From: an uncultured Sphingomonas sp. | GTDB taxonomy: Bacteria > Pseudomonadota > Alphaproteobacteria > Sphingomonadales > Sphingomonadaceae | NCBI GenBank assembly: GCA_913775315.1 | Contig: CAJYIX010000036.1 | Span: 1 to 54,417, forward strand | Length of the DNA stretch: 54,417 bases | Direction of reading: 5' to 3' | Shown: positions 1 through 54,417 of the stretch, one piece after another | How positions within the stretch are numbered: position 1 is the first letter of the stretch | How the letters are laid out: every line of letters starts with the position of its first letter | The notes under the pieces: model-generated | The model's database searches: none | What the model was told of the DNA's origin: nothing | Seen by the model: the letters and a program-made list of their open reading frames with translations, nothing else | Position numbers and translations under genes: made by a program

Positions 1-4191
<4,191 letters not shown>

Positions 4192-4211
4192 TCGTTCGGG
4201 CCTGAATGAGA

Positions 4212-4249
4212 AAAGCCGCCGTCGGGGATGCCCGGCGGCGGCTTTTTCT
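4212..4249 (+). terminator. Intrinsic terminator of rpoC
   Basis: A 15-bp stem (4212-4226 with 4231-4245, one G-T wobble) closes on a GATG loop and is followed by a T-rich run. It starts 20 bases after the rpoC stop and should end the rpoBC transcript. Confidence 0.9.
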
Positions 4250-4265
4250 TTGCCCGGAGAGCACC

Positions 4266-4290
4266 GTCACCCCGGACTTGATCCGGGGTG
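4266..4290 (+). repeat. Short palindromic repeat, family A, single unit
   Basis: GTCACCCCGGACTTGATCC followed by GGGGTG is a palindromic unit with a CCCCGGA/TCCGGGG stem. The same unit recurs at 5638-5740, 43427-43455, 49499-49594 and 51903-52006. This copy lies between the rpoC terminator and the 3' end of modC, five bases from the modC stop codon. Confidence 0.8.
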
Positions 4291-4295
4291 AAAAG

Positions 4296-4916
4296 TTACA
4301 TTTTGACGATCCGATTGCCCAAGCGAGACGCTTCGTCCTGATCGTGCGTCACCAGCAGGATCGGCAGCTTAAGCCGGTCGCGCACATCCTCCACCGCACG
4401 CGCCACTTCCTCGCGCCGCGCGCGGTCTAGGAAGCTGGTTGGCTCGTCGAGAAGGAGGAAGCGCGGCCCCGACAGCAGCGCGCGGCCGATCGCCACCCGC
4501 CGCGCCTCGCCGCCCGACAAGGTGCGCGGGCGGCGGGTGAGCAGGTGGCCGATGCCGAGCAGCTCGACGACCGCGCCGAACTCGATCCAGCGCGCATCGG
4601 TCCGCGCGCGCCGCTCGCCATAGTGCAGGTTCGCCGCGACGCTCATGTGCGGAAACAGCCGCCCGTCCTGGAAGACATAGCCCGCCCGGCGCCGCTCGGG
4701 CGGCAGATCGATGCCGGCGGCACTGTCGAACAGTGTCTCGCTGCCGACGCGGACATGCCCCTCGTCGGGGCGCAGCAGGCCGGCAACCATGTCGAGTACA
4801 GTCGTCTTGCCCGCGCCGGAGGGGCCGAACAGGACGGTGACGCCCTCCCCGCCCTCGACATGCGCGGCGACCAGCGTATCGCCGCGGCGCTTTACCAGTG
4901 ACAGGTCAAAGGCCAT
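4296..4916 (-). CDS. modC: Molybdate ABC transporter ATP-binding protein, short form
   Basis: This is the cytoplasmic ATPase of a molybdate (or related oxyanion) importer. The 206-aa product has Walker A GPSGAGKTT near residue 32, the ABC signature LSGGEARR, Walker B FLLLDEPTS and a switch histidine in VTHDQDE. It stops directly after the ABC domain (ending RLGNRIVKM). E. coli ModC is about 352 aa and continues into an oxyanion-binding TOBE/Mop domain that is absent here. ATG at 4916 was chosen; a GTG at 4922 is two codons upstream. The start overlaps modB, so translation is probably coupled. A palindromic repeat lies immediately after the stop. The molybdate assignment leans on modB; the ABC domain alone would not fix the substrate. 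Confidence 0.85.
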   Translation of the reverse strand: MAFDLSLVKRRGDTLVAAHVEGGEGVTVLFGPSGAGKTTVLDMVAGLLRPDEGHVRVGSETLFDSAAGIDLPPERRRAGYVFQDGRLFPHMSVAANLHYGERRARTDARWIEFGAVVELLGIGHLLTRRPRTLSGGEARRVAIGRALLSGPRFLLLDEPTSFLDRARREEVARAVEDVRDRLKLPILLVTHDQDEASRLGNRIVKM

Positions 4917-5598
4917 GGCCACCCCGCCGCCGGGTCAGTACTTCGGACGCGACCAGCGCCGCCAGCGACAGCGCGACCGAGATCGCCGCCAGCCGCCAGA
5001 CCTGCGCATCCCCGCCGGGAATCTGGAGCGCGGAATAGATCGCGATCGGCAGCGTCCGGGTCTCGCCCGGCACGTTCGAGACGAAGGTGATCGTCGCCCC
5101 GAACTCGCCGAGCGCCCGCGCAAAGCCCAGCACCGCCCCCGCAAGCACGCCCGGCAGGCTGAGCGGCAGCGTCACGGTCAGGAACGTATCAAGCCGCCCT
5201 GCCCCCAGCGTCCGTGCTGCGCCCTCGACCCGCCGGTCAACCGCCTCGATCGACAGCCGCATCGCGCGGACCATCAGGGGGAGCGCCATCACCCCCGCCG
5301 CGATCGCCGCGCCGGTCCAGCGGAACAGGACGCTCACCCCGAACCAGCGCTCCAGCGGGCCGCCCAGCACACCCGAGGGTGCGAACGCGATCAGCAGGAG
5401 CCAGCCGGTGACGACCGGCGGCAGGACGAGCGGCAGATGGACGATGCCGTCGAGCAGCACGCGACCGGGGAAGCGCCCGCGCGCTAGGAAGTAGGCCAGC
5501 CCGAACGCGATCGGCAGCGTCGCGGCGATCGCCACCCCGCCGACCAGCAGCGACAGGCGAACGACTTCCCATTCGTCGGCGGAGAGGGTGAGCGGCAC
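4906..5598 (-). CDS. modB: Molybdate ABC transporter permease
   Basis: This inner-membrane permease (230 aa, GTG start) has about five hydrophobic helices. The EAA-type coupling loop GAARTLGAGRLDTFLTVTLP contacts ModC, and ALGEFGATITF after it is typical of molybdate/tungstate permeases. The 3' end overlaps modC. No periplasmic binding protein (modA) is present on either side: upstream on this strand are a repeat doublet (5638-5740) and then an unrelated glycosidase. The pair therefore depends on a ModA encoded elsewhere or is a remnant. No convincing Shine-Dalgarno precedes the GTG, so the exact start is uncertain. A ModE-type operator was not seen. Confidence 0.87.
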   Translation of the reverse strand: MPLTLSADEWEVVRLSLLVGGVAIAATLPIAFGLAYFLARGRFPGRVLLDGIVHLPLVLPPVVTGWLLLIAFAPSGVLGGPLERWFGVSVLFRWTGAAIAAGVMALPLMVRAMRLSIEAVDRRVEGAARTLGAGRLDTFLTVTLPLSLPGVLAGAVLGFARALGEFGATITFVSNVPGETRTLPIAIYSALQIPGGDAQVWRLAAISVALSLAALVASEVLTRRRGGHGL

Positions 5599-5637
5599 GT
5601 CGGCTGTGTACGGCGGGGTTTCGTCGGGTGGAAGAAG

Positions 5638-5740
5638 GAAGAAGCGGGACCCCGACTCGGAGGCCGGGGTGACGTACGGGTTGAGAATTGCCCTCTGCGA
5701 CCGATCGTCACCCCGGGCTTGACCCGGGGCCCGCTTCTTT
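5638..5740. repeat. Family A palindrome doublet (REPIN-like)
   Basis: Two family A units lie in inverted orientation: 5638-5674, starting GAAGAAGCGGGACCCCG, and 5707-5740, ending CGGGGCCCGCTTCTTT. Both the stem and the outer GCTTCTT tail are shared, so the pair forms a composite of about 103 bp that could fold into one long hairpin. It fills the gap between the GH127 stop codon and modB. The doublet architecture matches REPIN/BIME elements, which are mobilised in trans by RAYT transposases. No such gene is in the window. Confidence 0.75.
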
Positions 5741-7684
5741 TCAGGCCCGGCTCAGCTTCCAGTACGTCGCATATCGCTCGTGCGCGATGCGATGATAGGG
5801 CACCAGCCGCACCGCCTCCCCGTCCGCCGCCGCAATCGTGAAGGTGAGCGGCGCCCCTGCCGGCCGGATGCTCCGCGCCAGCACCGCAGGGTCGCCCGCC
5901 AATTGCGGCACCGCGACGGGCGCGTCATTATACTCACCGAACTTGCGCTCGTTGACGACGATATCGTCGCCGGGCTTCAACCCCTGCCGCCCCAGCGCGC
6001 CGGCCAGCACGAGCGGACCATAGGTAAAGGCGACGATATCGCGTGCCACCGGGATCGGCTCGAATCCAGCCTCCATCGCAAGGTCCAGCGTCACCTCGTC
6101 CCTGTCGCGCCATTCGCGCCCGATCTCGAGGAAGCGGCCGGGCGTATCTGATCGCATCGCCTCCGCCCCGTTGACGCGAACCACCGCCGTGCGGCTCCAG
6201 CCCGGATGGCGCAGCGCCAGCGTCAGTGTCCGCGGCGCCTTCATCGACCAGCGCAGACGCGTCGTCGCCTCGTCGGGAAACCGCGTGACCTGCGTCAGCG
6301 TCGCCCCCGCCTCCGCCCAGCGCACCGCCGAGGGGATGAACAGGTTCACGTACAGCGCGCGGTCGCCCCTGAAGTAGATCGAATCGCGATATTTGACGTG
6401 GTTCTCCATCCCCGTGCCCGTGCAGCACCAGAAGCTGTGCTCGGGGGTGTGATAGAGCTTCATGTAGCCGGGCTTCGCGCCCTGAAAATAGGTCGCCATG
6501 CCGCTGTCGGGGTCCTGCGACGCGAGGATGCCGTTGTAGAGCGTGCGCTCGTAATAATCGCCGTATTCGGCTTGCGGATCGTGAAGGAACATCGCGCGCG
6601 TCAGGCGCAGCATGTTATGCTGGCAGCACGTCTCCGACGCCTTGGGCGAGAAGACGTGCGCGGCGGTATCGACGGGTGCGAAGAAATGCTCGCCGTCGCC
6701 ATGCCCGCCCGTCGCGAAGGATCGGGTACGTGCGACCGTCCGCCAGAAGAAGCGCGCGGCATCGCGGTACTTCGCATCGCCCGTCGTTTCGTAGACGCGG
6801 TGGAAGCCGGTGATCTTCGGCACCTGCGTATTGGCGTGCAGGCCGTCGAGGTGATCCCGCGCCTTCGCCAGCGGGTCGAGGATCGCCTTGTGTGAGAAGC
6901 GCTGCGACAAGGCGCGATAGTCGGGATTGCCGGTCATCGCGAACAGGTCGGCATAGACCTCGTTCATGCCGCCATGCTCGACATCAAGCATCGCCTCGAA
7001 CGCGGCGTCGGACAGCGGGCGGCAGGCGGCGACGCCCCAGTCGGCCAGCCGGATCAGAACCGCGCGCGACGCGGCACTCTCCGCCAGCAGCGCCGCATCC
7101 CGCAGGCCCGCATAGATCTTGTGCAACGTGTACCACGGCACCCCCGTGATCGGCTGCCCCGCCAAATGCCGCGCGAGCAGCGCGGGGCCGTCGGGAAACG
7201 CGGTGACGAGGCCGCTCCCGCCCGCCGCCTGGCACGCCGCAAGCTCGCCCGCGATATGCCCGATCCGCTGCGCATAGCGCCGGTCGCGCGTGCTGCGGAA
7301 CGCCAGCGCGCAGGCCGAGAGATAGTGGCCGAGCGTATGGCCGTGGCAGTTGATATCCGCCCACATGGCCTCCGATTCCCACCCGCCATAGACGGGTGCG
7401 CGAGGCTTCAGCCCGGCATTGACGCGGAAATTGTGGAGCATTCGATCGGGATCGAGGCGGAGGAGATAGGCCTCGGTCATCCGCTGGGCGTGCAGGAACG
7501 GGCCGTCGTGCAGATCGACATCGGCCAGGTCGAACGCGGCGAGCATCGACGGCACCGCCGCGGCGGGCGGGGCAGGCGCGGCCCAACCCGCCGCCCCCTC
7601 GGCGCTGGCGAACATCACGGCGCCGGCGCCCGCGCTGGCCATGAACTCACGTCGCGATGCGCCGCGCCTACCCGATCCGATCAT
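5741..7684 (-). CDS. Exported glycoside hydrolase family 127 protein (beta-L-arabinofuranosidase-like, DUF1680)
   Basis: GH127 enzymes release beta-L-arabinofuranose from plant and microbial glycans with a zinc-bound cysteine nucleophile. The 647-aa product begins with a twin-arginine signal (SRREFMASAG, Arg11-Arg12, then an Ala-rich stretch to about residue 40), implying folded export. The (alpha/alpha)6 barrel shows ETCCQ at 351-355 and WCCTGTG with Cys420-Cys421. By motif comparison with Bifidobacterium HypBA1 these match zinc ligands Glu338/Cys340 and the Cys417/Cys418 pair, and Glu332 (GEHFF) is the likely acid/base. The catalytic set therefore looks intact. ATG 7684 has a good GGAGAGG five to six bases upstream. 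A hyphenated palindrome of GntR/FadR type lies upstream at 7701-7711. It stands alone, with no transporter or arabinose genes nearby. The true sugar may differ because the family is diverse. Confidence 0.88.
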   Translation of the reverse strand: MIGSGRRGASRREFMASAGAGAVMFASAEGAAGWAAPAPPAAAVPSMLAAFDLADVDLHDGPFLHAQRMTEAYLLRLDPDRMLHNFRVNAGLKPRAPVYGGWESEAMWADINCHGHTLGHYLSACALAFRSTRDRRYAQRIGHIAGELAACQAAGGSGLVTAFPDGPALLARHLAGQPITGVPWYTLHKIYAGLRDAALLAESAASRAVLIRLADWGVAACRPLSDAAFEAMLDVEHGGMNEVYADLFAMTGNPDYRALSQRFSHKAILDPLAKARDHLDGLHANTQVPKITGFHRVYETTGDAKYRDAARFFWRTVARTRSFATGGHGDGEHFFAPVDTAAHVFSPKASETCCQHNMLRLTRAMFLHDPQAEYGDYYERTLYNGILASQDPDSGMATYFQGAKPGYMKLYHTPEHSFWCCTGTGMENHVKYRDSIYFRGDRALYVNLFIPSAVRWAEAGATLTQVTRFPDEATTRLRWSMKAPRTLTLALRHPGWSRTAVVRVNGAEAMRSDTPGRFLEIGREWRDRDEVTLDLAMEAGFEPIPVARDIVAFTYGPLVLAGALGRQGLKPGDDIVVNERKFGEYNDAPVAVPQLAGDPAVLARSIRPAGAPLTFTIAAADGEAVRLVPYHRIAHERYATYWKLSRA

Positions 7685-7700
7685 ATCGCCTCTCCACTTT

Positions 7701-7711
7701 TAGTCTGACTA
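7701..7711. promoter_or_regulatory. Possible GntR/FadR-type operator upstream of the GH127 gene
   Basis: TAGTCTGACTA is an 11-bp hyphenated palindrome that fits the TNGTNNNACNA pattern recognised by FadR-subfamily GntR regulators. It lies 16 bases upstream of the GH127 start, just before the ribosome binding site, where a bound repressor could block transcription. The match is to a loose consensus and no GntR gene is in the window, so this is tentative. Confidence 0.3.
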
Positions 7712-7740
7712 TTACATCGGCTTTCCAGCGGCAAGGCACG

Positions 7741-7771
7741 AAAAAAGGGCCGGGGTCACCCCCCGGCCCTT
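7741..7771 (-). terminator. Intrinsic terminator of the TPR gene
   Basis: AAGGGCCGGGG (7745-7755) pairs with CCCCGGCCCTT (7761-7771) around a short loop. Read on the minus strand the stem is followed by a run of six T. It lies about 20 bases past the TPR gene stop and before the GH127 promoter region, insulating the two. Confidence 0.85.
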
Positions 7772-7792
7772 CCCATCGTCGATCAGAACCGA

Positions 7793-9058
7793 TCAGTTCG
7801 CGGGCGCGGCCCCGCCGCCACTGGTCGCCAGCCACTGCTTCCAGAAGGTCGCGATTTCGGCCTTCGGCGCAGTCTTGACCGCGTCGAACGCGGTCGCCGC
7901 CTCGGCGCGGTTGCCCGCACCGACCAGCGCGTTGCCGAGACGCAGGTTCACGGTCTCGGTATCGACGCCGCCCTTTTGCAGGCCAAGCTTGTAGAACTCG
8001 ACCGCCTTGGCGTAATTGGCGCTGCCCAGATACGCATCGGCGAGCTGCGCCGCCGCCTTGCCGTTCGGCGCGGCCTTTGCCTTCGGCTCCAGCGCCGCGA
8101 GCGAACCCTCGGTCTTGATCGCGGTGTTGGCGTCGTTCAGCAGCTGGGCGAGGCCGGTCGGCTGCACCTTGCCCTGCGCGCGGCCTTCCTCGATCGCCGA
8201 CTTGGTCTCGAACGGCAGGCCGACGCGGTAGGCGATGTCGCCATATTCGGCATAGTCGTTCTGGTCGGCCAGCACCTTGGTCACGCGCATCAGCCGGAAC
8301 AGGTCAAGCTTGCCCTGATTGTCGAGCTGCGCGCTGTCGCGATAGACGAGCAGCGAGCGGCGCCAGTTCTTGGCATTGGGATAGTCGTTGAGCTGCATGC
8401 GCAGCCACTTACTCACGCCCGCCGAATCCTTGGCGGCATAGAGCTTGGCAACGGCCAGGTCGTACCACGCGTCGGGCACCGGCTGGTTCGCTGCCTTCTT
8501 CATCTGCACGGCCTTTTCGAGCTCGGCGATACCGCCCTGCGCATTGCCCAGGTCGAACTGCGTCTGCGCCATGCTGAGCGTCAGGTTCTCGGTATCGGCA
8601 TAACCCGCCTGCTGCGCCTGCTGGAAATAGCGCAGCGCGCCCTGATAGTCCTTTTCCTGACGCGCGATGTCGCCGCGCACGAAGGCGAGCTTGCCCTTGT
8701 CGGCCGTCCGCGGGTCCGCGATCAGCGTGTCGATCGCGGCCTTCATGCCGGCGTTGTTCTTCTGGCGAGCCGACAGCGGCAGGCGCAGCTGCGCGGCGAA
8801 ATACTTCTCGTCGTCGTTCTTGACCTGCGCCTCAGCGGCGGCGAGCTGCGTTTCGGCGGTCGCGAGGTCGTTGGCCTGCAGCGCGGTCTGCGCGGCCATC
8901 GCCGCCTTGCGGAACTCCTCGCCGACCTTGAGCTGGGGGGCCTCGCCCTCCTTGCCCTTCTTCTGCTTCTGGACGGGGGCTGCCGGCGCCGCGGTCGCGA
9001 CGGCGACACCGCCGAGCGCCAGCATCGCGGTCAGCGCGGCCTTGGACACGATCGACAT
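7793..9058 (-). CDS. Exported tetratricopeptide-repeat protein
   Basis: This 421-aa protein has a Sec signal peptide (MSIVSKAALTAMLALGG..., probable cleavage in the ATAAPAAP region) and a Lys/Glu-rich segment after it. The rest is helical repeats consistent with TPRs, for example the FRKAAMAAQTALQANDLATA region, the LRYFQQAQQAGY region near the middle, and AKAVEFYKLGLQKGG near the C-terminus. TPR domains are protein-protein scaffolds, so a periplasmic scaffold role is the most that can be said. The reading frame stays open far upstream (to 9865), but ATG 9058 is chosen because it begins a proper signal peptide, has GAGGAG upstream, and avoids overlap with the SDR gene on the other strand. No catalytic motif is visible. 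Confidence 0.82.
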   Translation of the reverse strand: MSIVSKAALTAMLALGGVAVATAAPAAPVQKQKKGKEGEAPQLKVGEEFRKAAMAAQTALQANDLATAETQLAAAEAQVKNDDEKYFAAQLRLPLSARQKNNAGMKAAIDTLIADPRTADKGKLAFVRGDIARQEKDYQGALRYFQQAQQAGYADTENLTLSMAQTQFDLGNAQGGIAELEKAVQMKKAANQPVPDAWYDLAVAKLYAAKDSAGVSKWLRMQLNDYPNAKNWRRSLLVYRDSAQLDNQGKLDLFRLMRVTKVLADQNDYAEYGDIAYRVGLPFETKSAIEEGRAQGKVQPTGLAQLLNDANTAIKTEGSLAALEPKAKAAPNGKAAAQLADAYLGSANYAKAVEFYKLGLQKGGVDTETVNLRLGNALVGAGNRAEAATAFDAVKTAPKAEIATFWKQWLATSGGGAAPAN

Positions 9059-9155
9059 CTTCAGAAATCTCCTCTCGGGGTCCGATGCCCCTAAATGCCC
9101 GAGCGCCGCCAGACAAGCGGGCGCGGATGCGCGTCCGCCCGTGGCACTCGGGCGC

Positions 9156-9174
9156 TGAACGCATATTGAACGCA
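9156..9174. promoter_or_regulatory. Direct repeat TGAACGCA x2 with 11-bp spacing in a divergent promoter region
   Basis: TGAACGCA occurs at 9156-9163 and again at 9167-9174, one helical turn apart, between the divergently transcribed TPR and SDR genes. Direct repeats at 10-11 bp are typical of OmpR/PhoB-family response-regulator sites. The binding protein is unknown. Confidence 0.35.
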
Positions 9175-9229
9175 CCCTATCCCTAAGGCCGGAATTGACC
9201 GTGTGGTACGCGCCGCCTAGCGCCGCCCC

Positions 9230-9913
9230 ATGGGTAGTGCAGTCATCATCGGCGCCTCGGGCGGTATCGGCGGCGCGCTTGCCGACGCGATCGAGGAAGA
9301 AGGCAACCACAAACGCTTCTGGCGCTTTTCGCGCGCTCAGGGTCTCGACCTGACCGACGAGGCGAGCATCGCTGCCGCCGCCGAAAAGGTGGCGCAGGGG
9401 CCGGCGCCGAGCCTCGTCATCGTCGCCACCGGCATCCTTCACGACGCTGAGCACGGGCCGGAAAAGGCGCTGAAGGACCTCGATGCCGACTGGCTTGCGC
9501 GTGTCTATGCGGTCAACGCGATCGGTCCGGCACTGGTCGCCAAGCATTTCGTGCCGCTGTTTCCAAAGGCGGGGACGCCGACCTTCGCCGCGCTGTCGGC
9601 GCGGGTCGGCTCGATCGGCGACAATGCGCTCGGCGGCTGGCACGGCTATCGCGCGTCCAAGGCGGCACTCAACATGATGCTGCGCAACATCGCGATCGAG
9701 GCGCGCAGGAAGTATGATCGCACAATCGTCGTCGGGCTGCACCCCGGCACCGTCGATACGGGCCTGTCGAAGCCATTCCAGGGCAATGTCGCGCCGGGCA
9801 GCCTGTTCACCCCCGACCGCGCGGCGATGCAGCTCCTCGACGTGCTGGAGGGGCTGAAGCCGCACGACAGCGGCAAGGTCTTCGCCTGGGACGGCGCCGA
9901 AGTGCCGTTCTGA
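9230..9913 (+). CDS. Short-chain dehydrogenase/reductase (C-factor-like)
   Basis: This is a 227-aa NAD(P)-dependent oxidoreductase of the classical SDR fold. The nucleotide-binding motif GASGGIGG lies at residues 8-15. The catalytic region reads LSARVGSIGD (serine) and then YRASKAAL (Tyr and Lys, the YxxxK pair), followed by HPGTVDTGLSKPF. The pattern and the short length resemble the CsgA/C-factor type of SDRs, but the substrate cannot be inferred. The start at 9230 follows the divergent region shared with the TPR gene. A palindromic repeat doublet starts six bases after the stop codon. It appears to be a single-gene transcription unit. Confidence 0.85.
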   Translation: MGSAVIIGASGGIGGALADAIEEEGNHKRFWRFSRAQGLDLTDEASIAAAAEKVAQGPAPSLVIVATGILHDAEHGPEKALKDLDADWLARVYAVNAIGPALVAKHFVPLFPKAGTPTFAALSARVGSIGDNALGGWHGYRASKAALNMMLRNIAIEARRKYDRTIVVGLHPGTVDTGLSKPFQGNVAPGSLFTPDRAAMQLLDVLEGLKPHDSGKVFAWDGAEVPF

Positions 9914-9918
9914 CTGAC

Positions 9919-10025
9919 TCCCCTCCCTGACAAGGGAGGGGTTGGGGTGGGTCGGCCCGTTTGAGGCAACCGGTCCCCGTCATCGCCAGCCAACCCACCC
10001 CCGGCCCCTCCCTTGTCAGGGAGGG
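9919..10025. repeat. Family B palindrome doublet
   Basis: The unit at 9919-9952, starting TCCCCTCCCTGACAAGGGAG, recurs inverted at 9993-10025, ending CCCTTGTCAGGGAGGGGA. Each unit is itself palindromic (CCCTCCCTGAC...). They are separated by about 40 bp, giving a composite of about 107 bp between the SDR stop and gyrA. It differs in sequence from family A but has the same doublet architecture. Confidence 0.75.
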
Positions 10026-10136
10026 GAGAGCCGCACGTGGCTCGCCCCCCGCGCACGCGGGCGCGCGAGGCTTGTTTGGCCGGGCGTACGGGTCTAGGAC
10101 CGCACGCAACCACCCACACGAAAGCGAAAGCCTGCC

Positions 10137-12929
10137 TTGACCGACGAGACGTTGCTCGCCGACCCTTCGGACATTTCCCCCATCTCGATCGTCGACGAGA
10201 TGAAGTCGAGCTATCTCGACTATGCCATGTCGGTCATCGTCTCGCGCGCGCTGCCCGACGTGCGCGACGGGCTGAAGCCCGTGCATCGCCGCATCCTGTT
10301 CTCGGCCAGCGAGAGCGGCTTCACCTACAACAAGCCCTATCGCAAGTCGGCGCGCATCGTCGGCGACGTGATCGGTAAGTATCACCCGCACGGTGACACC
10401 GCGATCTACGACGCCCTCGCGCGCATGACGCAGGACTGGTCGATGCGCGTGCCGCTGATCGACGGCCAGGGCAATTTCGGCTCGATGGACCCCGATCCGC
10501 CGGCCGCGATGCGTTACACCGAAGCGCGGCTGAACAAGGTCGCGGGCGAACTGCTGGCCGATCTCGACAAGGACACCGTCGACTTTCAGCCCAATTACGA
10601 CGGGTCGGAGCATGAGCCGACCGTCCTGCCCGCGCGCTTCCCGAACCTGCTGGTCAACGGCGCGGGCGGTATCGCGGTCGGCATGGCGACCAATGTGCCG
10701 CCTCACAACCTCGGCGAAGTCGTCAACGCCTGCCTTGCCTATGTCGACAGCCAGGGCGCGGTGACGGCGGACGAGCTGATGGAGATCGTCCCCGGCCCAG
10801 ACTTTCCCACCGGCGCGATCATCCTCGGCCGGTCGGGCATCCGTTCGGCGCACGGCACCGGCCGCGGCTCGATCATCCTGCGCAGCCGTCACACCTTCGA
10901 GCAGCGCGGCGAGCGGCGCTCGATCATCCTCACCGAGATCCCGTTCCAGCAGGGCAAGAACGCGCTGGTCGAGAAGATCGCCGAGGCCGCGAAGGACAAG
11001 CGCGTCGAGGGCGTCAGCGACATTCGCGACGAATCGAACCGCGAGGGCGTGCGGATCGTCATCGACCTGAAGCGCGACGCGACGCCCGAGGTGGTGCTCA
11101 ACCAGCTCTGGCGCCACACGCCCGCGCAGTCGAGCTTCGCGGCCAACATGCTCGCGATCCGCGGCGGGCGGCCCGAGCTCCTCAACCTGCGCGACATCAT
11201 CGAGAGCTTCGTCAAGTTCCGCGAGGAAGTCATCACCCGCCGCTCGAAATACGAGCTGGCCAAGGCCCGGGACCGCGCGCACATCTTGCTCGGCCTCGTC
11301 ATCGCGGTCACCAACCTCGACGAGGTGGTCCGCATCATCCGCGGGTCTGAAAGCCCGGCGGCGGCGCGCCACGCGCTCCTCATGCGCGAATGGCCGATCG
11401 GCGAGATCATCCAGTATATCCGCTTGGTCGAGGCGATGGACGAGGAGGTCGTGGGCGACACCTATCGCTTGTCCGACGTTCAGGTCCGCGCGATCCTCGA
11501 CCTGCGCCTCCACCGCCTGACCGCATTGGGCCGTGACGAGATCGGCGGGGAGCTTGCCGAACTCGCCGCCTCGATCGCCGAGCTGCTCGAGATCCTCGGC
11601 AACCGGGTCAAGCTCTATGAGGTGATGCGCGGCGAGCTGGTCGAGGTGCGCGACGCCTTCGCCACGCCGCGCCGGACCGAGATCGCCGCCGCCGCCGACG
11701 GGATCGAGGACGAGGACCTGATCGAGCGCGAGGACATGGTCGTCACCGTGACCATGCAGGGCTATATCAAGCGCACCCCGCTCGACGCCTTCCGCGCTCA
11801 GGCGCGCGGCGGTAAGGGCCGCGCAGGCATGGCGACCAAGGACGAGGATGCGGTCACCAACCTGTTCGTGACCTCGACGCACACGCCGGTGCTGTTCTTC
11901 TCCACGCTCGGCCGCGTCTATCGCATGAAAGTCTGGCGTCTACCCGAAGGCGGGCCGGCGACGCGCGGGCGGCCGATGGTCAACCTGCTGCCGCTAGCCA
12001 AGGACGAGACGATCTCGACTGTGCTGCCCCTGCCCGAGGACGAGAACGAGTGGGGCAAGCTCCACGTCATGTTCGCGACCGCCAAGGGCAATGTCCGCCG
12101 CAATTCAATGGACGCGTTCGCCAACGTGCCCACTGCCGGCAAGATCGCGATGAAGTTCGAGGACGAGGATGCCGACGACCGGCTGATCGGCGTGGCCCTG
12201 CTCGAAGAAGGCGACGACGTGCTGCTGGCGACGCGGCTGGGCAAGGCGATCCGCTTCCAGAGCGAGGATGTGCGCGAGTTCCAGAGCCGCAACTCGACCG
12301 GCGTGCGCGGCATGCGCCTCGCCGATGGCGACAACGTCATCTCGCTGTCGGTGCTGCACCGCTCGGGCGCGAGCCAGGAAGAGCGCGAGGAGTATCTGCG
12401 CTTTGCCCCCTGGAAGCCCGAGCGCGAGGGCGAGCCGGCGAACCCCGAGCGCCTCGCCGAACTGGCGGAGGCCGAGCAGTTCATCCTCACCGTCTGCGCC
12501 AACGGCTATGGCAAGCTGTCCTCGGCCTATGAATATCGCCGCACTGGCCGCGGCGGTCAGGGCATCACCAATATCGACAATATCCGCCGCAACGGCCCGG
12601 TCGTGGCGAGCTTCCCCGCCTCGACCGCGGACCAGCTGATGCTCGTCACCGATCAGGCCAAAATGATCCGCATGCCGCTCGCCTCGCTGCGCGTCATCGG
12701 CCGCGGGTCGGCGGGCGTGCGGCTGTTCAACGTCGCGGACAACGAGCATGTCGTCGGCGTCGCCCGCATCGACGAGGAGCCGGAGCCCGAGAACCCGGCA
12801 GAGGCCGCGGTCGCCGAGGAACTTGAGGAAATCGCCGAGGTCGAGGCGGACAAGTCGATCCAGCTCGATGACGGCACCGGCCCCGACACGATCAGCGAGC
12901 GCGTCGAGGAGGACGATGATGGCGAATGA
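10137..12929 (+). CDS. gyrA: DNA gyrase subunit A
   Basis: GyrA forms the DNA breakage-reunion half of gyrase (A2B2), which introduces negative supercoils. The 930-aa product starts at TTG 10137. The active-site tyrosine is Tyr127 in AMRYTEARL. The quinolone region reads [10 protein letters not shown] with Thr88 and Asp92 at the positions of E. coli Ser83 and Asp87; threonine there is a natural wild-type residue in some species. A GyrA-box QARGGKG starts at residue 555, one substitution from the canonical QRRGGKG, which separates this from ParC. Six-bladed C-terminal pinwheel repeats follow, then an acidic tail. The stop overlaps the next gene, suggesting coupling. An upstream palindrome doublet occupies part of the leader. 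No strong Shine-Dalgarno is evident. Confidence 0.96.
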
Positions 12930-13275
12930 CGCCCCCACCCTCGCCTACAAGGTACTGACCGCCGACCAGATGGCGGCGCTCGAGGCGGACGGCATGTTCG
13001 CCGGGGCACCGGTGGATCTGGCCGACGGCTACGTCCACCTCTCGACCGCTGACCAGCTCACCGAGACGGTGGACAAGCACTTCATCGGCCAGGACGACCT
13101 CCACGTCGCCGCGGTCGATCTGGAAGCGTTGGGCGAGGCGGTGAAGTGGGAAGAGAGCCGCGGCGGCCAGCTTTTCCCGCACCTCTATACCGCGCTGCCG
13201 CTCGATGCGGTGGTGGCATATGGCCCGCTGGAGCGCGGAGACGACGGAAAAGTGCGCCTGCCCGTCGCGGGCTGA
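12919..13275 (+). CDS. DUF952 family protein
   Basis: This small soluble protein of 118 aa belongs to DUF952. Recognisable are YKVLTADQM at the N-terminus, DLADGYVHLSTADQL with a conserved histidine, and RGGQLFPHLYTALPLDAV. The biochemical role of the family is not established. ATG 12919 is preferred to ATG 12916 because AGGAGG (12907-12912) is then six bases upstream. The start overlaps the last 11 bases of gyrA, so the two are probably co-transcribed and translationally coupled. Overlap with gyrA does not by itself imply a role in supercoiling. The gene ends 76 bases before the PRISE gene. Confidence 0.82.
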   Translation: MANDAPTLAYKVLTADQMAALEADGMFAGAPVDLADGYVHLSTADQLTETVDKHFIGQDDLHVAAVDLEALGEAVKWEESRGGQLFPHLYTALPLDAVVAYGPLERGDDGKVRLPVAG

Positions 13276-13351
13276 GGGATAGCCGCCACAGCTTCGTCGT
13301 TATCCGACCCGACCTCGCCGACATGCGGCGACCAGCGGATCGGGATGATTG

Positions 13352-14413
13352 ATGACGAAGACGGCATTGGTAGTGGGCGCGAGCGGGATCGTCGGCAGCG
13401 CAGTCGCGGACTTGCTCGCAGCGCGCGGTTGGCAGGTGCATGGGCTGGCCCGCCGCCCGGTCGAACAGGCGGGCGTGTCGCCGGTCGCCGCCGACCTGCT
13501 CGACGCGGATGGCACCCGCGCGGCACTGGTCGGTATCTCGCCCGACGCGGTGTTCATCACCACCTGGCTGCGGCAGGATAGCGAGGCGGAGAATATCCGC
13601 GTCAACGGCGCGATGGTGCTCAACCTGCTCGACGCCCTCCCGCCCGCCACCGGCCCGCGCCACGTCGCATTGGTCACGGGGCTCAAGCATTATCTCGGTC
13701 CGTTCGAGGCCTATGGCAAAGGCGCGCTGCCGCAGACGCCGTTCCGCGAGGAACAGGGCCGGCTCGACGTCGACAATTTCTATTACGCGCAGGAGGACGA
13801 GCTGTTCGCCGCCGCCGCGCGCGACGGCTTCACCTGGAGCGTGCATCGCCCGCACACTGTCATCGGCAAGGCGGTGGGCAATGCGATGAACATGGGCGCC
13901 ACCCTTGCCGTCTATGCGACGCTCTGCCGTGAGCTGGGCCGGCCGTTCGTGTTCCCGGGATCGGCCGCGCAGTGGGAGGGGCTGACCGACATGACCGACG
14001 CCGGGCAGCTCGCGCGGCAGCTCCTCTGGGCGGCGGAAACGCCCGCCGCGCACGATCAGGCGTTCAACATCGTCAATGGCGACGTGTTTCGCTGGCAGTG
14101 GATGTGGGGCCGCATCGCCGGCTGGTTCGGGATCGAGGCGGCACCCTTCGACGGCACCGTCCGCCCGCTCGAGGATCAGATGCGCGGGATGGCTGACACG
14201 TGGCGCACGATCGCCGAGCGGGAGGGGCTGGCCGAACCCGACCTCGACCGCCTCGCCTCCCCCTGGCACACCGACGCCGATCTCGGCCGCCCGATCGAGG
14301 TCGTCACCGACATGTCGAAGAGCCGCAAGCTCGGTTTCCTCGACTATCAGCCGACCGACGAGGCGTTCTTCGCGCTGTTCGAGCGGCTGCGCGCGGACCG
14401 GCTGATTCCGTGA
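13352..14413 (+). CDS. PRISE-type SDR enone reductase (progesterone 5-beta-reductase/iridoid synthase-like)
   Basis: This 353-aa NADPH-dependent protein belongs to the atypical SDR group containing plant progesterone 5-beta-reductase and iridoid synthase. These enzymes reduce activated C=C bonds of small enones. Evidence includes the N-terminal VVGASGIVGS cofactor motif, the group motif TGLKHYLGPFE with the catalytic-type lysine, NFYYAQEDELF (the NFYYxxED motif carrying the tyrosine), and HRPHTVIG. The TTG at 13349 is one codon upstream, but ATG 13352 is the simpler choice. The gene follows gyrA-DUF952 by 76 bases on the same strand and converges on otsA with only three bases between stops. 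The substrate is unknown; bacterial members act on small enones such as 2-cyclohexenone. Confidence 0.8.
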   Translation: MTKTALVVGASGIVGSAVADLLAARGWQVHGLARRPVEQAGVSPVAADLLDADGTRAALVGISPDAVFITTWLRQDSEAENIRVNGAMVLNLLDALPPATGPRHVALVTGLKHYLGPFEAYGKGALPQTPFREEQGRLDVDNFYYAQEDELFAAAARDGFTWSVHRPHTVIGKAVGNAMNMGATLAVYATLCRELGRPFVFPGSAAQWEGLTDMTDAGQLARQLLWAAETPAAHDQAFNIVNGDVFRWQWMWGRIAGWFGIEAAPFDGTVRPLEDQMRGMADTWRTIAEREGLAEPDLDRLASPWHTDADLGRPIEVVTDMSKSRKLGFLDYQPTDEAFFALFERLRADRLIP

Positions 14414-14416
14414 GCG

Positions 14417-15829
14417 TTACTCGGCGGGCTGGCGTGCGGCCGGCTCGGCGATCAGCGCGTCGGTGAAGCGCTTGCGCCACCACACCACGTCCTCGGCCTC
14501 GACATTATCCATCATCGCGCGCCAGCGTTCGATTCGCTCGAACCGCGGCATCTTGAGCGCGGCGATGATCGCGTCGCTGATCTCCTCGGCGCTGTACGGA
14601 TTGATGAGGATCGCGCCGACGCCCATCTGCGCCGCCGCCCCAGCAAAGCGCGAGAGGATGAGGACGCCGGGATCCTCCGGGTCCTGTGCCGCCACATATT
14701 CCTTGGCGACGAGGTTCATGCCGTCGCGCAGCGGCGTCACCAGCCCGATCTTCGCCGCGCGGTAGATGCCGGCGAGCTGCTCGCGCGGATAGCCCTGGTT
14801 GACGTAGCGGATCGGCACCCAGTCGGTGTCGGCATAGGCACCGTTGATCCGCCCCGACAGCCCCTCCAGCGTCGCGCGGATCTTCTGATAGCTGCCCACC
14901 GCCCCGCGCGACGGCGGCGCGATCTGGAGCAGGAAGACCTCCTTGCGCTCCTCGGGATGCTCCTGAAGGAAGCGTTCGTAGCCGAGGAAGCGCTCCTCCA
15001 GCCCCTTGGAATAATCGAGCCGATCGACGCCGACGATCAGGTCGCGCCCGACCGCGCTGTCGCGCATCCGGCGATAGGCGAGCCGTGCGGCGGGCGTCCG
15101 CGACGCCTCGGCGAACTCCTTGGCATCGATGCCGATCGGATTCGCCATCACCTGCACGCTGCGATCGCCCAGATGCAGGCGATCGCCATCGAGCACCGCC
15201 CCCATCTCGTCGATCGCATAGTCGCAGAAGCTGTCGAGCCATTCCTGCGTGTGGAAGCCGATCACGTCATAGGCGAACAGGTGCCCGACGATTGCCGCCG
15301 CCTCTGGCAACACCGCCAGCAGCCGGCGGGGCGGCCACGGGATGTGAAGGAAGAAGCCGATCCGGTTGGCGCACCCCCGCTCGCGCAGCGCGCTGCCCAG
15401 CGGGAACATGTGATAGTCTTGGATCCAGATCGCGTCGTCGGGCTCGATCAGCGGACGGACGGTCGCGGCGAAGCGGTCGTTGACCCGGCTGTACCCGCCG
15501 GCGAAATCGCGTTCGTATTCGGCAAGGTCGATGCGATAGTGGAACAGCGGCCACAGCGTCCGGTTGGCGTAGCCGTTGTAATATTCCTCGACGTCCTGCT
15601 CCTCCAGATCGACGGTCGCGGTCGTGACGCCGCCCGATCGCTGGAAGTTGATGTGGCCGGTGAACTGGTCGACCGTCTCCCCCGACCAGCCGAACCAGAT
15701 CCCTTTATACTCGCGCAGCGCCGCCGACAGTGCCACCGCCAGCCCGCCCTGCGCCCCGGAATGCGAATCCGTGGGCGCCGACACACGATTGGAGATGATA
15801 ATCAGGCGACTCAACGGATCGAGCTCCAT
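14417..15829 (-). CDS. otsA: Trehalose-6-phosphate synthase (GT20)
   Basis: OtsA transfers glucose from UDP-glucose to glucose-6-phosphate, giving trehalose-6-phosphate in the cytoplasm. The 470-aa length is normal. Hallmarks are IIISNRV at the N-terminus, GGLAVALSAAL (phosphate-binding loop), WIQDYHMFPLG, HIPWPP, VDRLDYSKGLEERF, and the C-terminal TPLRDGMNLVAKEY nucleotide-sugar site. It is the last gene of otsB-GH15-otsA. Its start overlaps the GH15 stop by 19 bases, so expression is likely coupled. Trehalose made here would serve as an osmolyte or desiccation protectant. The window also encodes the independent TreY/TreZ route. Confidence 0.96.
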   Translation of the reverse strand: MELDPLSRLIIISNRVSAPTDSHSGAQGGLAVALSAALREYKGIWFGWSGETVDQFTGHINFQRSGGVTTATVDLEEQDVEEYYNGYANRTLWPLFHYRIDLAEYERDFAGGYSRVNDRFAATVRPLIEPDDAIWIQDYHMFPLGSALRERGCANRIGFFLHIPWPPRRLLAVLPEAAAIVGHLFAYDVIGFHTQEWLDSFCDYAIDEMGAVLDGDRLHLGDRSVQVMANPIGIDAKEFAEASRTPAARLAYRRMRDSAVGRDLIVGVDRLDYSKGLEERFLGYERFLQEHPEERKEVFLLQIAPPSRGAVGSYQKIRATLEGLSGRINGAYADTDWVPIRYVNQGYPREQLAGIYRAAKIGLVTPLRDGMNLVAKEYVAAQDPEDPGVLILSRFAGAAAQMGVGAILINPYSAEEISDAIIAALKMPRFERIERWRAMMDNVEAEDVVWWRKRFTDALIAEPAARQPAE

Positions 15830-17607
15830 GGTTTGCTAAGCAGGACGGCGCAATTGATCATGCCGACCAGCGAATAGGTCTGCGGGTAGTTGCCCCAGAG
15901 CTCACCGGTCTGGGGGTCGATATCCTCGGAGAGGAGCCCCGCGGCGGTGCGACGCGACAGCATCTCCTCGAACAATTCGCGCGCGTCGGCATCGCGGCCG
16001 GTGAAGTGCAGCGCCTCGATGAGCCAGAAGGTGCAGACGTTGAACGCCGTCTCGGGCAGGCCGAAATCATCCTCGGTGTCGTAGCGCAGCATGTGGCTGC
16101 CGCGCCTTAACCCTTGTTCGACCGCATCGAGCGTGCCGCGGAACCGCGGGTCATCGGGCGACAGGAAGCGCAGGTCGAGCAGCTGGATCAGGCTGGCGTC
16201 GAGGTCATCGCCCGAGAAGGTCGCCGACAGCCGCTGCGTCTCCTCACGCCACGCCGCGCTTTCGATCCGATCGCGCATGATCGCCGCGCGATCATTCCAG
16301 AACTTGGCGCGATCGGGAAGGCCGAGCCGGTTGGCCGCATTGCCCAGCCGGTCGCACGCCGCCCAGCACATCGCCGCCGAATAGGTATGGACCGATTGGC
16401 GCGTGCGAAGCTCCCACAGGCCCGCATCGGGCTTGTCATACAGCTCCCACGCGCGTTCGCCAACGCGCTCCAGCGCCTCGAAATCCTCCACACCGGCCAT
16501 GCGATACAGGCGTTCGTCGAAGAAAGCCTGAACGTTCGACAGGACGATCTGGCCATAGGCATCATGCTGGATCTGCTCGGCCGCTTGGTTGCCGACGCGC
16601 ACCGGCCCCATGCCGCGATAGCCCGCGAGGTTGAGAGCGAACACCTCGGGCAGGCTCTTTTCCCCGAGCACGCCGTAGAGCGGCTGGATCGCCCCGCCCT
16701 TGGCATCGTCAACGATGTTGCGCAAATAGCCGAGATACCCCTCCAGCACGTCGAGCGCGCCGACGCGATTGAGCGCCTGGACGGTGTAATAGGCGTCGCG
16801 GATCCAGCAGTAGCGATAGTCCCAGTTCCGTTCCGACCCGGCATGTTCGGGCACCGAGGTGGTCAGCGCGGCGACGATCGCGCCGGTTTCCTCATGCTGG
16901 CACAGCTTGAGCGAGATCGCCGCGCGGATCACCACGTCCTGCCATTCGAGCGGGGTGGCGAGGCCGCGGGACCAGTGCTGCCAGTGCTGCTCGGTATAGG
17001 TCAGCATCTCCTCGACCGCGGTGGCGATGTCGCCGCCGAAGCTCTCGTCCGGGCCCATGAAGAAATAGAGCGGGCGTTCCACGCGGAACGAGCGCTCGTC
17101 CATCAACTGGCCGACGGGCGCATTGGTCGTCAGGCGAAGCTGCATCCCGTCGAGGAGAAAGCGGATATGGTTGGAGCCCGACGTACGGTCGACCGCGGTC
17201 TCGCCCCAGCTGCGCGTGGGGCGAAGCCGCATGCGTATGCGTGGGGACCCCGCGACGGGGCGAACGATGCGGACATAGGCGACGGGGCGGTACATCCGCC
17301 CCAGCCGCTCGAACCGCGGGCAGAAGTCGATCACCTCGATCGCGCTGCCGTTCACGTCGGTGATGCGGCTGACCAGGATCGGCGTGTTGCGGCGATAATG
17401 CTGCTCGGTGCGGTCCACGTCCTGAAGGTCGATCGCCCAGAGGCCGGCGGTGTCCTCGTCCCCCGCATCGGCGCCGCCGAGCAGGGCGGAGAAAACGGGG
17501 TCGCCGTCGACCCGTGGCACGCAGCCCCAGATGAAGCGCGCCGAGGTGTCGATCAGCGCCGATACCTGGCAATTGCCGATCGCCCAGAGATCGAGGGTCG
17601 GGTTCAC
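15811..17607 (-). CDS. Glycoside hydrolase family 15 protein (glucoamylase/trehalase type)
   Basis: This 598-aa protein has an N-terminal beta-sandwich and a C-terminal (alpha/alpha)6 domain typical of bacterial GH15. Signatures are LDLWAIGNCQVSALID at the start, ERNWDYRYCWIRDAYYTVQA, MCWAACDRLGNAANRLG, and near the end LLSEDIDPQTGELWGNYPQ, which carries the carboxylate expected for the catalytic base. No signal peptide is visible, so it is cytoplasmic. Characterised relatives include glucoamylases and the GH15 trehalases of mycobacteria. Its place between otsB and otsA, overlapping both, argues for a role on trehalose or glucose oligomers made in the same cell. Hydrolysis of the operon's own product would be a turnover step. 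Activity cannot be decided from sequence. Confidence 0.88.
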   Translation of the reverse strand: MNPTLDLWAIGNCQVSALIDTSARFIWGCVPRVDGDPVFSALLGGADAGDEDTAGLWAIDLQDVDRTEQHYRRNTPILVSRITDVNGSAIEVIDFCPRFERLGRMYRPVAYVRIVRPVAGSPRIRMRLRPTRSWGETAVDRTSGSNHIRFLLDGMQLRLTTNAPVGQLMDERSFRVERPLYFFMGPDESFGGDIATAVEEMLTYTEQHWQHWSRGLATPLEWQDVVIRAAISLKLCQHEETGAIVAALTTSVPEHAGSERNWDYRYCWIRDAYYTVQALNRVGALDVLEGYLGYLRNIVDDAKGGAIQPLYGVLGEKSLPEVFALNLAGYRGMGPVRVGNQAAEQIQHDAYGQIVLSNVQAFFDERLYRMAGVEDFEALERVGERAWELYDKPDAGLWELRTRQSVHTYSAAMCWAACDRLGNAANRLGLPDRAKFWNDRAAIMRDRIESAAWREETQRLSATFSGDDLDASLIQLLDLRFLSPDDPRFRGTLDAVEQGLRRGSHMLRYDTEDDFGLPETAFNVCTFWLIEALHFTGRDADARELFEEMLSRRTAAGLLSEDIDPQTGELWGNYPQTYSLVGMINCAVLLSKPWSSIR

Positions 17608-18359
17608 AGATATGCCTCCACTGCGCGCGAGAGCCAGGTGCGGACGGCGCCGACGCCGTCCAGTCGATAGCGGGCGGCGGTGTCGCGCTCTGCCCCGATC
17701 AGGATACCAGCGCCGCCGAGACCGGCGACCGCGCGGAAGCCGTCCTCGTCGGTCACGTCGTCGCCCAGGAAGACGGGGCGGCTGCCGGTGAAGGGCGCCT
17801 CCCCCATCAGCCGCTCGATCGCCGCGCCCTTGTCGCCCGCCGCGGCGCGAAGCTCGACCATCATCTTGCCGGGCTGCACGGTAAGGCCATGTGCGGCGGC
17901 GAGGTCCTCGGCAAGGGCCTGTGCCTCCGCCTCTACACGCGGGGCCATGCGATAATGCAGGCCGGCGCCATAGGGCTTGGTCTCGACCAGCACGCCCTCA
18001 TGCCCGGCGGCGAAGGCGCGCATCCGTTCGATCACCTGCGGCAGGCCGGGCGGCAGGTCGGGACCCGAGGTGCGACCGCCCGGATAGCGGAACTCGACCC
18101 CGTGGCTGCCGCTGATGACGAAGGGGATGCCGCCGAACATCTCCACGATCCGCTCGCTCGCGCGGCCCGTCACGATCGCCAGCCGCCCGTCGAGCGCATG
18201 GCCGACGCGCGCGAGCAGGCGGATGAGATCGGCGTCCGGGTGGACGAGATCGGGCCGGTCCTGAAGCTCGACGAGCGTGCCGTCGAAATCGAGGAACAGG
18301 CTGGCCCCGGCGAGCAGGTCGCGTGGCGGCACAGGCAGCAGGGTGGTGGTGTCGGTCAA
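17604..18359 (-). CDS. otsB: Trehalose-6-phosphate phosphatase
   Basis: OtsB is a HAD-superfamily phosphatase that dephosphorylates trehalose-6-phosphate to trehalose. Motif I is FLDFDGTLVE with the nucleophilic aspartate, TGRASERI and the GSHGVEFRYPGG loop belong to the cap region, and VFLGDDVTDEDGF is the metal-binding motif IV. The frame opens with a GTG at 18374, but TTG 18359 is preferred because GGGAGG lies five bases before it, and nothing comparable precedes the GTG. This gives 251 aa. It is the first gene of otsB-GH15-otsA and overlaps the GH15 start by 4 bases (ATGA). Confidence 0.93.
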   Translation of the reverse strand: MTDTTTLLPVPPRDLLAGASLFLDFDGTLVELQDRPDLVHPDADLIRLLARVGHALDGRLAIVTGRASERIVEMFGGIPFVISGSHGVEFRYPGGRTSGPDLPPGLPQVIERMRAFAAGHEGVLVETKPYGAGLHYRMAPRVEAEAQALAEDLAAAHGLTVQPGKMMVELRAAAGDKGAAIERLMGEAPFTGSRPVFLGDDVTDEDGFRAVAGLGGAGILIGAERDTAARYRLDGVGAVRTWLSRAVEAYL

Positions 18360-18430
18360 AAATGCCTCCCGCACCGGGGAATGTTTCGCCCCCGAACGCG
18401 GTTCCGCAATGCGGCATTTTATCGCAATTG

Positions 18431-19903
18431 TCAGGCGGCGCGTTCGCGCTTCGCCTCCGGATGCGAAAATTCCATCGCATCATCGACCCGCCCGAACCGC
18501 AGCGCCATCAGGTCCTTGAGGTAGTTCTGGTGCAGCCGCCACGGCGCGCGCCGGCCCTGCTTCGGAAACTTGTCGATCGCACGCTGGACATAGCTCGAGG
18601 TGAAGTCGAGGAACGCCTCGTCCCCCGCCTCCCCCTCGCCCACCCGCGGGGTGGCCGAGCGCATCCTGCGGGCCTGCATCGTCCGGAGCAGGCGGCAGAC
18701 ATAGGCGGCGGTCAGGTCCGCCTTCAGCGTCCACGACGCATTGGTATAGCCGAAGGTATAGGCAAGGTTCGGCACGTCGCTGAACATCATGCCCTTGTAG
18801 TTGAGCGTCCGCGCGAACTCGACCGGCCTACCGTCGACGGTGACGGGCATGTCGTCCATCAGCTTGAGCTCGAGGCCCGTCGCGGTGACGATGATGTCGG
18901 CGGGCACCTTCGTCCCGTCGGCCATGGCGATGCCGCCGGGCTCGAACCGCTCGATCACGCCGGTCACCACCTCTGCCCGGCCCGCCTTGATCGCCTCGAA
19001 CAGGTCACCGTCGGGGACGAGGCACAGCCGCTGGTCCCACGGGTCGTAGCGCGGCGTGAAGTGGGTCGCGACGTCGTAATCAGGGCCGAGATGATCGCGG
19101 ACCCAGCCGATCAGCCGCTCGGCCGCGGCCCTGGGATGTTTGCGCATCCGCTCGAAGAAGAACTGGCCGATCAGCGCGTTGCGCCAGCGGATCGTATTCG
19201 TCGCCCTTCGCGCGCCGATGACGCGGCGAAGGCCGTTGGCGAACCGGTCGGTTGCTGGACGGGCGACGACATAGGTGGGCGACCGCTGCACCATCGTGAC
19301 CTGCGCGCCGCGATCGGCGAGCGCAGGGACGAGCGTCATCGCGGTCGCGCCGCTGCCGATCACCGCCACGCGCCTTCCCGTCACGTCGAGGTCCTCGGGC
19401 CAGAATTGCGGATGGACGATCTGGCCGGCGAAGCTGTCTGCACCGGAGAACGCCGGCGTGTGGCCCCGCTCGTAATTGTAATAGCCGGTGCACATCACGA
19501 CGAAGCGGCAGCCGATCGTCCGCCGCTCGCCGCCCTGATCCACGGTCAGCGTCCAGGCGGCGTTCTCGCCCGACCACTCGGCGGCGACGACGCGCGTGCC
19601 GGTCCGGATATGCCCCTCGATCGCGCTCTCTCGCGCGGTGTCGTGGAGGTAGGAGAGGATCGATCCGCCATCTGCGATCGCCTTCTCCCCGGTCCACGGT
19701 CGGAAGCAGTAGCCGAGCGTATACATATCGGAGTCCGACCGTACGCCGGGGTAGCGAAACAGATCCCAGGTACCGCCCAGCCGGTCACGCGCTTCCAGCA
19801 CCGTAAAGCTGAGGTCGGGACACTCGACCTTCAAATGCCGCGCCATGCCGATGCCCGACAGACCGGCACCCACCACCACGACATCGAACCACTCGTCGGC
19901 CAT
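18431..19903 (-). CDS. Flavin-containing Baeyer-Villiger-type monooxygenase
   Basis: This 490-aa FAD/NADPH monooxygenase oxidises ketones or related carbonyls with O2. The N-terminal FAD dinucleotide motif is VVVVGAGLSGIG. The type I Baeyer-Villiger fingerprint FxGxxxHxxxWP is matched exactly by FAGQIVHPQFWP, and the second Rossmann motif VAVIGSGATAMT follows for NADPH. GTWDLFRYPGVRSDSD is also typical of this class. ATG 19903 is chosen because it starts the FAD domain directly and has GGGAGAG about seven bases upstream; the frame continues to 19966 without need. It stands alone between otsB and tamB on the same strand with 59-71-base gaps. The substrate is unknown, and steroid, cyclic ketone or alkyl ketone are all possible. 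Confidence 0.88.
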   Translation of the reverse strand: MADEWFDVVVVGAGLSGIGMARHLKVECPDLSFTVLEARDRLGGTWDLFRYPGVRSDSDMYTLGYCFRPWTGEKAIADGGSILSYLHDTARESAIEGHIRTGTRVVAAEWSGENAAWTLTVDQGGERRTIGCRFVVMCTGYYNYERGHTPAFSGADSFAGQIVHPQFWPEDLDVTGRRVAVIGSGATAMTLVPALADRGAQVTMVQRSPTYVVARPATDRFANGLRRVIGARRATNTIRWRNALIGQFFFERMRKHPRAAAERLIGWVRDHLGPDYDVATHFTPRYDPWDQRLCLVPDGDLFEAIKAGRAEVVTGVIERFEPGGIAMADGTKVPADIIVTATGLELKLMDDMPVTVDGRPVEFARTLNYKGMMFSDVPNLAYTFGYTNASWTLKADLTAAYVCRLLRTMQARRMRSATPRVGEGEAGDEAFLDFTSSYVQRAIDKFPKQGRRAPWRLHQNYLKDLMALRFGRVDDAMEFSHPEAKRERAA

Positions 19904-19962
19904 CGATCGCTCTCCCGCCCGTACCGGATATTCGATCGCGGCGGGCGGGGGAAGCGATCCGA

Positions 19963-22900
19963 TCAATAATCCTTCGAGTAGCGCAGGTTCACGCTCGACC
20001 CGCCGAAGCTGCCCGTCTGCGACAGGAGCGACAGCGCCTTGGTCAGCGCGATCTCGAGCTGGGTGGCGGTGAAGCCGCGGGCGTCGGTGATGATCTCGAC
20101 ATAGATGTCGTCGGTCAGATACTGGCCCGCCGCCAGCGCGGTGCCGCGCCCGCTCGCCTCGTCCGCGCCGAGGATGCGGAGGCGATCGATCCCGCCCGCC
20201 TGACGCAGCGACCCGAGCGGATTGAGCCCGCCGCCCGACCCGCGCAGCGAATTGAGCGCCGAAGCGAGCTGGATCGCCTGGACCGCCGACAGGTTCGTCA
20301 CCGACCGGCCGAACAGGATGCGCGCCAGCACCTCGTCCTGCGCGAGCGCAGGGGTGGAGGTGAAGGACAGGCGCGGCCGCTGCGCCGTGCCGGTCACGTT
20401 GATCGTCGCGGTCACCCCCTCCGCCGTGGTCGAGGCGGCGATGGTGATGTTCGGGTTGGTGAGCTCGTTGCCCTCATAGGTGATGAGCCCGCGGTCGAGA
20501 TTGAAGCGCTTGCCCGCGAAGCTGTACGTGCCGCGGATCGCCTCGATCGTCCCGCGCACGCGCGGCGCCGCCGACGTGCCGGTGACGCGCAGGTCCGCTT
20601 GCCACTCGCTCTCCAGACCCATGCCCGAGACATAGAGGCGATTGTCGGCACTGACCCGCATGTTGAGGCGGAACAGCCCGGGCGACGGCGGCGGCGTCGT
20701 GCTGCCGCGCTGGGCATTTGCCGCCTCCAGCGGGGCGCCGCGGCGGCGAACACCGGTCAGTTCGGGCACCTCGGCCGAACCTTGACGGATCACCTGATAG
20801 CGCGCCTCCGGAATGCGGATGTCGCCCTCGATCAGACCGCCGTTCGCGCCGTTGGTCACGCGGACCTCGCCGGTCGCGGTCGCGCCGATCATGTCGCTAC
20901 GGGCAAGCCGTGCGTTGTTGAGGTTGGCGCGCACGTCGATCGGGAAGCCGCTGTTCGCCGCAAGCCCGACAAACCCTTGCGCCGTCACCGTCCCCTCGCC
21001 CGCCGTCGCGCGCAGGTCCTCCAGCACGAAGCGGTCGTTGGTGAAGCGCCCGGTCAGCCGCATCGCCGACAGGCGCGTGCCATAGGTCTCGTTCTCGTAG
21101 ACGAGGTTGTTGGCGCGGACGAGGCCGGTGACGCGCGGAGCGCCCAGCGTGCCGCTCACGTCCGCGGCGATGCCGATCGGGCCGGCCAATTGCTGGTTGG
21201 CGATGCCGCCCAGCGACCACAGCACCTCCGCCGGACCGTTATAGCGGATGCCGCCGGTCAGCGGTGCGCCGGCCGACGTGCCGGTCTGCACCGCCACGCG
21301 CCCGATCGCCGCCCCCTGTCGCTGAACGAGTGCGCGGATATCAGCGCGGCCGCCGGTCAGGCTGACGATCGACTGGATGTCGACTGGCGTCGACACGGTG
21401 GACAGGCCCGAGCGGGTGAAGTTGCTGACGAGGATGCGCGCATTGCCGGTCGGCGTAGCCGCGCCCGCCGCCTGATTTACTTCAAAGCTGCCCGTCGCGC
21501 TGCCGCCGAGGCCAAGGCCGGGGACCAGCGCATTGGCGATCTGAAGGTCGAGGCTGTCGAGCCGCCCCTGCAACGCATAACCGTTGCCATAGCGCCCGGC
21601 GATGCGCGCGCTACCGCGGTCGAAGTCGATGCGCGTCGGGCGCAGGCGATAGCTACCGCCCGCCACGTCGATCCGCGCCGGGCTGGCGGTCTTGAACCCG
21701 ATGCCGTTGCCCTTGCCCTTGAGCGCCACAACCCACAACGCCGGGCTGAGCCGCGCATTGGCCGCAACCTCGAACGGGACGCCCGTCGTGCCGCGCGCTA
21801 CCGCCTGCACATAGCCATTGCCGCCGCGATAGTCGCCGCGGGCGCGGGCACGGGTCACGACATAGTCGCCCTGCCGCAGGTTCGCGACCTGCGCGTCGAA
21901 GGTGACGGCCGGCGCATCGTCGTAGAGCACGACGCGCGCATTCGCGATGGCCTGGCCGATCGTCAGACCCATGTCGCCGGGGATCGTGGCGTTCGACGCC
22001 CGCGCGGCGATCGTCGCCGACTGATACTTGCCGACGGCGCCCAGGTCCGCACGGCCGGTGACGCCCGACCCGGCAAAGTCGAGCGCACCGGCGAACGGCC
22101 CTGCGGGCGTCGCCGCGACGCGGCCGTTGAAGGTGATGCCGGCGAACACCGTGTCGCGAATGTCGGCGGTCAGCCGCGGGCTGGTGCGCAGAAGCACGTT
22201 GGCGTTGAACGGCCCGTAGTTCGTCCCGCCGGTGGCGACGATGGCATAGCCATCCCCCTGCCCGCGCACCCGCGCCTCCAGATTGACGAGGCCGACGCCG
22301 ACGCCGGGCCGCTGGGCGCGCAGCAGGACGACGGGCTGCGCGACGCTGCCCGACACGCGCGCGGTCAGCGGGCCATATTGCGTCGAGACGGCATTCGCCT
22401 CGACCAGCAGCGGGCCGGCGAAGTCGTAGCGCCCGCGCCCGTTCAGGATGCGGAACTGCGGCGCGTTGAGCCGCAGGTTCTGGAACGTCACCACCCCGTT
22501 CGGCCCCAGCGCCACATCGACACGGGCGGTCGCGTTGCCGCCCAGGAAATTGCGCACGCCGTCGTTGAACAGCCGCTTGGTCTGGGTGACGACGCGGCCC
22601 TTGATGCCATAGCCGCCGGGCGTCATCACGAGGTCGGCATCGGTCTGGAGATCGATGATCCCGATCGAGGCGACTTCGTAGTCGTTGACCCGCCCCTTCA
22701 GCGCGCCGGTATAGCGGCCGGTGCCCATGTCGGCGACGACGATCGCGGTGGCGTCGATCCGGTCGGAGCGGATGCGCAGATTATCCGACAGGATCTGGTC
22801 GCCGTTGATCGCGAGGTCGCCGTTGACCGCGACGTTGGTGACGAGCCCGCCGACCGCGGCATTGAGACCGTTGATGCGGGCGGCCCTGGCATTGACCGGA

Positions 22901-24159
22901 ATGAGGATGCGGTCGGTGTTCACCGTCGCCTTGCCCTCGGCGTACAGCCGCTCGACCACCGTTTCGCCGAAACCGAGCGCGGCGGCGGTCAGCTTGTAGT
23001 CGACGGTGGGCGTGGCGAACGCGCCGTTCAGCGCGACGGCGGCGCGCACCGCATTGCCGTTGAGGTTCTCGGCGATCGCGCCGGGGGTCAGCAATTGTCC
23101 CTCCGCACGGAAATTCTCGAACCGGCTGCGGCCGAGGTCGAGAAGGCCCGTGGTCGCCACTGCCAGCGCCGAGGAGCGCAGCCGAAGCTGCGTGTCCAGA
23201 CGCCGCCCCTCGAGCAGCCGCGCGTCGAGCGCGATGCGAAGGTTCGGGCTGGTCAGCCGCTCGACTGGGCCCTGCAGATAGAGACCCGGACGCGCCGCGC
23301 CGCGAACCTGGAAGAAGCCGTCGCGCCCGGTGATGGCAAGGTCAGCAAGTTGCGACCCGCCGAGCGTGCCAGCAAGCCGCCCCTGCCAGTTCTTCCACGT
23401 GCCCGCGCCGTCGATCGTCGCATTCAGCGGCGCCTTGAGCGAGGCCATCGATCCGACGAGGCCGTTGGCCGGCGCGGCGAGCTTCACGTCGAGGTCGAAC
23501 CGATCGGCATCGGGCACCGCGTCGAGCTTCACCGTCACCCGGTCGCCACCGGCGATGCCCGGCCCGTTCAGCGTCGCGCCATTGGCGGTGAGCTGCGCAC
23601 GGCGGTCGGCGATGTGAACCGCGCCGTCGAGCCTGGCGAGGTATCGCTTGCCCGCGACCGGCGGGGCGAGGTCGATGCGGTCGATCGCCAGCCGGTTCAC
23701 GTCGATATCGATATCGGGGAGCAGCGGCGCGTTCGGATCGCTCGGTACTGGCTTCAACTCGGGCAGGCGCGCCACGCGGATCAGCGGGCTGGTCAGGCTG
23801 CGGATGTCGACATGGTTGCTGGCAAACGCGAACGGACGCCAGTCGACGTTGAGCTGCGGCGAATTGGCGAACACGCCCTTGGGATCGCTGACGCGCACGT
23901 CGCGCAGCACCATCGCGCCATAGATCGAGCCGTCGATCCGCCCGACCTTGACGTTGAGGCCCGAGGCGGTGGTGAACCCGCCGATCCGGTCGGCCAGAAA
24001 GCGCTTTCCGGGCGAGGTGTTGAGCCCCAGCACCACCGCCAGCAGCAGCAGCGCGACGACGATCAGCGCGATGCCGATCCATTTCAGGATACGCTGCCAC
24101 AGCGGCTGACGCTCGACGATCACGACCGTCTCGGCGGGGGGAGCCAGTTCCTCGGCCAT
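19963..24159 (-). CDS. tamB: Translocation and assembly module protein TamB (DUF490/AsmA-like)
   Basis: TamB is a long periplasm-spanning bridge protein of the inner membrane, implicated in outer-membrane protein insertion and in phospholipid transport to the outer membrane. The 1398-aa product has one N-terminal membrane helix (about residues 19-47, rich in Leu/Val) and then a very long repetitive beta-rich region matching the beta-taco/AsmA-like fold. The conserved C-terminal TamB domain includes QDEVLARILFGRSVTNLS and a C-terminus ending VNLRYSKDY with an aromatic last residue. Its start codon overlaps the tamA stop by one base (TGATG), so the two are translationally coupled. Length is within the range for alphaproteobacteria. 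Confidence 0.93.
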   Translation of the reverse strand: MAEELAPPAETVVIVERQPLWQRILKWIGIALIVVALLLLAVVLGLNTSPGKRFLADRIGGFTTASGLNVKVGRIDGSIYGAMVLRDVRVSDPKGVFANSPQLNVDWRPFAFASNHVDIRSLTSPLIRVARLPELKPVPSDPNAPLLPDIDIDVNRLAIDRIDLAPPVAGKRYLARLDGAVHIADRRAQLTANGATLNGPGIAGGDRVTVKLDAVPDADRFDLDVKLAAPANGLVGSMASLKAPLNATIDGAGTWKNWQGRLAGTLGGSQLADLAITGRDGFFQVRGAARPGLYLQGPVERLTSPNLRIALDARLLEGRRLDTQLRLRSSALAVATTGLLDLGRSRFENFRAEGQLLTPGAIAENLNGNAVRAAVALNGAFATPTVDYKLTAAALGFGETVVERLYAEGKATVNTDRILIPVNARAARINGLNAAVGGLVTNVAVNGDLAINGDQILSDNLRIRSDRIDATAIVVADMGTGRYTGALKGRVNDYEVASIGIIDLQTDADLVMTPGGYGIKGRVVTQTKRLFNDGVRNFLGGNATARVDVALGPNGVVTFQNLRLNAPQFRILNGRGRYDFAGPLLVEANAVSTQYGPLTARVSGSVAQPVVLLRAQRPGVGVGLVNLEARVRGQGDGYAIVATGGTNYGPFNANVLLRTSPRLTADIRDTVFAGITFNGRVAATPAGPFAGALDFAGSGVTGRADLGAVGKYQSATIAARASNATIPGDMGLTIGQAIANARVVLYDDAPAVTFDAQVANLRQGDYVVTRARARGDYRGGNGYVQAVARGTTGVPFEVAANARLSPALWVVALKGKGNGIGFKTASPARIDVAGGSYRLRPTRIDFDRGSARIAGRYGNGYALQGRLDSLDLQIANALVPGLGLGGSATGSFEVNQAAGAATPTGNARILVSNFTRSGLSTVSTPVDIQSIVSLTGGRADIRALVQRQGAAIGRVAVQTGTSAGAPLTGGIRYNGPAEVLWSLGGIANQQLAGPIGIAADVSGTLGAPRVTGLVRANNLVYENETYGTRLSAMRLTGRFTNDRFVLEDLRATAGEGTVTAQGFVGLAANSGFPIDVRANLNNARLARSDMIGATATGEVRVTNGANGGLIEGDIRIPEARYQVIRQGSAEVPELTGVRRRGAPLEAANAQRGSTTPPPSPGLFRLNMRVSADNRLYVSGMGLESEWQADLRVTGTSAAPRVRGTIEAIRGTYSFAGKRFNLDRGLITYEGNELTNPNITIAASTTAEGVTATINVTGTAQRPRLSFTSTPALAQDEVLARILFGRSVTNLSAVQAIQLASALNSLRGSGGGLNPLGSLRQAGGIDRLRILGADEASGRGTALAAGQYLTDDIYVEIITDARGFTATQLEIALTKALSLLSQTGSFGGSSVNLRYSKDY

Positions 24160-26417
24160 CAGAATGCCTGCCCGATCGAGATGTAGAGGGCGATCAGCGA
24201 TTCACCCGGCTTGCGCGCGATCGGCGTCGCCACGTCGACGCGCATCGGCCCGAAATTGGTATAGAAACGCCCGCCGATGCCCGCACCGAAGCGCAGGTCG
24301 CTCCCCTTGGGCAGCGTCGAGTCATAGACCTGCCCGGCGTCGATGAACGGCACGATCCCGAAATTGCCGAACCGGTACCGTGCCTCAAGCGCGAACTCGT
24401 TGAGGCTGCGGCCACCGACCGGACGGAAGACGGTGAGCGGATTGTTGTCCGACACTTCCTTTTCGGGGTCGAAGTTCGGGTTGGCTTCCTCGGTCCGCGG
24501 GCCGAGCTGCTGGAAGCCGAAGCCGCGCACCGACCCGCCGCCGCCGGCATAATAACGCCGCGAAGGGGCAAGATCGTCGCGCGCGATTCCCGCAATCGAC
24601 CCGGCGCGCGCACGGCCGGCGATGACCAGATTGTCCATGACGGGAAAGTAGCCCGTCACCTCCAGCATCGAGCGCAGATAGGGTCGCACCGACCCCTGCA
24701 CCGAGGTTTCGGGCGACAGGTTCAGCTTCACCCGGAAGCCGCGCGTCGGGTTGAGAAGGTCGTCGGAGGTGTCGTAGCCGAGGAACAGCGGGATCGCGGC
24801 GATGCCATAGGTCCGCCGCACGCGCTCGTTCCGGCTGAAATCGAACACGTCCTCGTTCGTCCCGATCAGCTCACCGCCGTAATAATAGGTCCATTTCTTC
24901 TGCCAGATCGGCGTGGAGTCATAGCTCCAGCGCGCCGACAGCGTGCCGGTGAACGCCTCGAACGCATCGTAGTTCGAGCGGTTGGCGGCGGCCCCGACCT
25001 GGAAGGTGCGGTCGCGCTTGCCCGCGTTCGAGCGGCGGAAGGTGACGCCCGCGCCCTGTTCCTGCGTGCCGGCGACTGCGTTGACGATCAGCGCGCCCTC
25101 GGGCTTGAACAGGTTGCGGTGCTGCCACGATCCCTCGAGGCGGAGGCCCTGTCCCGTGCCGTAGCCGGCCTCCGCGGTGAGGCGCCGGGCGGGGCCGGCA
25201 TTCTGGCGGACGAGCAGGTTGACCTGCTCGGTCGTGTCCGGCCCCGGCACGCCCGTCCGCTGCGGCTCGACCGAAACGGTGGAAAACAGGCCAGTGGCGA
25301 TCAGCGCCTCGCGCAGGTCGTCGACCATCCGCGCATCGTAGAGCTGGCCCGGCTTGAACCGCGGGAATACCTTCACATGGTCGAGGTCGAAGGCGAGGTC
25401 CCCCTCGGTCGAGATCGTCCCGAACGACGATCGCGGCCCGGTATCGACCGGCAGCGTATAGTCGCCGGTGAAGTCCCGCTCGTCGAGCAGGATGTCGCGC
25501 TGCCCGACCTTGACGAAGGGGTAGCCTTGCTGCGGCAGCTTGAGCGAGACGTTGGCCTCCGCCCCCTGGATGCGCGCTGCCTCGAGCGGGTCGCCGGACT
25601 TGAGCGGCAGCTCGCGGCGGACGAGCCCGTCGGGGATCGTCGCGTTCGCCTTAACGGTGATGTCGCCGAGCTTGTAGCGCGTACCCGTGGTCGCACTGAT
25701 CGTCGCGCGCAGATTGCCCGAGTTGGCCGGGTTCTGCTCGACGGTCGAAACCGCGGTCCCGTCATAATAGCCGAGCGAGCGCATCAGGCGGACAGCAAGC
25801 TGCTCGTCCTCGCGCGCGCGGGCCGACACCATCGTCGCGTTGGCGGCCTTGCCCTTGCCTTCTTGAAGCGCGGACAGGCTCTTGAACTCGTCGTCGAGGC
25901 CGACGTCCTTCAACCCCTCGACCACGGTCGTGTAGCGAATCTCGACGGTGCGCGGGTCGGCGGCGCCATTCGCGACCTCGACCGGCGGCGTCACGTCGAA
26001 GGTGGAGATGGGCGGCAGCGGCTGGGCGAGCATGGGCTCGTTCGGCAGCGGCTGCGGCGGAATCGCGTTCGGTTCGATCACGGTCGGTGCGACCGGCTGC
26101 GGCGGCGTCGACACGCCGGGCCGCGACGGCTGGGCGGGCGTCGGTGCGGCCGGCGTCTCGAACGACTGCATCGGCTCGAGCGGCGCGTTGAGATCGTTCG
26201 TCAGGGCAGGCAGTTCGGCCTCGAACTGTCGGTCGGGTACGATCGGCGCGTTCTGATCGGCGGCAGGCACGTCACGGTCCGGCGTGGGCGCACCATCCTT
26301 CGACGACTGCCCGGGCCTGGTCGGATCGGGGGTGATCTGAGCGGAGAGTGGAACCGCAACCAGCGCCGCGCCAGCGCAAAGCGCAATCGTCAACCCCTTC
26401 AATCCCCGATACACCAC
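24159..26417 (-). CDS. tamA: Outer-membrane BamA-family protein TamA
   Basis: TamA is an Omp85-family outer-membrane barrel that works with TamB. The 752-aa product has a Sec signal peptide ending near PLSAQ, a proline-rich low-complexity segment (about residues 28-150), POTRA domains (region VEIRYTTVVEGLKDVGL onward), and a C-terminal 16-strand barrel. Barrel hallmarks include the conserved loop motif GGGGSVRGFGFQQLGPR and the terminal aromatic phenylalanine (IALYISIGQAF). GTG at 26417 is the start, with GGGGACGGC before it. The proline-rich linker is unusual for E. coli-like TamA (577 aa) and explains most of the extra length. It is followed immediately by tamB and is divergent from the YihY gene. 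Confidence 0.92.
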   Translation of the reverse strand: MVYRGLKGLTIALCAGAALVAVPLSAQITPDPTRPGQSSKDGAPTPDRDVPAADQNAPIVPDRQFEAELPALTNDLNAPLEPMQSFETPAAPTPAQPSRPGVSTPPQPVAPTVIEPNAIPPQPLPNEPMLAQPLPPISTFDVTPPVEVANGAADPRTVEIRYTTVVEGLKDVGLDDEFKSLSALQEGKGKAANATMVSARAREDEQLAVRLMRSLGYYDGTAVSTVEQNPANSGNLRATISATTGTRYKLGDITVKANATIPDGLVRRELPLKSGDPLEAARIQGAEANVSLKLPQQGYPFVKVGQRDILLDERDFTGDYTLPVDTGPRSSFGTISTEGDLAFDLDHVKVFPRFKPGQLYDARMVDDLREALIATGLFSTVSVEPQRTGVPGPDTTEQVNLLVRQNAGPARRLTAEAGYGTGQGLRLEGSWQHRNLFKPEGALIVNAVAGTQEQGAGVTFRRSNAGKRDRTFQVGAAANRSNYDAFEAFTGTLSARWSYDSTPIWQKKWTYYYGGELIGTNEDVFDFSRNERVRRTYGIAAIPLFLGYDTSDDLLNPTRGFRVKLNLSPETSVQGSVRPYLRSMLEVTGYFPVMDNLVIAGRARAGSIAGIARDDLAPSRRYYAGGGGSVRGFGFQQLGPRTEEANPNFDPEKEVSDNNPLTVFRPVGGRSLNEFALEARYRFGNFGIVPFIDAGQVYDSTLPKGSDLRFGAGIGGRFYTNFGPMRVDVATPIARKPGESLIALYISIGQAF

Positions 26418-26600
26418 GCCGTCCCCGCCGTCCCTGACCGGGGCTCAAGCGATCCCCCTGTAAACGCCCAAACGACCCAGTCCGCGTTTCGCTCCCAAAA
26501 CGATCGCGAAAATCGGCGAAAGATCAGCATCAAAGCTGCATCCCCTTTGCCGGTTGGGCGTTCCTTGTCGTTCGAACGGCTGCGAAACAAAGGGGCGCGG

Positions 26601-27620
26601 GTGGCAGAGACGGCAATCGATCGACGGGCGGATGGCGATGCGGTGGGCGGGCAACCCGGCGCGCAATCGACCCGGCCATGGCACCATCCGTGGCACGCGT
26701 GGCGCTCGATCCTCGGCCGGGTCTGGATCATGACGGGCTATCACAACCTGTCGCTGATGGCGGCGGGCGTCGCCTTCTATGCGTTCCTGTCGATCGCCCC
26801 GCTGCTCGGCGCGATCGTCATGAGCTACAGCCTGATCGCCGATCCGCAGACCGTCGTCCAGCATATGCAGACCATCTTCGAACTCGTCCCTGCTGATGCC
26901 GCGCGGCTGATCTCGGACCAGTTGATCGCGGTCGTCTCGACCGCTTCGTCGAAGGCGGGCATCGGCCTCGCCATCGCGCTCTTGCTGGCCATTTACGGCG
27001 CGATGCGGGCGTCGAGCGCGATCATCCAGGCGCTGAACGTGATCTACGAGGAGGAAGAGGGGCGGAACATCATCGTCACGACGCTGCTGTCCGCGGCCCT
27101 TACGGTGGGCGCGATCGTCGCGGCGATCGTCGGGCTCCTGTCGGCGGTGGCGCTCGGCTATCTGAAGTTCCTGACCGACTATCTCGGGCAGGCGGGCGTC
27201 GTGTCGCTCCAGATCCTCACCTGGATCATCGCCGCGCTGATCGCGAGCGCGGCGTTCGGCTTCATCTATCGCTTCGGTCCCGACCGCGCACCCGCTCGCT
27301 GGCAGTGGCTGACGATCGGGTCGGTGACGGCGACGCTGCTGTGGCTGCTCGCGACGCTGGGCTTCGGGCTCTACGCCGCCAATTTCGCGGATTACAACGC
27401 GACCTACGGCGCGCTGGGCGCGGTCGTCGTCCTCCTGATGTGGCTGTTCGTGTCGAGCTATGCCGTGCTGATCGGCGCGGAATTGAATGCAGAGGCCGAA
27501 CGCCAGACCGCGATCGACACGACGACCGGCGCCGAACGCCCCCTCGGCAAGCGCGGCGCGCGCATGGCCGACACACTGCCCAGCAAGCGCCAGATCAAGC
27601 CGCGGCGGGGACAATATTAG
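26601..27620 (+). CDS. YihY/UPF0761 family inner-membrane protein
   Basis: This 339-aa polytopic membrane protein has about six hydrophobic helices. Family features are the N-terminal LMAAGVAFYAFLSIAPLL, the KAGIGLAIALLLAIYGAMRA helix, YGALGAVVVLLMWLFVSSY and the following ELNAE. The family was once called ribonuclease BN by mistake; its true function is unknown, with envelope or transport roles suggested. The frame is open far upstream into tamA antisense sequence, but GTG 26601 is chosen because AAGGGGC lies just before it and it falls outside tamA. The C-terminus is Arg/Lys-rich and cytoplasmic. The stop overlaps the convergent DUF1203 stop by three bases. Confidence 0.85.
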   Translation: MAETAIDRRADGDAVGGQPGAQSTRPWHHPWHAWRSILGRVWIMTGYHNLSLMAAGVAFYAFLSIAPLLGAIVMSYSLIADPQTVVQHMQTIFELVPADAARLISDQLIAVVSTASSKAGIGLAIALLLAIYGAMRASSAIIQALNVIYEEEEGRNIIVTTLLSAALTVGAIVAAIVGLLSAVALGYLKFLTDYLGQAGVVSLQILTWIIAALIASAAFGFIYRFGPDRAPARWQWLTIGSVTATLLWLLATLGFGLYAANFADYNATYGALGAVVVLLMWLFVSSYAVLIGAELNAEAERQTAIDTTTGAERPLGKRGARMADTLPSKRQIKPRRGQY

Positions 27621-28084
27621 GCACGCTCGATTCGGGCAGCATAGCAGCCGCGCCTCGCATAATGTGTGTGCAGATAGTCGACCTCTGGCCGGGCGAGCCA
27701 AGCATCGATCAGCGGTATCAGCGCGCCGCCGTCGCACAGCTCGCCATCGAGCATCTCCCCCGCCGCGTCGAACGCCCGAAGCGAAATCGGGCGGCGTGCG
27801 ATAACCGCGGGAATCGCGTTCACGAGATCGAGAGGCGCCGTCGCCCCCTCCCGCACGAAGATCGCATGGGCCGATCGATAGGCGGTCGGCGCCGGCTGAT
27901 GCTCGTAATTGAGGAGAAGCGCGGCCTCGCCGATCGCCATGTCGCGCACCTCGATCCGATCGGGATAGCCCGGCGATGCATCGACAAAGACGCGGCGCGC
28001 ACCGCGATCCGCAAGCTCGGGGTCCGAGAGGCCATAAAGGGATAGAAACGGCGCGGGGTCGAGCCCGCGAATACGAAAGGACAT
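27617..28084 (-). CDS. DUF1203 family protein
   Basis: This 155-aa soluble protein belongs to DUF1203, common in alphaproteobacteria and actinobacteria. Visible family features are FRIRGLDPAPFLSLYGLSD at the N-terminus, ALLLNYEHQPAPTAYRS in the centre, and YLHTHYARRGCYAARIERA at the C-terminus with conserved His and Cys. The function is not known; the conserved His/Cys could bind a metal or a cofactor, but that is speculation. ATG 28084 has CGGAGC eight bases upstream, and the longer frame to 28237 would run into the MarR gene. It lies 86 bases downstream of the MarR gene on the same strand and may be co-transcribed with it. Confidence 0.82.
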   Translation of the reverse strand: MSFRIRGLDPAPFLSLYGLSDPELADRGARRVFVDASPGYPDRIEVRDMAIGEAALLLNYEHQPAPTAYRSAHAIFVREGATAPLDLVNAIPAVIARRPISLRAFDAAGEMLDGELCDGGALIPLIDAWLARPEVDYLHTHYARRGCYAARIERA

Positions 28085-28170
28085 GATGTGTGCTCCGGTG
28101 ACCGCCTTGATCGGCGGCGGCGACAATCGCGGTTTACCGGATCGCGCGCGTCCCGCCGCTTGCGATCGAA

Positions 28171-28674
28171 CTAGCGCCCGAGCGCCGCGACCTTCGCACG
28201 TTCGTCCGCCGGGACCAGCCCTTCCAGCACCGCCCAAAAGCCGCCGACCGCCCCCTGCCCCGCGCTTTGATACGCCGCCGACAGGCGTTCGCGCAGCGCT
28301 TCGAACAACGCCGCCTCCAGCGCAGCGCCTTCCGCCGTCAGTCGCAACAAGCGCTGGCGGCGGTCACGGTCGCCAGGGCGCATCTCGACCAGCCCGCGTT
28401 CGGTCAGTTCGGTCAGGACGCGGCCCAGCGACTGCTTTGTGATCGCCAGCAGCGAGAGGAGCTGGCTTACCGTCAGCCCCGGCTGGCGCGCGATGAAATA
28501 GAGCGCGCGGTGATGCGCGCGGCCGAGGCCCCTGGCCGCCAGCCCCTCGTCGATCGCACGAGTGAGATGACTGTAGCCGAAATAGAGAAGCTCGACGCCC
28601 TTGCGAATCTCCGGCTCGCGCAGGAACAACGGCGAGGCGGGGCGGAACGGTTCGGGCGCGGTCGGGACAGCCAT
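28171..28674 (-). CDS. MarR family transcriptional regulator
   Basis: This 167-aa winged-helix dimeric DNA-binding protein has the MarR layout. An N-terminal dimerisation helix precedes the helix-turn-helix LTVSQLLSLLAITKQSLGRV, and the wing RPGDRDRRQRLLRLT carries the DxRxxR signature. The C-terminal dimerisation helices follow (LEAALFEALRERLSAAYQSA). ATG 28674 fits the family; the frame continues to 28848 over the divergent ilvE start and is rejected. The 58-base gap to ilvE holds overlapping divergent promoters, so autoregulation and control of ilvE are plausible but unproven. DUF1203 follows downstream. Confidence 0.9.
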   Translation of the reverse strand: MAVPTAPEPFRPASPLFLREPEIRKGVELLYFGYSHLTRAIDEGLAARGLGRAHHRALYFIARQPGLTVSQLLSLLAITKQSLGRVLTELTERGLVEMRPGDRDRRQRLLRLTAEGAALEAALFEALRERLSAAYQSAGQGAVGGFWAVLEGLVPADERAKVAALGR

Positions 28675-28732
28675 GTTGACCTGTTCTGCCAGCGCTCCTA
28701 GCGTCCCGCAACCTTGTGACTGGACGGATGCG

Positions 28733-29836
28733 ATGACCCTGACGCTCGACGACAACACGACCTTCCCGCTCGAACGCCATGCGAGCCCGGTCGATGCGAC
28801 GACCCGCGCAGGGATGCTGGAAAACCCCGGTTTCGGCCGCGTGTTCACCGATCACATGGCAGTCGCACGCTGGAACGCCGACAAGGGCTGGCACGACATG
28901 GCGATCCAGCCGCGCGCGCCGCTTCAGATGGACCCGGCCTGCGCCGTGCTCCACTATGCGCAGGAGATTTTCGAGGGGTTGAAGGCCTATCGCACCGACG
29001 ACGGCGGCGTGACGCTGTTCCGGGCCGACGCCAATGCCCGCCGCTTTCGCGAGTCCGCACGGCGGATGGCGATGGCCGAGCTGCCCGAGGACCTGTTCCT
29101 CGCCTCGATCGACGCGCTGGTCGCCGCCGATCGCGAGTGGGTTCCGGCGATCGAAGGCGGCTCGCTGTATCTTCGCCCCTTCATGATCGCGAGCGAGGTG
29201 TTCCTCGGCGTGAAGCCGTCGGCCGAATATCTCTACATGGTCATCGCCTCGCCCGCGGGCGCCTATTTCAAGGGCGGTGCGCCGTCGATCACCGTCTGGG
29301 TGAGCGAGGACTATACGCGAGCCGCGCCCGGCGGCACGGGCGCAGCCAAATGCGGCGGCAACTACGCCGCCAGCCTTCAGGCACAGGCCGAGGCGATCCG
29401 CGAAGGTTGCGACCAAGTGGTGTTCCTCGATGCGGTGGAGCGCGCCCAGGTCGAGGAACTGGGCGGCATGAACACCTTCTTCGTGTTCGACGACGGCTCG
29501 ATCCAGACGCCGCCGCTGACCGGCACGATCCTGCCCGGCATCACCCGCGAATCGATCCTGACCCTCGCCCGCGATGCCGGCGTGACGGTGCGCGAGGCGC
29601 CCTACACGATCGACGCGTGGGAAGCCGATGCGGCAAGCGGGCGGCTGCGAGAGAGCTTCGCCTGCGGGACGGCGGCCGTCGTGACGCCGATCGGGCGCGT
29701 GCGCGGGCGCACCCGCGACTTCCGCATCGGCAATGGTGGGCCGGGCGACCTGACCAGCAAGCTGCGCGAGCAACTGGTCGCGATCCAGAAGCAGCAGGCC
29801 CCCGACCCGCATGGCTGGGTCCGCCGCATCCTCTGA
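28733..29836 (+). CDS. ilvE: Branched-chain amino acid aminotransferase
   Basis: IlvE is a cytoplasmic fold-type IV PLP enzyme that transaminates leucine, isoleucine and valine with 2-oxoglutarate. The 367-aa product matches the longer IlvE subclass. The PLP lysine is in GTGAAKCGGNYAAS. Other hallmarks are YAQEIFEGLKAYR, SLYLRPFMIASEVFLG, EELGGMNTFFVF and TGTILPGITRESIL. ATG 28733 avoids overlap with the divergent MarR gene. The next feature downstream is tRNA-Gln. An ilv operon is not present here; a solitary ilvE is usual in alphaproteobacteria. Confidence 0.94.
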   Translation: MTLTLDDNTTFPLERHASPVDATTRAGMLENPGFGRVFTDHMAVARWNADKGWHDMAIQPRAPLQMDPACAVLHYAQEIFEGLKAYRTDDGGVTLFRADANARRFRESARRMAMAELPEDLFLASIDALVAADREWVPAIEGGSLYLRPFMIASEVFLGVKPSAEYLYMVIASPAGAYFKGGAPSITVWVSEDYTRAAPGGTGAAKCGGNYAASLQAQAEAIREGCDQVVFLDAVERAQVEELGGMNTFFVFDDGSIQTPPLTGTILPGITRESILTLARDAGVTVREAPYTIDAWEADAASGRLRESFACGTAAVVTPIGRVRGRTRDFRIGNGGPGDLTSKLREQLVAIQKQQAPDPHGWVRRIL

Positions 29837-29894
29837 TCCCCTCTTTTCAGGCGCGAACGGAACGGTATAAGCGCGCCCTCGCCACGGGCGCTGA

Positions 29895-29969
29895 TGGGGC
29901 GTCGCCAAGCGGTAAGGCAACGGTTTTTGGTACCGTCATTCGGAGGTTCGAATCCTCCCGCCCCAGCCA
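29895..29969 (+). tRNA. tRNA-Gln (anticodon UUG)
   Basis: A complete cloverleaf can be drawn. The acceptor stem is TGGGGCG with CGCCCCA. The D arm contains GCCAAGCGGTAAGGC. The anticodon stem ACGGT/ACCGT closes a TTTTGGT loop with TTG as anticodon, and the T arm is GGAGGTTCGAATCCTCC. The discriminator is G and the CCA tail is encoded (29967-29969). U-G as the first acceptor pair region and the identity elements fit glutamine. Confidence 0.96.
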
Positions 29970-30050
29970 GCCCGTGACCGCCGGACATGCAACGAAGCGG
30001 CGGCTCGCCGGTTTGGCGAGGACACGCCAACTATCGGAAAGGCAAGGCGA

Positions 30051-30293
30051 ATGAGCGACCAGCACCCTGAGGATCGCGACAGCCGCGTCGCCCGCCGCGC
30101 CTATGAGAAGTGGGAGGCCGAGGGCCGCCCCGCCGGTCGCCACGACACCCACTGGCACGATGCCGCCGCCGAGGTGGACGCCGCCCCGCCGACCCCGGCC
30201 GCCGAAAAGCCGAAGGCGAAGCGTGCGCCGAAGAACGCCGCTGCGCCGACCGGCGAGGCCAAGCCCACGCGGGCGCGCAAGCCCAAAGTCTGA
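30051..30293 (+). CDS. DUF2934 family small protein
   Basis: This 80-aa protein has an N-terminal DUF2934 core (RRAYEKWEAEGRPAGR followed by HWHDA) and a C-terminal Ala/Pro/Lys-rich tail. The tail (PKAKRAPKNAAAP and TRARKPKV) resembles the basic tails of histone-like proteins and could bind nucleic acid. No function has been assigned to the family. ATG 30051 has AAGGCGA upstream. The gene is isolated between tRNA-Gln and a palindromic repeat that begins four bases after its stop. Confidence 0.75.
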   Translation: MSDQHPEDRDSRVARRAYEKWEAEGRPAGRHDTHWHDAAAEVDAAPPTPAAEKPKAKRAPKNAAAPTGEAKPTRARKPKV

Positions 30294-30296
30294 TAC

Positions 30297-30377
30297 GCCA
30301 CTCCAGCGAAAGCTGGGGTCGTTCGCGGTCATGCGGCGCCCGCTCACCGGGCGATCCCAGCTTGCGCTGGGATGACG
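30297..30377. repeat. Family C palindrome doublet
   Basis: CGCCACTCCAGCGAAAGCTG (30297 onward, ending GGGGTCG at 30322) and GATCCCAGCTTGCGCTGGGA (30353 onward) are two inverted units sharing the CCCAGC...GCTGGG stem. They are separated by about 30 bp, giving a total of about 81 bp. The doublet lies between the convergent DUF2934 and glgA genes. Confidence 0.7.
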
Positions 30378-30387
30378 AGGGAGGGTT

Positions 30388-31839
30388 CTACCCCTTCGGC
30401 CGGATCGCCTCGAACAGCGCGGCATATTCCCGCGCCGCATTTGCCCAGGACACATCCGTGGTCATGCCGTTGCGCTGGAGCCGCGCCCACGCCGCCGGCT
30501 CCTCCGCGAACATCGCCATAGCGCGCGTCAGCGCCGCGCGCAGCGACGCCGTCGAACCGCCCGCGAACTGGAATCCCGTCGCCACCCCCGCCGCGCGTGC
30601 ATAGGGGCTGGCGTCGATCACCGTATCGGCAAGCCCGCCCACCCGCGCGACGACCGGCACCGCGCCGTAGCGCAGCGCGTACATCTGCGTCAGGCCGCAC
30701 GGCTCGAACCGGCTGGGCATCAGGAATGCGTCGCAGCCGCCCTCGATCAGATGGGCCAGCGCTTCGTCATAGCCGATGCGAACGCCGACCGCGCCAGGAT
30801 GCGCGTCGGCGAGCGCATCGAACGCCGCCTCCAGCGCCGCATCGCCGCTTCCCAGCATCGCGAACTGCGCGCCGCGCGCGACCAGTTCGGGCATCAGCGG
30901 GGGCAGCAGGTCCATGCCCTTCTGTTCGGTCAGCCGCCCGACCGATCCGATCAGGAAAGCGCGCGGGTCTTCGTCGAGGCCGAAGGCGCGTTGCAACGCC
31001 GCCTTGTTCGCCGCGCGCCCGTCGATGTCGCTCGCGTCGAACCGTGCGGTCAGGGCGGGGTCGGTCGCGGGGTTCCACACCTCGGTATCGATGCCGTTGA
31101 GGATGCCCGACACCATGCGGCCGCGCCCGGCGAGCAGGCCGTGCAGCCCCATCCCGCCCGCCTCGCCCATGATCTCGGTCGCATAGGTGGGCGACACCGT
31201 CGTGATGCGATCGGCGAAGATCAGGGCCGCCTTCAGAAAGCTGATCGCCCCATGATATTCGATCCCGTCGAGCGCGAACGCCTCGGCCGGGAGCCCGAGC
31301 GGCCCGAGCAGCCATGCGGGGAACACGCCCTGAAACGCCAGGTTGTGGATCGTCGCGACGACGCCAGGCCGGCGCGCGGGTGGATCATAGTGCAGATACG
31401 CCGCCGCCAGCCCCGCCTGCCAGTCGTGAAGCTGGAGCACGTCATATTCGAGCCCGGCGACCCGCCCCGACCCCAGATCAGCCGCCGCGCGCGCGAAGGC
31501 AGCGAAACGCAGCGCATTGTCTTCCCAGTCCCGTCCGTCGGGGCCGAGATACGGGTTGCCCGGCCGCTCGAACAGATGCGGCGCATCGAGGACAATGAGG
31601 TCGAGCCCCGCCGCCTGCGCGCGCACCAGCGTCGCCGGCCCGCCCATCAGGTCGGCATAGGCGTGCAGCCGCTCGCCGTCGCCGACGGCATCCAGCACCG
31701 CGGGATAGCCGGGGACGAGCGTCGTCGTCGCGACCCCCTCCCCCGCAAGCGCCGCGGGCAGCGCGCCCGCCACGTCGGCCAACCCGCCGGTCTTGACCAG
31801 CGGATAGACCTCCGACGCGACCGACAGCAGCCGGATCAC
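30388..31839 (-). CDS. glgA: Glycogen synthase (GT5, ADP-glucose)
   Basis: GlgA elongates alpha-1,4-glucan chains from ADP-glucose in the cytoplasm. The 483-aa product has the N-terminal substrate motif [13 protein letters not shown] at residues 16-28. The Rossmann-like GT-B C-terminal domain contains [15 protein letters not shown], and the conserved [18 protein letters not shown] acceptor region includes the catalytic glutamate. Length is normal (E. coli 477). Its ATG overlaps the glgC stop by 4 bases (ATGA), so translation is coupled to ADP-glucose production. Confidence 0.96.
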
Positions 31840-33104
31840 GCCTTCAGCGCCTCGATCATCTTGGCGGTGATGAGGCAGATGCCGTTCTCGGTCCGGCGGA
31901 AGCGCGCGGCGTCGAGGACGGGGTCCTCGCCGACCACCAGCCCCTCGGGGATCTCCACCCCTCGATCGACGATCACGTTCTTGAGCCGCACCGACCGCCC
32001 GACCTTTACCCGCGGCATCAGCACCGCGTTGTCGATCGCCGAATAGCTGTTGATCCGGCAGCCGGTGAACAAGAGCGAATGGTGCAGCGACGCGCCCGAT
32101 ACGATGCAGTCGCCCGACACGAGCGACGAGATCGCCTCGCCCCGCCGCCCGTCCTCGTCATGGACGAACTTGGCCGGCGCGGTCATTTCCGAATAGGTCC
32201 AGATGGGCCATTCGCGGTCGTAGAGGTCGAGCGCGGGGACCGTGTTGGTCAGGTCGATGTTCGCCGCGAAGTAGGCATCGAGCGTCCCGACGTCGCGCCA
32301 GTACGGCTCGGCTTCCGGGCCGGACCGGAGCGCCGACTTGCTGAAATGATGCGCGCGCGCATTACCGTCGCGGACCAGCCGGGGGACGATATCCTTGCCG
32401 AAATCGTGGCTGCTGTTCGGGTCGGCCGCATCCTCGCGCAGGATCTCGGCGAGGAACTCGGTCTCGAAGACGTAGATGCCCATACTGGCGAGTGCGAGGT
32501 CGGGGTGGCCGGGCATCGCCGGCGGATCAGCGGGCTTTTCGAGGAAATCGACGATGCGGTCGTTCTCGTCGACATGCATCACGCCGAAGCCGACCGCCTC
32601 CATCCGCGGCACCTCGACACAGCCCACGGTGACGCTCGCACCGCTGTCGACATGCTCCTCCAGCATGACGCCATAGTCCTGCTTGTAGATATGGTCGCCG
32701 GCCAGAACTAGCGTGTATTTCGGCGCGTAGGAGCCGATGATGTCGAGGTTCTGATACACCGCGTCGGCGGTGCCGAGATACCAGTTCTCCTCCGACACGC
32801 GCTGGCTGGCGGGCAGGATGTCGAAGCTCTCGTTGCGCTCGTTGCGAAAGAAGCTCCAGCCGTTCTGAAGGTGGCGGATGAGGCTGTGCGCCTTGTACTG
32901 CGTCGCCACGCCGATGCGCGGGATGCCCGAATTGAGCGCGTTGGACAAAGCGAAATCGATGATCCGCGTCTTGCCGCCGAAATAGACCGCCGGCTTGGCG
33001 CGGATGTCGGTGAGTTCCATCAGCCGGCTTCCGCGGCCGCCGGCCAGAACGATGGCCATCGCCTGGCGCGTGACCAGACCCCGTAATGTTGCACTTGGCG
33101 GCAT
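31836..33104 (-). CDS. glgC: Glucose-1-phosphate adenylyltransferase (ADP-glucose pyrophosphorylase)
   Basis: GlgC makes ADP-glucose from glucose-1-phosphate and ATP, the committed step of glycogen synthesis, and is usually allosterically controlled. The 422-aa product has the nucleotide motif [13 protein letters not shown], the [20 protein letters not shown] block, [10 protein letters not shown], and the C-terminal left-handed beta-helix. ATG 33104 is chosen because GAGGGG lies about eight bases upstream, while the open frame to 33158 adds a non-family extension. It is the first gene of glgC-glgA and is divergent from glgB across 133 bases. That gap should contain both promoters, though I could not pick out confident -10/-35 boxes. 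Confidence 0.96.
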
Positions 33105-33237
33105 CGTTTCCCCCCTCGCCTGTCGGCGTAGAGCGCGGCGGGGCGGCGCAAGTTCCACGGCCTTTGCGATAAATCGAAGGCGATGGCACTTCTTCGCACG
33201 CGCAGCGTTCGGGGGAACTTAGGCGATTGGGGGTCGC

Positions 33238-35379
33238 ATGGGGCAAGTATTTTCGAGCGAACTGCACTGGCTTCGCGATCCGTTCGCGTTTCTCGGCCGG
33301 CACGATGGCGTGGTTCGCACCTTTCAGCCGGGCGCCGAGCGGGTCACGCTGATCGCGGACGGCAGCGAAAGCGAGCTGCAACCCGTTGGGCAACAAGGGC
33401 TTTTTACCGGCCCCGCGTCCGCCGGCGCCTATCGCCTGCGCATCGGATGGCCCGGCGGCGGGACGAGCGAGGCAGCGGACCCGTACGCCTTTGCACCACA
33501 ACTCGGTGACCTCGACCTGCACCTGCTGCGCGAAGGGTCGCACTGGGACCTGCCGCTGCGGCTCGGCGCCAATGTCGGTTCGGTGGATGGGGTCGAGGGC
33601 ACGCGATTCGCGGTCTGGGCGCCGAACGCGCAGAGCGTAAGCGTCGTCGGTGATTTCAACGGATGGGACGCGCGGCGGTTGCCGATGCGGCTGCGCCACG
33701 ACGGCGGGGTTTGGGAGCTGTTCGTCCCCGGCGTCAGTGCGGGCGCGCGGTACAAGTTCGCGGTGCTCGGTGCCGATGGCGTGCTGCGCGAGAAGGCCGA
33801 TCCGCTGGCACGTGCGACCGAGCATCCGCCCGCCACCGGATCGATCGTTGCGCCGCCGCCCGACTTCGCATGGACCGACGCCGACTGGATGGCGGGGCGC
33901 GGCGATCGCCAGCACCCCGGCGCGCCGATCTCGATCTACGAGATGCATGCCGGATCGTGGCGACGGCCGTGGCATGGCGGCGAGCACGACTGGGACGCGC
34001 TTGCCGACCAGCTCATCCCCTACCTGACCGACATGGGCTTCACCCATGTCGAGCTGATGCCGATCGCCGAGCATCCGTTCGGCGGGTCGTGGGGGTATCA
34101 GCCGCTGTCGCCTTTCGCGCCATCCGCCCGCTATGGCGACGCGGCGGGGTTCGCGCGGTTCGTCGATCGCTGTCACGCCGCGCGGATCGGCGTCATCATC
34201 GACTGGGTGCCCGCGCACTTCCCTTCCGATGCGCACGGCTTCGCCCGGTTCGACGGCACCGCACTCTACGAGCATGAGGACCCGCGCGAGGGCTATCACC
34301 CCGACTGGAACACGCTGATCTTCAACCTCGGCCGGCGCGAGGTGGCGGGGATGCTGATCGCCTCGGCGCTCTGGTGGCTCGAACAGTTCCACGTCGATGC
34401 GCTGCGCGTCGATGCCGTCGCCTCGATGCTCTACCGCGACTACAGCCGGCGCGAGGGCGAGTGGGTGCCCAACATCCATGGCGGGCGCGAGAATCTCGAA
34501 TCGATCGCCTTCCTGCGCCGGATGAACGAGGCGGTGGCCGAGCGCTGCCCCGGCGCGATCACCATCGCCGAGGAATCGACCGCCTTCCCCGGCGTGACTG
34601 CGCCGACCGACCATGGCGGCCTCGGTTTCACCTTCAAGTGGAACATGGGGTGGATGAACGACACGCTTCGCTATGTCGAAGAGGATCCGATCAACCGCCG
34701 CTGGCACCACGGCCTGATGACGTTCGGCCCGGTCTATGCCTTTTCCGAGAAGTTCGTTTTGCCGCTCAGCCATGACGAGGTGGTGCACGGCAAGGGATCG
34801 CTGATCGCCAAGATGCCCGGCGACCCGTGGCAGAAATTCGCCAATCTGCGCGCCTATCTCGCCTTCATGTGGGCGCATCCGGGCAAGAAACTGCTCTTCA
34901 TGGGTGGCGAGATCGCGCAGTGGCACGAGTGGAGCCATGACGGGCAGCTCGACTGGGCCGCGCTCGCCGATCCCAACCATGCCGGCGTTCAGGCGCTCGT
35001 CCAGGACCTCAACGCGCTTTATCGCGCGGAGGGATCGCTTCATCAGAGCGATGCCGACGAGCGCGGCTTCGCCTGGGCGGTGGGCGACGACGCGGCAAAC
35101 AGCGTTTTCGCCTTTCATCGTCGCTCGGCCTATGGCGCGCCGCCGCTCCTGTGCGTCGTCAACATGACGCCGGTGCCGCGCCACGGATACCGGATCGGCG
35201 TCGAGGCGGGGCGCTGGACGCTCGCGCTCAATTCGGACGACCCGCGTTATGCCGGCAGCGGCCTCGACACGCCCGCCGCCTACGACGCCGAGCCGCACGC
35301 CGCGCACGGCCACGACCATTCGATCGAGCTGACAATGCCGCCGCTGGCGACCATCGTCCTTCGCCATCATGGAGCATGA
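33238..35379 (+). CDS. glgB: 1,4-alpha-glucan branching enzyme (GH13, CBM48)
   Basis: GlgB cuts alpha-1,4 chains and re-joins them as alpha-1,6 branches in glycogen. The 713-aa product has two N-terminal beta domains, including a CBM48 ([20 protein letters not shown]). The GH13 barrel then shows DWVPAHFP (conserved region I), the nucleophile in [12 protein letters not shown], the acid/base in [14 protein letters not shown], and [14 protein letters not shown] with the conserved His-Asp. Length is close to E. coli GlgB (728). It opens the five-gene set glgB-glgX-treZ-malQ-treY, and its last 11 bases overlap glgX. Confidence 0.96.
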
Positions 35380-37486
35380 CCCCTTGACCCGCATTCCCGA
35401 TCGCCTCGAAAGCGGCGCTCCCTATCCCCTGGGTGCCACCTTCGACGGGCTGGGCGTCAATTTCGCCGTCTTCTCCGCCCATGCCGAGAAGATCGAATTG
35501 TGCCTGTTTGACGAGACCGGGCGACAGGAGATCGCGCGCCTCGAGCTCCCCGAATGGACCGACGAGGTGTGGCACGGCTATCTGCCCGATGCACGGCCGG
35601 GCCAGCTCTACGGCTTTCGCGCGCACGGGGCGTACGAACCCGAACAGGGCCACCGCTTCAACCCCAACAAGCTGCTGCTCGACCCCTATACCAAGCGCAC
35701 CTTCGGCCGCGTTCGCTGGAGCGATGCGCTGCACGGCTATCGCGTCGCGTCCCCGCGCGCCGACTTGAGCTTCGACCGCCGCGACAGCGCACCCGCGATG
35801 CCCAAGTCGGTGGTCGTCGCCGACAGCTTCGATTGGGGCGACGACCGCCGCCCCAACACGCCCTGGTCCGAAACGGTGATCTACGAGGCGCACGTGAAGG
35901 GCCTCACCCGCCTGATGGAGACCGTGCCAGCGACCGAGCGCGGCACCTATCGCGCGCTGAGCCACCCCGACGTGATCGCGCATCTCCAACGGCTCGGCAT
36001 CACCGCGATCGAGCTGATGCCCGTCCACGGCTTCGTCCAGGACCGGTTCCTGAAGGAAAAGGGGCTGGTCAATTACTGGGGTTACAACAGCCTCGCCTTC
36101 TTTGCGCCCGAGGCCCGCTACCTGGGGCGCGGCGATGCCGACGACCTGCGCCTCGCCGTCCGCCGGTTTCACGCCGCGGGGATCGAGGTAATCCTCGATG
36201 TCGTCTACAACCATACCGCCGAGGGGAGCGAGATGGGGCAGACGATGTGCTTCCGCGGCCTCGACAACGCGACCTATTACCGGCTGCAAAAGGACAATCC
36301 GCGCTACTGCGTGAACGATACCGGCACCGGCAACACGCTCAACCTCGACCAGCCGCGCGTGCTTCAGATGGTGATGGATTCGCTGCGCCACTGGGCGGAA
36401 AGCTATCGCATCGACGGCTTTCGCTTCGATCTGGGCGCGACGCTGGGCCGCACCGGCGACGGCGCGTTCGATCCGGGCGCGAGCTTCTTCGACGCGCTGC
36501 GCCAGGACCCGGTGCTCGGCCGGGTGAAGCTGATCTCGGAGCCGTGGGACATCGGGCCGGGCGGCTATCAGCTCGGCAACCATCCGCCGGGCTTCGCCGA
36601 ATGGAACGACAAGTTCCGTGACAGCACCCGCCGCTTCTGGAAAGGCGATGCGGGCGTGCGGCCCGAGTTCGCCGCCCGCATCCTCGGCTCCGGCGATCTC
36701 TTCGACCGGCGCGCGCGGCGGCCCTGGGCCAGCGTCAATTTCGTCGCCAGCCATGACGGCCAGCCGCTCACCGACATCACCCGCTACGAACATCGCCACA
36801 ACGAGGCGAATGGCGAGGACAATCGCGACGGCCATTCCGAGAACCTGTCGTGCAACTGGGGGGTCGAGGGGCCGACCGACGACCCGGCGATCAACGCGGT
36901 GCGCGACCGCGTGCGCCGATCGATGCTCGTCACGTTGCTCGCCTCGCTCGGCACGCCGATGTTGCTGGCGGGCGACGAGTTCGGGCGGACGCAGATGGGC
37001 AACAACAACGCCTATTGTCAGGACAACGAGATCAGTTGGCTCGACTGGAAGCAGGCGGCGAGTGCGGAGGGACAGAACCTCACGCACTTCGTCCGCCGCC
37101 TGATCCTGATCCGCCGGCACTATCCGCTCGTCCGCTCGGCGACGTTCCTCTATGGCGAGGAGATCGCGCCCGGCATCCGCAACATCGACTGGTTCGACGA
37201 GCGCGGACTGCAACTCTCGCCCGAGGATTGGCAAAATCCGGTCGGCAAGGCGCTGGTGATGCGCCGCGCCGCGATCCGCGAGGACGGGAGCTTCGAGGCG
37301 ATCACGATGCTGATGAACGGGTCGGAGGCACCGTTGACCTTCAAGCTGCCCGAGCCGCACCACCATCGCCGGCTGCTGGTCGACAGCGCCGATACCGAGA
37401 TCGGTGAATACGACCTCGACGGCCCCGAAATCGAGGTAAAGGATCGCGCCGCGGTGCTGATCTACGCGAGCGGCCCCGTCGAATGA
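35369..37486 (+). CDS. glgX: Glycogen debranching enzyme (GH13 isoamylase type)
   Basis: GlgX hydrolyses alpha-1,6 branches of phosphorylase-limit glycogen, releasing malto-oligosaccharides. The 705-aa product has an N-terminal CBM48 and a barrel. Conserved regions are [12 protein letters not shown], the nucleophile in [13 protein letters not shown], the acid/base in [16 protein letters not shown], and [13 protein letters not shown] with [12 protein letters not shown], typical of GlgX. ATG 35369 gives an 11-base overlap with glgB; later in-frame starts are possible. The stop overlaps treZ by 4 bases. The oligosaccharides it frees are the substrates of MalQ and TreY encoded directly downstream. 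TreX-type activity is equally compatible. Confidence 0.93.
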
Positions 37487-39189
37487 GGTGTGGACCGGAG
37501 CCGCTGGCGGGCGGCGGGACGCGCTTCGCGATCTGGGCGCCGGGCGTCGAGGCGCTGACGCTGGAGATCGAGGGAACCGATCAGGTACCGATGACGCCGG
37601 AGGCGGAGGGCTGGTTCGCCGCTGACACCCCCGCGGGACCGGGCTCGCACTATCGCTTTCGCCTGCCCGACGGCACCGCGGTCCCGGACCCTGCCAGCCG
37701 CGCGCAGGCGGGCGACGTGCATGGCTGGAGCGTCGTCACCGACCCCGCAGCCTATGAATGGCGAGAGACCGGCTGGCGCGGGCGGCCATGGACCGAAGCT
37801 GTGATCCAAGAGGTGCATGTCGGTGTGCTCGGCGGCTATAAGGGCGTCGCCGAGCGGCTGGACGCGATCGCCGCGACCGGCTTCACCGCGATCGAGCTGA
37901 TGCCGCTCGCCGCCACGGGTGGTATGCGCAACTGGGGCTATGACGGGGTGCTGCCCTATGCGCCCAATGCCGCCTATGGTTCGCCCGACGAACTCAAGGC
38001 GCTGGTGGACGCGGCCCATGCCCGCGGGCTGACGGTCTTTCTCGACGTCGTCTACAATCACTTCGGCCCCGACGGAAATTACCTCCCCGCCTATGCGCCC
38101 GACTTCTTCAAGTTCGACGTCCACACGCCCTGGGGCGGCGCGATCGACTTCGGGCGCGAGCCCGTGGCGCGCTTCTTCATCGACAATGCGCTTTACTGGT
38201 TGGGCGAAATGGGCTTCGACGGCCTGCGCCTCGATGCCGTCCACGCGATCGGCGACAATGCGTTCCTCGACCGGCTGTCGCACGAGGTCCGCACCGCTTT
38301 CCCCGACCGCCACGTCCATCTTGTGCTCGAGAACGAGCATAACGACCCCGACCGGCTGGCCGGCGCCTATGACGCGCAGTGGAACGACGATTTCCACAAC
38401 GTCCTCCACGTCCTTCTGACCGGCGAAACCCACGGCTATTACCGCGACTTCGCCGAGGCACCCGAGGAGAAGCTCGCCCGCTGCCTGTCCGACGGCTTCA
38501 TCTACCAGGGACAGGGTTCACCCAACCAGAAAGGCAAGCCGCGGGGGGCGCCGAGCAGGCACCTGTCGCCCATCCGCTTCGTCAGCTTCCTCCAGAATCA
38601 CGACCAGATCGGCAACCGCGCGATGGGCGAGCGGCTGACGCGGCTGACCGACCCTGCGCGGCTCCGCGCGGCGACGGCGCTGCTGCTGCTCTGCCCGCAG
38701 GTGCCGCTGACGTTCATGGGGGATGAAGTCGGGTCGGAGGCGCCGTTTCTGTTCTTCACCGATTTCCACGACGAGCTCGCTGATGCGGTGCGGAACGGTC
38801 GCCGGAGCGAGTTCGCCGGCCATCCAGGCTTCGGCGACGAGGAAGCCCGCGAGGCGATCCCCGACCCCAATGCCTGCACGACGTTCGAGGCGTCGCGCCC
38901 CCTGCCCGGTCGCGAAGCGGCGGCGTGGCAGGCGCTCTATCGCAACCTGCTGACGATCCGGCATGAGCGGATCGTGCCGCTGTTGACCGACGCGATGGCG
39001 ATCGGGGCCGAGGTCATCGGCGACCGCGCCGTCCGCGCGCGCTGGCAATTGGGCGAGGCGGTGCTGACGCTGGCGATCAACCTGGGCGACGCGCCGGTCG
39101 CCGCGACGGGTGAAGGCGAGCGGTTGTTCGCACTTGGCGATTGCGGCGACATGCTTCCGCCCGCGTCCTTTGCAGCGTGGCTTACGTGA
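37483..39189 (+). CDS. treZ: Malto-oligosyltrehalose trehalohydrolase (GH13)
   Basis: TreZ cleaves trehalose from the end of maltooligosyl-trehalose made by TreY. The 568-aa product has the short N-terminal beta domain (FAIWAPGVEALTLEIEG) and a GH13 barrel. It shows GYDGVLPYAPNAAYGSP, FLDVVYNHFGPDGNY, the nucleophile in DGLRLDAVHAI, the acid/base in HLVLENEHND, and FLQNHDQIGNRAMGE. FGPDGNYLPAYAPDFF is characteristic of TreZ over other GH13 enzymes. The ATG overlaps the glgX stop by 4 bases. The TGA overlaps the GTG start of malQ, which separates treZ from its partner treY by one gene. No signal peptide is present. Confidence 0.94.
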   Translation: MRCGPEPLAGGGTRFAIWAPGVEALTLEIEGTDQVPMTPEAEGWFAADTPAGPGSHYRFRLPDGTAVPDPASRAQAGDVHGWSVVTDPAAYEWRETGWRGRPWTEAVIQEVHVGVLGGYKGVAERLDAIAATGFTAIELMPLAATGGMRNWGYDGVLPYAPNAAYGSPDELKALVDAAHARGLTVFLDVVYNHFGPDGNYLPAYAPDFFKFDVHTPWGGAIDFGREPVARFFIDNALYWLGEMGFDGLRLDAVHAIGDNAFLDRLSHEVRTAFPDRHVHLVLENEHNDPDRLAGAYDAQWNDDFHNVLHVLLTGETHGYYRDFAEAPEEKLARCLSDGFIYQGQGSPNQKGKPRGAPSRHLSPIRFVSFLQNHDQIGNRAMGERLTRLTDPARLRAATALLLLCPQVPLTFMGDEVGSEAPFLFFTDFHDELADAVRNGRRSEFAGHPGFGDEEAREAIPDPNACTTFEASRPLPGREAAAWQALYRNLLTIRHERIVPLLTDAMAIGAEVIGDRAVRARWQLGEAVLTLAINLGDAPVAATGEGERLFALGDCGDMLPPASFAAWLT

Positions 39190-41069
39190 GCGACGACGCC
39201 GTCCGCCAGCTTGCCGAAGCGGCGGGCGTCTTGATCGACTGGGAAGATGCGGACGGCCAGCCGCAGCGCGTGTCGGTCGAGAGCCTGCGCGCGGTCCTGT
39301 CGGGTCTCGACCTCGACTGCAGCAGCGCCGGGCAATGCGTCGACAGCCTCGCGCGGCTACACGCCGAGACTGCCGAGACGTGCCGCGTCGTCGATGCCGG
39401 CACCCCGCTGACCGGGTTCGAGGGGCCGGCGCGGCTGATCCTCGAAAGCGGATCGGTGATCGACGTGCAGCCAGGCAGCCCCGTGCAGGCGATCGGCTAT
39501 CACCGGCTCGAACATCGCGGCGGCGAGATCGAGCTGATCGTCGCCCCGCCCCGCGGCGCGGCGCTCGATCCCGGCGAGCGGCTGTGGGGCACCGCGGTCC
39601 AGCTCTATTCGCTGCGCGGGGGCGGCGCGATCGGCGACTTCGCGGCGCTTGCCGACTTCGCGGGAGAGGCTGCGCGCGCGGGCGCCGACGCACTGATGCT
39701 CAGCCCCGTCCATGCGCTCTTCACGGCCGACCCGAGCCGCTACAGCCCCTATTCGCCATCGAGCCGCCGCTTCCTCAACCCATGGTACGCGCCCGTCGAC
39801 GCGCCCGACCTCGGCGGCGACCTGATTGACTGGCCGAGCGCGGTCGACGCGCGGATGGCGGCGCTGCGCCGCAACTTCGAAACGCCCGATCCTGCCTTCA
39901 ACCAGTACCGGGTGAAAGCAAGCGTCGACCAGCGCCGCCATGCGTTGTTCGAGGCGCTGTTAGCGCATTTCGGCGAACGGGGCTGGCAGGACTGGCCCGC
40001 CGCCTATCACGACCCCGCCGGCGAGGCCGCCACCGCGTTCGCGCGCGAGCATGAGGCCGAGATCGACTTCCACCTGTTCGCCCAGTGGCGCGCCGAAACC
40101 GCGCTCGCCCGCGCTGCCGAGGCGGCCGGGGACATGCGCATCGGCCTCGTCACCGACATCGCCGTGGGCATCGATGCAGGGGGCAGCCACGCCTGGACCG
40201 CGGGGGACGAGCTGATGCTCGGCATCGGCATCGGCGCGCCGCCCGACGCGTTTCAGGCGGCGGGGCAGAATTGGGGCATCACCAGCTTCTCGCCCGTCGC
40301 TTTGCAAGCCAAGCACTATCGCCCCTTCATCGACCTGCTGCGCAGCGCGATGGCGCATGCCGGGGGTATCCGCATCGACCATGCGCTGGGCCTGCGCCGG
40401 TTGTGGGTGGTCCCGAATGGTGCCTCGCCCCTCGATGGCGCGTATCTGCGCCAGCCCGAGGATGCGCTGCTCCGCCTCATCGCGCTAGAGAGTACGCGGG
40501 CGAAGGCGATCGTGATCGGCGAGGATCTGGGCGTCGTCCCGCCCGGCCTGCGCGAGGCGCTGACCGCGCGCGGCATCCTCGGCATGCGCGTGCTGCCGTT
40601 CGAGCGGACGAAGGACGGCGGCTTCGTCGCCGCTGCCGACTACGATGCCGAGGTGGTGGCGATGACGAGCACCCACGACCTCGCCCCTGTGGCGGGCTGG
40701 TGGCGGGGCACCGACCTTCAATGGCGTGCCGAACTGGCGGGCGAAGAACCCGACCTAGACAGCCGCGCCACCGAACGTCAGGCATTCTGGACCGCCGCTA
40801 CCGACGCGCAGGTGGCGGAGGGTGCGATACCCGACGCGCCCAAAGCCGCCGTCGACGCCGCCGCCGCGTTCGTCGCCGCGACGCCCGCGCAGCTCGCGAT
40901 CGTGCCGGTCGAGGACCTCATCGGCCTCGACCAGGCACCCAACCTGCCCGGCACGGTGGACGAGCACCCCAACTGGCGCCGCCGCCTGCCCGCCCCCGCC
41001 GCCGACCTGTTCGCGAGGCGCGACGTCACCGCCCGCATCGAGCGCATCAAGAAGGAACGCCGGCGATGA
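39186..41069 (+). CDS. malQ: 4-alpha-glucanotransferase (GH77, amylomaltase)
   Basis: MalQ disproportionates malto-oligosaccharides, lengthening some and releasing glucose. That would make chains long enough for TreY. The 627-aa product shows YSPYSPSSRRFLNPWY near residue 195, TDIAVGIDAGGSHAW, the nucleophile-containing RIDHALGLRRLWVVP, and IVIGEDLGVVPPGLREAL with the acid/base. TSTHDLAPVAGWW follows with the stabiliser aspartate. GTG 39186 is chosen (first residues VSDDAVRQL) because it gives a 4-base GTGA overlap with treZ; the frame is open further upstream inside treZ. The stop overlaps treY by 4 bases. Confidence 0.93.
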   Translation: MSDDAVRQLAEAAGVLIDWEDADGQPQRVSVESLRAVLSGLDLDCSSAGQCVDSLARLHAETAETCRVVDAGTPLTGFEGPARLILESGSVIDVQPGSPVQAIGYHRLEHRGGEIELIVAPPRGAALDPGERLWGTAVQLYSLRGGGAIGDFAALADFAGEAARAGADALMLSPVHALFTADPSRYSPYSPSSRRFLNPWYAPVDAPDLGGDLIDWPSAVDARMAALRRNFETPDPAFNQYRVKASVDQRRHALFEALLAHFGERGWQDWPAAYHDPAGEAATAFAREHEAEIDFHLFAQWRAETALARAAEAAGDMRIGLVTDIAVGIDAGGSHAWTAGDELMLGIGIGAPPDAFQAAGQNWGITSFSPVALQAKHYRPFIDLLRSAMAHAGGIRIDHALGLRRLWVVPNGASPLDGAYLRQPEDALLRLIALESTRAKAIVIGEDLGVVPPGLREALTARGILGMRVLPFERTKDGGFVAAADYDAEVVAMTSTHDLAPVAGWWRGTDLQWRAELAGEEPDLDSRATERQAFWTAATDAQVAEGAIPDAPKAAVDAAAAFVAATPAQLAIVPVEDLIGLDQAPNLPGTVDEHPNWRRRLPAPAADLFARRDVTARIERIKKERRR

Positions 41070-43417
41070 CCCCGCGCGCCACCTATCGCATCCAGTTCCA
41101 CGCCGGCTTCACCTTCGCCGACGCCGCCGGCCTTGCCGACTATCTCGCCGACCTCGGCATCAGCCACCTCTATGCCTCGCCGATCACCACCGCGAAGACG
41201 GGGTCGATGCACGGTTACGACGTGGTCGATCCGGCGACGATCAATCCGGCGCTCGGCGGCGAGGACGGGTTCCGCGCGATGGCGGCGGCGCTGCGCGCTC
41301 AGGGCATCGGGATCATCGTCGATATCGTCCCCAATCACATGGGGGTCGGCGGCGACGAGAACGCGTGGTGGCTCGACGTACTCGAACATGGCCGGGCGAG
41401 CCGCTACGCCCGCTTCTTCGACATCGACTGGGCGCCGACCGGCAAGCTCCTCGCGCCCTTCCTCGGCCAGCCTTATGACGAGGCACTCGCGTCGGGCGCG
41501 TTGCGGGTTAGCGATGACGGTGCGGCGGTCATCGCCCACGACGCGCACCGCTTCCCGATCCGGCCCGAGGATCGCGCCAAGGTCGCCGCCGACCGCCGCG
41601 CCTATGACGCCCCCGATCGCCTACACGCGCTGCTCGAACGCCAGCATTACCGCCTCGCGTGGTGGCGGACGGCGGCGGACGAGATCAACTGGCGGCGCTT
41701 CTTCGACATCACCGAACTCGCCGCGCTGCGGATCGAGGACGAGGCGGTGTTCGATGCCGTCCACGCGCTGCCGCTGCGCCTCTATGCCGAGGGGCTGATC
41801 GACGGCCTGCGCATCGATCATGTCGACGGCCTTTCCGACCCGCCCGGCTATTGCCGGCGCTTGCGCAGGGCGATGGAGAAACGGCGACCCGGCGGCTATC
41901 TGGTGGTCGAAAAGATCCTTGCCGCTGACGAGGCGCTAGCGCGGTCGTGGCAGACCGACGGCACCAGCGGCTACGACTTCATGAACGAGGTTGCGGCACT
42001 GCTGCACGATCCAGCGGGCGAGGCGCTGCTGACCGCGCTGTGGACTAAGCTCAGCGGTCGCCCCGGCGACTTCCACGCCGAGGAGCGCGCGGCGCGGATC
42101 GAGACGCTGGAGCGCACCTTTCCCGGTCAGCTAGATACCGTCGCCACCGCGTTCCATGCGATCGCCGGGCGCGACGTGACAAAGGGCATGATCCACCGCG
42201 CGCTCATCGCGATCCTGGTCGGGTTCGACGCCTATCGCAGCTATGCCGGCAGCGACGAGGACAATGGCGAACGCCTGCGCGCCGCCGCCGCCCGCGCCGT
42301 GACCGCGCCGGGCGAGGCGGATTTGCCCGCACGCCTCGCCGACTGGATGCTAACCCGGCCGGAGGCACGCGACGCCGCCCGCCGGTTCGAGCAGCTTGCC
42401 GCCCCGCTCGCGGCCAAGGCGGTCGAGGATACCGCCTTCTACCGCCACGGCCGCCTGCTCTCGCGCACCGATGTCGGGTTCGACCCCGCACGGTTTGCGC
42501 AGGACCCGGCAGCGTTCCTCGATCGCATCGCAGGCCGCGCGGGGGCATTTCCGCACGCGATGCTCGCCACCGCGACGCACGACCACAAGCGCGGCGAGGA
42601 CGTGCGCGCGCGGCTGGCGGTGCTGAGCGAAGTGCCGGACGAATGGCGCGCTGTGGTCGAGGAGCTGGCGCTCGCCGACCGGGGGATCGACGCGGCCGAT
42701 GCGTATATGATCCTCCAGACAATCGTCGGTGCTTGGCCAATGGCGGGCGATCCAGCCGAAAACTTTGCCGACCGCGTCGGCGACTGGACGCGCAAGGCGC
42801 TGCGCGAGGCGAAGCTGCGCTCCTCATGGACCGCGCCGGACGAGGCGTATGAAGCGCACGCGATCGAGGTTGCCCGGGCGTTGATCGCGGAGCCGACCAT
42901 AGCCGCCTTCGTGCGCCGGATCGCGCCGGCGGGGGCGCTGAACGGCCTGGTCCAGACCGCACTGCGCCTGACGCTACCCGGCGTACCCGATACCTATCAG
43001 GGCGCCGAGTTCTGGGACTTGAGCCTCGTCGATCCCGACAATCGCCGGCCGGTGGATTACACGGAGCGGCGGGAGATCGCCGCGTGGCCTGACGCGGACT
43101 GGCAAAGCGGCCGGGTCAAGCAAGCGCTGATCGCTCACGCGCTTCGCCTGCGTGCCGACCATCCCAAGCTGTTCACAGCGCCGGTGGTCCCGCTCGCGGT
43201 AACCGGCGAGCGCGCCGCCCACGTTCTCGCGTTCGAGCGACGGGCGGGCAATGCTAACTTGCTGGTGGTGGTCCCGTTGCGCGCCGTGGGCGGCGTCGCC
43301 GGGCGGCCGATGGTCGATCGCGGCTCGTGGGCGGATACGGCGGTCGAGACGCTCTCGGTCACCCGCACGGTGGCCGATCTACTTGGCGACCGGCCGGTTC
43401 ATATCGAGGTCCATTGA
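41066..43417 (+). CDS. treY: Malto-oligosyltrehalose synthase (GH13)
   Basis: TreY rearranges the reducing-end alpha-1,4 bond of maltodextrins to an alpha,alpha-1,1 bond. TreZ then releases trehalose. The 783-aa product has ATYRIQFHAGFTFADAAGLA at the start and ISHLYASPITTAKTGSMHGYD, a TreY hallmark. It also has DIVPNHMG, the nucleophile in DGLRIDHVDGLSDP, the acid/base in YLVVEKIL, and ATHDHKRGEDVRARL with HDHKRGED unique to TreY. ATG 41066 overlaps the malQ stop and has AAGGA upstream. It closes the glgB-glgX-treZ-malQ-treY operon, whose overlapping stops and starts suggest one translationally coupled transcript. A family A repeat begins ten bases after the stop. Confidence 0.95.
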   Translation: MTPRATYRIQFHAGFTFADAAGLADYLADLGISHLYASPITTAKTGSMHGYDVVDPATINPALGGEDGFRAMAAALRAQGIGIIVDIVPNHMGVGGDENAWWLDVLEHGRASRYARFFDIDWAPTGKLLAPFLGQPYDEALASGALRVSDDGAAVIAHDAHRFPIRPEDRAKVAADRRAYDAPDRLHALLERQHYRLAWWRTAADEINWRRFFDITELAALRIEDEAVFDAVHALPLRLYAEGLIDGLRIDHVDGLSDPPGYCRRLRRAMEKRRPGGYLVVEKILAADEALARSWQTDGTSGYDFMNEVAALLHDPAGEALLTALWTKLSGRPGDFHAEERAARIETLERTFPGQLDTVATAFHAIAGRDVTKGMIHRALIAILVGFDAYRSYAGSDEDNGERLRAAAARAVTAPGEADLPARLADWMLTRPEARDAARRFEQLAAPLAAKAVEDTAFYRHGRLLSRTDVGFDPARFAQDPAAFLDRIAGRAGAFPHAMLATATHDHKRGEDVRARLAVLSEVPDEWRAVVEELALADRGIDAADAYMILQTIVGAWPMAGDPAENFADRVGDWTRKALREAKLRSSWTAPDEAYEAHAIEVARALIAEPTIAAFVRRIAPAGALNGLVQTALRLTLPGVPDTYQGAEFWDLSLVDPDNRRPVDYTERREIAAWPDADWQSGRVKQALIAHALRLRADHPKLFTAPVVPLAVTGERAAHVLAFERRAGNANLLVVVPLRAVGGVAGRPMVDRGSWADTAVETLSVTRTVADLLGDRPVHIEVH

Positions 43418-43426
43418 CCCCTTCTC

Positions 43427-43455
43427 GTCACCCCGGACTTGATCCGGGATGACGG
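43427..43455 (+). repeat. Family A palindrome, single unit
   Basis: GTCACCCCGGACTTGATCCG and then GGATGACGG. It is the same unit as at 4266-4290 and lies between the convergent treY and sodB genes. Confidence 0.75.
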
Positions 43456-43463
43456 AAGAGGAA

Positions 43464-43485
43464 GGGGCGGCGACGTCACCGCCCC
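43464..43485 (-). terminator. Possible terminator of sodB
   Basis: GGGGCGG (43464-43470) pairs with CCGCCCC (43479-43485). Read on the minus strand the stem is followed by TTCCTCTTCC, which is pyrimidine-rich but not a clean T run, so it is a moderate candidate. Confidence 0.4.
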
Positions 43486-43495
43486 CGCATGCCGA

Positions 43496-44110
43496 TTAAG
43501 CCGTCGCGTCGGCAAACCGCTTCGACACGGTGTTCCAGTTCACCACGTCCCACCACGCCTTCAGATAGCCGGGGCGGTCGTTCTTGTAGGTGAGGTAATA
43601 GGCGTGCTCCCACACGTCGTTGCCGAGCAGCGGCGTGCCCTTTTCCTCGGCCACGTCCATCAGGGGATTGTCCTGGTTGGGGGTCGAGGTGACCTTGAGC
43701 TTGCCGCTGTCATCGACGATGAGCCACGCCCAGCCCGAACCGAACTGGCCCGCACCCTTGGTGTTGAACTCTTCCTTCAGCTTGTCGAGCCCGCCGAAAT
43801 CGCGGTCGATCGCCGCCTGAAGCTCGGCCGAGGGCTCGCCGCGCTCGTCCTTAGCGCCCATCGTCTTCCAGAAGAAGTCGTGGTTCCAATAACCGCCGCC
43901 ATTGTTACGGACGAGGGTCGAGGCCGACGAGATGTTGGCGACGATCTCCTCGATCGACTTGCCCTGGAGCCCGTCCTTCTCGACGCCCTCGTTCAGCTTG
44001 TTGGTATAGGCCGCGTGGTGCTTGTCGTGGTGGAACGTCATCGTCTCCTTGTCGATCACGGGCTCCAGCGCGTCATAGGCATAGGGCAGCGGCGGCAGTT
44101 CGAAGGCCAT
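43496..44110 (-). CDS. sodB: Superoxide dismutase (Fe/Mn family)
   Basis: This enzyme converts superoxide to O2 and H2O2. The 204-aa product has metal ligands in MTFHHDKHHAAYTNKL (first His), GGGYWNHDFFW (second His), and DVWEHAYYLTYKNDRPGY (Asp and third His). Two residues favour manganese over iron: glycine before the WNH motif (GGGYWNH, where Fe enzymes usually have Gln) and TPNQDNPL, carrying the Gln typical of MnSOD. The protein may therefore be Mn or cambialistic despite the sodB label. ATG 44110 has CAGGAGGG about ten bases upstream. It is divergent from the APC permease. No signal peptide is seen. Confidence 0.94.
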   Translation of the reverse strand: MAFELPPLPYAYDALEPVIDKETMTFHHDKHHAAYTNKLNEGVEKDGLQGKSIEEIVANISSASTLVRNNGGGYWNHDFFWKTMGAKDERGEPSAELQAAIDRDFGGLDKLKEEFNTKGAGQFGSGWAWLIVDDSGKLKVTSTPNQDNPLMDVAEEKGTPLLGNDVWEHAYYLTYKNDRPGYLKAWWDVVNWNTVSKRFADATA

Positions 44111-44290
44111 GGATGATCCCTCCTGGGAGTTGGCGATTGGGTTCGGCGAGAGAACGCCGTTGATCCTCAATGGGTCCGCCAAACTCGTTTCGCAACCGTG
44201 CCGGCCAAGCTTAAAAATGTCAGTCGGTTGATCCGATGCGACGAGCGTGAAAGGAAGGTCGCCAACGATACGATCAACGGGGAGTTCAAG

Positions 44291-45691
44291 ATGTCGATCC
44301 TGGGACCGCGAAAGGGGCTGGAGGTGGCGGCGCCGCCCGGCGGGGGCCTGAAGAAGACGCTGGGCTGGCCGCACCTGATCGCCCTGGGCGTCGGCGCGAT
44401 CGTCGGCACCGGCATCTACACGCTGACCGGCGTCGGGGCCGAGCGGGCGGGGCCGGCGGTCATCCTCGCCTTCCTGATCGCCGGCGCGGTGTGCGCCTGC
44501 GCGGCGCTTGCTTATGCCGAGCTCGCGACGATGATCCCGGCGGCGGGCAGCGCCTATACCTTCACCTATGCCGCGATCGGCGAGACGTTCGCCTGGATCG
44601 TCGGCTGGGCGCTCATCATCGAATATTCGCTCGTCTGCTCGACCGTGGCGGTGGGGTGGTCGGGTTATCTGGTCGGCTGGCTGCAATCGGCGGGGCTGGA
44701 CCTGCCGACCGCGCTGCTCGCCGGGCCACATGCGGGGGGCATCCTCAACCTGCCCGCGGTCCTGGTGGCGCTTGCCGTCATGGGCCTGCTTATCGCGGGG
44801 ACGCGCGAGAGTGCGACGCTCAACATCGTCCTCGTCGCGATCAAGCTGATCGCGCTGACCATCTTCGTCATCTACGCGCTGCCGGCGTTCAAGGCCGAGA
44901 ACCTGACGCCGTTCATGCCATATGGCTTCGGCTCGCACACCGTCGATGGCACCAGCAAGGGCGTGATGGCGGCGGCGGCGATCGTGTTCTTCGCCTTTTA
45001 CGGCTTCGACACGGTGGCGACCTCGGCCGAGGAGGCGAAGAACCCCACGCGCGACCTCAAGATCGGCATCGTCGGGTCGATGATCGCGTGCACCACCATC
45101 TACATGGTGATCGCGCTCGCCGCGGTGGGCGCGATGCCCTACCTCCAGCTCGCCAATTCGCCCGAGCCGCTGGCGCTGGTCCTGCGTTCCGTGGGGCAGG
45201 TGACGGCCGCGCGCGCGATCGCGCTCGCCGCGATCGTGGCGCTTCCGTCAGTGATCCTGGTGTTCATGTACGGCCAGAGCCGCGTCTTCCTTGCGATGGC
45301 GCGCGACGGGCTGTTGCCGCAAGGGCTGGCCAAGCTCAGCGGAAAGGGCGCGCCGGTGCGGATCACGCTCCTCTCCGGCCTCGTCAGCGCGTCAATTGCG
45401 GGCTTCTTCCCGATCGACGAGCTGGCGGAGCTCGCCAATGCCGGCACGCTGATCGCGTTCATCGCGGTCGCGGTCTGCATGATGGTGCTGCGCCGGACCG
45501 CCCCCGACGCCAAGCGCCTGTTCCGCTGCCCCGCGCCGACACTGGTCGGCACGCTGGCGATCGTCGGTTGTCTCTATCTCTTCGCCAGCCTGCCCGCGAC
45601 GACGCAGGGGCGGTTCGTCATCGCGACGGTGATCGGGCTGGCGATCTATCTGGCGTACGGGCGGCGGAACAGCCGGCTGCGGGCGGCCTAG
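44291..45691 (+). CDS. APC-family amino acid permease
   Basis: This is a 466-aa polytopic inner-membrane transporter of the amino acid-polyamine-organocation superfamily, with about 12 helices. It has the first-helix motif GVGAIVGTGIYTLTG (unwound substrate-binding segment), YAELATMIPAAGSAYTFTYA, and FFAFYGFDTVATSAEEAKNP, which resembles cationic amino acid transporters (CAT/YhdG type). The substrate is not determinable from sequence. ATG 44291 has GGGGAG six bases upstream, and the open frame back to 44198 adds a non-membrane segment. The 180-base gap to sodB holds both divergent promoters. Its stop overlaps the convergent small membrane-protein gene by three bases. Confidence 0.88.
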   Translation: MSILGPRKGLEVAAPPGGGLKKTLGWPHLIALGVGAIVGTGIYTLTGVGAERAGPAVILAFLIAGAVCACAALAYAELATMIPAAGSAYTFTYAAIGETFAWIVGWALIIEYSLVCSTVAVGWSGYLVGWLQSAGLDLPTALLAGPHAGGILNLPAVLVALAVMGLLIAGTRESATLNIVLVAIKLIALTIFVIYALPAFKAENLTPFMPYGFGSHTVDGTSKGVMAAAAIVFFAFYGFDTVATSAEEAKNPTRDLKIGIVGSMIACTTIYMVIALAAVGAMPYLQLANSPEPLALVLRSVGQVTAARAIALAAIVALPSVILVFMYGQSRVFLAMARDGLLPQGLAKLSGKGAPVRITLLSGLVSASIAGFFPIDELAELANAGTLIAFIAVAVCMMVLRRTAPDAKRLFRCPAPTLVGTLAIVGCLYLFASLPATTQGRFVIATVIGLAIYLAYGRRNSRLRAA

Positions 45692-45861
45692 ACCGTCCAG
45701 ATGAGGACGTTGGCGAGCGTGACGAGCGCCGCCAGCGTCATCAGCACCGGCTTCTGCCGCTCGCCGCGCCGCCACAGAACGATCGCGCCGATCATGAGCG
45801 CGAAGACGCCGAGCATCGCGATGCCGAGCAGGGTCGAGGCGGTGGCGGTGGGTGCGGGCAT
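45688..45861 (-). CDS. Small two-helix membrane protein (57 aa)
   Basis: The protein has two predicted membrane helices, LLGIAMLGVFALMIGAIVLW and VLMTLAALVTLANVLIWTV, joined by a basic loop RRGERQK, which suggests an N-out, C-out hairpin. No family is recognised. The start ATG overlaps the preceding dehydratase stop (TGATG), so it is co-translated. Its own stop overlaps the APC permease stop on the opposite strand. The tight coupling and clean helices argue it is real, though it is short. Confidence 0.6.
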   Translation of the reverse strand: MPAPTATASTLLGIAMLGVFALMIGAIVLWRRGERQKPVLMTLAALVTLANVLIWTV

Positions 45862-46841
45862 CAGGCGGGCTCTCTCGCGAACGCAGCCTCGCCGGCAAGG
45901 ACGCGGGCGTAATCCTCCGGGTCGGTGTTGCCGCCCGACAGCATCACCAGCGTCCCCGACATCGGCTCGACCCGGCGCGACAGCAGCGCGGCTAGCGCCA
46001 CCGCCCCGCCCGGCTCGACCACCAGCCTGAGCTTCGCCGCGGCCCAGCGCTGCGCGGCGCGCACTTCCGCCTCGGTCACCGCCACGCCGTGGGCATCGCG
46101 GCGGGCCAGTACCTCGAACGTCCGCTCGCTGACCCGCATCGTCTGGAGCGAATCGCACGCGGTCGGCGGCGCATCGTTGGCGACCGGTTCGATCCAGCCG
46201 GTCTCCAGGCTGCGCGCCATGTCGTCCCACCCCGCCGGCTCCGCCGTCACGATCGCCGCGTCAGGCAGCGCGAGCGCAAGGCCCGCGGCCAGCCCGCCGC
46301 CGCCGCAGGGCGTCACGACGCGCGCGATCGGGCCGAACCCTTGCGCCTCGGCCTGCCGCGCTGCCTCGATCCCCGCGCTGCCCTGGCCCTCGATGATCCA
46401 GGGGTCGTCGAAGCTTGGCACCAGCACCGCGCCGCGCGCATGAGCGAGATGCGCGGCGATCTTCTCGCGACTTTCGGTCCGGCGGTCGTAACTGACCACT
46501 TCACCGCCCATGGCGAGCGTTGCGTCCCGTTTCACCTTGGGCGCGTCGGCGGGCATCACGATAACACAAGGCATGCCCAGCGCTCTCGCCGCCCACGCCA
46601 CCCCCTGCGCATGGTTGCCCGAGGAAAAGGCGACCACGCCGCGGGCGCGATCCTCCGGTGCGATCGCGGTCAGCCGGTGCCACGCACCGCGCAGCTTGAA
46701 CGCGCCCATCGGCTGGAGGCATTCCGCCTTGAAAGCAACGACTTGCCCGTGGATTTCCGCGGTCAGCAGCGGTGTCGGCGGCACCACCGCGGCGATCTTG
46801 GCGGCAGCGTCGCGGACGCCGGCGCGGGTGGGTTGTCGCAT
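45861..46841 (-). CDS. PLP-dependent threonine/serine dehydratase-type enzyme
   Basis: This fold-type II PLP enzyme of 326 aa is related to catabolic threonine dehydratase and serine racemase. The Schiff-base lysine is in MGAFKLRGAWHRL, the phosphate loop is TPCGGGGLAAGLAL, the SSGNHAQGVA block binds the substrate carboxylate, and VMLSGGNTD is near the C-terminus. There is no C-terminal ACT regulatory domain, so it is not a classical biosynthetic IlvA; threonine, serine, hydroxyaspartate or hydroxyectoine-pathway activity are possible. ATG 46841 is chosen; ATG 46862 is an alternative, and neither has a strong Shine-Dalgarno. It is divergent from the ornithine decarboxylase leader and overlaps the small membrane protein gene. 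Confidence 0.82.
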   Translation of the reverse strand: MRQPTRAGVRDAAAKIAAVVPPTPLLTAEIHGQVVAFKAECLQPMGAFKLRGAWHRLTAIAPEDRARGVVAFSSGNHAQGVAWAARALGMPCVIVMPADAPKVKRDATLAMGGEVVSYDRRTESREKIAAHLAHARGAVLVPSFDDPWIIEGQGSAGIEAARQAEAQGFGPIARVVTPCGGGGLAAGLALALPDAAIVTAEPAGWDDMARSLETGWIEPVANDAPPTACDSLQTMRVSERTFEVLARRDAHGVAVTEAEVRAAQRWAAAKLRLVVEPGGAVALAALLSRRVEPMSGTLVMLSGGNTDPEDYARVLAGEAAFAREPA

Positions 46842-46895
46842 AAACGTCACAAATCGTCCCATCGCCCAAAAAGCTGCGCAGAATCGCTTTACACC

Positions 46896-46999
46896 CAGGG
46901 GTGTGGACCCTATGTGCGCCCTCCGCTGCCCCATGGGACTTCCAACCGCAAGGCAGCTTTTTTCACCGTATGCCGAAAGGCAATTGGAGGTCCCTTGAA
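46896..46999 (+). promoter_or_regulatory. Structured leader of the ornithine decarboxylase gene (speF-type RNA candidate)
   Basis: An 11-bp helix can form between 46935-46945 (GGGACTTCCAA) and 46984-46994 (TTGGAGGTCCC), with one G-T wobble. It sequesters the GGAGG Shine-Dalgarno at 46986-46990. Inside it, TGCC-GAAA-GGCA (46971-46982) forms a GNRA-loop hairpin. A competing stem, GCTGCC (46925-46930) with GGCAGC (46952-46957), is followed by six T (46958-46963) like an intrinsic terminator. It crosses the first helix, so the two cannot coexist. A 28-codon ORF runs through the whole element. A conserved RNA called speF is known upstream of alphaproteobacterial ornithine decarboxylase genes, and this is probably a member, but no covariance search was possible. 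Confidence 0.7.
46912..46998 (+). CDS. Candidate leader peptide of the ornithine decarboxylase gene
   Basis: ATG 46912 opens a 28-codon frame (MCALRCPMGLPTARQ then LFSPYAERQLEVP) that ends at TGA 46996-46998, one base before the proposed TTG start of the decarboxylase. AGGGG lies about ten bases upstream of the ATG. Ribosomes translating this frame would unfold the helix that hides the downstream Shine-Dalgarno, so the peptide could control the enzyme by stalling or by coupling. This parallels the gammaproteobacterial SpeFL arrest peptide, although the sequence is different. A shorter version could start at ATG 46933. Reality is inferred from position, not homology. Confidence 0.5.
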   Translation: MCALRCPMGLPTARQLFSPYAERQLEVP

Positions 47000-48202
47000 T
47001 TGGCCAAGCATCATCGCGCGCTGGGGGTAGCTCGTACCCTTCGACCGGTTCAGCCGGTAACGCTGGTTCGTCCGCACGCTGCGGCTCGTGCGGCTCGGTT
47101 CTTCGTCGAGAGGTTCCCGGGCCGGACGCTCTATGCCGTCAAGGCGAACCCGTCGCCCGACCTACTCCAGATCCTGTGGGACAACGGCGTCACGCATTAC
47201 GACGTGGCCTCGATCGGCGAAGTGCGCCTCGTCGCGCGCACGCTGCCTGAGGCGACGCTCTGCTTCATGCACCCGGTCAAGGCCGAGGAAGCGATCGCCG
47301 AGGCGTATTTCACGCACGGCGTCCGCACCTTCTCGCTCGACACGATCGAGGAGCTGGACAAGATCGTCCGCGCCACCAAGGGTGCCGAGGATCTGACGCT
47401 GTGCGTGCGCATCCGCGTGTCGTCGGAGCTGTCGAAGCTCAGCCTCGCGTCGAAGTTCGGTGCGGGTCCAGGCGAGACCAAGGCGCTGCTGTTCGCCGCC
47501 CGCCAGGCGGCCGACACGCTCGGCATCTGCTTCCATGTCGGCAGCCAGGCGATGTCGCCCGACGCCTATGCCCAGGCGATGGAGCGCGTGCGCATGGCGA
47601 TCGTCGAGGCGGCGGTCACGGTCGACGTGATCGACGTGGGCGGCGGCTTCCCCTCGGCCTATCCGGGGATGGAGCCCCCGCCGCTGGAGCGTTATTTCGA
47701 GACGATCCACCGCGCGTTCGAGAGCCTGCCGATCAGCTATTCGGCCGAACTCTGGGCCGAGCCCGGCCGTGCGCTGTGCGCTGAGTACAGCTCGCTGATC
47801 GTGCGCGTCGAGAAGCGCCGCGGTGACGAGCTCTATATCAACGACGGCGCCTACGGCGCACTGTTCGACGCGGCGCACGTCGCATGGCGCTTCCCGGTGA
47901 CGCTGCTGCGCGCCGAGGAGAGCCGGGCGAAGGACGTGGCGTTCAGCTTCTACGGGCCGACCTGCGACGATCTCGACCACATGGCCGGGCCGTTCGACCT
48001 ACCCGCCGACGTCGATACGGGCGACTATATCGAGGTGGGCATGCTCGGTGCCTATGGCTCGGCGATGCGGACGGCGTTCAACGGCTTCGGCACCGACGAG
48101 ACGATCGAGGTGACCGACGAGCCGATGGCGACGCTGTACGCCGGGCTGGAGGACGATGCCGACAGCGGCAACGTGGTGCGACTGGGCGCACGGCGCGGCT
48201 GA
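47000..48202 (+). CDS. Ornithine decarboxylase, PLP type III (alanine-racemase fold)
   Basis: This enzyme decarboxylates ornithine (some homologues also lysine) to putrescine. The 400-aa product shows LYAVKANPSPDLLQ with the PLP lysine near residue 50, CFHVGSQAMSP, IDVGGGFPSAYPG (phosphate loop), AEPGRALCAE, and YGPTCDDLDHM, whose cysteine and aspartates are active-site residues across the dimer. Start choice: TTG 47000 has GGAGG (46986-46990) nine bases upstream and follows the leader ORF stop by one base. ATG 46970 is the alternative, but it lies within the leader stem region. It faces the two carboxyspermidine-pathway genes across a shared terminator. Substrate preference between ornithine and lysine is unresolved. 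Confidence 0.9.
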   Translation: MAKHHRALGVARTLRPVQPVTLVRPHAAARAARFFVERFPGRTLYAVKANPSPDLLQILWDNGVTHYDVASIGEVRLVARTLPEATLCFMHPVKAEEAIAEAYFTHGVRTFSLDTIEELDKIVRATKGAEDLTLCVRIRVSSELSKLSLASKFGAGPGETKALLFAARQAADTLGICFHVGSQAMSPDAYAQAMERVRMAIVEAAVTVDVIDVGGGFPSAYPGMEPPPLERYFETIHRAFESLPISYSAELWAEPGRALCAEYSSLIVRVEKRRGDELYINDGAYGALFDAAHVAWRFPVTLLRAEESRAKDVAFSFYGPTCDDLDHMAGPFDLPADVDTGDYIEVGMLGAYGSAMRTAFNGFGTDETIEVTDEPMATLYAGLEDDADSGNVVRLGARRG

Positions 48203-48220
48203 TCGCGGCAACCGACAAGC

Positions 48221-48260
48221 AAAGGGCGGCGGAAGCATGGTGCTTCCGCCGCCCTTTTGT
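48221..48260. terminator. Bidirectional intrinsic terminator
   Basis: A perfect 17-bp stem (48221-48237 with 48241-48257, core AAAGGGCGGCGGAAGCA) closes on a TGG loop, with T runs on the plus strand and A on the other side. It lies between the convergent ornithine decarboxylase and nspC genes and can serve both. Confidence 0.92.
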
Positions 48261-48280
48261 TTTAGGCCGGGGTCAGTCCG

Positions 48281-49486
48281 TCAAGACAACCGATCCCGAA
48301 ACGTCTCCCATCCGAACTCGCGCACCATTTCGAGGCTGTCGTCGCGCGAGTTCCAGAGCGCGATGGCGGGGAGCGGCACGCCGTTGAACGTCGTGGTCTT
48401 GACCATCGAATAATGCGCCTGGTCGAGGAAGGCGATGCGCGTGCCGGGCTCGGGCCGCTCGGCGAAGCGATAGTCGCCGAGGATGTCGCCCGCCAGGCAC
48501 GACGGGCCGCCGAGCCGCACGGGCACGCCGCCTTCCACCTCGCCCAGCATCGCCGGGCGATAGGGTGCCTCGATCACGTCGGGCATGTGGCAGGTCGCCG
48601 AAATGTCGACGATGCCGACGGGCATTCCATTGTCGAGCACGTCGAGCACCTCGCCCACCAAGATGCCGGCGTCGAAGGCGATCGCCTCGCCCGGCTCCAG
48701 ATAGACTTCGAGGCTGGTGTCGGCCTTCACCGCCTTCAGGAACTCGACCAGATCGTCACGCTGGTAGTCGCCGCGGGTGATATGATGGCCGCCGCCGAAA
48801 TTGAGCCATTTGAGCTGGCCGAGATACGGCTCGATCCGCGGCCGCAGCGCCTCCCACGTCCGGCGGAGCGGCGGGAAATCCTGTTCGCACAGCGTATGGA
48901 AATGCAGACCGCTGACGCCCTCCATATCCGCCGCCGTCAGCTGGTCGGCGGGGTGGCCTAGGCGCGAGTGCGGCTGGGCGGGGTCGTATTTGGGCACCTC
49001 CCCCTCGGCATGCATGGGGTTGAGGCGCAGACCCACGTCGAACGACGCGCCGCCATGCCGCGCGGCGGCAAGCAGGTCGGCGAAGCGGCGATGCTGGCCG
49101 GGCGAATTGAAGATGATGTGGTCGGACAGCGTCGCCACCTCGACCATGTCGCCGGCCTTGTAACCGGCGCAGAAGGTCGCGATCTCACCCTTGTAGTGTT
49201 CGGCCGCAAGCCGCGCTTCCCACAGGCCGGACGTGGCGGTGCCGTCCAGATAGCGCCCGACCAGATCGCCCAGCGACCACATCGAAAACGCTTTGAGCGC
49301 GAGCAGCACCTTCACCCCGGCGCGGTTGCGCACGTCGGCGAGGGTGGCGAGGTTGCGCTCGATCGCGGCCCGGTCGACAACGAAGCACGGGCTGGGCACA
49401 CGGGTCAGGTCGAAGTCAGCAAAGGCACCCGCCCCGCCCGACTTGGTCGTCATCGGCGAGGCGGCGCGGGTAACGTCGGGCTTCAT
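48281..49486 (-). CDS. nspC: Carboxynorspermidine/carboxyspermidine decarboxylase
   Basis: NspC is a PLP enzyme of the alanine-racemase fold that removes CO2 from carboxynorspermidine or carboxyspermidine. The 401-aa product has VLLALKAFSMWS (PLP lysine), a central SGLHFHTLCEQ, LNFGGGHHI, EPGEAIAF and ISATCHMPDVIEAPYRP. GGPSCLAGD near the C-terminus carries the active-site cysteine contributed to the neighbouring subunit. ATG 49486 was chosen; ATG 49453 is equally possible because neither has a clear Shine-Dalgarno. It lies 114 bases after the dehydrogenase stop on the same strand, with a family A repeat doublet between them, and converges on the ornithine decarboxylase gene. Confidence 0.9.
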   Translation of the reverse strand: MKPDVTRAASPMTTKSGGAGAFADFDLTRVPSPCFVVDRAAIERNLATLADVRNRAGVKVLLALKAFSMWSLGDLVGRYLDGTATSGLWEARLAAEHYKGEIATFCAGYKAGDMVEVATLSDHIIFNSPGQHRRFADLLAAARHGGASFDVGLRLNPMHAEGEVPKYDPAQPHSRLGHPADQLTAADMEGVSGLHFHTLCEQDFPPLRRTWEALRPRIEPYLGQLKWLNFGGGHHITRGDYQRDDLVEFLKAVKADTSLEVYLEPGEAIAFDAGILVGEVLDVLDNGMPVGIVDISATCHMPDVIEAPYRPAMLGEVEGGVPVRLGGPSCLAGDILGDYRFAERPEPGTRIAFLDQAHYSMVKTTTFNGVPLPAIALWNSRDDSLEMVREFGWETFRDRLS

Positions 49487-49498
49487 GTCGTCATACTC

Positions 49499-49594
49499 GT
49501 CATGCCGGACTTGTTCTGGCATCCACCGATCCGCTTGAGCGACGGGTGGCGGTGCTTGCGGAACGGTGGACCCCGGAACGAGTCCGGGGTGACG
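49499..49594. repeat. Family A palindrome doublet
   Basis: CGTCATGCCGGACTTGTTCT (49499 onward) and TGGACCCCGGAACGAGTCCG ending in GGGGTGACG (49567-49594) are inverted family A units about 40 bp apart. They fill the gap between the two carboxyspermidine genes. Confidence 0.7.
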
Positions 49595-49600
49595 TGAAGG

Positions 49601-50806
<1,206 letters not shown>

Positions 50807-50920
50807 ATCGTCGCCTTTCGCGCGAGTAAGGGGATGGCGGTCCCATATGGGACCCGGCCACCGGATGCAAAGCCTCGCGCAGGCATGTGAAGGCGCGATG
50901 ACAATTGAGTGGAGTGGATG

Positions 50921-51892
50921 ATGGATCGACGCACGATGCTGGGCATGACCGCCGCGGGGCTCGTCGCCGCAGGAACCGCGCGGGCGCAGACCGGGCCCGA
51001 CCGGCCGAGCGACCTGCCCTGGCCCCCGCGGGAGACGTTCGACCTGTGGCCGGGCAAGGCGCCGGGCACGCCGGCCAAGCTCCCCGTCCCCGTCCGCTAC
51101 GGCCCCGACGGGCGCGAATTGTGGCTCCGCGGGATCGCGAAGCCGACGCTGTCGGTCTATCGCCCCGCCAACCCCAACGGCATCGGCATCCTGTCCATCC
51201 CCGGCGGCGGCTACCAGTTCGTGTCGGTCGAGAACGAAGGCCACAACGTCGCCAAGGTGCTGAACCCGCTCGGCTTCACGGTCTTCGCGCTGGTCTATCG
51301 CCTACCGGGCGAGGGTTGGGCGAACCGCGCCGACGTGCCGCTTCAGGACGCGCAGCGCGCGATGCGGATCATCCGTACGCGGGCGGGCGAGTTCGGGATC
51401 GATCCGAAGAAGCTAGGCATCCTCGGCTTCTCGGCGGGCGGGCACCTCGCCGCGTCGCTATCGACCGCGTATAACGATCCGACCTACGAGCCCGTCGATG
51501 CAACCGACCGCGCCTGGACGCGGCCCGATTTCTCGGGGCTGGTCTATCCGGTGACGACGCTGGCGGAATCGGGGTCGCCCAGCCGTTCGCGCGCCAATCT
51601 GCTCGGCCCCTCGCCGATGAACGAGGCGACGGCGCGTTACGATGCCGTCCGCCGCGTCGACGCAGGGACGCCGCCCCTGTTCCTGCTCCACGCCGCCGAC
51701 GACCCGATCGTGCCGCTGGAAATGAGCACCGCGATGATCGCCGCGGCGCGCACCGCGGGCGTGTCGGTGGCCGCGCATTTCTACGACAAGGGCGGCCATG
51801 GCTTCGGTATGGCGCTCGATCCGAAGCACCCGGCGCATGGCTGGGGCGCGCTCTACGCCACCTGGGCGATGCGGATGGCGAACGGGGGATAA
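50921..51892 (+). CDS. Exported alpha/beta hydrolase (carbohydrate esterase-like)
   Basis: This 323-aa serine hydrolase has a twin-arginine-like signal (MDRRTMLGMTAAGLVAAG, cleavage probably after TARA). The oxyanion region IPGGGYQFVSVENEG is followed by the nucleophile in GFSAGGHLAASL, the acid in HAADDPIVPLE and the base histidine in KGGHGFGM, so the catalytic triad is complete. Similarity in layout is to acetyl-xylan and related carbohydrate esterases. Substrate assignment is tentative. ATG 50921 is preferred because GGAG lies six bases upstream; ATG 50918 is adjacent. It is divergent from the dehydrogenase gene across 114 bases and stands alone. Confidence 0.85.
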   Translation: MDRRTMLGMTAAGLVAAGTARAQTGPDRPSDLPWPPRETFDLWPGKAPGTPAKLPVPVRYGPDGRELWLRGIAKPTLSVYRPANPNGIGILSIPGGGYQFVSVENEGHNVAKVLNPLGFTVFALVYRLPGEGWANRADVPLQDAQRAMRIIRTRAGEFGIDPKKLGILGFSAGGHLAASLSTAYNDPTYEPVDATDRAWTRPDFSGLVYPVTTLAESGSPSRSRANLLGPSPMNEATARYDAVRRVDAGTPPLFLLHAADDPIVPLEMSTAMIAAARTAGVSVAAHFYDKGGHGFGMALDPKHPAHGWGALYATWAMRMANGG

Positions 51893-51902
51893 TTTAGAGG
51901 CA

Positions 51903-52006
51903 GAAGAAGCGGGGAATCCCGGATCGAGTCCGGCATGACGTGGTTAAAGGGGTTCGCTCTCCACAAGGGCCGTCACCCCGGACTTGATCCGGGGTCCCGC
52001 TTCTTC
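51903..52006. repeat. Family A palindrome doublet
   Basis: GAAGAAGCGGGGAATCCCGG (51903 onward) and GTCACCCCGGACTTGATCCG continuing to CCCGCTTCTTC (51972-52006) are inverted units. The outer GAAGAAGC/GCTTCTTC ends match each other and those at 5638-5740. The doublet lies between the convergent esterase and lipoprotein genes. Confidence 0.75.
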
Positions 52007-52015
52007 TTCTCGACC

Positions 52016-52345
52016 TTACTGCTTCTCTTCGACCGGGACCGGCGTTTCCTCGTCGGTCGGGCGCTGCTCGTCGCGGGTGACGCGCGCGGTCATGCCCGTG
52101 GCTTCGGCATCGTCGATCATCTGCTGGTCCTCGGCCACCTTGGGCGGCGGGGCGGCGTCGAAGGTCGGCGTCGGCGACGGGGTCGCCACCGGCTCGGGCG
52201 TCGAGGTCGGCAGCGGCTCGGGCGTCGGCATCGCCTCGGTCAGATTGGCGTCGGGACCCTCGGGCGCGGGCTGCTCGGGCTCGCCCGAACAGGCCGCGAG
52301 CGCGAGCGGCAGGAGGACGAGGGCCGGGCGGAGCGGAAAGCGCAT
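52016..52345 (-). CDS. Proline-rich lipoprotein
   Basis: This 109-aa protein has a type II signal peptide with the lipobox LALAAC, so the cysteine near residue 19 would be lipidated. The mature part is a low-complexity Pro/Thr/Glu/Ala linker (EPLPTSTPEPVATPSPTPT) and an acidic C-terminus. No domain is recognised; it may span or tether in the periplasm. ATG 52345 is chosen because it begins the signal peptide; the longer frame adds MMLTDWRLSP. It follows the L,D-transpeptidase gene by 26 bases on the same strand, so a shared transcript and an envelope role are likely. Confidence 0.72.
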   Translation of the reverse strand: MRFPLRPALVLLPLALAACSGEPEQPAPEGPDANLTEAMPTPEPLPTSTPEPVATPSPTPTFDAAPPPKVAEDQQMIDDAEATGMTARVTRDEQRPTDEETPVPVEEKQ

Positions 52346-52371
52346 CGGGGACAATCTCCAGTCAGTAAGCA

Positions 52372-53892
52372 TCAACGCGCCGCGACCTGCGTCTGCACGG
52401 CGGAGCGGTTCTCGATCTTGTCGGCGAGCGTAGAATCCCAGCCATAGGGATCGTCGCGGAAGTTGATCTGACCGTTCCCGCTCGCGAACGCGGTCCAGTA
52501 GAGCAGATACACCGCGACCGGCGTGTTAAGCTTCGCCCGCACCGTCTTGGTGGAGTTGGTGGTGAAGTCGTCGATCGCCTCCGGCGTCCATTCGGGCACG
52601 TCGCGCAACAGCCGCTTGGCCAGCGCATTGGGCTTTTCGAGGCGGATGCAGCCATGGCTCGCCATCCGGTCGTACCGCGCGAACCCGCCCTTGGCGGGCG
52701 TGTCGTGCAGATAGACCGCGAACGGGTTGTCGAAGTCGAACTTGAACCGGCCGAGCGCGCTGGTGTCGCCCGACGCCTGCTGCAGCCGCGCGTCCGGCCC
52801 CTCGCCGATCACGCGGAAGCCATTGGCCTTCAGATAGCCGGCACCCTTCGGAAACAGTTCGCGCTTGGCGATGCCTGACGGCACGTTCCACGGCGGGTTG
52901 AGCACGACCGAATGGATGCTCGACGACAGCATCGGCGTCTCGCCGCCGCCCGGCTTGCCCGTCACCGCCTTCATCGACATCACCGGCTGGTCGCCCTCGA
53001 ACACCGTCATCACCGCGGCGGCGATGTTCACCTGAATGCGATCCTTGGGCAGCTCGCTCGGCAGCCAGCGCCAGCGCTCCATGTTCGCCATGATCTGGCG
53101 CACCCGCGCCGCGACGGGGACGTTCAATGCGGCAAGCGTGCCGGTCGAGACGACGCCGGTCGGGTTCAGGCCGTAGCGGCGCTGCGCCCGCTGGACCGCG
53201 GCGCGCAGCCCCTCGTCATAGGTCGCGCCGGTGGCCGACACTGCGCTGTCCTCGATCGCCAGCCGTTCGCGAAGCGCGACGACGCGCGCGCCCTTGGCGC
53301 CCATCCCCATGTCAGGGCCGGCGGGGATCGTCTTCCACCCGCCCTTCGCCGCGATGCCGCGATAGGTGGCGAGCCCCTTGCGCAGCCCCTCATACCCCGC
53401 CCAAGGCGGCGGCAGCTCGGCGAACCACTGGCCAAGCCGATCGGCCTGCACCGCCTGCACGAACGAGGGATAGGGGTCGTAGGGCTGCGGCCGCAGCGCC
53501 CAGTCCGCCTGGAAATCCGCGGTATCGAGCCGCCCGGCGCGCACCGCCTTGGCATGGTCGAGCGCGGCGCGCACCAGCGCGTCGTTGTCGGCGGGCGCCG
53601 GCGCCGCCTTGCCCGAGAAGCGCAGCCCCTGCTCGTTGGTATCCTTGCCGAGCAATTGCGCAAGCAGCGCGGCCTGCTCGCCCGACAGCTTGGGCAACGG
53701 ACGCTGCGCCGCGGGCGACGGCACGGGGACGGTCGGCACCTGAACGCGCGGCGCGGCGGGGGCCGCCGGCGCGTCCTGCGCCTCGGGCACGATGTCGGCC
53801 GGCAGCAGCGACTGCTGCGCCTGCGCCGTGCCGGCGAGCATCGTCGCCGCACCCAGAACCACCCCGAACCGCTTCATCGTCTTGCCAGCCAT
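52372..53892 (-). CDS. Murein L,D-transpeptidase (YcbB/LdtD-like)
   Basis: This enzyme makes 3-3 cross-links in periplasmic peptidoglycan. The 506-aa product has a signal peptide (MKRFGVVLGAATMLAGTAQA), a proline/alanine-rich linker, an L,D-transpeptidase scaffold domain and a peptidoglycan-binding domain (VALRERLAIEDSAVSATG to GLNPTGVVSTGTLAALN). The YkuD catalytic domain carries MASHGCIRLEKPNAL with nucleophile Cys415, and VLNPPWNVPSGIAKRELFPK is typical of the YcbB branch. ATG 53892 is used; ATG 53877 gives a shorter signal. It is the first gene of a likely pair with the downstream lipoprotein gene. Specificity between 3-3 cross-linking and Lpp-type attachment rests on the YcbB-like architecture. 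Confidence 0.9.
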   Translation of the reverse strand: MAGKTMKRFGVVLGAATMLAGTAQAQQSLLPADIVPEAQDAPAAPAAPRVQVPTVPVPSPAAQRPLPKLSGEQAALLAQLLGKDTNEQGLRFSGKAAPAPADNDALVRAALDHAKAVRAGRLDTADFQADWALRPQPYDPYPSFVQAVQADRLGQWFAELPPPWAGYEGLRKGLATYRGIAAKGGWKTIPAGPDMGMGAKGARVVALRERLAIEDSAVSATGATYDEGLRAAVQRAQRRYGLNPTGVVSTGTLAALNVPVAARVRQIMANMERWRWLPSELPKDRIQVNIAAAVMTVFEGDQPVMSMKAVTGKPGGGETPMLSSSIHSVVLNPPWNVPSGIAKRELFPKGAGYLKANGFRVIGEGPDARLQQASGDTSALGRFKFDFDNPFAVYLHDTPAKGGFARYDRMASHGCIRLEKPNALAKRLLRDVPEWTPEAIDDFTTNSTKTVRAKLNTPVAVYLLYWTAFASGNGQINFRDDPYGWDSTLADKIENRSAVQTQVAAR

Positions 53893-54032
53893 CAACCCGC
53901 CTCGCATCGGCGCCGGTACGCGCGCCTCTCACGCTCCACATAGCGACCCCGGCCGTCCCCCGCAAAGGCGAACCCAGGCCGCGCGGTGCATTTCTTGCAG
54001 GCCGAACCGCATGGCAGGCAACCACAGACACG

Positions 54033-54064
54033 AAAAAGGGCGGCCCATTGCCGGACCGCCCCTT
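54033..54064 (-). terminator. Intrinsic terminator of rplL
   Basis: On the minus strand GGGGCGGTCC, a short GGCAAT loop and GGGCCGCCCTT form a stem with one wobble, followed by five T (CCCTTTTTCG). It lies about 45 bases after the rplL stop, so transcription from rplJL ends here rather than continuing into rpoB. Confidence 0.85.
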
Positions 54065-54107
54065 CCCTGTCTCGACGCATCCGTGGATGCGGGCGAGCCG
54101 TTCGAGA

Positions 54108-54417
54108 TTACTTGACCTCGACGGTCGCGCCGGCTTCCTCGAGCTGCTTCTTGATCTTCTCGGCCTCGTCCTTCGACACGCCTTCCTTGACGGGCTTCGG
54201 CGCACCCTCGACGAGCGCCTTCGCCTCGGTCAGGCCAAGACCGGTGATCGCGCGGACTTCCTTGATGACGTTGATCTTCTTGCCACCGTCGCCGGTCAGG
54301 ATCACGTCGAACTCGGTCTTCTCTTCAGCGGCCGGCGCACCGGCGCCACCGCCGGCTGCCGGCGCTGCTGCAACCGCCGCAGCGGCCGAAACGCCCCACT
54401 TCTCTTCGAGCATCTTC
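54108..54417 (-). CDS. rplL: 50S ribosomal protein L7/L12, 5' end missing
   Basis: L7/L12 forms the ribosomal stalk that recruits translation factors. Visible are the Ala/Gly hinge ([20 protein letters not shown]) and the C-terminal domain with [40 protein letters not shown] and the ending [10 protein letters not shown]. The frame is open through the last base, and a Lys codon precedes the internal Met at 54413, so about 20-25 N-terminal residues lie outside. Normally rplL is directly upstream of rpoB; here it is about 50 kb from rpoC and on the opposite strand, with its own terminator. rplJ is expected just beyond the window. Confidence 0.96.

Follow-up and report, generated by a model that had tools for sequence, protein, structure and literature searches.

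The window, i.e., the whole stretch of 54,417 nucleotides analyzed here, carries a gene for a PLP-dependent decarboxylase of the Orn/DAP/Arg type, putatively an ornithine decarboxylase, and in front of it a leader in which two predicted RNA helices, a single Shine–Dalgarno sequence and the starts of two overlapping reading frames are packed together (Table 1). No NCBIfam model matches the protein at the cut-off, and the name “ornithine decarboxylase” is thus taken from the published section on the motif identified below, where the motif's genes are so annotated, and from the context. Two genes convergent to the decarboxylase, at 48281–49522 and 49601–50788 of the minus strand, have carboxynorspermidine decarboxylase (nspC) and carboxynorspermidine synthase, respectively, as their best NCBIfam matches, both below the curated cut-offs; the neighborhood fits a polyamine locus.

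Table 1. Features of the decarboxylase leader and gene (positions in the window).
Feature	Coordinates	Strand	Basis or remark
Putative promoter: TTTACA 46888–46893, 17 nt, TATGTG 46911–46916	46888–46916	+	conservation in relatives
Earlier-proposed 28-codon ORF	46912–46998	+	judged not to be a real leader ORF
P1 5′ strand GCUGCC (pseudoknot helix of odc1)	46925–46930	+	pairs with 46952–46957
P2 5′ strand GGGACUUCCAA, anti-Shine–Dalgarno	46935–46945	+	pairs with 46984–46994
Loop CCGCAA between the helices	46946–46951	+	invariant in 104 distinct genus sequences (A1)
P1 3′ strand GGCAGC	46952–46957	+	
Linker hairpin UGCC GAAA GGCA, small, variable	46971–46982	+	33 two-sided cells
P2 3′ strand with Shine–Dalgarno GGAGG 46986–46990	46984–46994	+	
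uORF TTG AAT TGG CCA AGC ATC ATC GCG CGC TGG GGG TAG, MNWPSIIARWG	46995–47030	+	stop 47028–47030
PLP-dependent Orn/DAP/Arg-type decarboxylase, putative ornithine decarboxylase, TTG start	47000–48202	+	PF02784, PF00278

The first-pass annotation had described two mutually exclusive RNA folds in this leader, and the helices themselves are borne out by the letters: GGGACTTCCAA is fully complementary, with one G–U pair, to TTGGAGGTCCC, giving an 11-bp helix (P2) that covers GGAGG, and GCTGCC can pair with GGCAGC (P1), which is followed by six T (46958–46963). Their mutual exclusion does not follow, however, as the two helices cross yet have no base in common, and thus P1 and P2 can coexist as one H-type pseudoknot, with predicted loops of four (CCAU), six (CCGCAA), and 26 nucleotides. 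The six-nucleotide loop is a possible ligand or contact site. The minimum free energy fold contains P2 with a z-score of -2.0, and eight out of 200 shuffled sequences are equally stable, so that energy alone is weak evidence for this helix.

Comparison of related genomes provides a broader basis. The decarboxylase gene is present in 150 out of 151 genomes of the genus, and all 130 leaders fetched from these 150 genomes carry GGAGGTCCCTTGA, with CCGCAAGGCAG upstream, which places the long helix far beyond chance. Each of the 130 also has, 14 nt downstream of the first G in GGAGGTCCCTTGA, the TTG with which the decarboxylase starts, in a frame open into the gene; in the family locus L185, the start is ATG. 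We built a covariance model, R1, from the 104 distinct genus sequences of alignment A1, from which L017 was left out since it has no GCTGCC strand. This locus retains P2 and the double start, and may represent either a natural loss of P1 or an assembly break. Under the stricter Infernal filters used for more than 40 genomes, which lose weak matches, R1 matched 60 out of 64 genomes of its own family and none of 83 others in an order-wide sample of 147. Among the four misses of the family, G268 has no match to the gene, the copies in G271 and G273 are diverged, and that in G264 is altered further; the diverged leaders of the latter three keep the double UUG. Under the same filters, a class-wide sample of 385 genomes yielded five matches in the own family and three weak ones (L164–L166, E-values 0.002–0.004) in loci that contain no decarboxylase match, and these three were taken as chance. 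A pattern typical of the other genera occurs in at least 119 stretches of named genomes, and the 80 matches listed come mainly from Erythrobacter, Novosphingobium, Qipengyuania, Porphyrobacter, Croceicoccus, and their relatives.

P1 and the nine core pairs of P2 are intact throughout the genus, the sole variation being one P1 pair that changes from G–C to G–U, so that neither helix yields covariation there. In the linker hairpin, 33 cells are changed on both sides and 88.3% of cells are paired, the outermost pair being unpaired in 35 out of 103 sequences; this hairpin is missing or different in other genera. When the whole structure was compared with 500 shuffles, its covariation score and its number of two-sided cells were never reached, the number of two-sided pairs was reached in 14 shuffles, and that of further pair types in 475; two of the five structure measures do not clearly exceed the shuffles.

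At the family level, 53 loci were parsed (L001, L212, L213, and 50 family loci), whereas four (L191, L209, L210, L211) were unparsable for P1 and P2. One P2 pair is U–A in 16 of these loci, U–G in 28, C–G in seven, and unpaired in two. Compensatory P1 pairs are seen as GCAGCC/GGCUGC in L186 and L189, and as GCUGCU/AGCAGU in L185; at this level, the choice of the P1 5′ strand, as the best among about 40 windows, itself favors pairing. P1 is only partly paired in L183, L190, L212, and L213, and between one and three positions of P2 are unpaired in L161, L163, L183, L184, L185, L187, L212, and L213. Support for the predicted pseudoknot comes from complementarity and, in a few relatives, from compensatory changes. 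In L210, GCCGCC/GGCGGC is seen by eye in place of P1, and in L186, L188, L189, and L190 a hairpin-like insertion lies between the 5′ strands of P1 and P2, which a pseudoknot tolerates; the MAFFT alignment A3 misplaced loci with such inserted hairpins, and it was excluded from the pair counts. One further pairing, between GCAA and the UUGC at the main start, was rejected by eye, as GCAA is constant while the codon following the start takes different forms (GCC, CAC, GTC).

The second reading frame of the leader, the uORF, begins with UUG 46995, which precedes the UUG of the decarboxylase by five bases and lies in a different frame, and it ends 28–30 bases into the gene. We scanned 195 loci with a block-search pattern that fixes the letters of the uORF start but not of its stop (L131–L138 and L146 of the genus, mostly duplicates, as well as L164–L166 and L194, were excluded beforehand, and L132, L134, and L146 were checked separately). 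The pattern was found in 181 loci, the 14 others being those of the Rfam family RF00518 (L195–L208). A uORF with a stop is present in all 181: it has 11 codons in 178 loci, 10 in L119, and nine in L173 and L174, and ends in TAG (173 loci), TGA (five), or TAA (three). The pair of starts is TTG/TTG in 180 loci and ATG/ATG in L185, the pattern allowing only TTG or ATG. A uORF of 11 codons is found in 79 out of 80 further named loci, the remaining one having no stop within the stretch read. In L209, a family member, the uORF has 22 codons, and by eye a TTG stands at the usual position of the stop.

The stop codon of the uORF is under selection. All of 54 complete genes have a +1-frame stop at codon 10/11, whereas amino-acid sequence and codon usage together predict 2.6; +1-frame stops occur at a background of 2.1% per codon, and the highest value at any other codon is 25 out of 54. 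The conserved TGGGGCTAGC inside the gene might instead be the RNA pairing partner of GCTGCCCCA and not a stop codon, to which we give a very low probability: the two are by eye near-perfectly complementary in most genus sequences, but TGGGG is lost in other genera, where the stop stays, in three spellings. This long-range pairing (GCUGCCCCA/UGGGGCUAGC) is disfavored by the switching of stop codons.

Constraint on the encoded peptide is of narrower scope. Pairwise synonymous diversity in the same 54 genes is 0.03–0.14 in six of codons 2–9, 0.42 in codon 4, and 0.33 in codon 7; it is 0.33 in codon 10 and 0.67 in codon 11, with a mean of 0.39 for the rest of the gene. In 76 distinct genus sequences, the entropy of the overlap is 0.69, 0.31, and 0.31 at the first (third of the uORF), second, and third positions of decarboxylase codons, respectively. 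In 30 complete genus genes, the corresponding values are 0.50, 0.23, and 0.19 for codons 2–10, and 0.27, 0.20, and 0.85 for the rest of the gene; hence, the most variable position flips from the third of the decarboxylase codon in the rest of the gene to the first in the overlap. Elsewhere in the family there is no such flip, neither in 46 distinct sequences (0.88, 1.05, and 1.16 in the overlap; their source set, like that of the 51 “other” loci of the uORF scan, includes one same-genus genome, L144) nor in 24 complete genes (0.83, 0.78, and 0.89, vs. 0.48, 0.42, and 1.11 in the rest). The constraint on the peptide frame is thus visible only within the genus, and elsewhere the peptide varies in its second half.

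These observations bear on the possibility, which we consider unlikely, that the uORF peptide is itself the sensor, i.e., that at high ornithine or polyamine levels the ribosome would arrest at the uORF stop and, about one footprint downstream, block UUG 47000. Ribosome arrest by a sensing peptide occurs at eukaryotic polyamine uORFs and at the enterobacterial SpeFL, and the near-constant length of the uORF, its conserved stop, and the codon constraint of its frame in the genus would be consistent with such a role. However, arrest is usually encoded in the C-terminal residues, and the C-terminal ends of the uORF peptide are clade-specific (ARWG, THWL, TPGP, TLRR); moreover, the codon-phase flip is not seen outside the genus, and versions of nine, 10, and 22 codons, as well as candidate six-codon versions, exist.

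Taken with its two-start anatomy, the leader is, in our judgment with high confidence, a member of the odc1 (uORF-25-1) RNA motif. In their section on odc1, Brewer et al. (2021; PMC8632094) report 272 alphaproteobacterial examples, with a long stem that has the ribosome-binding site in its right shoulder, a pseudoknot joining the loop to the 5′ end, a pair of UUG codons with two bases between them, and an 11-residue peptide. The window copy is alike in all these respects: it lies upstream of an ornithine decarboxylase-type gene in an alphaproteobacterium, it has the extended stem with the ribosome-binding site in the right shoulder, its 5′ end is complementary to the loop, as is true of every one of the 104 distinct sequences in A1 (without L017), its two UUG codons, at 46995 and 47000, are separated by two nucleotides, and the overlapping uORF encodes an 11-residue peptide, here MNWPSIIARWG, a length retained in 178 out of 181 relatives. 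The copy in the published reporters is also from a sphingomonad, Sphingomonas echinoides (Brewer et al., 2021).

The element itself is already known, though little studied. A literature search, with most subscription journals outside its scope, found no further paper on odc1, the papers listed in a search for citations of Brewer et al. (2021) do not name the motif in their titles or abstract openings, and Rfam 15 has no match to the window copy. The selection on the stop codon and the peptide constraint limited to the genus, two clues to the mechanism, go beyond the odc1 section of that article, and so do the exceptions in length: the section states no variation of uORF length, whereas the relatives analyzed here include uORFs of nine, 10, and 22 codons and, outside the family, candidate six-codon forms with AUG.

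The first-pass annotation was right in seeing a structured decarboxylase leader with a Shine–Dalgarno sequence hidden in a helix and a short overlapping ORF in the control region; its label was wrong, the element being odc1, and the leader peptide is other than the proposed one. The label had been the alphaproteobacterial speF motif (RF00518), whose covariance model has no match in the window at the gathering score, none in 46700–47200 at E-values up to 10, and none in the own genome, the own genome set being searched under the stricter filters; membership was rejected on these searches. Like odc1, speF is found in alphaproteobacteria, in the leader of a gene whose decarboxylase belongs to the same broad family, the Agrobacterium tumefaciens construct spanning -400 to +3 (Corbino et al., 2005; PMC1273637, in its account of speF). 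However, of the 14 RF00518 loci found elsewhere, the eight where a decarboxylase was found encode proteins 28–31% identical to that of the window, and R1 does not match the eight RF00518 leaders searched with it at E-values up to 1. By eye, TTCCAACC..AAGGCA-like letters of the RF00518 leaders recall the odc1 loop, a resemblance without a supporting score. The spermidine riboswitch (PMC10853860), likened here by its description only, is likewise a polyamine-related RNA, but a variant of the SAM riboswitch.

Upstream of the motif, TTTACA is present in 145 out of 174 anchored leaders, and the hexamer 17 nt past it starts with TA in at least 133 of these 145; in 110 of the 145, 8 nt separate it from GCTGCC. 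Judging from this conservation, the two hexamers are a putative promoter, and the transcript would be expected to start at about 46922–46924, i.e., about at the motif; a strict sigma-70 scan found no promoter. The 28-codon ORF (QLFSPYAERQLEVP) proposed earlier as the leader peptide is present, from ATG 46912 to TGA 46996–46998, one base before TTG 47000. It does not stand as the leader's short ORF, since its ATG falls inside the putative -10 hexamer and since an ATG-initiated ORF upstream of GCTGCC is open to that TGA in 24 out of 174 loci; the conserved short ORF is the one of 11 codons from 46995. A shorter ORF from ATG 46933 was rejected as well: among the 130 genus leaders, 50 have its stop at the TGA before the TTG and 59 at a TAG about 30 nt past the TTG, while in 16 it ends elsewhere or has no stop in 300 nt, and five lack the ATG.

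The P1 stem had also been read as a terminator. After this stem, six T are found in 16 out of 179 loci, a run of four T in 94, and a T-rich tract (five T out of nine, with TTTT) in 92, and the presence of the tract in about half of the relatives means that a terminator is not a constant part of the leader; one could act in some species. A terminator scan found none, considering only loops of 3–8 nt, whereas the loop in the leader is 21 nt. A switch composed of the 28-codon leader peptide and the terminator, as a member of speF, therefore has in its favor that the ORF and the six T exist in this genome and that the T-rich tract recurs in relatives; the ORF count refutes it as a conserved device, and in view also of the scarcity of the six T and the lack of an RF00518 match we give it hardly any credence.

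In enterobacteria, the ornithine decarboxylase gene speF is controlled by a short ORF (SpeFL/orf34), which is a separate upstream ORF, whereas the odc1 uORF overlaps the gene start. The mechanism that we favor for odc1, and regard as rather likely to be the working one, is a choice between the two starts. The pseudoknot of P1 (GCUGCC/GGCAGC) and P2 (GGGACUUCCAA/UUGGAGGUCCC) would bury the sole Shine–Dalgarno sequence. Once P2 opens, the ribosome would start either at UUG 46995, 4 nt from GGAGG, producing the 11-residue peptide, or at UUG 47000, 9 nt from GGAGG, producing the decarboxylase. The conserved RNA would bias this choice, as seen only in E. coli reporters of the S. echinoides copy (Brewer et al., 2021, section on odc1), and the bias probably responds to a metabolite of the polyamine pathway. 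With its conserved stop, the uORF would make initiation at the first codon a short abortive event, and the enzyme output would follow the ratio of the two starts.

According to the odc1 section of Brewer et al. (2021), both starts of the S. echinoides copy work in lacZ fusions in E. coli, the uORF start being about three times stronger than the main one, and both yield more in minimal than in rich medium, with modest reporter levels. Mutations M4–M6 in the conserved bases beside the pseudoknot abolish expression from the main start, and the uORF start is barely changed by M4 and M5. The authors suggest a riboswitch that selects between the starts and do not name a ligand. Both the sensing peptide discussed above and a translational couple would be other mechanisms for the same two-start anatomy. 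In the latter, ribosomes finishing the uORF would re-initiate upstream at the decarboxylase start, and the fold would set overall access without any choice of start. The overlap of the starts, served by one Shine–Dalgarno sequence, and the higher expression of both ORFs in minimal medium agree with coupling; on the other hand, the uORF stop lies 28–30 bases beyond the main start, which would be far for backward re-initiation, and the M4 and M5 mutants separate the two starts. We thus regard coupling as improbable, somewhat more so than the sensing peptide.

If the start choice holds, putrescine synthesis in a large bacterial family is apparently governed in an unusual way, by an RNA that chooses between starts five bases apart. 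The selected stop, the frame constraint limited to the genus, and the exceptions in length open the question whether the peptide or the RNA is at work to direct mutational tests. In its fullest form the proposal is tentative, and we would not expect all of it to hold: odc1 might be a metabolite-sensing pseudoknot that chooses the start codon and does not switch access on and off, selection might act on the early stop more than on the peptide, and the version in another family (L212, L213) might have been reshaped, with AUG-A-AUG, a different frame, and a six-codon decoy.

In that other family of the order, a strong decarboxylase match was found in six out of 32 genomes. The leaders of L212 and L213, whose decarboxylases are 53 and 52% identical, respectively, to that of the window, contain GGAGGTC[CT]C-ATG-A-ATG, a six-codon ORF in a different frame ending in TAG, and a P1-like stem-loop; by eye, none of the remaining printed leaders of the family has such an arrangement. 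The scores of R1 on these two loci are not significant (E-value 0.41 for L213, and no listed match for L212). They are possible distant relatives of odc1, and, with two species, the likeness may be due to chance. Two other decarboxylase leaders of the other family, L233 and L235, contain letters resembling the Rfam families ar45 and speF (CGTACGTGCC..GCAACGACG and CGCACGTGCC..GCAACGACG), without a match at the gathering score. Finally, in L195, L196, L197, and L200 the matches to the ar45 sRNA and to speF adjoin each other upstream of the same decarboxylase, which suggests that they form one long leader.
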